63,987 bases of DNA from Thiogranum sp. (GTDB lineage: Bacteria; Pseudomonadota; Gammaproteobacteria; DSM-19610), in the NCBI GenBank assembly GCA_024636585.1, contig JAGXGS010000019.1:1-63987 (forward strand), given 5' to 3'. Below, in pieces: positions 1 to 63,987 of the stretch (within the stretch, counting starts at the first letter, position 1; each line of letters opens with the position of its first letter). The position numbers and the translations under genes were made by a program. The notes beneath the pieces are model-generated. The model was given only the letters and a program-made list of their open reading frames with translations. It did not search any database and was not told the DNA's origin.

Positions 1-120
1 GCGGCCGGCTCTCTGGTGGGTGCTGTCGGTGTCAGCGGTGCCCCGGGCGGCGATCTGGATGAGGCATGCGCCCGAGCCGGCGCTGAAGCGGTTCAGGAGA
101 CGCTGGAGTTCGCGGATTAA
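1..120 (+). CDS. GlcG/HbpS family protein, C-terminal end (partial)
   Basis: This open frame enters from the left edge and ends with TAA at 118-120, so only the last 39 residues are visible. The residues GVSGAPGGDLDEACARAG match the conserved end of the GlcG/HbpS (DUF336) family, small proteins some of which bind haem or cobalamin derivatives. The N-terminal part lies outside the window, so neither a signal peptide nor a specific function can be judged. It converges on the small minus-strand gene at 189-497. Confidence 0.6.
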   Translation, partial: AAGSLVGAVGVSGAPGGDLDEACARAGAEAVQETLEFAD

Positions 121-154
121 CTGTGACGGACGCTCTTTTTTTCCGCCTGTTGAG

Positions 155-182
155 ATTGCCGCGGCGCTACGCGCCTCGCAAT
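155..182. repeat. REP-like imperfect palindrome
   Basis: ATTGC (155-159) pairs with GCAAT (178-182), and GGCGC (163-167) pairs with GCGCC (171-175) around a TAC loop. The wider block, roughly GTCATTGCGAGGCGC read on the minus strand, resembles a short dispersed palindrome common between genes in many bacteria. It lies between two converging genes and could also act as a bidirectional terminator. Only one copy was noticed in this window. Confidence 0.45.
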
Positions 183-188
183 GACAAA

Positions 189-497
189 TCAGCGCGGCTG
201 CCATCCGCCGTCGAACGCAGCCAGATCTTCTTCGGACAGGCGGCGTTTGACATAAAGGCTGTCGAGCGTTTGTTGATCGATGTCCTGCTCGCGGCCGGTG
301 GCATCGAGATACGCCCATTGCTTGTGAATGGCCAGTAGAAAAATTGTTTCCATGATGTCATCGAGCCGGATGGCATGTTCGCGCGCCAGCCGATGAAAGT
401 CCTCCAGCGTCAGCGGCGATCCTTTCTCGCGGTATTCCGTGTCGGCAAGCGCGGCAAGCGCCACATCCCATTTCGGCTGGTTCTCATCGACTGACAT
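189..497 (-). CDS. conserved hypothetical protein, 102 aa
   Basis: A small acidic soluble protein that I do not recognise. It has no signal peptide, membrane segment or cysteine. The N-terminal half looks helical (ALAALADTEYREKGSPLTLE, then a segment ending in DDIMETIFLLAIHKQW), suggesting a small helical domain. The ATG at 497 is preceded by an AGGAGAGTGCCCCG-type ribosome binding site (on the plus strand, ggcactctcct at 501-511). It stands alone, converging on the GlcG/HbpS-family gene. Function unknown. Confidence 0.6.
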   Translation of the reverse strand: MSVDENQPKWDVALAALADTEYREKGSPLTLEDFHRLAREHAIRLDDIMETIFLLAIHKQWAYLDATGREQDIDQQTLDSLYVKRRLSEEDLAAFDGGWQPR

Positions 498-657
498 CGG
501 GGCACTCTCCTGCGTTATTTCGGCGTTGGTATTCTAGAGTGATTGCAAATGTTTTGCATTGCCCGATCCCGGGCGCAGCGCTGCAGTCCCGGATGGTTTG
601 CAGGGGTGTGAACCGGTATGGCGACGCAAGTCGGGGGAGCGACTGCTGGTGTCGTTG
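498..657. other. intergenic region without a supported gene
   Basis: This stretch lies between the small hypothetical gene and the end of the ParA-module operon. A short palindrome, TGCAAATGTTTTGCA, sits at about 543-557. No convincing promoter or terminator was identified. Confidence 0.4.
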
Positions 658-1260
658 CTACAGCTGCTGAAAATACGCCGTCTCTTCGCTGCTGAGCGCC
701 GGCAAGGTGTCTTCGGCGGGTTGATCGGCCGGACTGACATGGCTGACAGCTGCGGTCTTTGGCGTCTCCCGTACCGGCCTCGGTACAGGCGCCGTGCTCA
801 ACGGGCGTTCGGCGTCGATCTGATCAACCAGCGGTTCCAGCCACAGACCGGCTTCGCCATTGACGCGCAGCGCCTTGAACTGAAACAGGCGCAGGCTCGC
901 GCAGCGTCCAAGTATGGCGCTGGATCCAGGGGGAAGTTGTGCGCTTACCACCACCAGCCTGGGCGGCTGCTCCCGATGTTGCAGAGCGTCATAGACCTGG
1001 TTCACCCAGGCCAGTGCGCTGGACAGCTTTTCTACCGCCATCAGACCGTTGAGCAGGGCGGCTTCACTGTGCTCGCTGTCAAAGCTGATAATTACCGGGT
1101 GTAGCTCAGAATCAACCAGCAGCAGCGGGTGCCCCTCCCAGGGCAGCTTGGCTTCGAGAACCCGGGCACCACGGCCTGCGAGTTGCTCTGCGGCATCGAT
1201 CAACAGGACCCGCAGTTGCTCCGGGCTGCAGCGGGCCTCGCGATGAATGCTCAGTTTCAT
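658..1260 (-). CDS. unknown protein, last gene of the ParA-CBM48 module, 200 aa
   Basis: I do not recognise the family. The start chosen is the ATG at 1260 (MKLSIHREARC), whose ATGA overlaps the stop of the preceding gene and implies translational coupling; a longer frame upstream runs only over that gene. Residues 1-145 look like one alpha/beta domain (HPLLLVDSELHPVIISFD followed by a helix EAALLNGLMAVEKL and strand RLVVVSAQ). That pattern is faintly like a PD-(D/E)XK nuclease fold, but no catalytic triad is evident. The last 50 residues are a Pro/Ala/Glu-rich tail. It is predicted to be cytoplasmic. Its position fourth in a MerR/ParA operon is the only functional clue. Confidence 0.65.
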   Translation of the reverse strand: MKLSIHREARCSPEQLRVLLIDAAEQLAGRGARVLEAKLPWEGHPLLLVDSELHPVIISFDSEHSEAALLNGLMAVEKLSSALAWVNQVYDALQHREQPPRLVVVSAQLPPGSSAILGRCASLRLFQFKALRVNGEAGLWLEPLVDQIDAERPLSTAPVPRPVRETPKTAAVSHVSPADQPAEDTLPALSSEETAYFQQL

Positions 1261-1952
1261 GGGCTTTCCTGTACGTCGTCGTCTGCTGCGCAGGCATGGA
1301 AAAATTCGCTGCTGATCAGGCGTTCGCTGATGCGCATCAGGAAATTGTTCCGGTGATGATCTGCTGGACCGTGTTCCGGCGTGACCTGTTCCGGCAGAAA
1401 TCCGAGATTGAGCAGCGGCACGTCCAGGTAGCGCAGCGTGCCCACGGCCAGTTTGCGAAAGTACCGCCACGCTGAATGCTGATCACGCGGCCCTACCAGT
1501 ACGATTCCGATTTCGGGCGGCGCCGCCCGCGCTGACAGGAATTTGATGCGCTGGTAAGCCCGGCGCACCGCATCGAGATTGGCGGGAATCAGCAATACCA
1601 CATGGCTGAAGTCCTGCGCACGAATCGTGGCAGCGGTAATTACGGGCAGAATGCAGTAGCTGCTGGTGGAGCCGGTGTCGGTGACTGTCGGGCTGAGGCC
1701 GGCCGGCTGATCGTTGTGCTCATCGAGATGGCAGATGACGCTGGCGTGACCGCGTTCGGTCAGCAACTGGCACAGATCATGGGTAATCCAGCTTTGGGCG
1801 GGATCGTCGAGTAAAAAAGGAATCGCCCGGCAAAAATCGTTCGGCTTACTGGTATCTGGCATGTCGCTCAAATAACTGTCGCTGATCGATGCCAGGCGAT
1901 TGGAGGAAACGGGTTTGCGTCGCCACGCGGGATTCAGTTCCATCTTGGTCAT
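1257..1952 (-). CDS. P-loop-less MinD/FlhG-like protein, 231 aa
   Basis: The second half (about residues 115-200: FSHVVLLIPANLDAVRRAYQ, IGIVLVGPRDQHSAWRYF, LRYLDVPLLNLGFLPE) follows the pattern of the C-terminal half of MinD/FlhG ATPases. In that family a DTPAG strand, a helix, a VVNxV strand and a GYIPED element occur in this order. The N-terminal part shows no KGGxGKT deviant Walker A motif, so it is probably a non-hydrolysing relative (inference). It starts at 1952 with TAATG coupling to the upstream ParA gene and overlaps the next gene by 4 bp. It may partner the active ParA. The fold assignment rests on my reading alone. Confidence 0.6.
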   Translation of the reverse strand: MTKMELNPAWRRKPVSSNRLASISDSYLSDMPDTSKPNDFCRAIPFLLDDPAQSWITHDLCQLLTERGHASVICHLDEHNDQPAGLSPTVTDTGSTSSYCILPVITAATIRAQDFSHVVLLIPANLDAVRRAYQRIKFLSARAAPPEIGIVLVGPRDQHSAWRYFRKLAVGTLRYLDVPLLNLGFLPEQVTPEHGPADHHRNNFLMRISERLISSEFFHACAADDDVQESP

Positions 1953-3061
1953 TATAGGTGCACCGGTACTTGTAACAAGGAGTTGATGCCGCCAAGTTCG
2001 TTCGGAATCTCAGCGGGATTAGTGGGATCGTGCTGCCATTTCCCGTCAATAATCAGTCGGTATTCATAGACACCAGGTTCGGCAGTGAAGACTTTCTGCC
2101 AGTGACCGTCCAGCTTGCGAGTCTCTATATCATGATCGGGAATCCAGTTGTTGAAGTCGCCTGCCAGCTGCAGGCGCCGGCAGTCGATATCGTCGAAGGT
2201 AAGCACGATCATCTGCCGTGCTGCTACTGGATTCACTCGCCCCATGGTGCTGCCCTCTTGTGGTGTTGTAACGGTCATGTCCAGCGGGTTTCGCGATGGT
2301 GCTGTTTGTGCACCCGCTTCGAGGACTTCATCCGCCAGGCGTTGATAATCCATGGCTGCGGTGCAGTCCGGCGCATAGCGATTCAATGGCTTGCCGATGT
2401 AAGCCGCTTCGCGGATGCGCACCGTGTGTCGAATGCGCACTTCACTTACGGCCACCGGCAACTGGTCGCGGATCTGCTCCAGCACGGTGTGCGCGAATCG
2501 GGTATGCAGATCGAACATCGTCGGCAACACCGTTACGGGCAGATTCAACTGATACTTCTGGCATAAAAGATTCACAATATCCTGCAGTTGGTGAATTCCA
2601 TCCAGCGCAAACAGGCTTGCCTCCACTGGACTGATCACCTGCTGCGCCGCCCGCAGTGCGTTGATCGACAGCAGACCCAGCGATGGAGGGCAATCGATTA
2701 CTGCGTAATCGTATGCCGCGCCGAACGGTTCGAGTTGTTCCAGCAGCAGCCGTTCCCGTCCCGGCTGGCCTGCCAGCCGCGCTTCTATTGTCGCCAGCAG
2801 GATGTTGGCCGCCACCAGATCAACACCTGCTACCACATCCTTCAGTATGACGTCCGGCAAAATGGCGTCGTCACAAAATACTTCGTACAAACCGGGGAGT
2901 TCCCGTTCACCTATACCCAGCCCCAGCGAAGCATGACCCTGCGGGTCCATGTCTATCAGCAGTACCCGCTTGTCGCGTTGTCCCAACTCGGCTGCCAGGT
3001 TAATGGCCGTAGTGGTCTTTCCGCATCCACCTTTCTGGTTCGCAATAGCAATGGTATTCAT
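1952..3061 (-). CDS. ParA-family ATPase fused to a C-terminal AMPK-type glycogen-binding (CBM48) domain, 369 aa
   Basis: Residues 1-250 are a ParA/Soj ATPase. The deviant Walker A motif is KGGCGKTTT (10-18), the DMDPQGHAS switch is at 38-45, and Walker B is VIDCPPSL (121-128). A polar linker follows (about 251-282). Residues about 283-367 form an AMPK/CBM48 early-set domain, with LAGDFNNW, the GVYEYRLIIDGKW hairpin, DPTNPAEIPNELGG and the closing INS. The tryptophans and asparagine that bind alpha-glucan in AMPK beta are present. The start is ATG 3061, preceded by GGAG at 8 nt. No parB follows. The gene sits between a MerR-like regulator and the MinD-like protein. Inference: it positions or senses something linked to a polyglucan. 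Confidence 0.88.
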   Translation of the reverse strand: MNTIAIANQKGGCGKTTTAINLAAELGQRDKRVLLIDMDPQGHASLGLGIGERELPGLYEVFCDDAILPDVILKDVVAGVDLVAANILLATIEARLAGQPGRERLLLEQLEPFGAAYDYAVIDCPPSLGLLSINALRAAQQVISPVEASLFALDGIHQLQDIVNLLCQKYQLNLPVTVLPTMFDLHTRFAHTVLEQIRDQLPVAVSEVRIRHTVRIREAAYIGKPLNRYAPDCTAAMDYQRLADEVLEAGAQTAPSRNPLDMTVTTPQEGSTMGRVNPVAARQMIVLTFDDIDCRRLQLAGDFNNWIPDHDIETRKLDGHWQKVFTAEPGVYEYRLIIDGKWQHDPTNPAEIPNELGGINSLLQVPVHL

Positions 3062-3112
3062 TCGTCGTCTCCACGTTACAGCGCGAGCTTGGCGCGCATG
3101 TACCCGACTCAC

Positions 3113-3137
3113 ATGAAGCGCAGCAAAGCCGCTTCAT
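3113..3137. other. perfect 8-bp hairpin between the MerR-like gene and the parA-CBM48 gene
   Basis: ATGAAGCG (3113-3120) and CGCTTCAT (3130-3137) are perfectly complementary around a 9-nt loop. The hairpin lies in the 103-bp gap between the MerR-like and parA-type genes. No T-run follows, so a simple terminator is unlikely. An mRNA processing or attenuation structure, or a protein-binding dyad, are possible. Confidence 0.4.
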
Positions 3138-3164
3138 CACCATGCCTGTGTTGCTGCTATAGGT

Positions 3165-3620
3165 TCAGGCGTATTCCTCCGCTTGCTCCATGGCAACAGG
3201 AAACAACTCCGCTTGCTGCGGCTGCTGCTGTTGCAACTGCTCCACTTCCCGCACCAGTTCGGCGATCGGAAACACCCATTCCTGACCGGAGAGCGCATCG
3301 AAAGCACGCTCTCCATGAAAAACCAGCACCACATCGCCAGTCACAACCAGTGACAATTCAGCCAACGGTCGGTTGGCGTGCGGTAAAAATCCGGTGAGAG
3401 ACTGTAGACACTTGCGAATGCGCTGCAGCGAGACTTTCGCTTCCAGCAGGCGTTTGGCCGCGCGAAGCGCCACGAGATCGGTGAATGAATAGCGGGCGTG
3501 ACCGCCCTCGGTATAGCTGTTGGGAGTGACCAGCCCGGTCTTGCGCCAGTAGCTGAGCTGGCGACTGGTCAGGCCGGTAAGGGCTGCGACCTGCTGACGA
3601 TTGAATAGTGTTTGTGTCAC
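3165..3620 (-). CDS. MerR-like winged-helix regulator, 151 aa
   Basis: The first 75 residues are a MerR-type DNA-binding domain: a helix-turn-helix at about 7-28 (VAALTGLTSRQLSYWRKTGL), the wing with RYSFTDLVALRAAKRLL, and the second helix pair. The remaining 75 residues have no cysteine-based metal site and end in a Q-rich segment (about 128-136). A metal sensor of the MerR/CueR type is therefore unlikely. It is the first gene of the minus-strand parA-CBM48 module and probably autoregulates through the dyad at 3692-3715. The ligand is unknown. Confidence 0.75.
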   Translation of the reverse strand: MTQTLFNRQQVAALTGLTSRQLSYWRKTGLVTPNSYTEGGHARYSFTDLVALRAAKRLLEAKVSLQRIRKCLQSLTGFLPHANRPLAELSLVVTGDVVLVFHGERAFDALSGQEWVFPIAELVREVEQLQQQQPQQAELFPVAMEQAEEYA

Positions 3621-3691
3621 GCGTACCCCCTGCCGGGTATTTCCGTGATTCGCGCAAGTTTCGCAGGGTTGGAGGAAAAGTCAAGAAAAAT

Positions 3692-3715
3692 GGACAAGTT
3701 TTACAATTGTTGTCC
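3692..3715 (-). promoter_or_regulatory. candidate operator dyad for the MerR-like regulator
   Basis: GGACAA (3692-3697) and TTGTCC (3710-3715) form a 24-bp dyad with an inner ACAATTGT palindrome. It lies 72 bp upstream of the MerR-like start codon. Size and place fit a MerR-type operator, but I could not assign clear -35 and -10 boxes. Confidence 0.4.
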
Positions 3716-3793
3716 TTTTTTGGTTAAATCGTGGCCAGCAAAAGCCGCAGGCAAGTTCGCGGTGAACTGCATCAACTCAGGGGAGACTGGAAC

Positions 3794-3825
3794 AGAAAAC
3801 CGGGAGCAGAGGTGGCTCTGCCCCC
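3794..3825 (-). terminator. probable terminator after the second cytochrome c gene
   Basis: GCAGAG (3806-3811) pairs with CTCTGC (3816-3821), extended by GGG/CCC across a bulged A (3802-3824). Read on the minus strand the hairpin is followed by GGTTTTCTGTT, a weak T-rich tail, a few bases after the TAA of the cytochrome gene. Confidence 0.5.
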
Positions 3826-3833
3826 GATATGAG

Positions 3834-4181
3834 CTATTTCGAAATGGTGCGCGGCTGGTTGGATGTCACCAGACCGCTCTGACTGGCAAACCATGCGGCT
3901 ACATCTTGCATGTCCTGTTCGGAAAGTCCGACTGTCTGTCCTGCCATAATCGGATTGAGGCGGGAACCGTCCCGATAGTGACGCAGTGCCATGACCATGT
4001 AATCGGCATACTGTCCTGCCAGGCGCGGGAACATTTCATTCTCGCCGTTACCCTCGAGCCCGTGGCATGCCTGACACTTTGCAGCAGAAATTTCCTTGCC
4101 GGCTTCGATATCACCAGCGGCCTGTACGCTTGAGCTCGCGCAAATCACGGCGGCAAGCAGAAGTTTATTCATAGAGTTCAT
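3834..4181 (-). CDS. small periplasmic c-type cytochrome, 115 aa
   Basis: A signal peptide (MNSMNKLLLAAVICASSSVQA) is followed by one haem site, CQACH. The later methionine in NPIMAG is the probable distal ligand. This is class I cytochrome c of the c553/half-c4 type. The start is ATG 4181, preceded by GAGGGAG; a longer frame to 4196 lacks this site. It lies 26 bp downstream of a paralogous cytochrome and after a DsrE-like gene, so the three probably form one periplasmic electron-transfer unit. The redox partner is not known. Confidence 0.85.
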   Translation of the reverse strand: MNSMNKLLLAAVICASSSVQAAGDIEAGKEISAAKCQACHGLEGNGENEMFPRLAGQYADYMVMALRHYRDGSRLNPIMAGQTVGLSEQDMQDVAAWFASQSGLVTSNQPRTISK

Positions 4182-4207
4182 ATTTCGCTCCCTCACAACA
4201 ATTCTAT

Positions 4208-4537
4208 TTATTTGCCATAGCCGGCAAAGAAGGCAGCGATATCCTGCATATCCTGATCGCTCAGAGTCTGTGCCTGTGCCTGCATGGTCGAATGCGAACG
4301 CTGGCCGGTTTTATAAGCCTGCAATGCAGTTACCAGATAGGCAGCGTGTTGACCGCCCAGCTTCGGCACGTGGTAAGTCGGATAGACGTTATTGTAACCA
4401 GGTACGCCGTGGCAGCCCATGCAGGTAAAGGCTTTGACTTCGCCCGCGCCCGCATCGCCTTCAGCGAGGCTGATTGCCGGCGCCGCAAGCGTAGCAGCCA
4501 GCAGCATCGCCAGGCTGGAAATATAAGTTGTTTTCAT
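4208..4537 (-). CDS. small periplasmic c-type cytochrome, 109 aa
   Basis: A signal peptide ends near SLAEGDAGAG. The haem-binding CMGCH follows, and the STMQAQ methionine is the likely axial ligand. The overall pattern matches the class I c553/c4-half cytochromes and is paralogous to the next gene (shared LSDQDMQDIAAFFA / LSEQDMQDVAAWFA). The start is ATG 4537 with GAGGATT directly upstream; the longer frame to 4657 would bury the signal peptide. It follows the DsrE-like gene after a 116-bp gap. Confidence 0.85.
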   Translation of the reverse strand: MKTTYISSLAMLLAATLAAPAISLAEGDAGAGEVKAFTCMGCHGVPGYNNVYPTYHVPKLGGQHAAYLVTALQAYKTGQRSHSTMQAQAQTLSDQDMQDIAAFFAGYGK

Positions 4538-4653
4538 AATCCTCGCTCTCGTGGTTATACGTAAATAAACATCACCTGTTGTGATGTGGCCGCACGCCAG
4601 CCGTGCTTTTGCATCGTTGTCCTGCGTGCGGTCGGGCGGCAGTATACCAGAGC

Positions 4654-5130
4654 TCACCAGCTGATATAGCTGTAACCCTGCTCTTGCAGCTGCATGAGAT
4701 CATCAGCGCCAACTTCCACGACTTCCACGAAATCGAGCATATCGTCCTCGGTCCAGCCCAGCGTCTTCATGGTGTTGCCGCAGGCGTGAAACGAAACGCC
4801 ATAGGCAGCGAGGCTGGAAACGCGCTCACGCACTTCCTGGCTGACCGGGCGTTCGGGACGCCGGGCAAGTATATGGATGCCAGGACCGATGGCGGTGACC
4901 ACGATGTGAATGTTATCCACGTGCTGGCGCAACATTGCGCCGACCGAGAAAAGGACGTGGTCCATGTAGTCCGGATCAGCCTTGTTGAACTGGTATACCA
5001 GCTTGTGGTCCGGTTCGCCGAAGAAAAACGGATCATCAGGCTGGGCAGCGCTGTTGCCGGATAGCAGTGCGAGTCCTGGTACGGCAGTCAGGCATTGCAG
5101 GAACCGGCGGCGGCGTATCGGTGTTTTCAT
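4654..5130 (-). CDS. Tat-exported DsrE-like protein, 158 aa
   Basis: The N-terminus RRRRFLQCLTAVPGLALLSG is a twin-arginine signal with a hydrophobic stretch and an AAQ cleavage site. The mature part follows the DsrE/DsrF-like small alpha/beta fold: HKLVYQFNKAD, IHIVVTAIGPGIHIL, VSFHACGNTMKTLGW. The single conserved cysteine in FHACGNT is where many DsrE-like proteins carry a sulfur-handling cysteine. Together with two cytochromes c, it suggests a periplasmic sulfur or redox role (inference). The substrate is unknown. Confidence 0.75.
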   Translation of the reverse strand: MKTPIRRRRFLQCLTAVPGLALLSGNSAAQPDDPFFFGEPDHKLVYQFNKADPDYMDHVLFSVGAMLRQHVDNIHIVVTAIGPGIHILARRPERPVSQEVRERVSSLAAYGVSFHACGNTMKTLGWTEDDMLDFVEVVEVGADDLMQLQEQGYSYISW

Positions 5131-5256
5131 GGGTGTGGCCTCATATCAGGAGTTAACAGGATTTGACCGGGAGATGTGACCGAACGTTCAATCCGGTCAG
5201 GCTTGCATGCCCAGTGTACAATACGGTTTTCAATAACCGTGCTGGTTTGACCCGGT

Positions 5257-8200
5257 ATGTCAAAAACTGGCGACCTCTCAGGTTGCACTCAGCTGGAACA
5301 GCTGGAAAATTCGATTGCAGAATGTCTGGCGCGCGATGTGCCGCTATTGCTCAGGCAGCTGGGCGGCCTGCAGGGCCGCTGTCGCCGCGGCCAGCCGATC
5401 GATCGCGGCCTGCCGGCGCTGCAGGCGCGCGTCGAGCAGTCGCTGCAGCGCGTCGCCCTGCGCCGCCGCCAGGCGCCGAAACCGCGCTATGCGCTGCAAC
5501 TGCCGGTGGTGGAGCAGCGGCAGACAATTCTGGAATCGATTGCGCAACACCAGGTTGTGATTCTGTGCGGCGAAACCGGATCGGGGAAAACCACCCAGTT
5601 GCCGAAGCTGTGTCTGGAGCTGGGTCGTGGATGTCAGGGCAAAATCGGACACACGCAGCCACGCCGTATTGCCGCGCGCAGTCTCGCCACCCGTATTGCG
5701 GAAGAGCTGGACAGCCGGGTCGGCGAGGCAGTCGGTTACAAGGTTCGTTTTCAGGACCAGGTGCGGCCGACCAGCTATATCAAAATAATGACCGACGGCA
5801 TTCTGCTGGCGGAAATCCAGTCGGACCCGGAACTGCGCGAATACGACACGCTGATCCTGGATGAGGCGCATGAGCGCAGCCTTAACATCGATTTCCTGCT
5901 GGGCTACCTGCATCAACTACTGCCGCGACGTCCGGACCTGAAGCTGATCATTACGTCGGCGACTATCAACCCGGAGCGTTTTTCACAGCACTTTGGCGAT
6001 GCGCCGATCATCGAGGTGTCCGGCCGCACCTGGCCGGTAGAGACGCGTTACCGGCCGCTGCAGGGCGATGACGAGGAACAGCAGGATCGCAGCCGGGGAC
6101 AGGCACTGCTGGATGCAGTCGACGAGCTGGCGCAACAGGGGCGGGGCGATATCCTGGTGTTTCTGCCCGGGGAGCGCGCGATTCGCGATGCCAGCGAACT
6201 GTTGCGCAAGCACCATCCGCCGCAGACTGAAATTCTGCCACTGTATGCGCGCCTGTCGCCGGCGCAGCAAAGTCAGGTGTTCCGCGAGCATGGTGGGCGG
6301 CGCATCGTGCTGGCGACCAATGTGGCAGAGACATCATTGACGGTGCCGGGCATCCACTATGTCGTCGACACCGGGCTGGCGCGTCTCAGTCGCTACAACT
6401 ACCGCACCAAAATCCAGCGCCTGCCGATCGAGGCGATCTCGCGCGCATCGGCTAACCAGCGCGCCGGACGTTGCGGCCGAGTCGCCGCCGGCGTTTGTGT
6501 CCGCCTGTACAGTGAAGAGGATTTTCTGGCGCGCGCCGAGTTTACCGAACCGGAGATCCAACGCACCAATCTGGCTGCGGTGATTTTGCAGATGGCGACG
6601 CTCGGGTTGGGCAGTGTCGAGGATTTTCCTTTTGTCGACGCACCGGATCCACGCCTGGTCGCCGACGGCTACAAGCTGTTGCACGAACTTGGCGCAGTCG
6701 ATATGCAACGACGGATTATGTCGCTCGGCAGGGAAATCGGGCGTCTGCCGCTGGACCCGCGTCTGGCACGTATGATCCTGGCGGCGCGCGACCTGCACTG
6801 CCTGACTGAGGTGCTGGTGATTGCCGCGGCGCTGGAAATCGCCGATCCGCGTGACCGGCCGCTCGACCAGGCGCAGGCGGCGGATCAAAAGCACGCACCC
6901 TTCAGGGACGAGAAATCCGATTTCATCACTTATCTGAATCTCTGGAATGCCTTTCGAGAGCAGGCGCGGCACCTGTCCCAGAACAAATTGCGCAAATGGT
7001 GTCGCGAGCATTTTCTGTCTTACATGCGGATGCGCGAATGGCAGGATGTGCATACTCAACTGATCACTCAGGTTACGGCGATGGGCATGCGCCGCAATGA
7101 TATGGAAGCGGACTACCGCGCCATTCATTGTGCCCTGCTGACCGGGCTGCTGGGTAACCTGGCGTTTCTGACCGAGCCGCGCGAATACCTGGGCGCGCGC
7201 AATCTCAAGTTCACCCTGTTCCCCGGCTCCGGGGTGAGAAAGAAACAACCGAAGTGGCTGGTGGCCAGTGAACTGGTGGAAACCGGCCGGCGTTATCTGC
7301 GCACGGTGGCGGCCATTGAACCGGAATGGGTGGAACCGCTGGCGCAGCATCTGGTCAAACACAGTTACTCCGAGCCGCACTGGGAGAAAAAACGCGGCCA
7401 GGTGGTGGCGTCCGAGCGTGTTACGTTATACGGCTTGCCGCTGGTCAGTGGGCGCAAAATCAACTACGGCCCCGTCGATCCGGTGATGGCCCGCGACCTG
7501 TTTATCCGGCATGCCCTGATCGCGGGCGAATTTCACACCCGCGCTGCGTTCGTGCAGCACAATCGGGCGCTGCTCGAGGAGCTGGAGCAGCTTGAATGCA
7601 AGTCCCGGCGACGCGACCTGGTGGCGGACGAGGAGGCGCTGTATGCGTTTTTCGATGAACGGATACCAGCGGAGATCTACGACGGACGGCGCTTTGAGAT
7701 CTGGTGGAAAAAGCTTCCATCGGCAGAGCGTGCCGGCTTGCAGCTGCGGCGCGAACACATCATGCGCCATGCCGCCGAAGACATTACCGAGACGCAGTTT
7801 CCGGATTATATGGAAATACGCGGCGTGCGTTTGCCGCTGAGCTATCACTTCAAACCGGGCGAACCTGATGATGGCCTGTGGGTACATCTGCCGCTGGCGG
7901 CGCTCAACCAGTTTAGCGCCGGCGATTTTGACTGGCTGGTGCCGGGCCTGTTGAAGGAGAAGATCACCCTCATGATCAAATCGCTCCCCAAACAGTTGCG
8001 TCGACATTTCGTGCCGGTGCCGGATTACGCAGAGGCCTGCCTGCAGGCGATGACGCTGCGGGAGGGCGTGCTTCCGGAGGTGCTGGCCGCGCAGTTGCAG
8101 CGCATGAGCGGTGTGTCGATTCCGCCTGACGCCTGGCAGCTGGAGCAACTGCCGGATCATGCGCATGCGCACTTCGAGTTGCTCGATGAGGGGGGGCGGC

Positions 8201-9192
8201 AGCTGGCCGTCGGGCGGGATCTGGAACAGTTGCAGGCCCGGTTCGGAACCCGCGCCCGCCAGGATTTCAGCAGTGCGACGCAGCCCGGCCTGGAGCGCGA
8301 CAACATTGAAAACTGGGATTTCGGTGTATTGCCTGAGTCCGTGGAAGTGGTGCGGGGCGGTATGACCCTGCGCGGCTATCCGGCGCTGACCGTCGGCGAC
8401 GGGCATATCGCCCTGCGCCTGTTCGATGATGCCGCTGTGGCGAAACACGAGCACCAGCAAGGCCTGCTTGCGCTGTTCCGAAGGCAAGCAGGAAGAACGG
8501 TCAAGGAGATCAGGCGCGCAGTTCCTGATTTGCCCCGCCAGGTGATGTGTTTCAGCACGGTGGCGGGAGCGGATGTATTGCAGGCGGATCTGGAGACCGC
8601 CGTGCTGCGCGCCGCGTTTCTCGCCGACGGCGCCGATATCCGCGAGCCGGATCTGTTTCGGAGCCGGCTGGAGCAGGGTAGAGCTCACATACCGGAACTG
8701 GCGAGGCAGATCGGCACTTCGAGCCTGTCGGCTCTGGACAGCTATCAGCGTCTGCAGCGCGAGCTCAAGGGGGCGGTGACATTGCAAATGATCGACGCCA
8801 TCGAAGACGTGCGCACACAGGTCGGGATGTTGGTCTATCCGGGATTCATAGCCGCCACGCCGGCGCACTGGCTGCCGCATGTCGGGCGCTATATCGAGGC
8901 GGCGATCCAGCGGCTGAAGAAATTGCCTGCCAGCCCGCAGCGCGATCGTGAGCATGCAGCGATCGTAAGGCGGCAGTGGAGTGCATACCAGCAGGCCGCT
9001 ACAAAGCATCCTGATGCGCCGGCATTGCTGGAGCTGCGATGGATGACCGAGGAGTTACGGGTGTCGTTGTTTGCCCAGGAACTGGGAACCTCGGCCAAGG
9101 TGTCGCCGGAGCGGCTCGACCGCCTCCGGGAGGAGGCCGGCCGAACGCCACAAGCCCGCCCGCAGATGGCTGCGGGGGGAAAGCGCAGTTAG
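5257..9192 (+). CDS. hrpA: ATP-dependent DEAH-box RNA helicase HrpA
   Basis: At 1311 aa it has the usual size of full-length HrpA. Motif I is GETGSGKTT (105-113), motif II DEAH (202-205), motif III SAT (234-236), and motif VI appears as [12 protein letters not shown]. The helicase-associated and OB domains follow, and the long HrpA-specific DUF3418 tail fills the C-terminal half. The E. coli protein resolves stalled or collided ribosomes on mRNA. No strong ribosome binding site precedes ATG 5257. The stop codon overlaps that of convergent fabB by 3 bp, with no hairpin between them. Confidence 0.96.
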
Positions 9193-10406
9193 TCCCGGTA
9201 GCGGGCGAACACCAGCGACGCGTTGGTGCCACCGAAACCAAAGCTGTTCGACATGACGGTATTGAGTCCGGCGCTGTCTTTGCGTTCACGCTGAATCGGA
9301 ATGCCTTCGGCCGCCGGATCCAGGTTCTGGATGTTCGCTGAAGCGCAGATAAAATCGTGCTCCAGCATTAACAGTGAATAGACAGCTTCCTGCACGCCTG
9401 CGGCTCCGAGAGAGTGACCGGTGAGCGACTTGGTGGAGCTGATCGGCGGCATCTTCTCGTCGAACACGGTTCTGATGGCTTCCAGTTCGCGGACGTCGCC
9501 GACCGGTGTGCTGGTGCCATGTGCGTTGATGTAGTCGATAGGCGCATCGGTTGTTGCCATGGCCTGTTGCATGCATCGCACGGCGCCTTCACCGGATGGC
9601 TGTACCATGTCATAACCGTCGGAGGTGGCTCCATAGCCCACGACTTCGGCGTAGATTTTCGCGCCGCGGGCCTTCGCATGTTCCAGCTCTTCGAGCACCA
9701 GCATGCCGCCGCCGCCGGCGATGACAAAGCCGTCACGATCGGCATCATAGGCACGCGAGGCCAGTTCCGGCGTGTCATTATATTTGGATGACAGTGCGCC
9801 CATGGCGTCAAACAGCAGCGTGAGGCTCCAGTGCAGTTCCTCACCGCCGCCGGCGAACATCATGTCCTGTTTGCCGAACTGGATCAGCTCGACAGCATTG
9901 CCGATGCAATGCGCGCTGGTCGAACAGGCCGAGCTGATCGAGTAATTGACACCCTTGATCTTGTAAGCGGTACACAGGCAGGCCGAATTGGTGCTGCCCA
10001 TGGTGCGCGGCACCATGAACGGGCCGACTTTTCTGGCACCTTTTTCGCGCAGTAGATCAACGGCCAGCGAAACATTCTGTGTCGAGGTACCGCCGGAGCC
10101 TGCAATCAGGCCGACGCGGGGATTGGATATCTGCTCTTCGCTCAAGCCGGCATCCGCGATGGCTTCCTGCATGGCAATATAGTTGTACGCTGCGCTATCG
10201 CCCATAAAGCGGCGCAGTTTGCGATCAATAAGTGCATCCAGATCGAGATCCACGGCACCGTGGATATGACTGCGGAACCCGAGTTCCTGATAAACCGGTG
10301 CGAACTCGATGCCCGATTTACCCTGTTGCAGAGACTCCAGCACCTGTTGCTGATTGATGCCGATACTGGATGTGATGCCGAGGCCAGTGACTACTACGCG
10401 CCGCAT
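9189..10406 (-). CDS. fabB: beta-ketoacyl-ACP synthase I
   Basis: 405 aa. The catalytic triad is visible: Cys161 in [10 protein letters not shown], His296 in [11 protein letters not shown] and His331 in [12 protein letters not shown]. FabB elongates unsaturated acyl chains after FabA isomerisation. The start is ATG 10406 ([13 protein letters not shown]); a frame continuing to 10676 overlaps fabA and is not used. It lies 11 bp downstream of fabA, the standard fabAB operon of anaerobic-type unsaturated fatty acid synthesis. Confidence 0.97.
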
Positions 10407-10417
10407 ATTCCTGCTTC

Positions 10418-10951
10418 CTAAAAATTTTCTGTGGATGTGAACAGACCAACCCGGAGGCTTTTGGCATGATAAATGTCCTTGCCGTCGACTGACAGCACGC
10501 CATCGCCAATCCCCATATAAAGCTTGCGCTGGATGACGCGCTTCATATTGATTCGGTAGGTGACCAGCTTGTTGTCCGGAGTGACCTGACCTGAATATTT
10601 TACATCGCCGGCACCCAGTGCGCGCCCGCGTCCGGGCCCGCCGAGCCAGCCCAGATGAAAACCGATCAGTTGCCACATGGCGTCGAGTCCAAGACAGCCG
10701 GGCATGACCGGGTCGGATTCAAAATGGCACTCGAAAAACCAGAGCTCCGGTTTGATGTCGAGTTCAGCGATGATCTCGCCCTTGCCACTATCGCCGCCAT
10801 CGCTGTTGATATGAGTGATCCGGTCGAACATGAGCATCGGCGGCAGCGGCAAACGTGCATTGCCCGGTCCAAACAGCTCGCCGTGGCCGCACTTGAGCAG
10901 CTCCTCGTAACTAAATTCATGTTGTGTTGTCAGGTTCAATACGGATGCCAT
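10418..10951 (-). CDS. fabA: 3-hydroxydecanoyl-ACP dehydratase/isomerase
   Basis: 177 aa, close to the usual 172. The active-site histidine is His76 in [17 protein letters not shown] and the acid is Asp90 in LGLDAMWQ. The enzyme dehydrates 3-hydroxydecanoyl-ACP and isomerises trans-2 to cis-3-decenoyl-ACP. The start at ATG 10951 is chosen from the family N-terminus ([13 protein letters not shown]); its ribosome binding site is weak. It is followed directly by fabB. Confidence 0.96.
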
Positions 10952-11090
10952 TTCGTTGTGGTGACCGATCAGGGTCAGCGGTTGATCGAAGCCGGCTATT
11001 CTAGCGGGTTGAGCCGGACTTTTCATGGTTTGGGCGTCGAAAACTCCCGCCATGCTTCCAGATTCCGGCAGATCCCGTCTGAACTGGCTG

Positions 11091-11573
11091 CTAATCGCGA
11101 AAATTATTGAACTGAAGGGGTAGGTCGACAGAGGCGCTCTTGAGTGTGGCGATGGCATTTTGAAGGTCATCGCGATTTTTCCCGCTGACGCGGACCTTGT
11201 CGCCCTGGATGCTCGCCTGGACTTTGATCTTTGATTCTTTCAGGTGCTTGATCAGCGTTCTGGCTATGTCCTGAGAAATGCCTTGCTGAACCTGTAATGA
11301 CTGACGCACATGCTTGCCGCTGGTCTCGACCTTGCCTTGCTCCAGTGAACCCAGGTCAATGCCGCGTTTGGACAGCTTCACGTACAGAATGCTCTTGACC
11401 TGGTCGAGCTGGAAGTCGCTGTCGGCAGTGATGACTATCTGGTCGTCATGCTGTTCCAGCCCTGCACTTGAACCTTTGAAGTCATAACGGTTCCCGACTT
11501 CGCGGCTGGTCTGGTCGACGGCATTGGCAATTTCATGCAAATCAACTTCGGACACAGTGTCAAACGATGGCAT
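11091..11573 (-). CDS. yajQ: YajQ-family nucleotide-binding protein
   Basis: 160 aa, beginning [20 protein letters not shown], the invariant N-terminus of the YajQ/UPF0234 family, with NRYDFKGS and the two-domain ferredoxin-like pattern. Family members bind nucleotides, and some bind cyclic di-GMP and act as transcriptional co-regulators. Whether this copy does so cannot be read from the sequence. It stands 139 bp upstream of fabA on the same strand. Confidence 0.93.
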
Positions 11574-11754
11574 TGCTGGTTTTCTCCTGGGGCGCGGGTC
11601 TATCTATAGTACTCAGGAGCACCCGGATCAGCCAGGGAGCTGGTCCCTGATCGCGCCTTTCGGTCCAGACTGCGAGCAGTGATAATTGACTGTTTCCGAA
11701 TATAACTATTATATATAACAATAAGTTATCTGTTTTTTTCGATTTTCCGGGATG

Positions 11755-11782
11755 AAAAAAAGGCCTGCTTGCGCAGGCCTTC
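11755..11782 (-). terminator. Rho-independent terminator of the histone-like gene
   Basis: AGGCCTGC (11761-11768) and GCAGGCCT (11773-11780) form a perfect 8-bp stem. On the minus strand the stem is followed by a run of seven T (A-run at 11755-11761 on plus). It lies about 20 bp after the histone-like gene stop. Confidence 0.9.
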
Positions 11783-11799
11783 TGGAAGCGCCGGAAGAT

Positions 11800-12171
11800 C
11801 TAGCGTCGAGCTGTCTTCCTGGCGGTCTTTTTCTTTGCTGTCTTTTTCTTCGCAACCTTTTTCTTGGCTGTCTTTTTCTTCGCGGTCTTCTTGGCTACCT
11901 TTTTCTTGGCAACCTTCTTCTTCGCGACTTTCTTCTTGGCTACTTTTTTCTTTGCAGCCTTTTTCTTGGCTACCTTTTTCTTTGCAACTTTTTTCTTGGC
12001 GACTTTCTTCTTCGCCGTTTTCTTAGCTACCTTTTTCTTGGCAACTTTTTTCTTTGCAGTTTTCTTGGCTACTTTTTTCTTGGCAACCTTCTTTTTGGCT
12101 ACCGGACGTTTCTTCGCGACAACCTTCTTCTTGGTCGCCTTTTTCTTTGCTGTTTTCTTTTTCACTGCCAT
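11800..12171 (-). CDS. lysine/alanine-rich histone H1-like protein, 123 aa
   Basis: The protein is almost entirely Lys, Ala, Val and Thr in short repeats of the KKVAKK/KKTAKK type, ending ARKTARR. This is the eukaryotic H1 C-terminal-like composition also seen in AlgP/AlgR3 and chlamydial Hc proteins. It should coat DNA or RNA non-specifically; a regulatory role cannot be inferred. The start is ATG 12171 ([10 protein letters not shown]) with GGAGATATCCTC upstream; the longer frame to 12222 adds a non-family leader. The tandem degenerate 12-15-bp DNA repeats make the length prone to change. Confidence 0.85.
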
Positions 12172-12576
12172 GAGGATATCTCCTTTCAATGCATGGTTCG
12201 CGCAACTAAACGGCGTTGACATTTGAAACTTTAATGAAAAAAGAACAAATTACAACATCTAGATAACATTGCGCTCTATGATTCATGTGTAACTTTGATG
12301 CATGAGCGTTCGATGGCCAAGGGTCTGTAGCTGTTTGTTTGCATAAAGAAAATAAAGCCGACATGCATTTGGCAGCTAAATAGCAGTGTTTCGTTTATAT
12401 CAGGTAAAAAAGTTCGGGCGCTGTTGCTTTGGTCGCGAGGCGTGAAAAGAGCCTTGCGACGGCTTGACAATCACCTGAAAAAAAATTTCGGAAAAAGCGA
12501 ATTGATGATACCGAATGAAGATAAAGTGGTTACGATCGTTGTGTAAGCGCAACAAACTAACGGAGATATTCTTGCT
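12172..12576. other. 405-bp intergenic region between divergent histone-like and YihY-type genes
   Basis: An AT-rich region that must carry both divergent promoters. A TTGACA hexamer is at 12464-12469 on the plus strand, but no good -10 lies 16-18 bp downstream. No RNA gene or repeat is evident. Short frames here have no coding features. Confidence 0.5.
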
Positions 12577-13923
12577 ATGAGTAACCCGCTTTTTAAACTC
12601 TATACGCGCATCGACACCTGGTTGTGGAGTCATGATGCGCGCGATGTGGGCAGACTCCGTCGTACCGTCAAACTGAGCTTGCGCACGCTGGTCGTTTTGA
12701 TTCGACAGTTTCTCGAAGGCGAACTCAACCTGCGAGCGATGAGCCTGGTGTACACCACCCTGCTATCCATCGTGCCGTTACTTGCGGTCAGCTTTTCGGT
12801 GTTGAAGGGATTCGGCGTTCACAATCAGCTCGAACCGGTTCTTCTGAATTTCCTGGCGCCCCTGGGCCCCGACGGTGTTGAAGTCGCGGACAACATCATC
12901 CGCTTTGTCGAGAATGTCGAGGTCGGTGTGCTGGGCTCGCTTGGTTTTGCGTTTCTTATCTATGCTGTTGTTTCTCTTACGCAAAAAATTGAAGCAGCGT
13001 TCAATTTCGTCTGGCAGGTGGATCGCCTGCGCGGCCTCACCGAGCGGTTTTCCAACTACCTCAGCGTGATACTTGTCGGCCCGCTTCTGATGTTCACTGC
13101 GGTGGGCATCTCTGCAGCTATCGTAAACGCCGATCTCGTGCAGCAGTTGATCGACGTGGAGGCGATCGGTTTTCTGTTCGTTACCGCGGGCAAACTGCTG
13201 CCCACCCTGCTGGTCATCGCTGCGTTCACGTTCCTTTATGTGTTCATTCCGAATACGCGCGTGAAGTTTGTGCCGGCTCTGCTCGGTGGTGTAGTCGCCG
13301 GTCTGTTATGGGAAGGCAGCGGCTGGGTGTTCGCCCAGACCATCGCAACGTCGTCCAAATACTCAGCGATCTACTCCGGCTTTGCGATCATGATTCTGTT
13401 GCTGATCTGGTTATACCTGAACTGGCTGATCCTCCTGATGGGCTCCCAGGTTGCTTTCTATGTTCAGCATCCGCAGTACGTCACGCGTGAACCGGTGCGC
13501 CTGCACCTGAGCAACCGCCTGCAGGAGCGACTGACCTTACAGCTGATGTTTCTTATTGCGGATAGCTATCTCAAGCGTGGGGATCTCTGGACGCTGGATG
13601 GCCTGGTTCAATATCTCCGGCTACCCATGCAGCCGGTCCATCAGGTGCTGCGAGTGATGCTCGATGCCGGGTTTATCTCGGAAACCAGTGCTGAGCCGCC
13701 GGCGTACGTGCCCAGGCGGGACATTCATTCAATGACCGTAGCGGAATTGCTGCGAGTCGTGCGCAGCGCGGGTGAGAACCGCCTCCTGACCATGAACAGG
13801 CTGCCACAGCAGGTGCAGATCGATCAGACTATGGGGGGCCTCGAGAAGGCTATTGAAAGCGGTCTCGGCAATCAGACGCTCCACGATCTGGTCGAACAGT
13901 CGCCCGAAAACGATAAATCGTGA
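12577..13923 (+). CDS. YihY/BrkB-family inner-membrane protein, 448 aa
   Basis: Several membrane segments span about residues 50-300, with the family signatures MSLVYTTLLSIVPLLAV, the VSLTQKIEAAFNFVWQV region and YSGFAIMILLLIWLYLNWLI. The last 150 residues are soluble and look like a winged-helix module (ADSYLKRGDLWTLDGLVQYL, AELLRVVRS). This long form is found in many proteobacteria, whereas the short form stops after the membrane part. Despite old annotations as RNase BN, no nuclease activity is supported. Function unknown. Confidence 0.9.
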   Translation: MSNPLFKLYTRIDTWLWSHDARDVGRLRRTVKLSLRTLVVLIRQFLEGELNLRAMSLVYTTLLSIVPLLAVSFSVLKGFGVHNQLEPVLLNFLAPLGPDGVEVADNIIRFVENVEVGVLGSLGFAFLIYAVVSLTQKIEAAFNFVWQVDRLRGLTERFSNYLSVILVGPLLMFTAVGISAAIVNADLVQQLIDVEAIGFLFVTAGKLLPTLLVIAAFTFLYVFIPNTRVKFVPALLGGVVAGLLWEGSGWVFAQTIATSSKYSAIYSGFAIMILLLIWLYLNWLILLMGSQVAFYVQHPQYVTREPVRLHLSNRLQERLTLQLMFLIADSYLKRGDLWTLDGLVQYLRLPMQPVHQVLRVMLDAGFISETSAEPPAYVPRRDIHSMTVAELLRVVRSAGENRLLTMNRLPQQVQIDQTMGGLEKAIESGLGNQTLHDLVEQSPENDKS

Positions 13924-13946
13924 CCAGCAGTGAGTGACTACCAGAT

Positions 13947-13974
13947 GCTGCGGGGCATTTGCCAGCCCCGCAGC
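13947..13974. terminator. GC-rich hairpin between convergent yihY-type gene and bipA
   Basis: GCTGCGGGGC (13947-13956) pairs perfectly with GCCCCGCAGC (13965-13974) around an 8-nt loop. There is no T-run, but a 10-bp GC stem between converging genes could stop transcription from both sides. Confidence 0.5.
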
Positions 13975-13987
13975 CCCGCAGCATTAC

Positions 13988-15799
13988 TCAGGCGCGCGAG
14001 GCGCGCTTGCGTTCATTCTCGAGACGCATCTTCTTGCGTAGGCGGATGGTTTTTGGAGTCACCTCGACCAGTTCGTCCTCATCGATAAACTCCAGTGCCT
14101 GTTCCAGCGACATGCGGATCGGCGGCGTCAGCAGAATCGCTTCATCGGTGCCGGAGGCACGGACGTTGGTGAGCTGCTTGGCCTTGAGCGGATTCACTAC
14201 CAGGTCATTATTGCGGGAATGGATGCCGATGAGCATGCCTTCGTAGACCGCCTGGCCCGGTTCGATAAACATGCGTCCCCGTTCCTGGAGATTGAACAGG
14301 GCAAATCCCAGGGCCTTGCCGGTGCCGTTAGCGATCAATACACCGTTGAGTCGTTTGCCGAAGGCGCCTTTCTTGATCGGGGCGTAGTGATCGAACACGT
14401 GATAGAGCAGCCCGCTGCCCTGCGTGGCGGTCATGAATTCGGTGCGGAATCCAATCAGTCCACGGGATGGCATGATGAAATCCAGGCGCACGCGCCCCTT
14501 GCCGTCGGGGACCATATTCTGCAGATCGCCGCCCCGTTCGCCGAGTTTTTCCATCACCGTGCCCTGGTGCTTCTCCTCGACATCGACAGTAAGCTGTTCG
14601 TGCGGCTCCTGCATCTGGCCATCGATTTCGCGATTGATGACTTCCGGGCGGGAAACGCCCAGTTCATAGCCTTCGCGGCGCATGTTTTCGATCAGGATCG
14701 ACAGATGCAGCTCACCACGGCCTGATACCCGGAACTTGTCCGGATCAGTTGTGTCGTCCACCCGTAGCGCCACATTGTGTACCAGTTCCTTCTGCAGGCG
14801 CTCGCGGATCTGCCGCGAGGTGACGAATTTTCCTTCCTGGCCTGCAAACGGTGAATTGTTCACCTGGAACGTCATGCTGACAGTCGGTTCATCAACCGAC
14901 AGCGGCGGCAGTGCTTCCACCTGACTGGCATGACAGAGCGTATCTGAGATGCCCAGACCGTCGATACCGGTGAAGGCGATGATGTCGCCGGCCTGTGCTT
15001 CCGGCACTTCGACTCGCTCAAGACCCAGGAATCCGAATATCTGCAGCATGCGACCGGTGCGCTGTTCACCCGCCGAGTCGATCACGGTAACCGGTGACTT
15101 GCTGCTGATATGGCCGCGGTTGATGCGACCGATGCCGATCACGCCCACATAGCTGTTGTAGTCGAGCGAACTGACCTGCATCTGGAAAGGTCCGTCACGA
15201 TCGACGGCCGGAGCTGGTACCTTATCCACGATCATTTGCAGTAATTCTGTCATGTCGCCGCTGCGCACTGTCGCGTCTTCGCTGGCGAATCCCTGCAGGC
15301 CCGATGCATAGATGACCGGGAAATCCATCTGCGCGTCGGTGGCACCGAGACGATCGAACAGGTCGAAAGTCTGATCGAGTACCCAGTCTGGCCGGGCGCC
15401 CGGGCGGTCGATCTTGTTGATAACAACGATCGGGTGAAGGCCCTGCTGCAGTGCCTTCTGAGTCACGAAGCGCGTTTGCGGCATCGGTCCCTCGACGGCG
15501 TCCACCAGCAGCAGCACCGAATCGACCATCGACAGCACGCGTTCCACTTCGCCGCCAAAATCGGCGTGGCCCGGAGTGTCCACAATGTTGATCCGGTAGT
15601 CGCGCCACTGGATGGCAGTATTCTTGGATAAAATTGTTATGCCACGCTCACGCTCCAGATCATTGGAGTCCATGATGCGTTCAGGTGCCGCGGCGCGATC
15701 GCCCAAAGTCCCCGACTGGGACAGCAGCTGGTCGACCAAGGTGGTTTTCCCATGGTCAACGTGGGCAATAATAGCGATGTTACGAAGGCGTTCGATCAC
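13988..15799 (-). CDS. typA: ribosome-associated translational GTPase BipA/TypA
   Basis: 603 aa, full length. G1 is AHVDHGKT (12-19), G3 DTPGH (74-78) and G4 NKID (128-131). The EF-G-like domains II, III and V and the BipA-specific C-terminal domain ([16 protein letters not shown]) follow. The protein binds 70S ribosomes and helps 50S assembly and stress adaptation. It is transcribed alone. Divergent yjbQ begins 66 bp upstream. Confidence 0.97.
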
Positions 15800-15865
15800 G
15801 GCGGTATCTCTTGGATTGAGCGGCCGCGCATTATACAGGATATATATAGATAAAGGTTATGCTAA

Positions 15866-16282
15866 ATGGTCCATCAGAAATCTTTCACGGTCACAACCCG
15901 CGGCCGCGGCAGTTACTCGATCGACGCCGAGGTTGCCGATTGCCTTGGTAAAACTGATATCCAGACTGGCTTGTGCCAGGTTTTCGTGCACCACACCAGC
16001 GCCTCGCTGATGTTGTGTGAGAACGCCGATCCTGAGGTGCGGCGCGACCTGGAGCGATTTATGGGCCGGCTGGTGCCGGATGGCGATCCGCTGTTCCGGC
16101 ATGTGGATGAGGGCCCGGATGATATGCCGGCACACATCCGCAGCATCCTGACTTCCAGTTCAGTGAATTTGCCGGTGAGCGGCGGACATTGCGACCTCGG
16201 CACCTGGCAGGGGATCTATCTGTGGGAACATCGCGATTCCTCGCATCAGCGGCGTATTACGGTCACCGTGTACGGGGAGTAG
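15866..16282 (+). CDS. yjbQ: YjbQ-family protein (UPF0047)
   Basis: 138 aa with the family core [20 protein letters not shown] and the closing [14 protein letters not shown]. Family members adopt a trimeric beta fold with a conserved histidine cluster and have been reported to have weak thiamine-phosphate synthase activity. The physiological role is unsettled. It overlaps the end of convergent zapG by 20 bp. Confidence 0.93.
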
Positions 16283-16766
16283 CCTGCGCGTCATCCCTTT
16301 CGGTCTCCAGTCCCGGAACGTGCGGGGCATCTCCGACGTAGTCTTCATCAGTGCTGCTCGCATTGCGGTCAACTTCGGCGTCGGAAAACTCTTCACCGGC
16401 AGTGGACTCGATCGGCTGATCAGCCGGTCGCGCATTCAGTGCCGGAGTCTCGGGAAGGTCGAGGCGTGGCGTATCAACCGGATTCCGGCACAGCGCCTGT
16501 GAACCGGTCGCCAGGTGCTCGTACACCTCGCGGTAACTCTGCGTCATTTTTTGCACCAGTTCTGAAGTACGCTGAAAATGTGAACCCACCTGGCTGCGAT
16601 AATTATCGAGCTCCTGTTGCAGGGTATCGATTTGTTCGCGCAACTCGCGGGTCTGTCGTTTGCTGCCAAAGGCCACATAAGCCACGCCCACACCCACCGC
16701 AAGCCCGAATGCAAACGCGATGAGGCCTGTCGCCCATACCCAGCTCACTGAAATTCCACCGGCCAT
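16263..16766 (-). CDS. zapG: YhcB/ZapG-like membrane-anchored coiled-coil protein, 167 aa
   Basis: One N-terminal membrane helix (VWATGLIAFAFGLAVGVGVA) is followed by a coiled coil rich in Arg, Glu and Gln (KRQTRELREQIDTLQQELDN) and the YRSQVGSHFQRTSELVQKMT signature of the YhcB/DUF1043 family. The tail is acidic and disordered. YhcB/ZapG links division and envelope growth in E. coli. ATG 16766 is chosen because GGGAG lies 5 nt upstream; a GTG two codons earlier is the alternative. Confidence 0.88.
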   Translation of the reverse strand: MAGGISVSWVWATGLIAFAFGLAVGVGVAYVAFGSKRQTRELREQIDTLQQELDNYRSQVGSHFQRTSELVQKMTQSYREVYEHLATGSQALCRNPVDTPRLDLPETPALNARPADQPIESTAGEEFSDAEVDRNASSTDEDYVGDAPHVPGLETERDDAQATPRTR

Positions 16767-16964
16767 AACCACTCCCGAAAACTATGAGTTCTTAGACAGT
16801 ATACCGGGGATTTCGCCGCACTGGAAAGGCACCTGGGGCGGCTTCATTGTTGTTGCTGATGCGCTATACTTTTTGCTATCCCGCAGTGTTCTGCAGCACT
16901 GTGGTACCAAAGGGAGACTGCCCGGCCGTGCACTTGCACGACGGATAGAGATTGGGGATAAAAA

Positions 16965-17237
16965 ATGAAATCAATCTATGTAGGGAATATTTCCTTCGAC
17001 ACCACCACTGAGCAGTTGCGCGATTTGTTTGCGCCACACGGAGAGGTGGGCGCGGTCAAGCTGGTCAGCGATCGTTATAGCGGAAAACCGCGCGGTTTTG
17101 CCTTTGTGGAAATCGATGATGAATCGGTTGACGAGGCGATTACTGCGATGGATGGTGTCGAATTCGATGGCCGCAATCTCAAGGTGAATCTGGCTAAGCC
17201 GCGCGGCGTCTGGCGGATCCGCAGACCTCGCCAATAG
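16965..17237 (+). CDS. small RNA-recognition-motif (RRM) protein, 90 aa
   Basis: A single RRM fills the protein: RNP2 IYVGNI (4-9) and RNP1 KPRGFAFV (41-48), with aromatic residues at the RNA-stacking positions. Such proteins in proteobacteria and cyanobacteria bind single-stranded RNA and are often cold-induced. The usual Gly/Arg-rich tail is replaced by a very short VWRIRRPRQ end. It is transcribed alone behind a leader of about 200 bp with no gene. Confidence 0.93.
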   Translation: MKSIYVGNISFDTTTEQLRDLFAPHGEVGAVKLVSDRYSGKPRGFAFVEIDDESVDEAITAMDGVEFDGRNLKVNLAKPRGVWRIRRPRQ

Positions 17238-17265
17238 GAGCGCAAAAAGTGCAGGCGGCGTTCGC

Positions 17266-18225
17266 TCAGCTAACGCGATTGCGTGGCGTTCCGGCGACGA
17301 ATGCCTGGATATTGGCCAGGATTTCATTAACAAGCCGTTGCCGCGCCGGACGACTTGCCCAGGCAATGTGTGGCGTCAGAATCAGGCGTGATGAGGTAGC
17401 GGCATACTGCACGAGCGGATGCGATGCCGGCGGCGGCTCCTGTTCCAGTACATCGATGGCGGCGCCGGCGATCGATTCTTCCTTTAACGCCTGAAGCAGG
17501 TCGGTTTCAGTAACAATGCCGCCGCGAGCCGTGTTGATCAGAATGGCGTCTGGTTTCATAGATTTCAGCTCATGGGCACCGATGAGCCCGCGCGTCTGTT
17601 CGGTCAATGGGCAGTGCAGGCTGATGATGTCCGAGGTTTCCAGCAGTTCCTGCAGTGGCACGCGATCAGGCAGCGGCTCTCCGTGCAATCGCTGCGCGAC
17701 GCTGACGCGCATGGAAAATGCGTCCGCCATGCGCGCCACTGCCTGGCCCAGCACACCGTAACCGACTACGCCCAGCGTTTTCCCTGCCAGTTCATTTATG
17801 CTGCTGCCGAACAGACAGAAATGCGGGCTGCCACTCCAGTCGCCCCTGCGGGTGCGGTCTCGGTATTCATCCAGATGTCGCGTCAGCGTCAACAACAGCA
17901 TGAATACATGCTCCACCACCGATGCGGTTGCATAATCCCGGGCATTGCTTACTACGATCCCGGCATCCCGCGTTGCTGCCAGATCGATATTATTAGTCCC
18001 GGTCGCGGCAACGCAGATCAACTTCAGACCAGGTGCCGCCTGGATAAGCGCTCTATCCAGTGTAACTTTGTTGGTGACAACGATCTGCGCTGTGGATATG
18101 CGAGCAGCCACCTGATCCGGTGTGCTGCAATGATGAAACTCCCAATCCGCCAGACAGGCGCGCAGGGCCGCCAGGTCCAGATCCGCTGGGTTCAGGCTGT
18201 CGAAATCGAGAAACACACCGCGCAT
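17266..18225 (-). CDS. D-2-hydroxyacid dehydrogenase (glycerate dehydrogenase-like), 319 aa
   Basis: This is a D-isomer-specific NAD-dependent dehydrogenase. The Rossmann motif is GVVGYGVLGQAVA, the catalytic Arg is in NTARGG, the Glu in VLEQEPP and the His in LTPHIAW. It is closest in length and motifs to hydroxypyruvate/glycerate dehydrogenases, but substrate cannot be decided. Start ATG 18225 (MRGVFLDFDSLN) fits the family; an in-frame ATG at 18276 would add 17 residues. No strong ribosome binding site precedes either. Confidence 0.88.
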   Translation of the reverse strand: MRGVFLDFDSLNPADLDLAALRACLADWEFHHCSTPDQVAARISTAQIVVTNKVTLDRALIQAAPGLKLICVAATGTNNIDLAATRDAGIVVSNARDYATASVVEHVFMLLLTLTRHLDEYRDRTRRGDWSGSPHFCLFGSSINELAGKTLGVVGYGVLGQAVARMADAFSMRVSVAQRLHGEPLPDRVPLQELLETSDIISLHCPLTEQTRGLIGAHELKSMKPDAILINTARGGIVTETDLLQALKEESIAGAAIDVLEQEPPPASHPLVQYAATSSRLILTPHIAWASRPARQRLVNEILANIQAFVAGTPRNRVS

Positions 18226-18425
18226 GGCTAGCGCATTACCCCAGGCTGCACCCTGAGCCCAGGGTAATGCGGCCATCGACGGGCAGTTGAACCAATGTCA
18301 TTCATGCTCTTTCTCCGCGATTGCGCTATGAGCCATTGATGTCATGAAACGGCAATACCGGTCAAGTATTATCCCGGTGCGTCGATATTGCGTCGACGGA
18401 TAAACAGGTATCATGGGAGGATACG

Positions 18426-18788
18426 ATGGAACACCGATGCAGTGTTCGCAAGCCTTTGCAATTTCAGCTGTTACTTTACAAGCACAACCTGCCGGTACAG
18501 AGCGCCGTTTGCCATAATCTTGGCCTCGGCGGAATGTTCATCAGCGCTATGGGCTATGAATGGCGCAAGAATGAAATTCTGGAAGTGGAATTTGTCGGGC
18601 CCGAAAATCAACCATCCATGCGCCTGCCGGCAGTGGTGGTACATTATGGAAAGCAGGGCGCCGGTTTGATGTTCGGTTCTATTACCGGTGAGCAGCGCCG
18701 CCGACTGCGGGTATGGCTCTTCAAGCGCCCGGCGGATGATATGGCCGGACCCGTGCCCGCCGACCAGAAGGCACGCGAAGTCGCCTGA
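18426..18788 (+). CDS. PilZ-domain protein with degenerate second motif, 120 aa
   Basis: The PilZ beta barrel starts with RCSVR (RxxxR, residues 4-8). The second motif, normally (D/N)xSxxG, reads NLGLGG (31-36), with Gly in place of Ser. Cyclic di-GMP binding may therefore be weaker or lost. GGGAGG lies 5 nt before ATG 18426. It stands alone, divergent from the dehydrogenase and converging on a Nudix gene with one base between the stops. Confidence 0.85.
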   Translation: MEHRCSVRKPLQFQLLLYKHNLPVQSAVCHNLGLGGMFISAMGYEWRKNEILEVEFVGPENQPSMRLPAVVVHYGKQGAGLMFGSITGEQRRRLRVWLFKRPADDMAGPVPADQKAREVA

Positions 18789-18789
18789 A

Positions 18790-19359
18790 TCAGTTGCTTC
18801 CGGCCGGGTTCTGAATCCGCGCCGAATGCTTGATGATTTCACCGCGCTGCAGGGGGAAACCCTTCCCCCGCTGCTTGTCCGCGTAATAGCGAACCAGCGT
18901 CTCCCTGATCACGGGAAAAGCCAGTTCATCCCACGGGATGTCAGTTTCATCGAATAAAGCACACTCGAGACTCTCGGCGCCTGCCGAGAATGCCCCGTCT
19001 ATCAGCTCACCGCGATAAATCATATACACCTGGCTGATGTGCGGAATGCTGAATAATCCATAGAGGCCGCTGATATCGACTCGCGCCTGTGCTTCTTCCA
19101 GTGTCTCGCGCATCGCCGCCTGTTCCGTAGTCTCGCCGTTTTCCATGAATCCCGCCGGCAAGGTCCACAATCCGTAACGCGGTTCTATGGCACGCTTGCA
19201 AAGCAGAATGCGCCCCTGCCATTCGGGTATGCATCCCGCCACGATTTTCGGATTTGAATAGTGGATGGTGCTGCATGTGTCGCACACAAACCGCTCGCGG
19301 TTATCGCCATCGGGAATGCGGACTCTGACGGTTGCTCCACATGTACTGCAATATTTCAC
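18790..19359 (-). CDS. zinc-ribbon Nudix hydrolase, 189 aa
   Basis: Two CxxC pairs near the N-terminus (YCSTCG and FVCDTCS) form a zinc ribbon as in NADH pyrophosphatases. The Nudix box follows: G at GFMENGE, then seven residues and RETLEEAQA. The enzyme should hydrolyse a nucleoside diphosphate-linked substrate such as NADH, ADP-ribose or FAD; the exact one is not determinable. It heads a run with a second Nudix gene and a RibD-like gene on the same strand but is separated from them by 65 bp. Confidence 0.88.
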
Positions 19360-19424
19360 CTTCGTTCCTCGATCCGGGTGCGAATTAAAATGCTAACACA
19401 AGCTGCGTGAGCTGATTGTCCGAT

Positions 19425-19937
19425 TCAGATGAACGGGCGCGCCAGCAACAGACCCAACATGGTTTTTGCATCCACGATGTTACCGTTCGACACCTGTTCC
19501 AGCGCATCCTGATAGTCAATCCAGTGGACTTCGATGACTTCGTGTGGATGCAGATTGCTGTCTACCTTCTGAAGGTCCCACGCCATGTACAGGTGCACAC
19601 GCTCATCACAGAATCCCGGCGTGCTGAAGAGGCTGCCCAGCGGCCGCCATTCCTGCGCTGTCAGCCCGGCCTCTTCCTGCAGCTCCCGGTGCGCTGTCTG
19701 CAGTGGCGATTCCGGTTGATCGATTTTTCCCGCCGGCAGCTCCCACAACCAGCCGCCAGTTGCGTGCCGGTACTGGCGTAACAGGCACACCCGCCCCCCT
19801 GAATCGAAGGCAGCAACAGCAGCTCCGCCCGGATGCCTCACCACTTCGAGTTCCAGGGTCTGCTGATTGGGCAGCACCACGTTCTCCAGTCCGAGGTCCA
19901 CGACCTGGCCGCGGTAGATGGATTTACGTGTGGTCAT
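19425..19937 (-). CDS. ADP-ribose pyrophosphatase-type Nudix hydrolase, 170 aa
   Basis: The Nudix box AGKIDQPE...RELQEEAGL is intact, with the WELPAGKID context and upstream strands typical of NudF/ADP-ribose pyrophosphatases. It should cleave ADP-ribose to AMP and ribose 5-phosphate. It starts 7 bp after the RibD-like gene, so the two are probably one transcript, perhaps joining flavin or pyridine nucleotide turnover (inference). Confidence 0.88.
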   Translation of the reverse strand: MTTRKSIYRGQVVDLGLENVVLPNQQTLELEVVRHPGGAAVAAFDSGGRVCLLRQYRHATGGWLWELPAGKIDQPESPLQTAHRELQEEAGLTAQEWRPLGSLFSTPGFCDERVHLYMAWDLQKVDSNLHPHEVIEVHWIDYQDALEQVSNGNIVDAKTMLGLLLARPFI

Positions 19938-19944
19938 CTGAGAT

Positions 19945-20772
19945 TCAGCAGCCGTAAACTGCCATTGTCTGGCCAGTACCTTCCGGTGCCAGCGGATCGA
20001 GATACATAGCTCGTAATGGCATGCGGCGGGCGGGTTTCAATTGCGGGCCCCGTACGAAAGTATTGAACGCTGTGCCACCAAGCACGCAATGCGCAGTGGT
20101 CAGATACAGCCGGTCGAGCGCGTCGCCGGCAATCAACGTATGCAGCACTGCCGGGCCGGCGATCGCATAGACATTGCGACAACCCAGTTCTGCCAGGCGG
20201 GGGCGCAACAAAGAGGCGTCGACATGATCGCCGCTGCCGCAGTGGATGGCGCGGGCATGGGACCCGGAGACCAGCCGGGTCAGCCGACTGTCATCCGCAT
20301 TCGCGCCGGTGATGATATAAACATTACGATCGGCTTGGCGGCGAATTGCCGGTATCGGAATATCCAGGCTGGCGCTGAAAATGGCGATATCGGGCTGCGG
20401 CGACATACCACGCTGAATGCGCCATTCGCGTAGATCCGCAAATTCAGGCGCTGAACCGACTGGCAGTTCGGCCTGTTCCTCCTGCACTTCAGTCTGGCGG
20501 AAATAGCGCCCGCTGGTAATCAGCAGATCTGCCTGTGCGGCCAGCTCCTGGAACAGCCGCCAATCGCGATCATTGCCGATTTCAGGGGGCACCTGACCGG
20601 TCTGGCGTCCCGCGGCAGGGAGAGCAATGCGTCCGTCCAGACTGGAAATGTAATTGCTGTAGATAAATGGATCGCGGGCACCGTCGTCTGGCGGCATCTG
20701 ATCCAGATATAACCCCTGCAAGGCATGTTGCCGCCCCGGGTTCGGATACAGTTCGAGAATCTCTGTGCTCAT
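19945..20772 (-). CDS. RibD C-terminal domain (dihydrofolate reductase-like) protein, 275 aa
   Basis: The sequence follows the RibD C-terminal/DHFR-like reductase domain: YISSLDGRIAL, ADLLITSGRYFR, VDASLLRPRLAELGCRNVYAIAGP and LDRLYLTTAHCVLGG. There is no N-terminal deaminase domain, so it is a stand-alone reductase of the pyrimidine reductase/RibD-C group. The substrate is unknown. It is transcribed with the Nudix gene downstream and lies just after the iscU terminator. Confidence 0.85.
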   Translation of the reverse strand: MSTEILELYPNPGRQHALQGLYLDQMPPDDGARDPFIYSNYISSLDGRIALPAAGRQTGQVPPEIGNDRDWRLFQELAAQADLLITSGRYFRQTEVQEEQAELPVGSAPEFADLREWRIQRGMSPQPDIAIFSASLDIPIPAIRRQADRNVYIITGANADDSRLTRLVSGSHARAIHCGSGDHVDASLLRPRLAELGCRNVYAIAGPAVLHTLIAGDALDRLYLTTAHCVLGGTAFNTFVRGPQLKPARRMPLRAMYLDPLAPEGTGQTMAVYGC

Positions 20773-20803
20773 GTCTTTATCTTATATGATTATGTTCAGG
20801 CAT

Positions 20804-20835
20804 AAAAAAAGGCCACCGTAGAGCGGTGGCCTGGA
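20804..20835 (-). terminator. Rho-independent terminator after iscU
   Basis: GGCCACCG (20811-20818) and CGGTGGCC (20824-20831) form a perfect 8-bp stem with a 5-nt loop. The A-run at 20804-20810 is a T-run on the minus strand, directly downstream of iscU. It ends the isc transcript after only two genes. Confidence 0.9.
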
Positions 20836-20865
20836 TTTTTCTGTCGTGTCCGACTGGACCGCCGC

Positions 20866-21261
20866 TTAAGCGACTTCGTCCTGGTGAGCTTTCTGCCGGT
20901 AGTCAGATATCGCAGCTTTGATCGCATCTTCCGCGAGTACGGAACAGTGCACCTTGACCGGCGGTAGCGCCAGCTCTTCGGCGATCTGACTGTTCTTGAT
21001 TTCGCTTGCCTGTTCCAGAGTTTTGCCTTTGACCCATTCAGTCAACAAGGAGCTGGACGCAATCGCCGATCCGCAGCCGTAGGTCTTGAAGCGAGCTTCT
21101 TCGATAACACCCTGGCTGTTTACCTTGATCTGCAGCTTCATTACGTCGCCGCAGGCGGGCGCGCCAACCATGCCCGTACCTACACTGGTGTCGGCCTTGT
21201 CGAAAGAACCGACATTGCGGGGGTTTTCATAGTGATCCAGAACCTTGTCGCTATATGCCAT
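20866..21261 (-). CDS. iscU: Fe-S cluster scaffold IscU
   Basis: 131 aa with all three cluster cysteines at canonical positions: Cys37 (PACGD), Cys63 (YGCGS) and Cys106 (KVHCSVLAE). The HscA recognition motif LPPVK is at 99-103. IscU assembles [2Fe-2S] clusters with sulfur from the desulfurase IscS. Here it follows iscR after 34 bp, with no iscS between them and no iscA, hscBA or fdx after it. A terminator closes the unit, so the partners must be encoded elsewhere. Confidence 0.96.
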   Translation of the reverse strand: MAYSDKVLDHYENPRNVGSFDKADTSVGTGMVGAPACGDVMKLQIKVNSQGVIEEARFKTYGCGSAIASSSLLTEWVKGKTLEQASEIKNSQIAEELALPPVKVHCSVLAEDAIKAAISDYRQKAHQDEVA

Positions 21262-21295
21262 TACTGTGATTCTCCGCTAAACGTCTTAGTGCAGC

Positions 21296-21736
21296 TTATG
21301 CCGCGGATTGCTGTTCAAAACGATTGCCTTCCTGATCCTTGCTTTCGCCATCCTGTTTGATGGCTTCAGCCAGTGTCAGACCATTCAGGTAGTCGTAGAT
21401 ACGAGCGCTCAGCCGGTTCCACATAATGACGCTTTGTGGCCACTCTTCGCCCGGGATTCGCTCGCGGCGAGCCGGCATGGCGTCATCTACTGCGCTTAAA
21501 ATTTCAGCGATGGTGATTTCGTTGGCCGGGCGTCGCAGGCAGTAACCACCGCCGGGACCGCGCATTCCGGTGACCAGGCTATGGTTGCGCAGCCGCGCAA
21601 AGAGTTGTTCCAGATAGGACACCGAGATCGACTGTTCCACCGAAATATCGGCGAGTGTGACCGGGCCCTTGTTGTCTCGCAATGCGAGTTCCATCATCGC
21701 GGTGATGGCATGACGACCTTTCGTAGATAATTTCAT
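21296..21736 (-). CDS. iscR: IscR-like Rrf2-family regulator lacking the [2Fe-2S] ligands, 146 aa
   Basis: The N-terminal 80 residues match IscR closely (MKLSTKGRHAITAMMELAL, VSYLEQLFARLR, GPGGGY). Glu43, which in E. coli IscR sets operator preference, is kept. The segment that carries Cys92, Cys98, Cys104 and His107 in E. coli reads MPARRERIPGEEWPQSVIMW here, about four residues shorter and with no cysteine or histidine. The only cysteine is Cys66. The protein therefore cannot bind a cluster in the known way. GAGG lies 6 nt before the ATG. iscU follows. Confidence 0.88.
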   Translation of the reverse strand: MKLSTKGRHAITAMMELALRDNKGPVTLADISVEQSISVSYLEQLFARLRNHSLVTGMRGPGGGYCLRRPANEITIAEILSAVDDAMPARRERIPGEEWPQSVIMWNRLSARIYDYLNGLTLAEAIKQDGESKDQEGNRFEQQSAA

Positions 21737-21802
21737 GATTCGCCTCGTTTACTGTGCGGACGCCGCAAGAATGTGCGGGTCTCCGTTTCATGAACTGGGG
21801 TA

Positions 21803-21836
21803 ATGATAATAATACTTGAGTCTTTTAGTCAAGAAT
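21803..21836 (-). promoter_or_regulatory. iscR promoter with type-1-like IscR binding site
   Basis: On the minus strand, TTGACT (21832-21827) and TATCAT (21808-21803) are separated by 18 bp. A 25-bp element at 21836-21812 matches the E. coli type 1 IscR consensus (ATAsYYGACTrwwwyAGTCrrsTAT) at 22 of 25 positions by my count. It covers the -35 box and most of the spacer, so bound protein would block RNA polymerase. Confidence 0.7.
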
Positions 21837-21932
21837 AATCGAGGGGAATTTTCGTGCCGCACGAACTGCGGACATCAGGAGGCACAGCGCGACTCGAATG
21901 GCTGCTATTAAACCTTAAAGCTCGAATGGTTG

Positions 21933-23312
21933 TCAAGCCGCGAGGCGGCGGGCGAGATCTTCAAGGTCGTCTTTCATTTCCAGAATCCGCGCCGTTTCAG
22001 CCTCGACCTGCTGTTCGGTTATTCCAAGCATTTCCAGTGAAAACAGTGGGATACCTTGCTTGCCGGCTTCACCAATACCGTGCAGTGCAAGTGCCCGATT
22101 GGCAACCAATACCAGTTGCGGATAAACCGCGTGCTGATCCCAGTAGCCTTCGTCATGGTGGTAGCGCACGGCGGCGACCAGTTCGGCAGGCAGGCCCCAG
22201 GTTTCCATCAGCCAGGCGCCGATCTGGTCATGTGTTACGCCGAGCACCTGATGTTCCAGCTCGCAACCGGACAGCTCCGGATTGGCTTCGGCAAAGCGAT
22301 TGAGAATGAAGAATTCCGGCTGAAAAGTGTGGCCAAGCACCAGTCTCCCCAGGTTTTGCAACAGGCCTGCGAGATAGGCGGTACCGCGCGGCGGCCGCTG
22401 TTTGCGTGGCAGCAGTCGACCGAGATTCTCGACCAGGCGGGCGGCGTACACGGAATGTTGCCAGAAGCTATCCAGTCCAAAGGGACCATCCTGTGGTACG
22501 CGCAGCGCTGTGCCAATTGAAAATCCCACCGCCAGATTCATTACATAGTCGAAGCCGAGCACCCGCGCTATCGCAGTCTGCAGATTGCTGATGCTGCCAG
22601 CGTAACCATATAAAGATGAATTCGCATACCGGAGTACCTGGGCCGAAAGGCTCGGGTCCTGTTCGATGATGCCGGCGAGTTGGCGGGCGTTGGCATTCGG
22701 GTCGGCAGCCAGTTGTAGAATCAGCGCCGCAGTTGCCGGTAATGGAGGCAGTTCATGAAACTCCTCGATATTGCGTTTGATGCGAGCCGGCGTGAATTGC
22801 TCGACCACGGCAGAAAGTGTTAATTCGTCTTTTTGCAGGCCGGCGACAGCGCGTGCGAACTCACCGGTTAAATGATTTCCCAGCAGCTGACGGAAAGCTT
22901 TCACGGGCATGCGCACCAGCGAGGTATGGGCGCCCGGTTCAAAGATCACGGTCTGCATGTTGTTCACCGCAGCGTCGACAATGACATCGAGATTATAGGC
23001 GTGCGCCAGAGGTGGATAGGATCCCGGCTCGCAATCATCGAAAATGGTTGCCAGTTGATTGCCGGGGACCAGTTCAAGATCGCGATGCAGCAGTGTACAC
23101 AGCGCTTCGAAATCGAGCACGCGATCGGCGGGCAACACGGCCATCAGCAGGCCCTGGCCATCTATCAGGACCACTGCTCGCACCAGTTGCTCGAGCGCGA
23201 CATCGCAGGCTTGTGCGGCCTGACTGAGAGTGGTGGTTCTGGGGTGCAGTAACACCTGATAGTCGATCGTTTCGCTATCGAGGCAGGCGCGTATATTGGC
23301 TGGTATTCCCAT
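21933..23312 (-). CDS. YbaK/prolyl-tRNA-editing-like domain fused to HDOD domain, 459 aa
   Basis: Residues about 5-155 follow the YbaK/aminoacyl-tRNA deacylase fold (TIDYQVLLHPRTTTLSQAAQ, VRAVVLIDGQGLLMAVLPAD). Residues from about 190 form an HDOD domain (LPPLPATAALILQLAADPNA, DPSLSAQVLRYANSSLYG, ATWL-type helices, AVRYHHDEG). HDOD proteins are non-catalytic relatives of HD-GYP enzymes, often tied to signalling. Start ATG 23312 (MGIPANIRACLD) is chosen because the longer frame to 23528 overlaps the divergent rsd and is not family-like. The combined role is unknown. Confidence 0.82.
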   Translation of the reverse strand: MGIPANIRACLDSETIDYQVLLHPRTTTLSQAAQACDVALEQLVRAVVLIDGQGLLMAVLPADRVLDFEALCTLLHRDLELVPGNQLATIFDDCEPGSYPPLAHAYNLDVIVDAAVNNMQTVIFEPGAHTSLVRMPVKAFRQLLGNHLTGEFARAVAGLQKDELTLSAVVEQFTPARIKRNIEEFHELPPLPATAALILQLAADPNANARQLAGIIEQDPSLSAQVLRYANSSLYGYAGSISNLQTAIARVLGFDYVMNLAVGFSIGTALRVPQDGPFGLDSFWQHSVYAARLVENLGRLLPRKQRPPRGTAYLAGLLQNLGRLVLGHTFQPEFFILNRFAEANPELSGCELEHQVLGVTHDQIGAWLMETWGLPAELVAAVRYHHDEGYWDQHAVYPQLVLVANRALALHGIGEAGKQGIPLFSLEMLGITEQQVEAETARILEMKDDLEDLARRLAA

Positions 23313-23521
23313 CTGGATCGTCCCTTGATGAATCAATTGCTTGATCCACAGCAAAAACTGCACCATCATAGAAAAAATGATGGATATCAGCGTCCTGACC
23401 TGGCCATCAACCTTATGTGTAAGGGTGGGTGACAAAAGATCGGCGCTCGATCTGGGAGTTGCCGGACATTTTGGTAGAATCTTGCAGACTGACTGGAACA
23501 ATAATTTTCTGGAGTACTTGA

Positions 23522-23989
23522 ATGGCAACCGAATTGACTGCCGGCAGTGATCGCCGGGGACGGTCCCGGGAAAGACTGGCGACCCTGGTAAAAACGCGAT
23601 CGCAAACCCTGTCTCTTTTTACCGCACTGGCTAATCAGCGACCGTTTGAACCTGATGAAGAGACAAACGAAGCCCTGCAGGAATTTTGTCAGGCGTTGAT
23701 CGACTATGCCGCCAGCGCCCATTTTCAACTGTACCGTTTCTTTGCGGACAAGCTCGAACGCCGTACGCCGGTCGCTGATATAGCGGACAAGGTGTACCCG
23801 AAAATTATCCGTACCACCGATATGATTCTGCGCTTCAACGATAAATATGAAGACGTGAATTTATCCAGCAGTGATGAGAAGGTGCTGGTGTTGCTGGATG
23901 CGGATCTTTCCAGTCTCGGGGAAACACTGGCCGAACGTATTCAGCTCGAGGACCAGGTGATCAGGGCAATAACCGGTCAGACACACTGA
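23522..23989 (+). CDS. rsd: anti-sigma-70 factor of the Rsd/AlgQ family
   Basis: 155 aa, with the core pattern of Rsd/AlgQ: ALQEFCQALIDYAASAHFQLY, a charged helix pair, LSSLGETLAERIQLEDQVI. In E. coli Rsd sequesters sigma-70 in stationary phase, and in Pseudomonas AlgQ affects alginate and iron genes. The start ATG 23522 is preceded by CTGGAG 8 nt away. It is divergent from the YbaK-HDOD gene. Confidence 0.88.
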   Translation: MATELTAGSDRRGRSRERLATLVKTRSQTLSLFTALANQRPFEPDEETNEALQEFCQALIDYAASAHFQLYRFFADKLERRTPVADIADKVYPKIIRTTDMILRFNDKYEDVNLSSSDEKVLVLLDADLSSLGETLAERIQLEDQVIRAITGQTH

Positions 23990-24002
23990 CAGCGATGCCG
24001 CT

Positions 24003-24665
24003 TTATCGGGGTGACCGGGGCTCTTCCCTGGCGAGGATTTCCTGCACCTGCGAACGTCGCAGATAGCGCCAGGGTAGCGGAATCAACCCTGGAACCCGCT
24101 GCATGTAACGCCGATAGGTGTCACCGTAAAGTAACACCAGCTTCTTTTCCTCGAGTCGCGATCCAACGATCAGGTAGAGTGTCAGTATCACTGCGGACAG
24201 CAGCAGCGCCGCATCCATCTCGCGCGTCCATATGATAATGAGCCCGAAAAAGTACCAGGGGTGACGCACGAACCGGTGCGCCCAGGACAGTCCCATGGGT
24301 GCCTGATCGTTGATTGAATCGTTCCGGTCAGCCAGCTGCCGGGTGCCAATAAACTCTGCCATGTCATAGCTGCTCAGGGTCGTGAAAAACCCCGCCACCG
24401 CAGCCAGCGCCGCTACATTCATAATCCAGCCCACGACAACCGGCCACTGCCATAACGGCTCGCCGGGATAAGTGAACAGCAGCCACAGAGGCGGTATCAA
24501 TAACAGGATGGAGCCGAGGTTGAAGGTCAGCCGGTAGGCGCGAAACCCTTCGGGGAAATGCATCTGAAACCAGCTTTTGCAGGCGTTGGAGGCAAGGATG
24601 CTGTGGATGGCTGCATACAGAATCCAGGCCGAGGCCAGTAGTGTCAGGTGAGTGGGCGCGGGCAT
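24003..24665 (-). CDS. isoprenylcysteine carboxyl methyltransferase-like membrane protein, 220 aa
   Basis: Five or so membrane segments are followed by the ICMT/PEMT-type C-terminal signature: FVRHPWYFFGLIIIW, SRLEEKKLVLLYGDTYRRYM and VPGLIPLP. In this superfamily these residues bind S-adenosylmethionine. The acceptor in bacteria is mostly unknown; NnrU-like proteins share the layout. ATG 24665 (MPAPTHLTLL) is the likely start, since the longer frame runs into the divergent mazG leader. Confidence 0.8.
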   Translation of the reverse strand: MPAPTHLTLLASAWILYAAIHSILASNACKSWFQMHFPEGFRAYRLTFNLGSILLLIPPLWLLFTYPGEPLWQWPVVVGWIMNVAALAAVAGFFTTLSSYDMAEFIGTRQLADRNDSINDQAPMGLSWAHRFVRHPWYFFGLIIIWTREMDAALLLSAVILTLYLIVGSRLEEKKLVLLYGDTYRRYMQRVPGLIPLPWRYLRRSQVQEILAREEPRSPR

Positions 24666-24752
24666 AAGCGAATTGTAGCGCTTTCCGGTGGCGGGAGCGC
24701 GAACGCCTGATGGGGTATCATCGTGCGCATCACAGGTCCCGGAGGTTTTCCA

Positions 24753-25571
24753 GTGCATAAAAAACCCGCCCGGCATCAGCTCGCGGCAGTCGCGGAGTTG
24801 CTGGACATCATGGCCCGGTTGCGTGATCCGGAGAGCGGCTGCCCCTGGGATCTCGAGCAGGATTTTTCCAGCATTGCACCCTATACACTGGAAGAAGCCT
24901 ACGAAGTGGCGGATGCAATCGAGCGCAACGACCCGGACGATCTATGTGCGGAATTGGGGGACCTGCTGTTTCAGGTGGTATTCCATGCGCAGTTGGCTGC
25001 CGAGCGTGGCTGGTTCGAGTTTGCCGATGTTGTCGCTTCGATCAACCGCAAGCTGATACGTCGCCATCCGCACGTATTCGCCAACCAGCAGATTGCCAGT
25101 GCCCGCGAACAGTCTGAAGCCTGGGAGCAGCATAAAGCAGATGAGCGGGCCGCCAGAGGAGAGGAGGGCAGTGAAGGCGCCTTGAGCGGTATTCCGCTGG
25201 CTTTGCCGGCACTGGTGCGGGCACAGAAGATCCAGCGCCGTGCTTCCCGCGTCGGTTTTGACTGGACCGAAATTTCGGATGTAATCGCCAGGCTGGACGA
25301 AGAACTGCGGGAGTTGCAGGAAGCCCTTGCCGCTGGAGAGCCGCGCGAACGGCTGCAGGAGGAGCTCGGCGACCTGCTGTTCAGTGGCGTCAATCTGGCG
25401 CGCTTTCTGGACGCCGATGCAGAAGCGATATTACGAGCAGCCACTCGCAAGTTTGAAACGCGCTTCGGCATTGTCGAAATGCTGGCTCAGACACAACAGC
25501 GCGTCCTGCAGGATTTTACGCTGGAAGAGCTTGAAGAATTCTGGCAGGAGGCGAAGCGACGTACCGGTTAA
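24753..25571 (+). CDS. mazG: nucleoside triphosphate pyrophosphohydrolase MazG
   Basis: 272 aa with two MazG domains. The first has CPWDLEQDFSSIAPYTLEEAYEV and ELGDLLFQVVFHA, the second VGFDWTEISDV and EELGDLLFSGVNLARFL; both carry EExxD-type metal sites. The enzyme hydrolyses all canonical NTPs to NMP and PPi and lowers ppGpp-linked stress signalling. GGAGG (24741-24745) lies 7 nt before the GTG at 24753, which decides the start over an in-frame GTG at 24723. Confidence 0.95.
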   Translation: MHKKPARHQLAAVAELLDIMARLRDPESGCPWDLEQDFSSIAPYTLEEAYEVADAIERNDPDDLCAELGDLLFQVVFHAQLAAERGWFEFADVVASINRKLIRRHPHVFANQQIASAREQSEAWEQHKADERAARGEEGSEGALSGIPLALPALVRAQKIQRRASRVGFDWTEISDVIARLDEELRELQEALAAGEPRERLQEELGDLLFSGVNLARFLDADAEAILRAATRKFETRFGIVEMLAQTQQRVLQDFTLEELEEFWQEAKRRTG

Positions 25572-25667
25572 CGCCGGAAAAGTTGATTAAGGCGGTAAAA
25601 CCATTAAGGTAAACGCCCGGGTGCAGGCTTCTAACGATTAACAAAAAAACCACCGAGGATCTATTCA

Positions 25668-26867
25668 ATGGATGATTACCAGGCGGGCAGCAATGTCCTG
25701 TTTATACTGCTCGGCGCCATTATGGTGCTGGCGATGCATTCAGGTTTCGCGTTTCTGGAAGTCGGAACGGTACGCTCCAAGAATCAGGTCAATGCGCTGG
25801 TGAAAATCATCTCTGATTTCGCTATGTCGACCATTGCCTACTTCTTTATCGGCTTCAGTATCGCGTATGGCGTGGACTTCTTTTCCAGCGCCGAAGTGCT
25901 CTCCGAGAAGAACGGTTATGAGCTGGTCAAATTTTTCTTTCTTTTGACATTTGCCGCGGCAATTCCCGCCATCGTGTCCGGGGGGATCGCCGAACGCGCA
26001 CGTTTCAATCCGCAGTTGCTTGCGACTTTTGTTCTGGTTGCTGCTGTATATCCTTTTTTTGAAGGCATTGTGTGGAATGGTAATTATGGGATCCAGGACT
26101 GGATCAGCGCGACCTTCGGTGCTGCGTTTCATGACTTCGCCGGTTCGGTGGTGGTGCATGCCATGGGCGGCTGGATCGCGCTCGCTGCGGTGTTGTTGCT
26201 GGGACCGCGGCACGGGCGCTATCTGAAGGACGGTGGCATGACTGCGCATCCGCCCTCGAGCATTCCCTTCCTGGCGCTGGGTGCATGGATACTTTCCGTC
26301 GGCTGGTTCGGTTTCAATGTGATGTCGGCGCAGACTATCGACGCGGTGAGCGGACTGGTGGCGGCCAATTCGCTGATGGCGATGGTCGGCGGCATTCTGG
26401 CGGCACTGTTCGTCGGAAAAAACGATCCGGGCTTTGTGCATAACGGTCCTTTGGCCGGGCTGGTGGCCGTCTGTGCCGGATCCGACGTGATGCACCCGCT
26501 CGGCGCTCTGGCTACCGGTGCGATTGCCGGTGCATTGTTCGTCTGGCTGTTTACCCTGACTCAAAACCGCTGGCGGATCGATGACGTGCTGGGCGTATGG
26601 CCGCTGCACGGCTTGTGTGGCGCCTGGGGCGGCATTGCCTGCGGCATTTTCGGCAGTACCGCCCTGGGTGGTCTGGGCGGTGTATCGCTGGCAGCACAAC
26701 TGTTCGGTACGGCGCTGGGAATCACTGTGGCGCTGCTCGGCGGTTTTCTTGTTTATGGCGTGATCAAGGTCGTGATCGGATTGCGCATGGATCAGGAGCA
26801 AGAGTATCGGGGCGCCGATCTGAGTCTGCACCACATCGCTGCCGAGCCGGAATACGATCGACAGTAA
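25668..26867 (+). CDS. amtB: ammonium transporter of the Amt family
   Basis: 399 aa with about 11 membrane helices. Family signatures are FALEVG-type FLEVGTVRSKN, GGIAERARF, the first twin His in VVVHAMGGW and the second in WPLHGLCGAWGG. It conducts ammonia/ammonium across the inner membrane. There is no cleaved signal peptide, and the protein begins directly with the first membrane helix. No glnK gene adjoins it, which is unusual for proteobacterial amtB. The 96-bp upstream region shows no clear sigma-54 promoter. Confidence 0.95.
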   Translation: MDDYQAGSNVLFILLGAIMVLAMHSGFAFLEVGTVRSKNQVNALVKIISDFAMSTIAYFFIGFSIAYGVDFFSSAEVLSEKNGYELVKFFFLLTFAAAIPAIVSGGIAERARFNPQLLATFVLVAAVYPFFEGIVWNGNYGIQDWISATFGAAFHDFAGSVVVHAMGGWIALAAVLLLGPRHGRYLKDGGMTAHPPSSIPFLALGAWILSVGWFGFNVMSAQTIDAVSGLVAANSLMAMVGGILAALFVGKNDPGFVHNGPLAGLVAVCAGSDVMHPLGALATGAIAGALFVWLFTLTQNRWRIDDVLGVWPLHGLCGAWGGIACGIFGSTALGGLGGVSLAAQLFGTALGITVALLGGFLVYGVIKVVIGLRMDQEQEYRGADLSLHHIAAEPEYDRQ

Positions 26868-26954
26868 ATCCTCGGGCAACCGGTCGGCACCGGGGGCGGC
26901 GCAGACCGGTTGCGGTTGACTGCTCATGTCAGCTGACTTAAAGTCCGCCCCGCA

Positions 26955-27152
26955 TTCACCAGGTGCTTGTCGTGCAGATTGCGCGCAAGTGAAACGGGAA
27001 GCCGGTGCGCTGATTTCTGATCAGCAAGGCCGGCGCTGCCCCCGCAACGGTAAGTGAGAAAGGACGAGTCGTAATGCCACTGCGCGTACAGCGTGGGAAG
27101 GTGACTCCTCCGGCCTAACAGCCCTCACCAGCCCGGAGACCGGCCTCGCGTG
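26955..27152 (+). promoter_or_regulatory. cobalamin riboswitch
   Basis: The conserved blocks occur in the right order: GAAACGGGAAGCCGGTG (26991-27007), GCTGCCCCCGCAACGGTAA (27035-27053, the B12 box region), GCCACTG and GGGAAGG, and AGCCCGGAGACCGGCCT (27130-27146). It lies in the long 5' leader of btuB and should lower btuB expression when adenosylcobalamin is plentiful. The edges are approximate. Confidence 0.95.
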
Positions 27153-27315
27153 ATGACAACCTGTCGCGTGGGGCGGCCAAGGTGTCGCTGGCTGTCAGCG
27201 CTTTTCCTGGTGATGTTCTGAATCCGGATTACTGACTGCCCCGGCGCGACCTTCCACTGTTCCCATGCTTAACCCAGATGCCGCACGGGTGGTGTGGCCA
27301 GCATTGGAGTCTGTC

Positions 27316-29316
27316 GTGAAGTTTTTCCAAAATGTTTCCCTGTTATTGCTGAGCAGCCTCAGCGCCGTGCCCGCCAGTCTTTTCGCAGCGGCGGATACCG
27401 CCGATCCTGTCATCGTCACCGCCACGCGCGCCGCGACACCGGGCAGTGAGGTCGGTAGTGCGGTGAGTGTGATCACATCGCAGCAGATCGAACAGCGTCA
27501 GTACCGGACACTGGCTGATGCATTGCGTGGGATGCCGGGTTTGCGCGTGGTGCAGGCCGGCGGCCCGGGTCAGCAAACTTCAGTATTCATGCGCGGCACG
27601 AGTTCCTCGCACAGTCTGGTTCTGATCGACGGTGTCGACGCAGCGGACCCCGGCAATCCGTCGCGTGCCGTGGATTTTTCCAACCTGTTGCTGGAAAACG
27701 TCGAGCGCATAGAAATCGTGCGCGGGCCGCAGAGCACCCTGTACGGTTCCAACGCAATCGGTGGTGTAATCAATATCATTACGCGCCAGGGCGAAGGTGA
27801 ACCATCTGGTTCATTGATTATGGAAGCGGGCAATCACAGCACTGCAAATCAATACCTGAACGTTCAGGGTGCCGGTTCGGTGCTGGATTACTCGCTGGGT
27901 CTCACGCACATGAAAACCAACGGTGATTCCGTCACCCCTGAACGTCTGCGCGAGGGCAAAGATGCGGAGGCCGACGGATCGCGTAACTACAGTGCCTCAT
28001 CGCGGTTGGGTATCCGGCTGAGTGATACGCTGAAACTCAATCTGTTCGGCCGCTATACAGACGCTGAAAGCGAATACGATCCGGAAGTCGGTCCCTTTGA
28101 TCCGGCAAACTTTGCATTTTTTACCGCCGAAGATGACGATGCACGGTTGAAAAGCCGGCAGTATTTTCTGCGTTCGGAAGCGGTCGCGGTGCTGCTGGAT
28201 GGGCGCTGGGATATGACTGTGGCAGCATCCTATACGCATTACGATCGTAAGACTGCTAACGATCGCGATGATCCTTCACGCACACTGGAACAGGTTCGTT
28301 ATTTCGGAGAGGCACTTGATCTCAGTGTAGAGAATGATTTTTATCTCTCTGAATCCCACACGCTGACGCTCGGTGCCGGCAGTAAAAAAGAAGACCTGGA
28401 TGTTGATGGCTTCCGGGAATTTCCGTCGCCGCCGTTCTCGCCTTTCGTTATCTCGGAAACTACCGAGGCCGATGCGCGGACGAATTACGCCTGGTTTCAG
28501 GATCAGTTTAATTTCGCATCGGGTGTATTCGGTACGCTGGGCATCCGCATCGATGACCATGAGGATTTCTCTGCGGAAACCACCTGGAGGACCACTGCAG
28601 GTTACCGGCATGAGCCGACCGACACCCGTATCACCGCCAGTATTGGAACCGGTTTTCGCGCGCCATCGTTGTTCGAGTTACACGGCTTTTCTCCTAATAA
28701 CTTCGGGTCTGCGTACTCCGGCAATCCGGATCTCGATCCGGAAACCAGCATCGGCTGGGACGTCGGAATCCAGCAAGCGCTGTATGCCGGTCGGCTCACG
28801 CTCGGTGCAACATATTTTGAAAATGAAATCGACGACATGATTCAGCTGGTCACGGATGCCAGTTTCAACCAGACATCCGCGAATGTCGATGCTGTCCAGA
28901 TTCGCGGAGTGGAGACATCCCTCGATGCCGAGCTCACGCAGCGAGCGCGATTGCGGATCAATTACACCGTGCAGGATATCGATCAGGACGACGAATCGGC
29001 AGATACGGAGGTGGTGCGGCGCCCACAGCACCAGGGTAGCCTGGATATCGACTACCGGATCAGCAACACGCTGGACGGCTATCTCGGCATCGACTATATC
29101 GGTCCACGCAAGGACATTATTCTGGCCTGGGATTCGGCTGAGACTATCGATGTCAAAAGTTATACCACTGCGAATGCGACGCTGGCCTGGCGGCCGGCCA
29201 GGGACTGGCGTCTGTTCGGACGCGTGAATAATCTGACCGACGAACATTACGAGCCGGCCGATGGCTTTCAGGCGCTGGGTCGCTGGGTCGTGGTGGGCGC
29301 GCAGCTGAGTTTCTAG
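27316..29316 (+). CDS. btuB: TonB-dependent vitamin B12 outer-membrane receptor
   Basis: 666 aa. After a signal peptide ([20 protein letters not shown]...) come a TonB box-like [10 protein letters not shown], the plug domain ([46 protein letters not shown]) and a 22-strand barrel ending in aromatic LSF. GTG 27316 is preceded by GGAG with 6 nt spacing, which decides the start; an in-frame ATG at 27265 precedes the signal peptide. The upstream cobalamin riboswitch supports the substrate. btuC, btuD and btuF are not in the window. Confidence 0.94.
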
Positions 29317-29392
29317 TCCGCTTAAATCAACGCGCCGCAGGCTGTATACTCGCGTTTTTTCGATCAACCACGGCGAAACCGCCTCGGGAATA

Positions 29393-29884
29393 ATGGAAAG
29401 ACTGCTTGAAAATGTGTTGTACGCCAGCCGTTGGGTGCTGGCCCCGATCTATCTCGGCCTGAGTGCCGCGCTGTTCCTGCTGGGCATTAAATTTTTCCAG
29501 GAGGTCCTGCATGCGCTGCCGCTGGTGCTGCAGATGAAAGAAACCGACCTGGTGCTGCTGACCCTGTCCATGATCGATATCGCGCTGGTTGGTGGCCTGC
29601 TGGTGATGGTGATGTTCAGTGGCTATGAAAACTTTATTTCGCGCATCGAAGTGTCTGAGGGCACGGAAAAGCTGGCCTGGCTGGGTAAGCTTGATTCCGG
29701 TTCATTGAAGCAGAAAGTTGCGGCCTCGATCGTGGCGATTTCGTCAATTCATCTGTTGAAGGCGTTCATGAATGCGGAATCTATCGATAACGAGAAACTG
29801 AAGTGGTACGTCATTATTCATGTCACTTTTGTGCTGTCCGCCATGGGCATGGCGTACGTCGATAAAATGAACAAGCACTCTTGA
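29393..29884 (+). CDS. yqhA: YqhA/UPF0114-family membrane protein, 163 aa
   Basis: Three to four membrane segments with the family pattern [18 protein letters not shown], the [20 protein letters not shown] region, and [15 protein letters not shown]. Length and motifs agree with UPF0114 (TIGR00645). Function unknown. Its TGA stop overlaps the TTG start of pgl by 4 bp (TTGA), implying a coupled pair. Confidence 0.92.
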
Positions 29885-30564
29885 ATCAGCGGGTTCGCTG
29901 GCATGAATTTCCCGATGCCGCGGCGGTGGCGGCGGAAACAGTGCAGCGGATTCTCACGGCCGCGGACGCGGCAATCGCCGCACGCGGTCGTTTCCATCTG
30001 GTGCTGGCTGGCGGCAGCACACCTTTGCAGGCCTACGGGCAATTGGTCGATTGCCGCGCCGACTGGGCGCGCTGGCATATTTATCTGGGCGACGAGCGGT
30101 GTTTGCCCGCCGACCATCCGGAGCGTAACAGCCGGATGATCGAGGAAGCCTGGTTGCAGCACGCGCCTGTACCCGCCGAACAGATCGCCTGGATTCCCGC
30201 CGAACTGGGTGCGGAACCGGCCGCTGCCGCGTACCGCGAAAGGCTGCGCGATGCGCGTCCTTTCGACCTGGTGTTGCTCGGTATGGGTGAGGATGGCCAT
30301 ACCGCCAGCCTGTTCCCCGGACAGGCGCACGACTCTGACGCCCCGGTGGTTGCCGTGCATGATGCCCCCAAGCCGCCGCCGCAACGGGTGAGCCTCAATT
30401 ACCCGACACTGTCGGATACGCGCGCGCTGTTGCTTCTGATTACAGGGGCATCAAAACATGCGGCGCTACAACGCTGGCAGGCTGGCGCTGCGTTGCCGGT
30501 TGCGAAGCTGGAATGTGCGGCAGGCCTGGATGTGCTGCTGGATGCAGCGGCGCTTACCGGATAA
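29881..30564 (+). CDS. pgl: 6-phosphogluconolactonase
   Basis: 227 aa of the DevB/SOL type. The sugar-phosphate site has LAGGSTP and the signature [16 protein letters not shown]. It hydrolyses 6-phosphogluconolactone in the oxidative pentose phosphate or Entner-Doudoroff pathway. The start is a TTG at 29881 overlapping the yqhA stop. No zwf or gnd gene is adjacent. Confidence 0.94.
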
Positions 30565-30618
30565 AGATGTGAAAGCGGGCTGATGCCCACTGCCTGGAAT
30601 TTGAGTAACCGACCGAAT

Positions 30619-30696
<78 letters not shown>

Positions 30697-30698
30697 TT

Positions 30699-31700
30699 TC
30701 AATAATTTCGATTAACCGAAAACTCGGCCAATCCATGCAGGGCCTCTTTGTAGGGGCCGGCCGGGAGAGTGTCCAGTGCCGCGATGGCAAGATCAGCCTC
30801 CCGCTGCGCGGATCGGGCAGTGTACGCGATGGCGTTAGTCGATTCAATGGCTTCCATGACCTTGTCGATCTGCTCCAGCCCGCCGTTGCGGATCGCATTG
30901 CGAATGATCTCGACCTGCTCGGGCGTGCCGTTGCGCATGGCATGGATCAGCGGCAGAGTCGGCTTGCCTTCCGCCAGATCGTCACCGATATTCTTGCCGA
31001 TGGCAGCGCCGGAAGAACCGTAATCCAGCGCGTCGTCGATCAGCTGGAAGGCGGTACCGAGGTGCATGCCGTAACTTGCCATTGCCTGTTCGATGGCCGG
31101 TGGCTGCTTGCCAAGAATCGCACCCAGTTGTGCCGCGGCTTCGAACAGTTTGGCGGTCTTGAACTGAATGACATCGGTATAACGCGCTTCCGTGGTATCA
31201 GGGTCGTGACAGTTGAGCAGCTGCAGGACCTCGCCTTCGGCGATGGTATTGGTCGTCGTGGAAAGAATCTCCATGATGCGCATACTGCCGATGCTGACCA
31301 TCATCTCGAAGGCCCGGGAATACAGGAAATCACCTACCAGAACCGCCGCCTCGTTACCCCAGATGGCATTGGCGGTCTGGTTGTTGCGGCGCAGTTCCGA
31401 TGCATCCACCACGTCGTCGTGCAGCAGAGTCGCGGTATGGATGAATTCGATAACCGCCGCCAGCTCCAGGTGATTGCTCCCCTGGTAGCCGCAGGCGCGC
31501 GCAGCCAGTAACACAAGTAATGGACGCAGCCGTTTGCCGCCGCTGTTGACAATGTAGCGCCCCAGCTCGTTAATCAGCGCGACATCGGATCTCAGGCGCG
31601 TGTAAATCAGCTGGTCGACTTCCCGGGCATCGTCATGCACCAGCGCCCGAACATCATCGATATTCAGGATTACCTTTTGTTTGTGAAGTGTTTCTTGCAT
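30699..31700 (-). CDS. ispB: all-trans polyprenyl (octaprenyl) diphosphate synthase
   Basis: 333 aa with both Asp-rich motifs: the first in [14 protein letters not shown] and the second in [10 protein letters not shown]. It makes the ubiquinone side chain from farnesyl diphosphate and IPP. Product length (C40 or other) cannot be read directly. It is divergent from rplU, the usual gammaproteobacterial order, and tRNA-Pro follows at once. Confidence 0.95.
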
Positions 31701-31791
31701 CGGTTCTGAACGGCGACCTGGTTCCGGATTGCGAGAATATCAATAGCTTAGTCTAGCTGGGCGGCGCGTATCGTACCAGAACCAGGAGCAT

Positions 31792-31820
31792 TTGACCCGA
31801 CCCGCGACTATCTATAGAAT
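31792..31820 (+). promoter_or_regulatory. probable sigma-70 promoter of rplU-rpmA
   Basis: TTGACC (31792-31797) and TAGAAT (31815-31820) each match the consensus at 5 of 6 positions and are 17 bp apart. The -10 box ends 40 bp before the rplU start codon. Confidence 0.7.
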
Positions 31821-31860
31821 TGCGCCTCTTTCGTGTGCGCTAAATTTTGGAGATTGAGCC

Positions 31861-32172
31861 ATGTATGCGGTAATCATTACTGGCGGTAAGCAATACCGGG
31901 TCAGTAAAGGCGACAAACTTCGCGTCGAGAAGCTGGACGTTGAAGAAGGTACTTCGATCGATATCGATCGGGTCCTTATGGTTGTCGATGGCGACGATAT
32001 CAAAATCGGTGCGCCGGTGCTGGACGGTGGCAAAGTCACCGCCGACGTCAAGTCCCACGGACGAGGCGCCAAGGTGGAAATCATCAAGTTTCGCCGTCGC
32101 AAGCACCATATGAAACGTCAGGGCCATCGTCAGGCCTACACAGAACTGGAAATCACGGGCATCTCTGCCTGA
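31861..32172 (+). CDS. rplU: 50S ribosomal protein L21
   Basis: 103 aa beginning [20 protein letters not shown], with the conserved end [15 protein letters not shown] that contacts 23S rRNA. It is first in the rplU-rpmA transcript. Confidence 0.98.
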
Positions 32173-32189
32173 AGTCGAGGTAAGCGGAA

Positions 32190-32450
32190 ATGGCACATAA
32201 GAAAGCCGGTGGTAGTACACGTAACGGACGTGATTCGGAATCAAAACGACTGGGCGTGAAACGCTTCGGTGGTGAAAGCGTAAATGCCGGGAATATCCTG
32301 GTTCGCCAGCGTGGCACGCATTTTCATCCGGGCGTGAACGTAGGTTGTGGCAAAGACCACACCCTGTTTGCGAAGACGGACGGCGCAGTGCGCTTCGCAA
32401 AACGCGGTCCCAAGGGACGCAAGTTCGTGGATGTGGTTGCTGCATCCTGA
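32190..32450 (+). CDS. rpmA: 50S ribosomal protein L27
   Basis: 86 aa beginning [21 protein letters not shown] after the initiator Met, the N-terminus that reaches the peptidyl-transferase centre. It follows rplU after 17 bp and is closed by a strong terminator. Confidence 0.98.
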
Positions 32451-32470
32451 GCCGTACCCGGTTCCGGTCG

Positions 32471-32503
32471 AAAAGCCCCGTCCTGGTACGGGGCTTTTTT
32501 TTG
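32471..32503 (+). terminator. Rho-independent terminator after rpmA
   Basis: AAAAGCCCCGT pairs with ACGGGGCTTTT around CCTGGT (32471-32498), followed by a T-run. It separates the ribosomal pair from obgE. Confidence 0.95.
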
Positions 32504-32568
32504 AGTAGTATTGTGAAGCCGGCGGCGCGCGCTCAGCTGGCTGTGTTTGCAGTTTCCCATGCGAGTAA

Positions 32569-34736
<2,168 letters not shown>

Positions 34737-34778
34737 CCCGCGCCCCGTCGTCAGTTTCCGGCGCGAAGCGACCGGCCA

Positions 34779-34808
34779 CAAAAAAGCCGGTCAGTGACCG
34801 GCTTTCTC
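34779..34808. terminator. bidirectional terminator between proB and rpsT
   Basis: AAAGCCGGTC (34783-34792) and GACCGGCTTT (34796-34805) form a perfect stem with a 3-nt loop, flanked by an A-run on the left and TTTC on the right. It can serve convergent proB and rpsT. Confidence 0.85.
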
Positions 34809-34831
34809 GGGAACCCAGGATAATTCCGCGT

Positions 34832-35098
34832 TCAGCCTTCCAGTGTGCGCACGTGTTGCGCGAGGCGGCTCTTGTGACGGGAAGCTTTATTCTTGTGAAT
34901 GAGTCCCTTGCCAGCCGACTTGTCGATCACTGGTACAGCTTTGTCGTAAGCGGTTTGCGCCGCGGCCTTGTCGCCGCTTGCAATCGCCTTGACGACATTT
35001 TTGATATGAGTGCGCAGCATAGAGCGCTGGCTGCTGTTGCGCTGACGACTGCGTTCCGACTGGCGGGCGCGCTTTCGTGCCTGGGCCGAGTTTGCCAA
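34832..35098 (-). CDS. rpsT: 30S ribosomal protein S20
   Basis: 88 aa. The family N-terminus ANSAQARKRARQ begins at a TTG codon (35098) with AGGAG 7 nt upstream. A longer frame to 35191 lacks homology. As in E. coli, the non-AUG start may take part in autogenous control. It is divergent from murJ. Confidence 0.95.
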   Translation of the reverse strand: MANSAQARKRARQSERSRQRNSSQRSMLRTHIKNVVKAIASGDKAAAQTAYDKAVPVIDKSAGKGLIHKNKASRHKSRLAQHVRTLEG

Positions 35099-35190
35099 AT
35101 TCTTTCTCCTGATCCGGGTTCCAAAGAGCGCGGTACTATGCGGATTTTTGCGCGATTTGTCAATGCTCGGCGGAACGATATGGGGGCGCA

Positions 35191-36768
35191 ATGCGCACTG
35201 CGCTAGTTAAAAGCACCGCCGTCGTTGGTTCTATGACTTTGATTTCCCGGGTGTTGGGGCTGGTGCGCGACATGGTGTTCGCGCGCTTCGGCGTCGACGC
35301 CGGCATGGACGCATTTTTCGTTGCCTTCAAGATCCCCAATTTTATGCGTCGGCTGTTTGCCGAAGGGGCTTTTTCCCAGGCTTTTGTTCCGGTATTGAGC
35401 GAGTACAAAACGCAGCGCGACCATGCTGAGGTGCAGGCGCTGGTGAATCGGGTGGCCGGCACTGTGTTCGGGCTACTGGGGCTGCTGGTGCTGGTCGGGG
35501 TTCTGGCCAGCCCGCTGGTGGTGTTGCTGTTTGCGCCTGGTTTCCTGGCCGATCCGGTCAAGTTCGATCTGACTGCCTACATGTTGCGCTTCACTTTTCC
35601 TTACCTGTTGTTCATGGCGCTGGTGGCCTTCGCGGCCGGTGTACTCAACAGCTACGGCCGCTTTGCCGCCGCCGCCTTCACGCCGGTATGGTTGAACGTG
35701 GTGCTGATCGGGGTCGCGCTGATGCTGGCGCCGCGCCTGGATGAACCGATGGTGGCACTGTCCTGGGGCGTGCTGGCGGCGGGTTTTGTGCAGTTGCTGT
35801 TTTTGCTGCCGGCCCTCGCCAGCATCCGTCTGTTGCCGCGGCCGCGCTGGGGTCTGCGCGATCCCGGCGTTCGCAAGATCCTGAAGCTCATGGTTCCCGG
35901 CATCATCGGGTCGTCGGTATCGCAGATCAACCTGCTGTTCGATACGCTGCTGGCGTCGTTTCTGATCACTGGCAGCGTAAGCTGGCTGTACTATGCGGAC
36001 CGGCTGGTGGAATTTCCGTTGGGCATTTTCGGCATTGCCCTGGCTACCGTGATTTTGCCGGTGCTGTCCCGCGCGCATGCCAGTGGGTCGACCCGCGAAT
36101 TTTCACACATTCTGGATGGCAGTCTGCGCTGGGTGCTGCTGATCGGTCTGCCCGCCACGGTTGGACTCATGCTGATGGCGGGACCGATCATTTCACTGCT
36201 GTTCCAGTATGGTGATTTCAGCGAACTGGATGTGAATATGGCCGGGCTGGCGCTGGTCGCCTACAGCTTTGGCCTGCCGGCTTTCATGCTGGTGCGGGTG
36301 CTGGCGCCGGCCTTTTATTCGCGCCAGGACACCCGTACGCCAGTGAAGATTGCGATTCGCTCGATGATAGCGAACATGGTAATGAATGTGCTGTTCGTGG
36401 TGCCCATGGTGCTGCTCGGAATTCCCGGCGCGCATGCCGGGCTGGCGCTGGCCACCGCGCTGGCCAGCTATATAAACGCCGGATTGCTGTTCCGGATGTT
36501 GCGCAAGGAGCAGGTCTACCAGCCGGATGCCGGCTGGGTGCGGCTGGCGGCCCAGATTCTGTTCGCGCTGATGGTGATGGGGGCGCTGCTATGGTGGGGC
36601 GTGCCGGACGCCGGTAAGCTTGCGAGCCTGTCGCCATGGCAGCGTGCCGGGGAAGTCGGAATGTGGATTGCATTCGGCATGGCCAGTTACCTGCTGGCGC
36701 TACGGCTAAGCGGCGTGCGCCTCGCTATTCTCTGGGCCCCTGTACGGGATTCCGCCGATGATTCATGA
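35191..36768 (+). CDS. murJ: lipid II flippase MurJ
   Basis: 525 aa with about 14 membrane helices of the MOP exporter superfamily. Signatures are STAVVGSMTLISRVLGLVRD near the N-terminus, FVAFKIPNFMRRLFAEGAFS and the essential-Arg loop regions. It flips the peptidoglycan precursor lipid II to the periplasm. It leads the block murJ-ribF-ileS-lspA-fkpB-ispH. Confidence 0.97.
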   Translation: MRTALVKSTAVVGSMTLISRVLGLVRDMVFARFGVDAGMDAFFVAFKIPNFMRRLFAEGAFSQAFVPVLSEYKTQRDHAEVQALVNRVAGTVFGLLGLLVLVGVLASPLVVLLFAPGFLADPVKFDLTAYMLRFTFPYLLFMALVAFAAGVLNSYGRFAAAAFTPVWLNVVLIGVALMLAPRLDEPMVALSWGVLAAGFVQLLFLLPALASIRLLPRPRWGLRDPGVRKILKLMVPGIIGSSVSQINLLFDTLLASFLITGSVSWLYYADRLVEFPLGIFGIALATVILPVLSRAHASGSTREFSHILDGSLRWVLLIGLPATVGLMLMAGPIISLLFQYGDFSELDVNMAGLALVAYSFGLPAFMLVRVLAPAFYSRQDTRTPVKIAIRSMIANMVMNVLFVVPMVLLGIPGAHAGLALATALASYINAGLLFRMLRKEQVYQPDAGWVRLAAQILFALMVMGALLWWGVPDAGKLASLSPWQRAGEVGMWIAFGMASYLLALRLSGVRLAILWAPVRDSADDS

Positions 36769-36812
36769 CACGGCAGCCAGTTTCATTATAATTCAACGTT
36801 TTCGAAAATCTG

Positions 36813-37739
36813 ATGCGACTGATACGCGGACTTCATAATTTACAGCGCTGCCGGCATGGCGGGGCTGTTACCATTGGCAACTTCGATGGGCTGCACCGTG
36901 GGCACCAGGCGGTGTTGCGGCAGTTGCATGCGCACGCTGCGCGCCAGCAACTGTTGACCACCGTGATGACCTTCGAGCCGACGCCCCAGGAATACTTCGC
37001 GCCCGATACCGCGCCCGCGCGGCTGCAGCGGTTGCGCGACAAGCTGTCGATGCTGCGCAGTCTGGAAATCGACCAGGTGCTGTGTCTGCGTTTCGGGCCT
37101 TCGCTGGCGGAATTGAGCGCCGAGGAATTCGTCCAGCGGATTCTTGTCGATGGTCTACAGGCGCGCTACCTGGTGGTGGGTGACGATTTCCGGTTCGGTA
37201 AGGGGCGGCACGGCGATTTTGCCTTTTTACAACGGGCCGGCGAGCAGCACGGGTTCGAGGTGGCGAGTACCCACACCTTTATGGAAGGCGATGAGCGGGT
37301 CAGCAGTACCCGGGTGCGCGAGGCACTGCAGACCGGTGATCTTGCGGTGGCGCAGCGCCTGCTCGGACACCCGTACCGGATCTGCGGCCGGGTCGGTCAT
37401 GGCCAGCAGCGCGGCCGCAGCATTGGTTTTCCAACCGCCAACCTGCGCCTGCACCGCAATGTGTCGCCGCTGCGCGGCGTCTTTGCAGTGCGTGTGACGG
37501 GTCTGGATCTCGAGCCGCTCAGCGGTGTCGCCAATGTCGGTACGCGACCTACAGTGGACGGCAAGCACTGGATGCTGGAAGTTCACCTGTTCGATTTCGC
37601 TGCGGATATATACGGACGTTATATCGACGTGGAGTTTTGCGAGAAGCTGCGCGATGAGAAAAAATTTGAATCGTTTGATGCCTTGAGACAGCAGATCGAG
37701 CGCGACGCCGAACAGGCGCGACGTTTCTTCCGCGAGTGA
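36813..37739 (+). CDS. ribF: bifunctional riboflavin kinase/FAD synthetase
   Basis: 308 aa. The N-terminal FMN adenylyltransferase domain has TIGNFDGLHRGHQ, and the C-terminal riboflavin kinase domain has GRSIGFPTANLRL and PLRGVFAVRV. It makes FMN and FAD. It starts 44 bp after murJ and is followed by ileS after 8 bp. Confidence 0.97.
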   Translation: MRLIRGLHNLQRCRHGGAVTIGNFDGLHRGHQAVLRQLHAHAARQQLLTTVMTFEPTPQEYFAPDTAPARLQRLRDKLSMLRSLEIDQVLCLRFGPSLAELSAEEFVQRILVDGLQARYLVVGDDFRFGKGRHGDFAFLQRAGEQHGFEVASTHTFMEGDERVSSTRVREALQTGDLAVAQRLLGHPYRICGRVGHGQQRGRSIGFPTANLRLHRNVSPLRGVFAVRVTGLDLEPLSGVANVGTRPTVDGKHWMLEVHLFDFAADIYGRYIDVEFCEKLRDEKKFESFDALRQQIERDAEQARRFFRE

Positions 37740-37747
37740 GTGTGTAA

Positions 37748-40594
37748 GTGAGCAACTACAAAGATACCTTGAATCTGCCCAACACGGCCTTTCCGATGAA
37801 GGCAAATCTGGCCGCGCGCGAACCCGAGACGCTTCGTTACTGGGATGACATAGGGCTGTACGAGAAGCTTCGGGAGCTGGGCAGGTCGCGTGAAAAGTTT
37901 GTGCTTCATGATGGCCCGCCCTATGCCAATGGCGACATTCATATCGGCCATGCCGTCAACAAGATCCTCAAGGACATCATCGTAAAAAGCAAAACGCTCG
38001 GCGGTTACGATGCTCCGTATATTCCAGGCTGGGACTGCCATGGTCTGCCTATCGAACTTAATGTCGAGAAGAAAGTCGGCAAGGTGGGCCACAAGGTCGA
38101 CGCGCAAACTTTCCGCGAAAAATGCCGGGAGTATGCGCGCAAACAGGTGGACGGCCAGCGCAAGGACTTCATCCGGCTCGGCATTCAGGGCGACTGGGAA
38201 CATCCCTATCTCACCATGGACTACAGCTTTGAGGCCGACATCATCCGTGGCCTGGGGCGTATCGTCGCCAACGGTCATGTGAACAAGGGTTACAAGCCGG
38301 TGCACTGGTGCACCGATTGCGGCTCCGCACTGGCGGAAGCCGAAGTCGAGTATGAAGACAAGACATCGCCGGCCATCGACGTGCGTTTCGCGGTGCTCGA
38401 TGAAGAGGCGCTGCTGGTTCGCTGCCATCATCCCGATGGCCATAAGGGCGAAGGTCCCCTGTCGGTGGTGATCTGGACAACGACACCCTGGACCTTGCCC
38501 GCCAATCGCGCCGTGGCATTGAATCCGGAACTCGATTACGCGGTGGTGCAGGCCGATCTCGGGCACGGAAACGAGCGGCTGGTGCTGGCTGAAGCGCTGT
38601 TGAAAGATGCGATGCTTCGCTATGGCTGCGACAAGTACCGCGTGATCGCCTACTGTCAGGGACAGGATCTCGAACATCTGAAGCTGGCGCATCCGTTTTA
38701 TGATCGCGAAGTGCCGATCGTGCTCGGCGATCATGTCACCACTGAGGCCGGTACCGGCGCCGTGCATACCGCACCCGGGCATGGGCAGGACGACTATGTC
38801 GTGGGACAGCGTTACGGTATCGCGGTGGATAATCCGGTCGGTGCCAATGGCGTGTTTGTCGAGGGCACGGAGCTGTTCGCGGGTAAACATGTTTTTTCCG
38901 CCAACAGCGATGTGGTCGAGGTGCTGCGCCTGAAGGGCGCGCTGGTCCACGACGAAGCCCTGCGCCACAGCTATCCGCATTGCTGGCGGCACAAGACGCC
39001 GATTATTTTTCGCGCCACTCCGCAATGGTTTATCAGCATGGATCAGCATGACCTGCGCGAATCCGCGATGACTGCGATTGCGGCAGTGCAGTGGATCCCA
39101 GGCTGGGGCCGGGCACGTATCGAGGGCATGGTTGCCGGGCGTCCGGACTGGTGTATTTCCAGGCAGCGCACCTGGGGCGTGCCGATCACTTTGTTCGTGC
39201 ACAAGCGCAGTGGCGACCTGCATCCGGATACCGCGCGACTGATCGAGGAAGTCGCGCTGCGCGTGGAACGGCACGGCGTCGATGCATGGTTCGGACTGGA
39301 TGCAGTGGATCTGCTCGGTGCCGAGGCTGCTGATTATGACAAAGTAACGGATACCCTCGACGTCTGGTTCGATTCGGGTACCACTCATCAGGCAGTGCTC
39401 GAGAGGCGCAACGAACTGACATTTCCCGCTGATCTGTATCTGGAAGGCTCCGATCAACACCGCGGCTGGTTCCAGTCTTCGTTGCTGACATCGGTGGCCA
39501 TGCACGGCTGCGCGCCCTATCGCCAGGTACTGACTCACGGTTTCACCGTCGATGCCAAAGGACAGAAAATGTCCAAGTCCAGGGGCAACGTGGTGGCGCC
39601 GCAGAAAGTCGTGAACAGTCTCGGCGCTGACATTCTGCGTTTGTGGGTGGCCGCCACCGATTATCGCAATGAAATGACCGTGTCGGACGAAATACTCAAG
39701 CGCACTGCCGATGCCTACCGGCGGATTCGCAATACCGCACGTTTCCTGCTGGCCAATCTGAGTGGTTTCGATCCGGTCGAAAACGCACTGTCGCCGGACG
39801 CCATGTTGATGCTGGATCGCTGGGTGGTTGAACGGGCGAGGCAGTTGCAGGAAGAAGTGCTCAAGGCCTATGACAGCTATGAGTTTCACCACATTTACCA
39901 GAAAGTGCACAATTTCTGCGCCAATGATCTGGGCGGTTTTTACCTGGATGTCATCAAGGACCGTCAGTACACCACCCAGGCCGATAGTGTCGCGCGGCGC
40001 TCGGTTCAGACGGCGCTGTACCTGATTTCCGAAGCGCTGGTGCGCTGGCTTGCACCGATACTCAGTTTTACCGCCGAGGAAATCTGGCGCAATCTGCCCG
40101 GTGACCGTGAAGAATCGGTATTCATGGAAACCTGGTTCCTCCTTCCTGAAATGTTCACTACCGATGACCCAAAGGCCGCGAAGTTCGGTCTGGATTACTG
40201 GCAGGATGTTCTGGCGGTACGTGAAGCGGTAGGCAAGGAGCTGGAGAAAGTACGGATTTCCGGGGCCATTGGGTCTTCGCTGGATGCTGAAGTCGATTTG
40301 TACTGTGATGCTGTCTGGCAGGAAAAACTGTCGCGTCTGGACGATGAGTTGCGTTTCGTTCTGATCACCTCGTATGCGCGAGTGCATCCCCTGAGCGAGC
40401 AAAGCGGTGATGCTGCCACGGCTGAGATCGATGGCACCCGGATCGGTATCCGCATTACACCGTCGGCACATTCGAAGTGTGTGAGGTGCTGGCACCATCG
40501 TGAAGATGTTGGCGCGACGCCGGAACACCCGGAGCTGTGCGGGCGCTGCGTATCCAATATAGAAGGCAGCGGCGAACCACGCCGCTACGCCTGA
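37748..40594 (+). CDS. ileS: isoleucyl-tRNA synthetase
   Basis: 948 aa. Class I signatures are HIGH (65-68) and KMSKS (607-611). The CP1 editing domain includes [12 protein letters not shown], and the C-terminal zinc finger has CVRCWHHR and CGRCV. GTG 37748 is the start that yields the family N-terminus ([17 protein letters not shown]); the ribosome binding site is weak. lspA follows after 8 bp, the usual ileS-lspA pair. Confidence 0.98.
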
Positions 40595-40602
40595 GACTGC
40601 TG

Positions 40603-41073
40603 ATGTTCAAGTGGTTCGGAATATCGCTGGTCGTTGTGGTGCTGGACCAGATCACTAAATTTATTGTCGAGAGCCAACTGGCTTACGGTCAGCCATTGCC
40701 GGTGGTTCCCTCCTTCAACCTGACATTGATGTACAACGAAGGAGCGGCGTTCAGCTTTCTGAGTGCTGCGGGCGGATGGCAGCGCTGGTTTCTGGTGTCC
40801 ATCTCGCTGGCAGCTTCAGTGCTGCTGGTCTTCTGGTTGCGCAAGTTGAAGCCGGCACATCGGCTGCTGGCACTGGCGCTGGCGCTTATCCTCGGAGGGG
40901 CAATCGGCAATCTGATTGACCGGGTCTGGCTGGGGCATGTCATCGACTTCATCCAGGTCTATTACGCGGGGTGGTATTTCCCCACATTCAATATCGCGGA
41001 TGCGGCCATTTCGGTGGGCGCTGCATTGCTCATCTGGGACAGTATCTTCGGGAAATCACAGGAGGAGACCTGA
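40603..41073 (+). CDS. lspA: prolipoprotein signal peptidase (signal peptidase II)
   Basis: 156 aa with four membrane helices. The catalytic aspartates are in GNLIDRV and FNIADAAIS. It cleaves lipoprotein signal peptides after diacylglyceryl transfer. The start ATG 40603 follows the ileS stop; upstream in-frame codons lie within ileS. Confidence 0.97.
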   Translation: MFKWFGISLVVVVLDQITKFIVESQLAYGQPLPVVPSFNLTLMYNEGAAFSFLSAAGGWQRWFLVSISLAASVLLVFWLRKLKPAHRLLALALALILGGAIGNLIDRVWLGHVIDFIQVYYAGWYFPTFNIADAAISVGAALLIWDSIFGKSQEET

Positions 41074-41074
41074 C

Positions 41075-41515
41075 ATGCAGATTATTGGCGGATCCAGGGT
41101 CACTCTGCACTTCGCGCTGCGACTGGCGGATGGTATGGTTGCCGAAAGCAGCTTTGACGGCGAGCCGGTGAGCTTTGTGATGGGCGATGGCACTCTGGAT
41201 CAGGGGCTGGAGCTGGCACTGTATGGCTTGCGGGAAGGTGAGCGGCAAACGCTGACCCTGATGCCGGGGCAGGCATTCGGAGTGCGTGACGATGAGGCAA
41301 TCGGAATCCTGCCCAAAGGCCGCTTCCCGGAAGATATGGCGCTGGAGCGGGGGCAGATTGTCGCTTTCACCGGAGCCGAAGGGGAAGAAATCCCCGGAGC
41401 CATCCTTGAAGTGGATGCCGAGAACGTTCGGGTGGATTTCAATCATCCACTGGCGGGGCGCGAAATCGAATTCGAAGTCCAGGTGTTGTCGGTGGAAAAC
41501 CCGCCGCCGGTATAA
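41075..41515 (+). CDS. fkpB: FKBP-type peptidyl-prolyl isomerase FkpB/SlpA
   Basis: 146 aa with the SlyD/FkpB layout: an FKBP half ([37 protein letters not shown]) with an inserted IF domain ([17 protein letters not shown]) and the returning ALEVD-type strand. It lacks a His-rich tail. GGAGGAG is 6 nt before ATG 41075. It sits between lspA and ispH, as in E. coli. Confidence 0.94.
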
Positions 41516-41568
41516 GGCTGTCCAGCAGCCCGGCGACGTATAATATGAAGCAGCTGATGAATCATCCT

Positions 41569-42504
41569 ATGAACATTATTATCGCGAATCCGCGCGGTTT
41601 CTGTGCCGGTGTCGATCGTGCGATCGAGATTGTTGCGCGCGCCCTCGAGCTATTCGGCGCGCCGATCTACGTCCGCCATGAAGTGGTGCACAACCGCTAT
41701 GTGGTCAACAACCTGCGCGAACGTGGCGCCGTGTTCGTGGATGAACTCCACGAGGTGCCGGATGGTGCGACGGTGATTTTCAGTGCGCACGGGGTGTCGC
41801 AGTCGGTGCGCCGGGAAGCGGCGGCACGTGATCTGAAGGTTTTTGACGCCACCTGCCCGCTGGTCACCAAGGTGCATCTGGAAGTGAGTCGTTTCAGCCA
41901 GCAGGGCCGCGAGTGCATCCTGATCGGTCACGCCGGACATCCCGAAGTCGAAGGTACCATGGGCCAGTATGACAGCAGTCGCGGCGGCGACATGTACCTG
42001 ATCGAGCATATCGACGATGTTGCCGAACTCAATATACGAAATCCGGACAAGCTGAGTTACGTAACCCAGACGACGTTGTCGGTTGATGACACGGCGAAGG
42101 TGATCGATGCGCTGCGAGCGCGCTTCCCCGGGATCGAGGGACCGCGCAAGGATGATATCTGTTACGCCACGCAGAACCGCCAGGATGCGATACGTGACAT
42201 GGCCGGCAAGGCGGATGTGGTGCTGGTGGTGGGTTCGGTCAACAGTTCCAACTCCAATCGGTTGCGCGAACTGTCGGAACAGCAGGGTGTCCCTGCCTAT
42301 CTGCTTGATGATGCCGATCAGCTCCGCCCCGAATGGCTGAAGGGCAAACACTGCATCGGAGTAACGGCGGGTGCTTCGGCACCGGAAGTGCTGGTTCAGC
42401 AGGTACTGGACCGATTGCGGGACTGGGGTGCGGCCGGCATGTCGGAACAGGCCGGCCGTGAAGAGACGATTACTTTTGCCCTGCCGAAAGCGCTACGCAA
42501 CTAA
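41569..42504 (+). CDS. ispH: 4-hydroxy-3-methylbut-2-enyl diphosphate reductase
   Basis: 311 aa. The [4Fe-4S] cysteines are in [11 protein letters not shown] (Cys12), FDATCPLV and the later [11 protein letters not shown]. It performs the last MEP-pathway step to IPP and DMAPP. The start chosen, ATG 41569 ([11 protein letters not shown]), matches the family. In-frame ATGs at 41545 and 41560 are possible, and none has a good ribosome binding site. It converges on pilE. Confidence 0.96.
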
Positions 42505-42516
42505 GCTCGGGCAGCG

Positions 42517-42897
42517 TTACCAGCAGTCAGCAGGCGTTTTGTTGTTGAGCTGATCGATTGTCAGGGTCCCGCAGGAATCATTGACCTGATCGCGACCGGC
42601 GATCGGAACCGCCCTCAGTTTGTACGTGGCTGCGGTCGGAGTGGTCGCATTGCTGATCGTGTAAAATTTGTTGTCAGATGGGAGGGTAATAGTTTCGGCG
42701 CTGTAAGAATTTCTCCGCGTATATAGCCGCTCATACTCCTGCACGATTTGCAGCATTTCGCGTTGCACATCGGCGCGACGTGTATCCCGCACCTGGTTCA
42801 GATAGCTGGGATAAGCGATGGCCGCGATAATTCCGATTATGGCGACGACCACCATCAGCTCTATAAGCGTGAATCCACTATTGATTCTGGTATTCAT
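42517..42897 (-). CDS. pilE: type IV minor pilin PilE
   Basis: 126 aa. The class III signal GFTLIE is at residues 8-13, with cleavage after Gly and Glu5 present, and the hydrophobic helix MVVVAIIGIIAAIAYPSYL follows. Two cysteines near the C-terminus (DSCGTL, ADCW) can form the D-loop disulfide. It is the last gene of the fimU-pilVWXY1Y2E operon. Confidence 0.92.
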   Translation of the reverse strand: MNTRINSGFTLIELMVVVAIIGIIAAIAYPSYLNQVRDTRRADVQREMLQIVQEYERLYTRRNSYSAETITLPSDNKFYTISNATTPTAATYKLRAVPIAGRDQVNDSCGTLTIDQLNNKTPADCW

Positions 42898-42911
42898 CTC
42901 TTTTCTTCCCT

Positions 42912-43235
42912 CTAGTCCAGGTAAATCCAGATTTCCTTGATGTGTGGCAGGCTGTTATCAGCCGATGCCGGCAATACCGAGATGCCGACATTCATGCCTG
43001 GGCGCAGCTGATCGAGCGTGAATTTCGAATCAGTGCCTTCAGCATGAATCGGCGCCCGCCTGTCGACGTAGTAATAAATGTCGTTGACAACCATCATCCG
43101 TGATCCTGAAAGAACATCGCCCGTTTTTCCGCCCACCCGGAATTCATCCGCCGCCGCTGCTGTAGTCCCGGTACAGATGAGGAGCAACAGCCCGCCGAGG
43201 AGGTTAAACCCTATGCCATTTAATGTCTGCATCAT
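42912..43235 (-). CDS. pilY2: PilY2-like type IV pilus biogenesis protein, 107 aa
   Basis: It has a signal peptide ending near TAAAADEFRV and a small beta-rich mature part (VLSGSRMMVVNDIYYYVD, LRPGMNVGISVLP). The sequence is weakly conserved. Position between pilY1 and pilE, as in Pseudomonas aeruginosa, together with size and export signal supports PilY2. It is 14 bp upstream of pilE. Confidence 0.78.
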   Translation of the reverse strand: MMQTLNGIGFNLLGGLLLLICTGTTAAAADEFRVGGKTGDVLSGSRMMVVNDIYYYVDRRAPIHAEGTDSKFTLDQLRPGMNVGISVLPASADNSLPHIKEIWIYLD

Positions 43236-43258
43236 TACTTACCTCGCTTCGCCCACTA

Positions 43259-46200
43259 TTAGCGCAACTGGCGCCATGATTGACGGCCTTTGTAGTAATC
43301 GCCCTTTTCCGTCACGTGTGAGATATCGCCGCTCGAACCACTGACGTACTTATGTTCCTGTTCGCCTGCGTCGATCACAACCGGCTGACTGACAACTTCG
43401 TTGTGGCCTATGCCACTTACCGGCACCCAGGCACCATTGACCTGCACATAATCGCTGGAAGTAAATTTGCTGTCACCGTCCAGATCGAAGACTGAATAGG
43501 CAAAGCGAGCGCCACTGATAGCGTCCATTTCCATCAGCCAGGAATAGCCGCCATACCCGCAGGGATCGCGGGACGGAATCAGTGTCGTGAATATGATCCG
43601 TCCGTTGCGCAGCACGGCTCCGTTAACAACCCGTTCTCCCTCGGCACCATTGACTGGCGACTGCAGGTCCAGATACCAGCCGTCTTTGGTACCGTAATTG
43701 GTTTCCGTGTTGGAGATGGCGCGTACATCGTGCACTTCATCGCCGAATTCAACGTCATAGCCTTCGTATATGATTGTCTGTCCCTGCAGCGCGCTTCGTC
43801 CGGAGACCTTGGTTCCCTCATCGCGGATGCCATAGAAGGTCTGTACCGGCGGGCTTGCGGGCACAACATTATCGCCGCTGGCAAAATACTGGCCGGTCCC
43901 GAAATAAACCATTAATCCGCCATCCGGATGAGAGCCAATCGCAGGACGCACAGTGATTGGCTGCGGAGTACCGCCGGCGTCCCTGGCCTGATACAGCGGG
44001 GCGGGTGTGTTGCCGTTTTTATAGGCAATCTTCCATTGACCAGTGCTGGTGTTGTCAACGTCAAACTTCCACATATTGCCCTGCAGATCGCCGGCATAAA
44101 TGTAGTCAGTGGTACGGTCGCCATCGATGTCCACCGGTATCGGGGCGCCCAAACCATTCGGTGTCGTTGAACTGCCGACACCGGTGTCAAACTTTTGCAC
44201 CGAACCGTCATTGAGGTTCAGGATAAACAGGACGGCACGGTGATTGGCGCTGTTGACGCCATTACCGAATATGGCGGCGTAGCTGCCATTTTGCATGCGC
44301 GCGATAGTCGGCTGACCGAGCACGTAGCCGACATCGGCATCGTCGCTGTCGGTGAACTCATCCAGCACATTGGATTCCGAGAAGCTGCCGGGCGATGTGA
44401 CATCCAGCAGAAAAATTCCGCGCCCTCCGGCTCCAGGCGCGCCTACCAGAATGGTCTTCCAGACGCTGTTGATATACGCATCGCTGGCACGCGGTGAAGC
44501 GTTGACATAATACTGGTGTGAATAGTTGGCGTCGGCCAGCGCCGGCAGGTTCGGGAATACCGTCGTGGGCACGTATGCAAAAAGTTCGGTGCCGTCAATT
44601 GCATTGAAGGCGTGCAACATGCCGTCGTTCGCACCGACATAAACAACCGGTGTCCGTGCCTGGTACTCGGGAGTGGCGCGGAACGCTTTGTAGGCATCTG
44701 CTTCGGTCGCGACTGCCAGATCATCGATCATGTTGCCGTAACCATAGTCGCGGGTGGCGACATAGGTCGGATCGGAATTGACGATATCTCCCAGTACCGA
44801 TGCACGGCTTCGGAAGCCGCTGTTATAGGTGCCATTGCTCGATGTGTCTCCGCGCAGGTAGGCCACCAGTTCCTCACCGTATGTCTGGTTGGCGGACTGT
44901 TCCGTCGCATTGGCGGCGGGAGCATAGGGAGCATTCGCCAGCAATGCGTTTACCATGCCGCTGGTCATGTCGCCGGTCGCCGGTGCGGTGTAGTCTGCGG
45001 GGAAGTCAAACTCGATTCCGCTGTCATTGGCAGCGTCATAGGTGAAAATCTTGCGATTGACTGCGGTGACAGCACCGCTGGCCGGTGGCAGCTTGTCGGC
45101 CGCCGCCCAGATCGGCGTGCTGTTGACTTCGCCGCTGGTAGCGTCAATGCCAAAGGCGAGCAGGTTACCCGTCCAGTCGACGGCATTAAAGCGGGCCTGG
45201 TAGATGATGGTCTGACTGTCCAGGCGCGTCGAGTTGGTGGCCACGGCAGCAGATGAAGCCTTGCTGGCTATTTGTATGTCCTCGAGGGTTGTATTTAGTG
45301 CCTGGCTCAGGGCTGTTGCATCATTGGCAGTGAAATACTGGCCATGCCCGTATTCCGCTGCGTCTTTCAGCATCTGGTTATCCAGGGCGAATCCTACTGT
45401 GTAGGTTTCCAGGCGCTGTATCGGGAATTCGCTGTCATCAAAACTGACTCCGGAGTTATCGTTATCCGGTGCGGTACGCATATCAGTGTCATAGCCGAAC
45501 TTCGCGATGTCATCGAGATACAGGGAATAGCCCTCCTTTGAGTAGTCGTCCGAATTACCGCTCAGGAAACCATCTGAATATTGGGGGTAGTTGCTTTCGG
45601 CGGGTTGTGTGTCAAGCCCGTCATAGTTCGGTAACCCAGCTGTAGCATCAGGCGCCAGAAATACCGAGTCCGGGAGAAAATCATTAGTTGGAAGTCCGTC
45701 AGTCAGGACAATGGAAAAACTGCGTTGGCAGCGAAACTGGATGGGGCTTGACACTCCACGAAAGTAACCTGTGATGTCATAAAGCGCCTTCGCCAGCGGT
45801 GTGTCAGTCGTGCCGCGATAGCCGTCAATGTGAGTTTTTATATCCGTTGCGCCACAGGTCGCGTCGATCTGCGCACCGGTAGAAGTTATAAAACTCGCAG
45901 CACCGAATCGCACGCCAGGGTTCTGATCAATGAGATCTTTGGCAGCGCTCCGCGCCACCTGCATTCTGGTGATTGCAGGGATGGTGCCATCGCTGAGATC
46001 GGTGTTGTTGGCGTAAGTCGAAAACAGATAGTTGAGATAGTTTCCACCAAAAAGCGAATTGCCATCGTCAGAAGGATTAGGCAGTTTCAAACATTTTTTT
46101 GTGCCAACCGCATTCATCCCCTGGACAAAGTCGTCGGCACAGTCGCCTGCATCGAGCGTGTTGAGCCGGTTGTTCTCGTAATCAGCCAGCCAGTATGTAT

Positions 46201-46417
46201 CAGCAGCACTCCAGTCTTCATAAGTGACGCTGCTGTCGTACCCGTCCGCCCGTATGACATTGTCCATACTGCCGGAGGTGTCCATCAGCAACATCACGTT
46301 CGGGGCCGCCGATGTGGATATGAACAGCGGCGTCTGCGAAAGCGTGATGGCGGAGGACGGTGTGCTGAGGAGCATGCCCGTTAACAGGGCGTAAAACGTA
46401 TGGCGGGTTGTAGACAT
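43259..46417 (-). CDS. pilY1: type IV pilus tip adhesin/assembly protein PilY1
   Basis: 1052 aa. A signal peptide is followed by a VWA-like domain with MIDAS-type DTSGSMD near residue 47. The C-terminal PilC/PilY1 beta-propeller carries a calcium loop DIDGDRTTD, next to YIYAGDLQGNMWKF. PilY1 promotes pilus extension and, in Pseudomonas, surface sensing. It lies 18 bp after pilX and 23 bp before pilY2. Confidence 0.95.
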   Translation of the reverse strand: MSTTRHTFYALLTGMLLSTPSSAITLSQTPLFISTSAAPNVMLLMDTSGSMDNVIRADGYDSSVTYEDWSAADTYWLADYENNRLNTLDAGDCADDFVQGMNAVGTKKCLKLPNPSDDGNSLFGGNYLNYLFSTYANNTDLSDGTIPAITRMQVARSAAKDLIDQNPGVRFGAASFITSTGAQIDATCGATDIKTHIDGYRGTTDTPLAKALYDITGYFRGVSSPIQFRCQRSFSIVLTDGLPTNDFLPDSVFLAPDATAGLPNYDGLDTQPAESNYPQYSDGFLSGNSDDYSKEGYSLYLDDIAKFGYDTDMRTAPDNDNSGVSFDDSEFPIQRLETYTVGFALDNQMLKDAAEYGHGQYFTANDATALSQALNTTLEDIQIASKASSAAVATNSTRLDSQTIIYQARFNAVDWTGNLLAFGIDATSGEVNSTPIWAAADKLPPASGAVTAVNRKIFTYDAANDSGIEFDFPADYTAPATGDMTSGMVNALLANAPYAPAANATEQSANQTYGEELVAYLRGDTSSNGTYNSGFRSRASVLGDIVNSDPTYVATRDYGYGNMIDDLAVATEADAYKAFRATPEYQARTPVVYVGANDGMLHAFNAIDGTELFAYVPTTVFPNLPALADANYSHQYYVNASPRASDAYINSVWKTILVGAPGAGGRGIFLLDVTSPGSFSESNVLDEFTDSDDADVGYVLGQPTIARMQNGSYAAIFGNGVNSANHRAVLFILNLNDGSVQKFDTGVGSSTTPNGLGAPIPVDIDGDRTTDYIYAGDLQGNMWKFDVDNTSTGQWKIAYKNGNTPAPLYQARDAGGTPQPITVRPAIGSHPDGGLMVYFGTGQYFASGDNVVPASPPVQTFYGIRDEGTKVSGRSALQGQTIIYEGYDVEFGDEVHDVRAISNTETNYGTKDGWYLDLQSPVNGAEGERVVNGAVLRNGRIIFTTLIPSRDPCGYGGYSWLMEMDAISGARFAYSVFDLDGDSKFTSSDYVQVNGAWVPVSGIGHNEVVSQPVVIDAGEQEHKYVSGSSGDISHVTEKGDYYKGRQSWRQLR

Positions 46418-46435
46418 ATCAGCAGGCCTCGATCG

Positions 46436-46972
46436 CTAGCGTTTGTAGGTTGACTGGACCATGGTGACCGTTGTATCCGATCCTCCCCAGCCCATTGCGG
46501 TCACACGGTAGACGCCGAGCTCTGTCAGCGGTTCATCCGCGGCAAGTCCGCCGCTGTTCACGTCAACGGTGGCCGGCAGTTCCTCGATGATGTACTGAGG
46601 CGGCTTTGCAACATCGGAAAGCCCGCTGTAAATTTTGCTGTTGCCTGTCGACCAGTTGCCGGTTACTTCCCAGACCGGAGTGGTGCCGGCCATGGCTGCC
46701 TGGTACAGACCGCCGCTGTCATTGAAATCGGGTAGCGTGGCGGCAGTCAGGAATTGCTCGCCCTTGCGCAAGGCTGCTTCCGCCGCCTGGAATGACTTGT
46801 TGATGTCCTGGATATTGCCGGCCATCTTTTCCTGCATGGTGGTGCTCTGCATGCTGGTGACACCGATCATTGTCATGAGCAGCAACATAATCAGTGAAAC
46901 CATCAGGGCGGCGCCGCGCTGACGTGGCGGAATTGAACGATGCATTGGTTTGTTGGTGTCGATCCGGCTCAT
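46436..46972 (-). CDS. pilX: minor pilin PilX
   Basis: 178 aa. The N-terminus QRGAALMVSLIMLLLMTMIG is the PilX-type prepilin helix, which characteristically lacks the Glu5 seen in other pilins. SFQAAEAALRKGE follows. ATG 46972 has AGGA 9 nt upstream; an in-frame TTG at 46981 abuts the site too closely. It lies between pilW and pilY1. Confidence 0.92.
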   Translation of the reverse strand: MSRIDTNKPMHRSIPPRQRGAALMVSLIMLLLMTMIGVTSMQSTTMQEKMAGNIQDINKSFQAAEAALRKGEQFLTAATLPDFNDSGGLYQAAMAGTTPVWEVTGNWSTGNSKIYSGLSDVAKPPQYIIEELPATVDVNSGGLAADEPLTELGVYRVTAMGWGGSDTTVTMVQSTYKR

Positions 46973-47001
46973 GATAATCAATCCTGAATAGGTATACGGC
47001 G

Positions 47002-48072
47002 CTATGATGCCCGGTTCCGTAGCGCTACTGTGGTGGTGAATTCGCGGCGCAGGCGCTTGTCTGGCGCCGTTTTATCTGCTCCGAAGAAGGTATGGGTTTG
47101 CGGGGCGGGCGCCATATTGTTGTCCTGGGTTACCAGCAACAGGTGCAGCCGGACACTCAGGACTTCGTCCCAGTTTGTAACCTCGTGGGCGTCGCGGTAC
47201 GCGTCGATCGTGCGATCAGCATCGATATCTTCACCATACTTGATCTGCATGTCTTCGATGCCACCGACCAGTTCGGAATGGACACTGCCATCGTAGACAT
47301 TGAGGGCGGCAGTTCCATCACCGCTGTCTTTGATGTAGTAAACGAACATGCCGAGTTTGAATATTTCAGCATCATTACCAAATATGGCTTCCGGGGGCAG
47401 CGATGCGCCACCCCAGGATGCAAGCGCATTACCCGGCGTGCCCGAGGCTGGATGCGTCATATTCATCTCGCTGGGGCCCCCTGTGATTTGCAGATTGGCG
47501 GCCTGAAAAATACGCGACTTCTTGCAATCGGACACCATCAGGATATCGCCTTCGCATATATCGCTGATTTTATTTGTACCGTCAGCGCAACCGCCCACAA
47601 CATTGCTGGTGACTTCCGTGAAAACCTGCGAACCATTGTTGTTCTGGGTGATGCGTACCGGGTTGTCCACCAGTCGACGCACGACCACTACATCGCTGCC
47701 TTCTTTCGGGCTGACTCCCACCGCCGAAAGATAGGCGGGCGCCGTGGCTCCGATATCATTGAAGCCTTCGATTCCGGCATTGAAGTTGTAAAGCACGTTG
47801 CCCTGGTCGTTGAGCGTATTGGTAACCGGTCCAAAACTGCTGCAGCCCGTATAGCCGGCCATGCGCATTTCCCGCGTCAGGAAATCCAGTGCAAAGCGAC
47901 CATTTTCCTGGACCCGGGAAAGATTCTCCTGGATTCTGTAAGTGGTTTTGCTGCTGGCGAAAATCTCGACTACGCCGGCCAGGAGAATGGCGCTGATGGT
48001 CATCGCCACCATCATCTCTATGAGCGAGAATCCTGTCTGGTGTCGCTGCATTTTGTATTTTCCTATATTCAT
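47002..48072 (-). CDS. pilW: minor pilin PilW
   Basis: 356 aa, with prepilin signal GFSLIEMMVAMTISAILLAG and the PilW-type region RVQENGRFALDFLTREMRMAGY. It is part of the priming minor-pilin complex. Its start overlaps the pilV stop by 4 bp (ATGA). Confidence 0.94.
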   Translation of the reverse strand: MNIGKYKMQRHQTGFSLIEMMVAMTISAILLAGVVEIFASSKTTYRIQENLSRVQENGRFALDFLTREMRMAGYTGCSSFGPVTNTLNDQGNVLYNFNAGIEGFNDIGATAPAYLSAVGVSPKEGSDVVVVRRLVDNPVRITQNNNGSQVFTEVTSNVVGGCADGTNKISDICEGDILMVSDCKKSRIFQAANLQITGGPSEMNMTHPASGTPGNALASWGGASLPPEAIFGNDAEIFKLGMFVYYIKDSGDGTAALNVYDGSVHSELVGGIEDMQIKYGEDIDADRTIDAYRDAHEVTNWDEVLSVRLHLLLVTQDNNMAPAPQTHTFFGADKTAPDKRLRREFTTTVALRNRAS

Positions 48073-48521
48073 AATTCACTCTTTACCACGAGTTTCTCGG
48101 TGGCTTCGCCGCCGGCCCGTGTGTCGTCCCATTGAACGGTGACTGTGATTACGCGCCCGTTGATGGTGGTTTCAGCGTCGCCGGCGGGCAGATTGCCAGC
48201 AACCAGAGTCAGCCACTGCGCAAGATCGGTAGCTGGAATGCTGGTGCCGGTTGGCACACCGGCAGCCATAGCGATGCTGTAGTTACCGGCGACTGCGCTG
48301 CTGTGGTTGGCGCGCATCCGATCGATGATGTCATAGGCATAGGTCACTGCCTGCGAGCGCAGGTATGCGCTGTGATTGTGCTTGAGCCCGTTGGCCTGCA
48401 TGCTGGCGAGGCCGAGCAGCCCGATCGATAGCACGATCAGAGCCACCAGTACTTCCAGAAGCGTGAAGCCGTTTGCGTTGCTGCGGGATTTTCCGCCGGG
48501 TCTGGGTGCTGTGGTGTGCAT
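48069..48521 (-). CDS. pilV: minor pilin PilV
   Basis: 150 aa. The prepilin signal GFTLLEVLVALIVLSIGLLG and the PilV-type LASMQANGLKHNHSAYLRSQ are clear. ATG 48521 is preceded by AGGAGAAACGGC; a longer frame to 48857 overlaps fimU in another frame and is rejected. It follows fimU after 17 bp. Confidence 0.93.
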   Translation of the reverse strand: MHTTAPRPGGKSRSNANGFTLLEVLVALIVLSIGLLGLASMQANGLKHNHSAYLRSQAVTYAYDIIDRMRANHSSAVAGNYSIAMAAGVPTGTSIPATDLAQWLTLVAGNLPAGDAETTINGRVITVTVQWDDTRAGGEATEKLVVKSEL

Positions 48522-48538
48522 GCCGTTTCTCCTGGGCT

Positions 48539-49054
48539 TCAGCAAGCAAGCTTTGTGGTGCTGACACGGCCGCCGGCGGATATGGCGATGCTGCGGCTCT
48601 GGGTGCCGATGCAGCCGTCGATCGTGTGGGTGAAAGTTCGCGAAGTCCCGGTAAATTCTGCATATCCAGAGTTGAGATAGCGCAGGTAGGTGCTTGCGCC
48701 CGCTTCCTCGACAGTGGGAGAGCCGGCCAGTTCGCCCCAGGTTCGCAACACGGTGGACACACTCGGTGTCCCGGTCGCATTGGCATCGACAAATACGATC
48801 CAGCCGGTTGACCAGTCTTTGTTGCCTGAGCAGCTCGACTTGTTGGCGCTGGCGCACACCGAAACCTGTGTGCCGCGCCGAATGGCCTCCATGCGGGCCA
48901 GATTGAAGGCCGTTACCAGCTCGTTGGTCTGGGTGGCAATCCGATTATTGATGATGACATCGCGCATGCCCGGTATGGCAACCGTCAGCAGGATAGCCCC
49001 CACTGCGAGCGTGATGACGAGTTCTACCAATGTAAATCCGCGTGTGCTTTTCAT
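48539..49054 (-). CDS. fimU: GspH/FimT-type minor pilin FimU
   Basis: 171 aa. The prepilin signal GFTLVELVITLAVGAILLTV and GspH-type VIINNRIATQTNELVTAFNL, ARMEAIRRGTQV are present, and three or four C-terminal cysteines may form disulfides. It is first in the minus-strand minor pilin operon. Start ATG 49054 is chosen from the short prepilin leader; the ribosome binding site is poor. Confidence 0.91.
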   Translation of the reverse strand: MKSTRGFTLVELVITLAVGAILLTVAIPGMRDVIINNRIATQTNELVTAFNLARMEAIRRGTQVSVCASANKSSCSGNKDWSTGWIVFVDANATGTPSVSTVLRTWGELAGSPTVEEAGASTYLRYLNSGYAEFTGTSRTFTHTIDGCIGTQSRSIAISAGGRVSTTKLAC

Positions 49055-49153
49055 GTCGCTATCTAACGCCCGGCTGCGGCGGGTGTACACCTGAAACCGA
49101 CTAGCGGTGGCAGTTTTACGACGAACGGTACAATTGCATGGCTTGCGTGGTGA

Positions 49154-49579
49154 CTAAGGGTGAGCGGCAGGACCTGTCATCGGCAGCAACCAGCGCAGAT
49201 CGGCCGCGGTGGCCGGGCTGGCGCCGGTGTGGAGGTGGATTGAACGGGAACCTGAACGATCACCCCATTCGACCAGGGTGCGTAGCGCCGGAGCCACTGG
49301 ATCAGCACCCGTTGTGGTTACTGCCTTGAAACGTGCAGACGGTCCGGCGAACTCGCTGGCCGAGGATGCGCTGCTGGCAGGCGCCATGGAGAAACTATAA
49401 AGGGAGCGATCGAGTTCGCTCACGGCCACACGGTACGCCAGGCCGGTGCTGTGTCTGTCACCCGCCGCACTCCACAGTCGAGCCTGTAACTGTGCAAGAC
49501 TCACCAGACCGATGCTAAGCACCAGCACCGAAACCAGTGCTTCTATCAGAGAGAACCCGGTTTGTTCGCGGGTTCTCAA
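49154..49579 (-). CDS. second PilV-like minor pilin, 141 aa
   Basis: The prepilin signal GFSLIEALVSVLVLSIGLVS is followed by LAQLQARLWSAAGDRHSTGL, the PilV pattern. The start is a TTG (49579) that overlaps the preceding stop as TTGA and has GGAG 6 nt upstream. The apparent longer frame to 49819 runs over the neighbour. It is the last of four tightly overlapping minor pilin genes, lying 99 bp upstream of fimU. Confidence 0.82.
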   Translation of the reverse strand: MRTREQTGFSLIEALVSVLVLSIGLVSLAQLQARLWSAAGDRHSTGLAYRVAVSELDRSLYSFSMAPASSASSASEFAGPSARFKAVTTTGADPVAPALRTLVEWGDRSGSRSIHLHTGASPATAADLRWLLPMTGPAAHP

Positions 49580-50643
49580 AAGTCGCTCCAGCTGCCCGGC
49601 ACCGGCACGCTGCGCAGGACGGGGAAGTGCAGCTGTGTATAGCGAGGATCGGCGAGGGAAATATGACTGAGCTGCAGCTGTCCGGCTGTCGCGTCGAGAC
49701 CGCCATTGATCACCAGGCTGCCATGGATCTCGAGGCGCTGCTGTGTAAATTGCGAGGAACACCCGGAATCGATGAACACGATGCCAAAAATACGCATGCC
49801 CGGCGCAAACTCCGGGCACCCCGGCGCCGCGGGAAAATACAGAGCCACAGGCCGGGATGGACTGCCCAGGCTCCGGGTCCAGCGTCCGGCAACCAGATCT
49901 GCCGGCAGTACCTGATAATAGGTGCGTAGCGACTCAGGCTGGGCCTTCTCAGCCGTAGCGAGCGAGGCAAACGTTTCCCGGTCAATCGAAAACAGGTCGG
50001 ACCAGAGGTCGCGGTGCAGGTTCGCTGCAAGCAGCTCGCCCCCATGCAGGTCAATGGTGGTTGCCAATGTGCAGGCATCGCGATCACTCAACCAGACAGC
50101 CGCGCCGGCGTCATCAGTGTCCGCATGCCAGGGTCGGATATGAGAATTGCGTGCCTCGCCGGAAATGCACCCGTTCAGCACGAGTGGCGGCGCCGTTTCA
50201 CCCAGCGGCGTCAGGATCGAAAGCCGCCGTGTCCAGTGATGTGCGCGAGCGGAAAGGCCGGAACCGTCGCGCCGCCGCGCCGTCGCTTCGATCAAGACCA
50301 GATCCTGTGCATCAGGGGATCGTTTCAGTTCGACTATGACCTCGATATCAGGATCTCTGCTGTCATCCGGAACCTGGCTGATCTGCATTTCGCTGTGCTG
50401 CTGCGGGTGCCAGGCAAGGCTATCGAGATCCTGCAGCATCAGGTGCTGCGCCCGCGCCAGAGCGGCCTCCGCGTGCAACGAAAGACGGATGTTCCAGTGA
50501 TCGTTGGCGGCCATTCTCTGTTCGTACAGTCCGGTGCGCGCAACCGCTAATGTGATAACGGTAATCGACATCATCAGCACCAGCGCTACCAGCAGGCTTG
50601 CTGCTCCACGTTGTCTCTGTTGCCCGTTGGTTCGCTGCATCAT
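49576..50643 (-). CDS. second PilX-like minor pilin, 355 aa
   Basis: The N-terminus QRGAASLLVALVLMMSITVI matches the PilX helix and again lacks Glu5; HAEAALARAQHLM follows. At 355 aa it is twice the size of the first PilX (178 aa), with a large soluble domain containing several cysteines (LNGCISGE, DRDACTLA, APGCPEF, DSGCSS). It overlaps its neighbours by 4 bp on both sides. The function of the extra domain is unknown. Confidence 0.8.
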   Translation of the reverse strand: MMQRTNGQQRQRGAASLLVALVLMMSITVITLAVARTGLYEQRMAANDHWNIRLSLHAEAALARAQHLMLQDLDSLAWHPQQHSEMQISQVPDDSRDPDIEVIVELKRSPDAQDLVLIEATARRRDGSGLSARAHHWTRRLSILTPLGETAPPLVLNGCISGEARNSHIRPWHADTDDAGAAVWLSDRDACTLATTIDLHGGELLAANLHRDLWSDLFSIDRETFASLATAEKAQPESLRTYYQVLPADLVAGRWTRSLGSPSRPVALYFPAAPGCPEFAPGMRIFGIVFIDSGCSSQFTQQRLEIHGSLVINGGLDATAGQLQLSHISLADPRYTQLHFPVLRSVPVPGSWSDF

Positions 50644-51335
50644 CGCTCCGCGTCCCGCATTTGTGCATTGCGCACCCAGGTCCAGGTCGACAGTTCCAGA
50701 ACTTCTGAAAATGCTGCGCGGCTTTTCCCGCTCAGGCGAGTCTCGATTGCAAGCTGGATCAGTTGCGCATCGTCAGGTGCACAGTTCTGTTCCGGGTCGT
50801 TGAGATTGGTGCAGTTGCTGTGCTGAGTAAAAGTCAGCTGCGAGATCTCGATTGACGGGTCGGTGACTGCCTGCCAGTACCCGCTGTCACAGCTGAAACT
50901 TCGACCGCCGTAGCGCGACTGGAGCAGCCCGTTGCGCAGGCGGTAACCAAACTGTTCTACAGTATCCTCGTGACCCTTGCCGACCCGGCCATCCTGATCC
51001 AGGTCATAAGCGAGCAGAATGCATGACCCAGCCGGCTCGCCGGGATAGGCGCCGATGCGCAGGCGGTTGTCGGGCCGGGTGAACGGATTTTCCACCGGTG
51101 AATGCAGGCGCGGATCGAAATGCCAGTAACCGCTGCGGCGCAGATCGCGCGTCAACAGTTGCAGCGTGGCGTGCAACTGCTGATGTAAATGCGCCTGCTG
51201 CAGTTGCCGGCTGCTGTGCCTTGCGGTGGCGCTGTATACCGTCAGCAATGCAGACAGCGCAAACAGCGTGATACTGCTGGCGATCATCAGTTCCACGAGC
51301 GTGACGCCCGCCTGGCGCCGGTATCGCATCAGCAT
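50640..51335 (-). CDS. second PilW-like minor pilin, 231 aa
   Basis: The prepilin signal is AGVTLVELMIASSITLFALS, with Val rather than Phe or Met after the cleavage Gly and Glu5 present. The PilW-type LQLLTRDLRRSGYWHFDPRL follows. It is shorter than the first PilW (356 aa). It overlaps both the upstream FimT-like gene (7 bp) and the PilX-like gene (4 bp). Confidence 0.85.
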   Translation of the reverse strand: MLMRYRRQAGVTLVELMIASSITLFALSALLTVYSATARHSSRQLQQAHLHQQLHATLQLLTRDLRRSGYWHFDPRLHSPVENPFTRPDNRLRIGAYPGEPAGSCILLAYDLDQDGRVGKGHEDTVEQFGYRLRNGLLQSRYGGRSFSCDSGYWQAVTDPSIEISQLTFTQHSNCTNLNDPEQNCAPDDAQLIQLAIETRLSGKSRAAFSEVLELSTWTWVRNAQMRDAER

Positions 51336-51856
51336 CGTCTGAGACCCGGGTCATCGGGGCTGCAAGCCCGAATCCGGCCAAGCGGACTGATAATGACCTT
51401 CAGTTCGGCGGTTCGGCTGCGCAGTATGAAAGATGTGGCTGTGGCGGTGCCGCGTACCGGCGAGAATTCAAGCGTTGCCATCGAGGTCGCACTGCGGCCG
51501 GTTATGTGTATGGAACTGAAATCGCGAGCCAGAAGGCGGTGTGAGCGTGATGCTTCGGGCCCGCCGCTGGCACATCCGGTCTCGCTGCGGCAGTCGCAGC
51601 GTCCCTTATCCGACCAGCCGAAACACCAGTCAGGCGCATCGAGTCGATACGAGAAATGTACTGTCCTGCGGTAATTGATGGCGTGGTTTCGCGCTTGCCT
51701 GAGCTCCTGGACGAGGGCTTCGGACGCCGCCCGCAGGCGCGCCTTCTCCAGGTGTAGGGCCATGGCCGGGACGGCGATACCAATGAGTATCGCGACGACA
51801 GCCAGTGTGACCAGCAGCTCAGCCAGCGTGAAACCGGTATGCCCATGATCGTCCAT
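51329..51856 (-). CDS. second GspH/FimT-like minor pilin, 175 aa
   Basis: The prepilin signal GFTLAELLVTLAVVAILIGI is followed by GspH-type EALVQELRQARNHAINYRRT. Several cysteines (DWCFGW, RCDCRSETGC) lie mid-protein. ATG 51856 has GGAG 7 nt upstream. It leads the second four-gene set and is divergent from a PilE-like gene 95 bp away. Confidence 0.88.
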   Translation of the reverse strand: MDDHGHTGFTLAELLVTLAVVAILIGIAVPAMALHLEKARLRAASEALVQELRQARNHAINYRRTVHFSYRLDAPDWCFGWSDKGRCDCRSETGCASGGPEASRSHRLLARDFSSIHITGRSATSMATLEFSPVRGTATATSFILRSRTAELKVIISPLGRIRACSPDDPGLRRC

Positions 51857-51951
51857 GATCCGGCTCCCGAAAGTTCGCAACTTGTTCCCTGTCTGGCGGC
51901 CGAGTATAGTCCCCCCCACCAAAGGTGCAAGATACCAAAAGGAGCTTGGTC

Positions 51952-52362
51952 ATGTTGCGGCGGGTTACACTTACACCCGGTTTCTCATTACTCGAATTGC
52001 TGATCACACTCGCCATTGTTGCAATTCTCACCTCCATTACGATCCCTTCCTACAGCGGTCTGGTCGCCAAATCACGTCGCGCTGACGCTATCAGTGCGCT
52101 GGTACAAATGCAGCTGGCGCAGGAAGGCTGGCGCGAAAACCATGCTGAATACGCGCTTCGTCTCGAAGATCTGGGAGCGGGCGCGCTGTCACCCGATGGA
52201 CATTACCGGTTACACATACAGAGCGCCGACGGCAGCGACTATCTGTTGCTGGCTGAACCGTTGGGGGCACAACAGGCGGATGTCTGCTCGACTTTTGCAA
52301 CAGGATCGGATGGCCCCTCACATGAGTACGGCTACGCCGGGCCGGGCTGCTGGAGCCGTTAG
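51952..52362 (+). CDS. PilE-like minor pilin, 136 aa
   Basis: The prepilin signal GFSLLELLITLAIVAILTSI is followed by PSYSGLVAKSRRADAISALV, the PilE pattern, with two C-terminal cysteines (DVCSTF, GPGCWSR). ATG 51952 has GGAG 7 nt upstream. It is divergent from the second minor pilin set, and thiO follows after 23 bp on the same strand. Confidence 0.88.
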   Translation: MLRRVTLTPGFSLLELLITLAIVAILTSITIPSYSGLVAKSRRADAISALVQMQLAQEGWRENHAEYALRLEDLGAGALSPDGHYRLHIQSADGSDYLLLAEPLGAQQADVCSTFATGSDGPSHEYGYAGPGCWSR

Positions 52363-52385
52363 CCGCGCGTTGAACGGGTGCTCGC

Positions 52386-53471
52386 ATGTCTGACTGCGTA
52401 GTGATCGGTGGCGGGCTGATCGGGTTGCTGACGGCGCGTGAACTCATGGCGGCCGGACTGAATCTCACCCTGCTGGAACGCGGCGAACCGGCGCGCGAAT
52501 CGTCCTGGGCCGGTGGTGGCATCCTGTCGCCACTGTATCCCTGGCGCTATCCCGATGCGGTCAGCGGGCTGGCGCGCTGGAGTCAGTCGGCCTATCCGGC
52601 GATCTGTGAACAACTTGGGGAAGACTCGGGCATCGATCCGCAATACATCCGCTCGGGCCTGTTGATTGCCGACAGCGATGATCGCGCCGCCGCGACTGAA
52701 TGGGCCGGACGTTTCGGTGTGCAGCTGCTGTGGCCGGATGCCGCCGAAATCCATGCGCTGGAACCGCGCTTCGCCCTCCCGGTACAAACTGCCGCCTGGC
52801 TGCCTGATGTTGCCCAGGTTCGCAATCCGCGACTCGTCAAGGCTCTGCGAGCCGACCTCGAGAACCGGGGGCTGGAAATCCGCAGCCATTGCCCGGCGCT
52901 GGGCTGGGACCTGGAGGGCGAGCGGGTCCGGGCCGTGCGCACTCCCGCCGGTCCTGTTCACGCCGACAGCTTCGTGGTTGCCAGCGGTGCCTGGACAGCC
53001 GGTCTGCTGGAGTCTACCGGGCTGACGTTACCGATCGAGCCGGTGCGCGGCCAGATGATCCTGTTCCGTGGACCGGCGGGCCTGGTGTCACGAATCAGTC
53101 TCTATAAAGACCGCTATGTCATTCCCCGCCAGGATGGCCGTATTCTGGCCGGCAGTACCCTGGAGCACACGGGCTTTGACAAGCAGACCACCGAGGCTGC
53201 CCTGGCGACCCTGCGTGAGGCGGCTTTCGAATTGATACCCGATCTGGCCCGATTGCCGGTGGAACACCATTGGGCAGGGCTGCGACCGGGCAGTCCGCAG
53301 GGTGTGCCGCTGGTGGGGCCGCACCCGCGGTTGTCGAACCTCTACATCAATGCCGGGCATTATCGCAATGGCGTGGTATTGGGTCCGGCTTCCGCCCGGC
53401 TGCTGGCCGATCATCTGACAGGACGCCTGCCGATAGTCGATTGTTCTCCATATCTAATTGAAATTAAATAA
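52386..53471 (+). CDS. thiO: glycine oxidase ThiO
   Basis: 361 aa, a DAO-type flavoenzyme with the N-terminal FAD site VIGGGLIGLLTARELMAAG and the SWAGGGILSPLYPW segment typical of ThiO. The closing GHYRNGVVLGPASARLLAD binds FAD. It makes iminoglycine for the thiazole ring of thiamine. No thiS or thiG is adjacent. Confidence 0.93.
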   Translation: MSDCVVIGGGLIGLLTARELMAAGLNLTLLERGEPARESSWAGGGILSPLYPWRYPDAVSGLARWSQSAYPAICEQLGEDSGIDPQYIRSGLLIADSDDRAAATEWAGRFGVQLLWPDAAEIHALEPRFALPVQTAAWLPDVAQVRNPRLVKALRADLENRGLEIRSHCPALGWDLEGERVRAVRTPAGPVHADSFVVASGAWTAGLLESTGLTLPIEPVRGQMILFRGPAGLVSRISLYKDRYVIPRQDGRILAGSTLEHTGFDKQTTEAALATLREAAFELIPDLARLPVEHHWAGLRPGSPQGVPLVGPHPRLSNLYINAGHYRNGVVLGPASARLLADHLTGRLPIVDCSPYLIEIK

Positions 53472-53530
53472 TATAATTGAGAAATTGTCGGTTCTGGACT
53501 TTGTCTAAAACGGCATCGTATACTCGACCC

Positions 53531-53968
53531 ATGACTGATAAAGAGATCACCCCGATCCTTGAGGAAGAGCAGGCCGAAGCCCGTTTGCGGGAATATGGCA
53601 TTCTGCCGACGCACCAGCGCCTGCAGATCGCACGCCTGCTGTTCAGCGGTGATCAGCACCTGAGTGCCGACCGCGTTCTGGAAATCCTGGCTGCCACCGG
53701 ACAACGGGTCTCCAAGGCCACGGTCTACAACACGCTCGGATTGTTTGCGCGCAAGAAGCTGTTACGGGAAGTAAGTATTGATCCCAGCCGCGTGTTCTAT
53801 GACACCAATAACAGCGCCCACCATCACTTCTACAACATCGACACCGGCGAACTGTCAGATATCAGTCCCGGTGAGATGCCGGTGGAGCAGTTGCCGGAAG
53901 CGCCAGCGGGTACCGTGATAGACGGTGTTGAGGTTGTCATACGGTTACGCCGCGAACAGCGGAAATAA
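53531..53968 (+). CDS. Fur-family regulator without cysteines (Irr/PerR-like), 145 aa
   Basis: The Fur winged helix is present (LPTHQRLQIARLLF, VSKATVYNTLGLFARKKLL). It is followed by a short dimer domain with HHHFYNIDTGELSDI. The protein has no cysteine at all, so the structural CxxC zinc sites of Fur are missing; the triple-His context recalls Irr and some PerR-type proteins. Metal or haem sensing would rely on His, Asp and Glu. ATG 53531 fits family length. Confidence 0.82.
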   Translation: MTDKEITPILEEEQAEARLREYGILPTHQRLQIARLLFSGDQHLSADRVLEILAATGQRVSKATVYNTLGLFARKKLLREVSIDPSRVFYDTNNSAHHHFYNIDTGELSDISPGEMPVEQLPEAPAGTVIDGVEVVIRLRREQRK

Positions 53969-54047
53969 TTTGGCCATCGAAGTACAATCCACCTTCTGAA
54001 TATTTAACATTTGCTGGCAAGCCCGAGGCTGCCGGAGGGAGAAAGCC

Positions 54048-54728
54048 ATGCCTGTTGGCGGCTATATGTCGGGGATTTTCGGCAGTTCACCGGTCAAACC
54101 CTTGCAGGATCACATGGCCAAGGTGCTTGCCTGTGTCGGCAAACTGATCCCCCTGTTCGACGCGATCATGGCCCAGCAGTGGGACCAGGTGGAGGTGATC
54201 CAGGGCGAAATATCCAACCTTGAGAAGGATGCCGACAAGCTCAAAAAGCGACTGCGCCTGCACTTGCCCAAGGGTCTGTTCATGCCGGTGTCACGCCGTG
54301 ATCTGCTGGAAGTGCTTACCATGCAGGACAAAATTGCCAACCGCGCCAAAGATATTGCGGGCGTCATCCTCGGACGACAACTGGTACTACCGGAAATCAT
54401 TCATGCGGATTATCAGCGCTACGTGCAACGCTGCGTGGATGCCGTTGCACAGGCCAATCGCGCCATCAATGAACTGGACGAACTGGTCGGGACCGGCTTC
54501 AGCGGACAGGAAGTCAAGCTGGTGGCGGAAATGATCAACAAGCTGGACGAAATCGAAAGCGATACTGACCGTTTGCAGGCGGATATCCGACACAAGCTTT
54601 TCGCTGTGGAAAAGGAACTTTACCCGGTGGACGTCATGTTCCTGTATGAAATCATCGAGTGGACAGGTGATGTTGCCGACCGCGCCCAACGTGTGGGCAG
54701 CCGCTTGCAACTGATGCTGGCGCGCTAG
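54048..54728 (+). CDS. PhoU-like DUF47 (TIGR00153) protein, 226 aa
   Basis: A helical PhoU-like protein with GIFGSSPVKPLQDHM, ISNLEKDADKLKKRLR and VDVMFLYEIIEWTGDVADRA, the pattern of DUF47 partners of Pit transporters. It probably modulates the transporter encoded 4 bp downstream. GGAGGGAG precedes ATG 54048. Confidence 0.92.
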   Translation: MPVGGYMSGIFGSSPVKPLQDHMAKVLACVGKLIPLFDAIMAQQWDQVEVIQGEISNLEKDADKLKKRLRLHLPKGLFMPVSRRDLLEVLTMQDKIANRAKDIAGVILGRQLVLPEIIHADYQRYVQRCVDAVAQANRAINELDELVGTGFSGQEVKLVAEMINKLDEIESDTDRLQADIRHKLFAVEKELYPVDVMFLYEIIEWTGDVADRAQRVGSRLQLMLAR

Positions 54729-54732
54729 ACGC

Positions 54733-55998
54733 ATGGATATCATTATTGCGTACGGCGTCGTATTCCTGGTTCTGGCCGGTGTATTCGGTCTGTTTATGGC
54801 CTGGGGCATCGGCGCCAATGATGTTGCCAATGCCATGGCCACTTCGGTGGGTTCCCGGGCGCTGACGATCAAACAGGCAGTACTGATCGCAGCGGTATTC
54901 GAATTTGCCGGTGCTATTCTGGCCGGCGGGCAGGTCACCAAAACCATTCGCAAGGGCATCGTCGATGCCGGGCCGATCAGTGACAGTCCGGAGTTGCTGG
55001 TGTATGGCATGCTTGCTGCGTTACTGGCGGCCGGCGTCTGGCTGCTGATCGCATCGCGCAAGGGCTGGCCGGTTTCGACAACCCATTCCATTGTCGGCGC
55101 GATCGTCGGTTTTGCGATGGTGGGTATCGGCATGGACGCCGTCAAATGGGACAAGGTGGGTATGATCGTCGCCAGTTGGGTAGTGTCACCGCTGCTCGCC
55201 GGCTTCCTTTCCTACATGCTGTTCCGCAGCGTTCAGAAGCTGATTCTCGATACCGACGATCCATTTGAAAATGCCAAGAAGTATGTTCCCTACTATATTT
55301 TCCTGGTCGGCTTCATCATAGCCCTGGTCACGTTCGTCAAAGGACTGCAACACGTCGGGCTGGAGAACAGCCCCCTGGAAAACTACATCTACGCATTCCT
55401 CATCGGTTTGCTGGTCATGGTGATCGGCCGTCACTTCGTCAGGCAAATCAAACTCGACCCATCGGCTGACAGGGATTTCCATTATTCCAATGTTGAGCGT
55501 GTGTTCGGGGTGCTGATGATTGTCACTGCCTGTGCGATGGCATTCGCGCACGGTTCGAACGATGTTGCCAATGCCATCGGACCAGTCGCGGCTGTTGTCA
55601 GCATCGTTACCAGCGGCGGCCAGGTGGCGGCGGAGAGTCAGTTGCCCACGTGGATACTGCTGCTGGGCGGGGCGGGTATCGTGCTGGGGCTGGTGATGTA
55701 CGGCACGCGGGTGATCGCTACGGTCGGCAGTCACATTACCGAACTCACTCCCAGCCGCGGATTCGCCGCGACGCTTGCCGCTGCGGCGACCGTGGTGCTG
55801 GCCTCCGGCACCGGCCTGCCCATCTCCACCACTCACACCCTCGTCGGCGGCGTTCTCGGCGTTGGCCTGGCACGCGGCATGGAGGCGCTGAACCTTGGCG
55901 TGATCCGTAATATCTTCATGTCCTGGATCATTACGCTGCCGGTCGGCGGCGTGCTCGCCATTATATTTTTCTTCACGCTCAAGGGCATATTCGGCTAG
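54733..55998 (+). CDS. low-affinity inorganic phosphate transporter (PitA-type)
   Basis: 421 aa with about 10-11 membrane helices and the two inverted signature repeats GANDVANAMATSVGSRAL and HGSNDVANAIGPVAAVV, plus two STTHT-type motifs (PVSTTHSIVGAI, PISTTHTLVGG). It imports metal-phosphate with protons. It is cotranscribed with the DUF47 gene. Confidence 0.94.
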   Translation: MDIIIAYGVVFLVLAGVFGLFMAWGIGANDVANAMATSVGSRALTIKQAVLIAAVFEFAGAILAGGQVTKTIRKGIVDAGPISDSPELLVYGMLAALLAAGVWLLIASRKGWPVSTTHSIVGAIVGFAMVGIGMDAVKWDKVGMIVASWVVSPLLAGFLSYMLFRSVQKLILDTDDPFENAKKYVPYYIFLVGFIIALVTFVKGLQHVGLENSPLENYIYAFLIGLLVMVIGRHFVRQIKLDPSADRDFHYSNVERVFGVLMIVTACAMAFAHGSNDVANAIGPVAAVVSIVTSGGQVAAESQLPTWILLLGGAGIVLGLVMYGTRVIATVGSHITELTPSRGFAATLAAAATVVLASGTGLPISTTHTLVGGVLGVGLARGMEALNLGVIRNIFMSWIITLPVGGVLAIIFFFTLKGIFG

Positions 55999-56044
55999 TC
56001 GGGCAGGGGTGAAAAACAGAGGGATTGCGGGTAATATGCGCCTT

Positions 56045-56062
56045 CCCCGCCGCACCGCGGGG
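56045..56062 (+). terminator. GC hairpin after the pit gene
   Basis: CCCCGC (56045-56050) pairs with GCGGGG (56057-56062). There is no T-run. It lies 47 bp after the pit stop and 20 bp before tRNA-Thr, so it may end the phosphate transcript. Confidence 0.35.
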
Positions 56063-56082
56063 CATCACAGACACAGATCATC

Positions 56083-56158
56083 GCCGGAATAGCTCAGTCG
56101 GTAGAGCAGCTCACTCGTAATGAGAAGGTCGGGGGTTCGATTCCTCTTTCCGGCACCA
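56083..56158 (+). tRNA. tRNA-Thr (anticodon CGT)
   Basis: A 76-nt cloverleaf: acceptor GCCGGAA with TTCCGGC, D arm GCTCAGTCGGTAGAGC, anticodon stem CTCA/TGAG around loop CTCGTAA (anticodon CGT), T arm GGGGGTTCGATTCCTC and encoded CCA. No integrase or attachment-site duplication follows it. Confidence 0.95.
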
Positions 56159-56438
56159 TCTTTGACCTGCATCAACTGATCGCCAGATCGATTTGCATGC
56201 GGAAATACAGTGACTATAGTTGGTTTTACAAGGGTGATCGAAGACTTGATAGCAACCGGTTGGTTTGCTCGGTCCAACGGGGACTTCCCGTCCATCACCC
56301 TGGATCGCCCCGGTAGTCACCGGGTCAGGCAAGGCGCCGGGATCAAACCCGATGTTCCTGGAGTAGATGGAACGCAGCGGCCGGTCTGATCGGAAGACGC
56401 CGGGGCGGGTCCTTTTCCAGATCTCCGATTCGAAACTT
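56159..56438. other. 280-bp intergenic region without a supported gene
   Basis: It lies between tRNA-Thr and the end of nadC. A small palindrome, CCCGGTAGTCACCGGG, lies at 56309-56324. Short open frames antisense to the tRNA are not credible genes. No integrase, repeat or RNA gene was identified. Confidence 0.5.
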
Positions 56439-57290
56439 CTATGCTGCGCCGGCGTGGGTGAAACGCATGGACAGATCGATAGCAGCCACGTCTTTGGTCA
56501 GTGCGCCTACGGATAGAAAATCAACTCCGGTGGTGGCGTAGTCACGAACATTGTCCAGAGTTATGCCGCCGGAGGCTTCGAGTTCGGCCTTGCCGGCGGT
56601 CTGCTCGACGGCGCTGAGGATCTGTTCGGGCGTAAAGTTGTCGAGCAGGACGCGATCGGCACCCGCATCCAGCGCCTGTTGCAGTTGCGAAGGTGTCTCG
56701 ACTTCGACTTCCACGGCCAGATCCGCATGCAGATTGCGGGCGGCCTGCACGGCGCCGGCGATAGAGCCGACAGCGGCGATATGATTCTCTTTTATCAGGA
56801 AGGCATCGTAAAGTCCGCTGCGGTGGTTATGACAACCGCCGCATAAAACCGCGTACTTCTGTGCGCGGCGCAGGCCCGGAATGGTTTTCCGCGTGTCGAG
56901 AATTTTCGCGGGCAGATCTTCCACCTGGTGTGCGAAACGCCGGGCGAGTGTTGCGGTGCCGGACAATGTCTGCAAAAAATTCAGCGCTGCACGCTCGCCG
57001 GTCAGCAGTGCACGAGCCGGACCTTCGAGAGTACATAGCGTCTGGTCGGACTCGACCTGCTCGCCATCCTCGACGCTCCAGTGGACTGCAACGCGTGGAT
57101 CGATGTGATTGAATATGGCATCGAACCAGTTGCGCCCACAGATCACTGCCGATTCGCGGCTGATGACCCGGGCGGTCCATACCTGCTGCTCCGGAACCAG
57201 CTGGGCGGTAATATCGCCGGTGCCAATATCCTCTTCCAGCGCGTGCCGCACATCCTGGTCGATCTGGGCTTCCAGCGCTTCGAGCAGCAT
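56439..57290 (-). CDS. nadC: nicotinate-nucleotide pyrophosphorylase (quinolinate phosphoribosyltransferase)
   Basis: 283 aa with ALEEDIGTGDITAQLV, the KILDTRKTIPGLRRAQKYAV active-site Arg/Lys segment and DNFTPEQI. It converts quinolinate and PRPP to nicotinate mononucleotide in NAD synthesis. The ATG abuts the FKBP stop codon with no gap, and it ends a minus-strand run of six genes from egtC. Confidence 0.96.
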   Translation of the reverse strand: MLLEALEAQIDQDVRHALEEDIGTGDITAQLVPEQQVWTARVISRESAVICGRNWFDAIFNHIDPRVAVHWSVEDGEQVESDQTLCTLEGPARALLTGERAALNFLQTLSGTATLARRFAHQVEDLPAKILDTRKTIPGLRRAQKYAVLCGGCHNHRSGLYDAFLIKENHIAAVGSIAGAVQAARNLHADLAVEVEVETPSQLQQALDAGADRVLLDNFTPEQILSAVEQTAGKAELEASGGITLDNVRDYATTGVDFLSVGALTKDVAAIDLSMRFTHAGAA

Positions 57291-57638
57291 TTACTCGGAC
57301 AGTTCCAGCAGCTCGATGTCAAAGATCAGCGTCGCGTTGGGTGGTATCACACCACCGGCGCCACGTTCGCCGTAAGCGAGTTCCGGCGGTACCCGCAGCT
57401 TGCGTACGCCACCGGTGTGCATACCCACCACGCCCTCATCCCAGCCGCGGATCACATAACCGCAGTCAACCGGAAGGCTGAATGGATCATCGCGGTCCCG
57501 GCTGGAATCGAATTTGGTTCCGTCTTCCAGCCAGCCTGTGTAATGGACAATGGCGGTCTGGCCGCGGCCCTTGCACAGGGCGCCGTCGCCGATCTTAATG
57601 TCTTCGTAAGTGAGGCCGCTTTCTGTCGTTTCGCTCAT
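57291..57638 (-). CDS. FKBP-type peptidyl-prolyl cis-trans isomerase, 115 aa
   Basis: A single minimal FKBP domain: VHYTGWLEDGTKFDSSRDR, VIRGWDEGVVGMHTGGVRKL, PPELAYGERGAGGVIPPNAT. The catalytic aromatic residues are conserved. No signal peptide, so cytoplasmic. Its start overlaps the symporter stop by 4 bp. Confidence 0.94.
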   Translation of the reverse strand: MSETTESGLTYEDIKIGDGALCKGRGQTAIVHYTGWLEDGTKFDSSRDRDDPFSLPVDCGYVIRGWDEGVVGMHTGGVRKLRVPPELAYGERGAGGVIPPNATLIFDIELLELSE

Positions 57639-59020
57639 GCTTCCGCCTTGCTTTCGGCCAGGGTAAAGGGCCGTGAAAAATACCCGTTCTTCATCCGTTG
57701 CGCCAGCCCCGCGAGCAGTGCCAGGCCAAGCAGGTTGGGCAATGCCATGAGGATGTTGGTGATGTCCGCGAGATTCCAGACCAGCTGCAGCGGTACCGCC
57801 GCGCCCACCATCACTACAAAAGTGAACAGCACCCGATAGGGCAGCACGGCGCCCTGACCGAACAGGAAGTACGCGCAGCGGTCCCCGTAATAGGACCAGG
57901 CGATGATGGTGGAAAAGGCGAACAGGGAAAGGCCGATGCCCACGATGCTCGCGCCGGTCACGCCGATCGAACTCTGGAATGCATGAGCGGTGAGGGCGGC
58001 GCCGACCAGATCATCCTGCTTGAGGGTCCAGGCGCCGGTGACCACGATCACCAGACCGGTCATGGTGCAGATTACCAGCGTATCGATGAACGGCTCCATC
58101 ATCGCGACCAGTCCTTCGCGCACCGGTTCGTTGGTGCGGGCCGCGGCGTGTGCGATCGGCGAGGAGCCGAGTCCGGCCTCGTTGGAGAACAGGCCGCGTG
58201 CGACGCCCCAGCGAATTGCTTCGCCGACCGCCGCGCCACCAACCGCCCAGGGGTTCAATGCATGATTGAGGATCAGGGCGAAGGCAGCGGGAATCCGGTC
58301 GTAATGATTGACCAGCACCACGATAGCGGCGCCCACGTACAGCAGCGCCATGAATGGCACAATGGCACTGGCCACCCGGGCAATGCGGCGCACCCCGCCG
58401 AGAATCACCATGCCGACCAGCAGGGCGAGAACGCCACCGACCAGCCAGGCATTGTCGCGGACGCTCGGAAACAGATAACCCAGGCCATCGACCACTGAAT
58501 TCGCCTGCACCATGTTGCCGATGCCGAAGGAGGCAATCAGCGCAAAAACGGCAAACAGGGTGGCGGTCTTCTTCATTTTGAGACCGTCCAGCAGCGTGTA
58601 CATCGGGCCTCCGGCAATATCGCCGTTGTCATCGATGCGCCGGAAATGCAGCGCCAGCGTGCATTCGGTGAACTTGGTAGCCATGCCGAAAAACGCTGTC
58701 ACCCACATCCAGAACAGGGCGCCCGGACCACCCAGAGAAATTGCCGTGGCGACACCGGCGATATTGCCGGTGCCGACAGTCGCCGACAGCGCGGTGGCCA
58801 GCGCCTGAAAATGCGATACCTGGCCGGTGTGTCTGGGATCATTGTAGCTGCCGGAGATCAGCGCAACCGAATGGCGAAAGCCTCGTACCTGGATCAGGCC
58901 CATGCGAATCGTCAGGTACAGGCCCATGCCGAGCAGCAGCAGCAGCGTCAGTCCGTTGCCCCATAACAGACCGGCCAGCTCGCCGCTCCAGGCGGTCAGC
59001 TGTGCGATCCAGTCATTCAT
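57635..59020 (-). CDS. alanine/glycine:cation symporter (AGCS family)
   Basis: 461 aa with about 11 membrane helices. Family signatures include GTGNIAGVATAISLGGPGALFWM, of which GTGNIAGVA is diagnostic, and GLFSNEAGLGSSPIAHAAA. It imports alanine or glycine with sodium. Its stop overlaps the FKBP start and its start overlaps the protease stop by 8 bp. Confidence 0.94.
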   Translation of the reverse strand: MNDWIAQLTAWSGELAGLLWGNGLTLLLLLGMGLYLTIRMGLIQVRGFRHSVALISGSYNDPRHTGQVSHFQALATALSATVGTGNIAGVATAISLGGPGALFWMWVTAFFGMATKFTECTLALHFRRIDDNGDIAGGPMYTLLDGLKMKKTATLFAVFALIASFGIGNMVQANSVVDGLGYLFPSVRDNAWLVGGVLALLVGMVILGGVRRIARVASAIVPFMALLYVGAAIVVLVNHYDRIPAAFALILNHALNPWAVGGAAVGEAIRWGVARGLFSNEAGLGSSPIAHAAARTNEPVREGLVAMMEPFIDTLVICTMTGLVIVVTGAWTLKQDDLVGAALTAHAFQSSIGVTGASIVGIGLSLFAFSTIIAWSYYGDRCAYFLFGQGAVLPYRVLFTFVVMVGAAVPLQLVWNLADITNILMALPNLLGLALLAGLAQRMKNGYFSRPFTLAESKAEA

Positions 59021-59540
59021 AGGGGCGCAGTATCAGTGTGTCGCCACGCTGGGTGAATTCGACGCGTTTCAGGACGCTCATGCCGAGCAGGATTTCCATA
59101 TCGCCCATGCCGGGATTGATGCTCGCACTCACGTCATGAATCACCATTGGGCCAATGCTGATGCTGTCGAGCCGGGTCGTCCAGGCGGTGACGATGCCGT
59201 TGGCGGTTCTGTATTTCACTGCCGCCCCGCGCTCCAGTCCCAGCGCATCGGCCATCTGGGCTGGAATCGCCACGTCACTGGCACCGGTATCGAGCAGGAA
59301 TTCCACGCTCTGGCCGTTGACGGTGCCGCTGGTTACATAATGACCGTAGCGGTTGCGCGTCAGCACCACTTCGCTGACGCCGGCGTCGGTGAGACGACTG
59401 ACTACGGACTGGTTGGGATTGCGCTGCCGATCGAGACGATCGGTGAAAAACAGGGTCAAAAGGCCGAGCAGCACGACCCAGGCCGCAAAGGTCATGAACT
59501 TGCCGATGCGGCGCGTGTCCTGTGGTCCCGGATCAGTCAT
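59013..59540 (-). CDS. membrane-anchored retropepsin-like aspartic protease, 175 aa
   Basis: An N-terminal membrane helix (FMTFAAWVVLLGLLTLFF) is followed by a TIGR02281/clan AA domain with the catalytic FLLDTGASDVAIP and flap ILLGMSVLKRVEF. Such proteins act as dimers, probably in the periplasm, on unknown substrates. ATG 59540 is chosen; a TTG at 59558 is possible. It follows egtB after 23 bp. Confidence 0.88.
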   Translation of the reverse strand: MTDPGPQDTRRIGKFMTFAAWVVLLGLLTLFFTDRLDRQRNPNQSVVSRLTDAGVSEVVLTRNRYGHYVTSGTVNGQSVEFLLDTGASDVAIPAQMADALGLERGAAVKYRTANGIVTAWTTRLDSISIGPMVIHDVSASINPGMGDMEILLGMSVLKRVEFTQRGDTLILRPYE

Positions 59541-59563
59541 GCGCCGATTGTAAAGCAAGCCGC

Positions 59564-60718
59564 CTAGAACGCCAGCCGCAGGCCGGAGAAGATGTGGCGT
59601 TTATCCGCTTCATAGAAGTTTCTGAAACTGGGACGTTTGATGGATGGGCGGGTATGCAGACTGCCGCCGCGCAGTACACAGTGTTTGTCATCGAACCAGG
59701 AAGCTGAATATTCCGGATACGGAAATGGCTCAAAGCCGGCGTAAGGATGAAAAACATTCTCGCACCATTCCCATACCCGGCCGGTCTGTTCCAGCACGCC
59801 GCTGCGGCAGGCCGCCTCCCACTGATACTCGTGCGGCAGACGTGCATTGGCCCAGCGCGCAAAAGCCCGCGCTTCGTAGTGACTGATACCGGAGACCGGT
59901 GCTTCGCCGGTCAGTTCATAGGCACCGCGAAGACCGACGCTGTACCAGTTGGAGTCCGGGTCGCGGCGCCAGTGATCGGGATATTCAATGTTATTCCGCT
60001 GGCGCCATTTCCAGGCGTCGACCTTCCAGAGTTCTTCGCGCTGGTAGCCCCCATCTTCCATGAACGCCAGGTATTCGGCATTGCTCACGGGATTGCGGCT
60101 GATGGAGAAAGGCCCGAGTTCCGCATGCTGCGGCGGCAGTTCATTGTCATAGGCCTGCGGCGCCTCACCACCCACGCGGTAATGACCGGCGGGAATATCG
60201 ATGCGTTCACCGCTCAGCGGCGCTGCCTGCAGAGCCGGTTGTGCATTGGCATCGGGGTGATGTTCACGCAGCGCTTTCTGCGTCAGCTCCATGATCATGG
60301 TCTCGTAGTGCTGGCTGTAATGCTGCAGTACGAAGTGCACCACGTAATCATCGCTGAACAGGTCGTGCTGCTGCCACTCGGGTCGCAGGTTGCGCAGGTA
60401 GTCGAGATTGTAGCTCTGTAGCTCGCCGGCCCACTCCAGCAATGCCTCGCGAGGCGGCAACAGTCCGCCGCGCTGCTCTTTCGGTATCTTCGGCGGGGTG
60501 TACAGGTCGGCGATCGGCGCAGTCACGCTGGCGTCGCCGCGAATCTTCTCGTGCAGCCACAGGCATTCGAAATAGACGCAGTGGCCAAGATGCCAGCCAA
60601 TCGGGCTCAGGTCGGCGTGATATCGGGTGCGGTATGTTGCATCATCCAGATCTTCGATCAGTGCACGTACCAGCAACTGGGCCTGTGCCAGTTCTCCAAT
60701 CAATACTTCATCAGTCAT
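59564..60718 (-). CDS. egtB: ergothioneine sulfoxide synthase-like protein EgtB
   Basis: 384 aa. An N-terminal DinB-like domain carries the iron ligands His43 (GWHLGH) and the HX3HXE motif HYSQHYE (133-139). A C-terminal formylglycine-generating-enzyme fold follows (ISRNPVSNAEYLAFM, GGSLHTRPSIKRPSFRNFY, SGLRLAF). EgtB joins hercynine to a thiol using O2. SenA of selenoneine synthesis is a close relative, but no senB or senC is present. It overlaps egtC by 4 bp. Confidence 0.88.
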   Translation of the reverse strand: MTDEVLIGELAQAQLLVRALIEDLDDATYRTRYHADLSPIGWHLGHCVYFECLWLHEKIRGDASVTAPIADLYTPPKIPKEQRGGLLPPREALLEWAGELQSYNLDYLRNLRPEWQQHDLFSDDYVVHFVLQHYSQHYETMIMELTQKALREHHPDANAQPALQAAPLSGERIDIPAGHYRVGGEAPQAYDNELPPQHAELGPFSISRNPVSNAEYLAFMEDGGYQREELWKVDAWKWRQRNNIEYPDHWRRDPDSNWYSVGLRGAYELTGEAPVSGISHYEARAFARWANARLPHEYQWEAACRSGVLEQTGRVWEWCENVFHPYAGFEPFPYPEYSASWFDDKHCVLRGGSLHTRPSIKRPSFRNFYEADKRHIFSGLRLAF

Positions 60719-61494
60719 AGCGATAGCAGTTCTGGTGGTGCTTCGGGGTCGAGGATAAGGATCTGGTGTTCCGGCACACTGCGCCAGAACGAAGATTCGG
60801 TCAGACTCTCGGAAGCGATCAGCTGGGCGTTGGGAAACATTTCATCGTCGCAGGTGTAATACAGTGACGGACAGTCATCGTTCAGGGCATGCCGCACCGC
60901 GTACAGGCGTTCGCCGTCGCTGACTACCAGGTTGAGCAGGCATGCGCATCCATTCGACCACTGTTCAACCCGCCGCAGCAATTCCACCAGCGCCGCTTCC
61001 ATGGGGAGATCCGGATCATTCGCCAGTAGCTGGCGCAACAGTGCGAACAGGTATTCGGATTCGGTGTTGCCGCGGATGCCGGGTAGATAGGCGGGGTCCA
61101 GTTCACGCATGATCTTCGGCAATAACTGGCAATGAAAATCGTCAATCAGACCGTTGTGCTCGAAAACCAGTTCATGATCGACGAACGGCTGGGTGTTGGC
61201 ATGACTGACCGGATTGCCGGCAGTGGCACTGCGCACGCTGGCGATCCATAGATCGCTGCTCAGGGCGCGAGCGAGGTGCGGCAGATTCGGATCGCTCCAG
61301 ATGGGTGTAGGATTGACATAAACCGAAGGACGATCCGCATCGCTGTACCAGGCGAAACCGTAGCCATCTGCATTGAAACGCGCATATTTCAGTTCCTTTG
61401 GTGCCCAACTCTGCACCTGCAGGCTATGCGGCGGGTCCAGCAGGAATTTTTCGAGGCTAATGGATTCCCCGAGGTACGCGGCGATTCGACACAT
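60715..61494 (-). CDS. egtC: class II glutamine amidotransferase EgtC
   Basis: 259 aa, with the Ntn nucleophile Cys2 directly after the initiator (MCRIAAYLG) and the GATase II pattern GNPVSHANTQPFVDHELVFE, HNGLIDDF and GNTESEYLFALL. EgtC removes the gamma-glutamyl group from the EgtB product in the glutamylcysteine route. Its presence suggests that EgtB here uses gamma-glutamylcysteine rather than cysteine (inference). It is divergent from egtD. Confidence 0.88.
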   Translation of the reverse strand: MCRIAAYLGESISLEKFLLDPPHSLQVQSWAPKELKYARFNADGYGFAWYSDADRPSVYVNPTPIWSDPNLPHLARALSSDLWIASVRSATAGNPVSHANTQPFVDHELVFEHNGLIDDFHCQLLPKIMRELDPAYLPGIRGNTESEYLFALLRQLLANDPDLPMEAALVELLRRVEQWSNGCACLLNLVVSDGERLYAVRHALNDDCPSLYYTCDDEMFPNAQLIASESLTESSFWRSVPEHQILILDPEAPPELLSL

Positions 61495-61578
61495 GTTTAC
61501 TCCTCAAGTCCCTGTTTGAACGGAACTGCGACGATGTTAGCCTATACTGGTTGAAGCTCCAACAGAGATAAAGAACTC

Positions 61579-62568
61579 ATGGAACAGAATATGTTATCGC
61601 GCCTTACCAGTCAGAAAATTCCGCCACTGCGGCCAGTGCCCTGCCTGTCCGAAGATGCGCTTGCGGGTCTGGTTCGGGCACCGCGCTCGATGCCACCGAA
61701 ATACTTTTACGATGACCGCGGTTCGCAGCTGTTCGATGCCATCTGCGAGACTCCGGAATACTACCCCACCCGTACGGAGGATGCGCTGCTGGCGCACTAT
61801 GCCGGCGAGATTATCGATCAGGTCAGGCCGAAGCATATCGTCGAGTTCGGCAGCGGTGCGGCGCGCAAAACCCGTCAGTTGCTGGACGTCTGTGACGAGC
61901 TGGGCGGCGCGGCCGCCTACTGGCCCTTCGACGTTTGCGAAAGCATGCTGCTGGAAAGTGGCCGCCGACTGGTCCGGGATTACGAGTGGCTGACGGTGAA
62001 TGCGCTGGTCGGCGATTACCTGGCTGGCCTGCAACATGTGCCGCGGCCGCCCGGCAGCTGCCTGTACCTGTTTCTCGGTGGCACCATTGGAAATTTCAGT
62101 GAAACCCAGGCGCAACGTTTTCTGCACGACGTGCGGGCGCAAATGTCAGCGGACGATCACCTGCTGCTTGGTGCTGACCGCATCAAGGATGTCGCGGTAT
62201 TGAACGCGGCTTATAATGATCGGCAGGGCGTTACCGCCGCATTCAATCTCAACCTGCTTGAAGTTCTGAACCGCGAGCTGGATGGCGATTTTCACCTGCC
62301 CCAGTTTGAGCATCAGGCGCTGTTCAATGCCGATGACAGCCAGATGGAAATGTACCTGGTGTCGTCATGCAATCAATCGGTGACGCTCAAGGCCCTGCAA
62401 AAAACGCTGGATTTCCACGCCGGCGAAAAAATACTTACCGAAATCAGTCGCAAATTCACACCTGAACGCCTGAATACGCTGTTGACGGATGCCGGGTTCA
62501 ATGTTGTGCAGCATTTGCAGCCGGCCAATGGTTATTTCTCGCTGATGCTGGCAAAGCCGGTCATCTAG
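61579..62568 (+). CDS. egtD: L-histidine N-alpha-methyltransferase EgtD
   Basis: 329 aa with the EgtD signatures PPKYFYDDRGSQLFDAICET, EFGSGAARKTRQLLD (SAM binding), FLGGTIGNFS and LLGADRIKD. It trimethylates histidine to hercynine, the first step of ergothioneine synthesis. It is divergent from egtC-egtB. The TAG stop is made at the left boundary of the inverted-repeat element that follows. Confidence 0.94.
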   Translation: MEQNMLSRLTSQKIPPLRPVPCLSEDALAGLVRAPRSMPPKYFYDDRGSQLFDAICETPEYYPTRTEDALLAHYAGEIIDQVRPKHIVEFGSGAARKTRQLLDVCDELGGAAAYWPFDVCESMLLESGRRLVRDYEWLTVNALVGDYLAGLQHVPRPPGSCLYLFLGGTIGNFSETQAQRFLHDVRAQMSADDHLLLGADRIKDVAVLNAAYNDRQGVTAAFNLNLLEVLNRELDGDFHLPQFEHQALFNADDSQMEMYLVSSCNQSVTLKALQKTLDFHAGEKILTEISRKFTPERLNTLLTDAGFNVVQHLQPANGYFSLMLAKPVI

Positions 62569-62731
62569 GAGCCTGTCGGGTTTGGGACTGATCTACTGCG
62601 CCGGTGGGAGAGCGGCCCATTTTCCCGATCCTTTTCGTCAAATAGCTACGGCTATTTTCCTCAAACGATCGAAACAATGGGCTCACTCTCCTATCTTGCT
62701 CGCTACGATCGCCCAAATCCGACAGGCTCCT
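62567..62731. mobile_element. MITE-like element: 165-bp imperfect palindrome
   Basis: The outer 20 bp (62567-62586 and 62712-62731) are inverted copies matching at 19 of 20 positions (AGGAGCCTGTCGGRTTTGGG). Inner blocks GGAGAG, GCCCATT and CGATC recur in inverted form on both arms, and the centre AATAGC-tacg-GCTATT closes the hairpin. No coding capacity. Size, symmetry and intergenic place fit a miniature inverted-repeat element. No clear target-site duplication was found. Confidence 0.72.
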
Positions 62732-62740
62732 GGGTCGCGG

Positions 62741-62759
62741 CTGTCGCGCTGCTCGTCAT
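62741..62759 (+). promoter_or_regulatory. weak candidate Pho box upstream of phoB
   Basis: CTGTCGC (62741-62747) and TCGTCAT (62753-62759) each match the PhoB half-site CTGTCAT at 5 of 7, with spacing one base longer than ideal. The MITE-like element ends only 9 bp upstream. Low confidence. Confidence 0.2.
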
Positions 62760-62814
62760 ATCCTCGTAACATTGCTGTGGTGTTCTGCCCGGGTTTCTGA
62801 ACTGGAAAGGCAAT

Positions 62815-63501
62815 ATGCTGCGGATTTTGGTGGTGGAAGACGAGGACGCGATCCGCGAAATGATCGGATACGCGTTGAAAAAGGCCGACTTTCTGGTTGA
62901 GGAGGCGGCAGATGCCCAGCAGGCGCTACTGGCGGTGGCTGCGAGTCTCCCGGATCTGATGCTGCTCGACTGGATGTTGCCGGGCATGAGCGGCGTGGAA
63001 CTGGCGCGCCGGTTTCGGCGCGAGGAGTATTCGGCCGGCGTCCCGATCATCCTGCTGACAGCACGTACCGGCGAAGATGATCGGGTGCACGGTCTTGAAA
63101 TCGGGGCGGATGATTACATCACCAAACCCTTTTCACCGCGCGAACTGGTGGCGCGCATCCATGCCGTTTTGCGCCGCGGGCAGGGTGGAAAACCGGATCA
63201 GCCGCTGTCCTGTGACGGCCTGACGCTCGATCCGGTGGGACACCGGGTCGAAATAGATGGTAAGAGTCTGAATCTGGCCCCGATGGAGTTTCGCTTGCTA
63301 CAATTCCTCATGGGCAATCCCGACCGGGTCTACAGCAGGGAACAATTGCTGGATCACGTCTGGGGGCGCGGAGTTTATGTGGAGGAGCGGACCGTGGATG
63401 TCCACATCCGGCGGCTGCGCAAGGCGTTGACGGAACGGGGTTATGATCGCTTCATTCAAACAGTGCGCGGTGCCGGGTACCGGTTTTCGGTCAGAACCTG
63501 A
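62815..63501 (+). CDS. phoB: phosphate-regulon response regulator PhoB
   Basis: 228 aa. The receiver domain has acidic residues near 8-11, phosphorylation site Asp52 (LLDWMLPG) and the Lys in TKPFSP. The OmpR-type winged helix has LAPMEFRLLQFLM and VDVHIRRLRKAL. It activates phosphate-starvation genes. It precedes phoR by 2 bp. Confidence 0.94.
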   Translation: MLRILVVEDEDAIREMIGYALKKADFLVEEAADAQQALLAVAASLPDLMLLDWMLPGMSGVELARRFRREEYSAGVPIILLTARTGEDDRVHGLEIGADDYITKPFSPRELVARIHAVLRRGQGGKPDQPLSCDGLTLDPVGHRVEIDGKSLNLAPMEFRLLQFLMGNPDRVYSREQLLDHVWGRGVYVEERTVDVHIRRLRKALTERGYDRFIQTVRGAGYRFSVRT

Positions 63502-63503
63502 GC

Positions 63504-63987
63504 ATGGATAACCGGTGGCGCGACGAATTCTGGCGCGGCGCCGGACTGCTGTTTGCAGGCGCGATGTTCGGCTGGTTGATCGGCAGTGTCGCGCTGGGCA
63601 TGTTGCTGGTGCTGATCGTCTATCTTGGCTGGCACCTTATCAACCTGAACCGGCTGGTACGCTGGCTGCGCGAAGGTAAGAAGTTCCAGCCGCCGGAAGC
63701 GGGCGGCATCTGGGATGAAGCATTCGAACACCTGTTCCGGTTGCAGCAGCGCAACCGCAAACGCAAGCGCGATCTGCGTCGCCTGCTCAAGCGCTTCCAT
63801 AAAATCACCATGGCGCTGCCGGATGCCGCCGTCGAATTGCGGCCGGGCAGCGAAGAAATCGAGTGGTGGAACAGCGCCGCCGGCCAGTATCTCGGTTTCC
63901 GCTATCCTCGTGATGTAGGGCAGCGCATCAGCAATCTGTTACGCCACCCGGCTTTTCTCGAGCACCTGCACAGTGGCGACTACGAAC
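63504..63987 (+). CDS. phoR: phosphate-regulon sensor kinase PhoR (partial)
   Basis: The first 161 residues are visible before the right edge. A pair of membrane helices (GAGLLFAGAMFGWLIG, VALGMLLVLIVYLGWHLI) is followed by the basic linker NRKRKRDLRRLLKRFHKI and the start of a PAS domain (VELRPGSEEIEWWNSAAG). This is the PhoR layout without a large periplasmic domain. The kinase core lies outside the window. Confidence 0.92.
   Translation, partial: MDNRWRDEFWRGAGLLFAGAMFGWLIGSVALGMLLVLIVYLGWHLINLNRLVRWLREGKKFQPPEAGGIWDEAFEHLFRLQQRNRKRKRDLRRLLKRFHKITMALPDAAVELRPGSEEIEWWNSAAGQYLGFRYPRDVGQRISNLLRHPAFLEHLHSGDYE

Follow-up and report, generated by a model that had tools for sequence, protein, structure and literature searches.

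What would a ParA-type ATPase do with a glucan-binding domain? ATPases of the ParA family place plasmids and chromosomes in the cell, and likewise carboxysomes and further cargos made of protein. In the stretch of Thiogranum DNA analysed here (contig JAGXGS010000019.1, 63,987 nucleotides, called the window in the following) one gene joins such an ATPase to a domain of the CBM48/AMPK-beta type. A sequence-only reading of the window had described a single frame at 1952-3061, made up of a complete ATPase and a CBM48 domain with its Trp and Asn residues kept, and had suggested the placement of a polyglucan-linked cargo. The single frame was borne out; it lies on the minus strand, which had been left unstated, and is divided as follows.

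ATG 3061 to stop 1952, minus strand: ParA-CBM fusion gene, 369 aa, one frame
2312..3061, minus strand: ParA-type Walker ATPase domain, residues 1-250 (Pfam AAA_31, PDB 8ray)
2192..2311, minus strand: linker, residues 251-290, of variable length in homologues and with low pLDDT in the model of homologue L024
1955..2191, minus strand: CBM48/AMPK-beta-type domain, residues 291-369 (PF16561, PDB 1z0n; W306, R335, W342, L356, N360)

Both halves of the protein were recognised by family and by structure searches. Pfam AAA_31 covers residues 1-174 (E 1.9e-49, 168.4 bits against a cut-off of 27), and in a PDB sequence search the first part matched ParA/Soj chains, among them the ParA 8ray over residues 4-247 (E 1.4e-49). 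The motifs KGGCGKTTT and VIDCPPSL are both present, in agreement with the complete ATPase that had been claimed. The C-terminal domain, for which a Pfam check had been proposed, scored as AMPK1_CBM (PF16561) over residues 293-365 with E 4.1e-9 and 36.9 bits, above the cut-off of 26.8. Its PDB matches were the AMPK beta-1 chain 1z0n (residues 295-365, E 7.2e-8) and the SEX4 chains 3nme and 4pyh (residues 281-364). The glucan contacts of AMPK beta, which we take to be W100, K126, W133, L146, T148 and N150, have W306, R335, W342, L356, G358 and N360 as their counterparts in the window. By this comparison both Trp residues, the Leu and the Asn are retained, the Lys is conservatively replaced by Arg, and the Thr by Gly. 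Hence the fusion shares the Pfam family and the Trp pair with the AMPK beta subunit and with plant SEX4, but here the CBM is carried by a bacterial ParA ATPase and not by a kinase complex or a phosphatase. The structure prediction that had likewise been proposed was done with AlphaFold2 for L024, a homologue from Nitrospirota, and yielded two confidently folded parts separated by a low-confidence linker (residues 255-273, pLDDT below 50). Among the matches listed, the nearest named ones of the fusion protein are from Thiogranum and Thiohalobacter MAGs. No description of a ParA-CBM48 fusion was found in the searched literature (open-licence PMC papers).

The host genome is a 2.6 Mb draft in 93 contigs and 83% complete, and in such an assembly two genes could have been joined by a sequencing or assembly error, the condition named beforehand as refuting the fusion. 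The homologues leave this explanation with practically no probability. At least 63 fused loci were obtained from the best 80 of 149 matching contig stretches together with a search of related genomes; duplicates and ParA proteins lacking the CBM had been removed from this set (two of the 65 alignment rows, L071 and L078, were dropped for the latter reason). In all 63, from many genomes and phyla, an uninterrupted frame runs across the linker, and both Trp residues are present. Thus chance and assembly error are excluded as the source of the architecture. As labelled, the loci belong to Gammaproteobacteria, Nitrospirota, Desulfobacterota, Acidobacteria, Omnitrophota and Planctomycetota, so that the fusion occurs in at least six phyla; single MAGs labelled Poribacteria, Auribacter and unassigned contributed further loci. 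The length of the linker ranges from 23 to 389 residues among the 63 homologues.

Most of the residues expected to matter in either domain hardly vary. On the ATPase side K10, K15, D37, D39 and D123 (signature Lys, Walker A' and Walker B) are identical in 63/63 rows. On the CBM side the same holds for the Trp at 306 and the Trp at 342; position 335 is Arg or Lys in 62 of the 63, and position 360 is Asn in 58 and Asp in the other 5. Position 356 is less constant, with Leu in only 13/63 and mostly Phe or Tyr in the other rows. The DxRT position, presumably equivalent to the DNA-binding Arg of Soj, was compared in the alignment A2, which holds 53 of the 63 fused homologues (ten with long linkers or similar features were left out). 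It is Arg in 46 of these and His in 7, the window being one of those with His.

The strong similarity to ParA could mean that the protein is an ordinary partition ATPase of a chromosome or plasmid that happened to gain a CBM. We consider this very unlikely. The host genome has a separate ParA (L002) whose neighbour belongs to a ParB cluster (its representative L076 is a ParB according to Pfam), yet no member of this cluster was found in the 63 fused loci. No phage record spans 80% of the fusion protein, and among the best 5000 plasmid records only 4 do so. Conservation of the architecture across phyla also argues against it. One of the four plasmid records, from Vibrio, covers residues 1-309 and ends before most of the CBM.

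Judged from gene order, the unit is not the fusion by itself but an operon comprising a MerR-type regulator, ParA-CBM, a partner protein and a third protein.

3165..3620, minus strand: MerR-type regulator, upstream of ParA-CBM (PF13411, E 1.6e-16)
1257..1952, minus strand: partner protein, 231 aa; this gene order is common to fused homologues
1866..1898, minus strand: RLASISDSYLS, the N-terminal motif in the partner (residues 19-29); proposed ParA-activating peptide
658..1260, minus strand: third protein, 200 aa, NucS/EndoMS-like (PD-(D/E)XK-type) fold
661..696, minus strand: C-terminal peptide of the third protein, LSSEETAYFQQL, conserved in Gammaproteobacteria

The ATG of the partner overlaps the stop codon of ParA-CBM (TAATG). 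Gammaproteobacterial loci have a recognisable relative of the window's MerR protein upstream of the fusion and one of its partner on the other side. Those of Nitrospirota have the MerR relative, and L026 and L027 the one of the partner as well. The body of the partner varies by phylum. Neither Pfam nor NCBIfam has a family that matched the window partner, but a profile of 15 gammaproteobacterial copies (A3) matched the structures 8pb9 and 5j1j of FleN at positions 112-196 (E 1.7e-5); the same profile also matched two designed proteins (E 3e-4 to 4e-4). Part of the partner body is thus similar to the C-terminal half of the MinD-type ATPase and flagellar regulator FleN/FlhG. It differs from FlhG/FleN in having an N-terminal motif and no P-loop motif (KGG..GK is absent from the sequence of the window partner). 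Elsewhere, the Omnitrophota partner L031 matched Pfam CbiA, a MinD/ParA domain, with E 4.1e-6. Partners from Nitrospirota have a MinD-like appearance by eye with weak Pfam evidence (ParA with E 0.13 for L021, none for L024). Acidobacterial partner bodies can be aligned with the third protein (17-23% identity), and in L019 partner and third protein are fused as one chain.

The third protein had no sequence match in the PDB. Its AlphaFold2 model, calculated with 21 sequences, has a mean pLDDT of 87.2, and the best Foldseek matches were NucS/EndoMS repair endonucleases (E 3.3e-4 to 4.1e-3, among them 2vld with 3.3e-4 and 5gke with 6.8e-4) at TM-scores of about 0.3-0.4 (about 0.4 for 2vld and 5gke). 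Where the E-x-K of these enzymes would be expected, the window protein reads S-F-D, as placed by eye. Because E-x-K appears lost, the protein is apparently a non-catalytic relative of NucS/EndoMS. It ends in the pattern L(S/T/N)..E...F.(Q/H/E)(L/V) in 16/16 gammaproteobacterial rows of alignment A5, and this pattern is absent from the 5 acidobacterial rows.

The bodies of the partners differ, yet most of these proteins begin alike. By one written rule the N-terminal motif (e. g. RLGRGLEDISHYFIS) was found in the next gene of 50/63 fused loci, taking the form RRLGRGLEDISHYFIS in Nitrospirota, KKSLGRGLDDISDIFLS in Desulfobacterota and RRLARGLEDVSYLFLS in Acidobacteria. Outside the partners the same rule was matched by 26 of 1348 ORFs of at least 150 aa, at least 8 of which are themselves partners from duplicate or ParA-less loci. 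Nine of the 13 loci that have no motif-bearing next gene are from Planctomycetota; these 13 include near-matches in L039 and L050 and two loci with no next gene in that direction.

The motif resembles, at the level of sequence, the ParB peptide that activates ParA. The ParB of L076 (Pfam ParB_N, E 9.9e-36) begins with VVKRGLGRGLDALL and has LGRGL in common with the Nitrospirota form of the motif. The resemblance to ParABS (Soj/Spo0J) extends to the ParA fold with its Walker residues, to a presumed activator encoded directly after ParA and to a basic, aliphatic, LGRGL-like start of this next gene in several phyla. The differences are that the window partner is not of ParB type (no family matched), that ParA here bears a CBM48, that the motif continues as (E/D)DIS..FLS, and that the host genome encodes a ParA and a ParB at another place. 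In the L024 model, which was read through the stop into the first codons of the partner, the motif was undocked with pLDDT below 50, the model being a monomer without the dimer pocket. The candidate role as an ATPase contact has a parallel in McdAB. According to PMC12204374, McdB needs no more and no less than its first 20 residues to make contact with McdA, and a basic N-terminus like that of McdB is said to be common among the partners of this ATPase class.

Genomes that have lost the ATPase permit a comparison within one group of relatives. Among 17 genomes of the window's genus, 10 have the fusion and 5 the CBM alone; the remaining two, G006 and G012, showed neither form and are both incomplete. 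One genome of a sister genus also has the CBM alone. In all six CBM-only genomes the CBM lies between MerR and partner, followed by the third protein. Since two of the six (G004 and G008) are single contigs, the CBM-only state is not an effect of contig ends. In L108, the locus of G008, three short ParA remnants are still found between MerR and CBM, in the order in which they occur in ParA.

A tree was built on MerR, the partner minus its N-terminus, the third protein and the CBM. In this tree the ParA-less L105 is sister to the ParA-bearing L093 and L094 (support 100; 96 with L092 included) and the ParA-less L108 is sister to the ParA-bearing L010 (support 100). L107 falls outside the genus, and L064, L106 and L109 are weakly placed (support 34-50). 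If the ATPase was only ever lost, the tree as drawn would imply five ParA losses, two of them strongly supported.

The partner motif is intact in 10/10 related genomes with ParA. It is destroyed in L105, L106, L107 and L109 and retained in L064 and L108, i. e. in 2/6 of the ParA-less genomes, which gives p 0.008 for motif retention against ParA presence in Fisher's exact test with kinship ignored. As the branch that joins L108 with L010 is short, ParA may have been lost from L108 recently. The CBM behaves differently from the motif. Both Trp residues are retained in 6/6 ParA-less copies, and between L010 and L108 the CBM has a pN of 0.010 at a pS of 0.66 (dN/dS about 0.006, dS near-saturated), as compared with dN/dS of about 0.06 for the partner body and about 0.31 for the first 42 codons of the partner. 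In the pairs measured, pN was 0.010-0.020 for the CBM versus 0.055-0.094 for ParA or the partner body. By these substitution rates the CBM is under strong purifying selection after the loss of ParA, as measured in the one pair L010/L108. Thus the motif tends to disappear along with ParA, and the CBM does not: the motif appears to serve ParA, and the CBM, to judge from its retention, has work that is independent of ParA.

These losses bear on the possibility that the locus is a regulatory switch, in which the CBM reads the glucan supply and alters the ATPase activity or DNA binding of ParA; what is moved would then not be glucan but a protein complex, or a DNA locus, with a link to the energy state of the cell. 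Glucan-sensitive control of the ATPase was the alternative offered by the sequence-only reading. The CBM of AMPK beta, which reports on glycogen, is a model for this. A CBM placed in cis on the ATPase would suit such a switch, as would the FleN-like body of the partner and the MerR neighbour. Moreover, in the ParA systems known to us the cargo is held by the partner and not by ParA. A cargo domain on the ATPase itself would depart from this and may point to regulation. However, the six ParA-less genomes retain the CBM, the partner and the third protein, which argues that the CBM does not solely regulate ParA, and no other cargo candidate stood out among the neighbours, most of which are unannotated. 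We therefore regard a switch of this kind as unlikely.

If the CBM binds alpha-glucan, glycogen genes would be of interest as companions. Two copies each of glgA and glgB score over the cut-off in the host genome. glgB was found in 10/10 and glgA in 9/10 fused genomes of the window's genus, and both genes were present in 10/10 fused Gammaproteobacteria outside the genus. Unfused genomes outside the genus, taken from the relatives search and including one CBM-only genome (G017), had glgA in 17/38 and glgB in 18/38 cases (p about 0.003, Fisher, kinship ignored); the two sets were drawn from separate collections, and the glg counts of the unfused one are depressed by the small and incomplete genomes in it.

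Across phyla the link to glycogen genes is weaker than in Gammaproteobacteria. This survey comprised 50 fused genomes; L027 and L047 were left out, and 11 other fused loci (the window, L006-L011 and L092-L095) were surveyed separately for glgA and glgB. Each of the two genes was over the cut-off in 29/50 genomes, canonical glgA being below it in 21/50, and the notion that canonical glycogen synthesis is a universal companion of the fusion was rejected on these counts. For glgA and glgB, respectively, the numbers were 6/6 and 5/6 in Nitrospirota, 6/6 and 6/6 in Acidobacteria and 5/5 and 4/5 in five others. In Desulfobacterota, including MAGs labelled Deltaproteobacteria, both stood at 2/12, and nine further genomes of the 12 had a long sub-threshold GlgA-like match. 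Planctomycetota had canonical glgA in 0/11, glgB in 2/11 and an alpha-glucan phosphorylase match in 8/11. No glycogen gene was noticed beside the fusion when Pfam was run on the window neighbours and on ten partner and third proteins.

The absence of canonical glycogen genes from some fused genomes would fit yet another explanation, namely that the CBM48 fold is used for protein-protein contacts and binds the partner or the third protein, and no glucan at all. The three proteins do stay together once ParA is lost, and a CBM with pN below that of ParA or the partner body in the measured pairs is what a busy interface would show. Against this, the Trp pair of the glucan contact is kept in every one of the 63 fused and six ParA-less copies, and the ten fused Gammaproteobacteria outside the genus all have glgA and glgB. 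A purely protein-binding role thus seems quite improbable to us.

We consider it moderately probable that the locus encodes a ParA-type positioning system with an alpha-glucan store, probably glycogen, as its cargo. This interpretation is built on domains that score above their cut-offs, conserved ATPase and glucan-contact residues, the partner motif and its correlated loss, and the glg genes. Counted against it were the unusual position of a cargo domain on ParA, the motif in two of the six ParA-less genomes, the 13 loci without it, the shortfall of glgA and the lack of a noticed glycogen gene in the operon. The placement of a polyglucan cargo, as suggested from the letters of the window, hence survives as the favoured general idea, with the motif, its decay, the Trp pair and the glg genes pointing the same way. 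It did not survive as a property of one protein: the unit would be the operon, and the ParA half is dispensable, as six genomes indicate.

For the glucan cargo we propose the following working. ParA-ATP dimers would sit on the nucleoid, as expected from their family membership, and the C-terminal CBM48, with its conserved contact residues, would grip a glucan particle through weak, many-sided contacts. The partner, bound to the same particle through its body, would contact the ParA dimer with its basic N-terminal motif, in the manner of ParB and McdB. This contact could trigger ATP hydrolysis and release from the DNA, as the motif and its correlated loss suggest. By repeated capture and release, glucan particles would be spread over the nucleoid and split between the daughters. 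Several lineages have kept CBM, partner body and third protein after losing the ATPase, so that these three probably work without ParA as well; ParA would then be a motor for positioning, attached to a complex that is associated with glucan. In its full extent the proposal is a dedicated, ATP-driven machine, present in at least six phyla, which would anchor glycogen particles on the nucleoid and divide them among the daughter cells. Its parts would be a ParA that carries its own domain for glucan binding, an activator whose ParB-like peptide is set on changing bodies, and a glucan-associated core of CBM, partner and third protein, which has outlived the motor in its repeated losses. For this full version we see the chances as evenly balanced.

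Such a machine would be comparable to McdAB, the carboxysome positioning system, which is likewise a ParA-family ATPase with a cargo other than DNA (here presumed). It would differ in having the candidate cargo-binding domain on the ATPase and, presumably, a polysaccharide to move. A cargo of this kind was not found reported for any ParA-family ATPase in the searched literature (open-licence PMC papers). PhaF and PhaM link polyhydroxyalkanoate granules to the nucleoid for even inheritance; set beside them by description, the operon would have in common the link between storage granule and nucleoid, with a different polymer and with an ATPase, which PhaF/PhaM are not known to have. Within ParA cargo positioning the operon would be a variant whose class of cargo may be new.

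The operon also offers a natural experiment, as related genomes occur with and without the ATPase and destroyed motifs are confined to those that lack it. According to PMC12706056, inheritance makes glycogen accumulate at the old pole of E.coli, where it displaces the nucleoid and skews division. For csrA mutants of E.coli, PMC4836754 suggests that the chromosome is excluded by glycogen at the old pole, and describes a short replicative life. If the present proposal is true, a glycogen-spreading machine would be an evolved answer to this old-pole glycogen problem.

The third protein encoded in the operon, which has a NucS-like fold, is closed by a conserved peptide:

661-696, minus strand: C-terminal peptide of the third protein, LSSEETAYFQQL, conserved in aligned gammaproteobacterial copies

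In the alignment, this peptide was present in all 16 of 16 gammaproteobacterial copies, LSSEETAYFQQL being the form found in the window. It looks like a candidate second docking peptide. At the homologous locus L019 a single chain comprises both the partner and the NucS-like third protein; L032 and L051 have long partners that may resemble this joined chain. L013 has an open reading frame of 381 aa with a match to the third protein.

The fused homologues differed in the linker between ParA and CBM. Two Nitrospirota fusions carry a long insert at this position:

6001-8157: ParA-CBM fusion of L027
5929-8097: ParA-CBM fusion of L026

Here the alignment placed the two domains about 370-390 residues apart; the L027 linker contains tandem acidic repeats (EDDEELLAAD). 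In five Planctomycetota fusions (L049, L054, L058, L059, L068) the linkers comprise 92-164 residues, and by the written rule none of these loci has a motif-bearing adjacent gene. Their partner, if one exists, is located elsewhere.

Upstream of the ParA-CBM operon lie:

3834-5130, minus strand: two small c-type cytochromes and a DsrE-like protein

The same upstream placement was found again across many related genomes, which perhaps reflects merely a stable neighbourhood.

Positions ~20-80 of the GlgB model were matched by several open frames of ~100 aa in Desulfobacterota (genomes G073, G076, G080, G087, G089, G105), giving the impression that CBM48-like proteins often occur on their own in these genomes. 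The window's own genome contains two copies each of glgA and glgB (contigs C11, C49, C54, C86), and this doubling points to two glycogen gene sets in the host.
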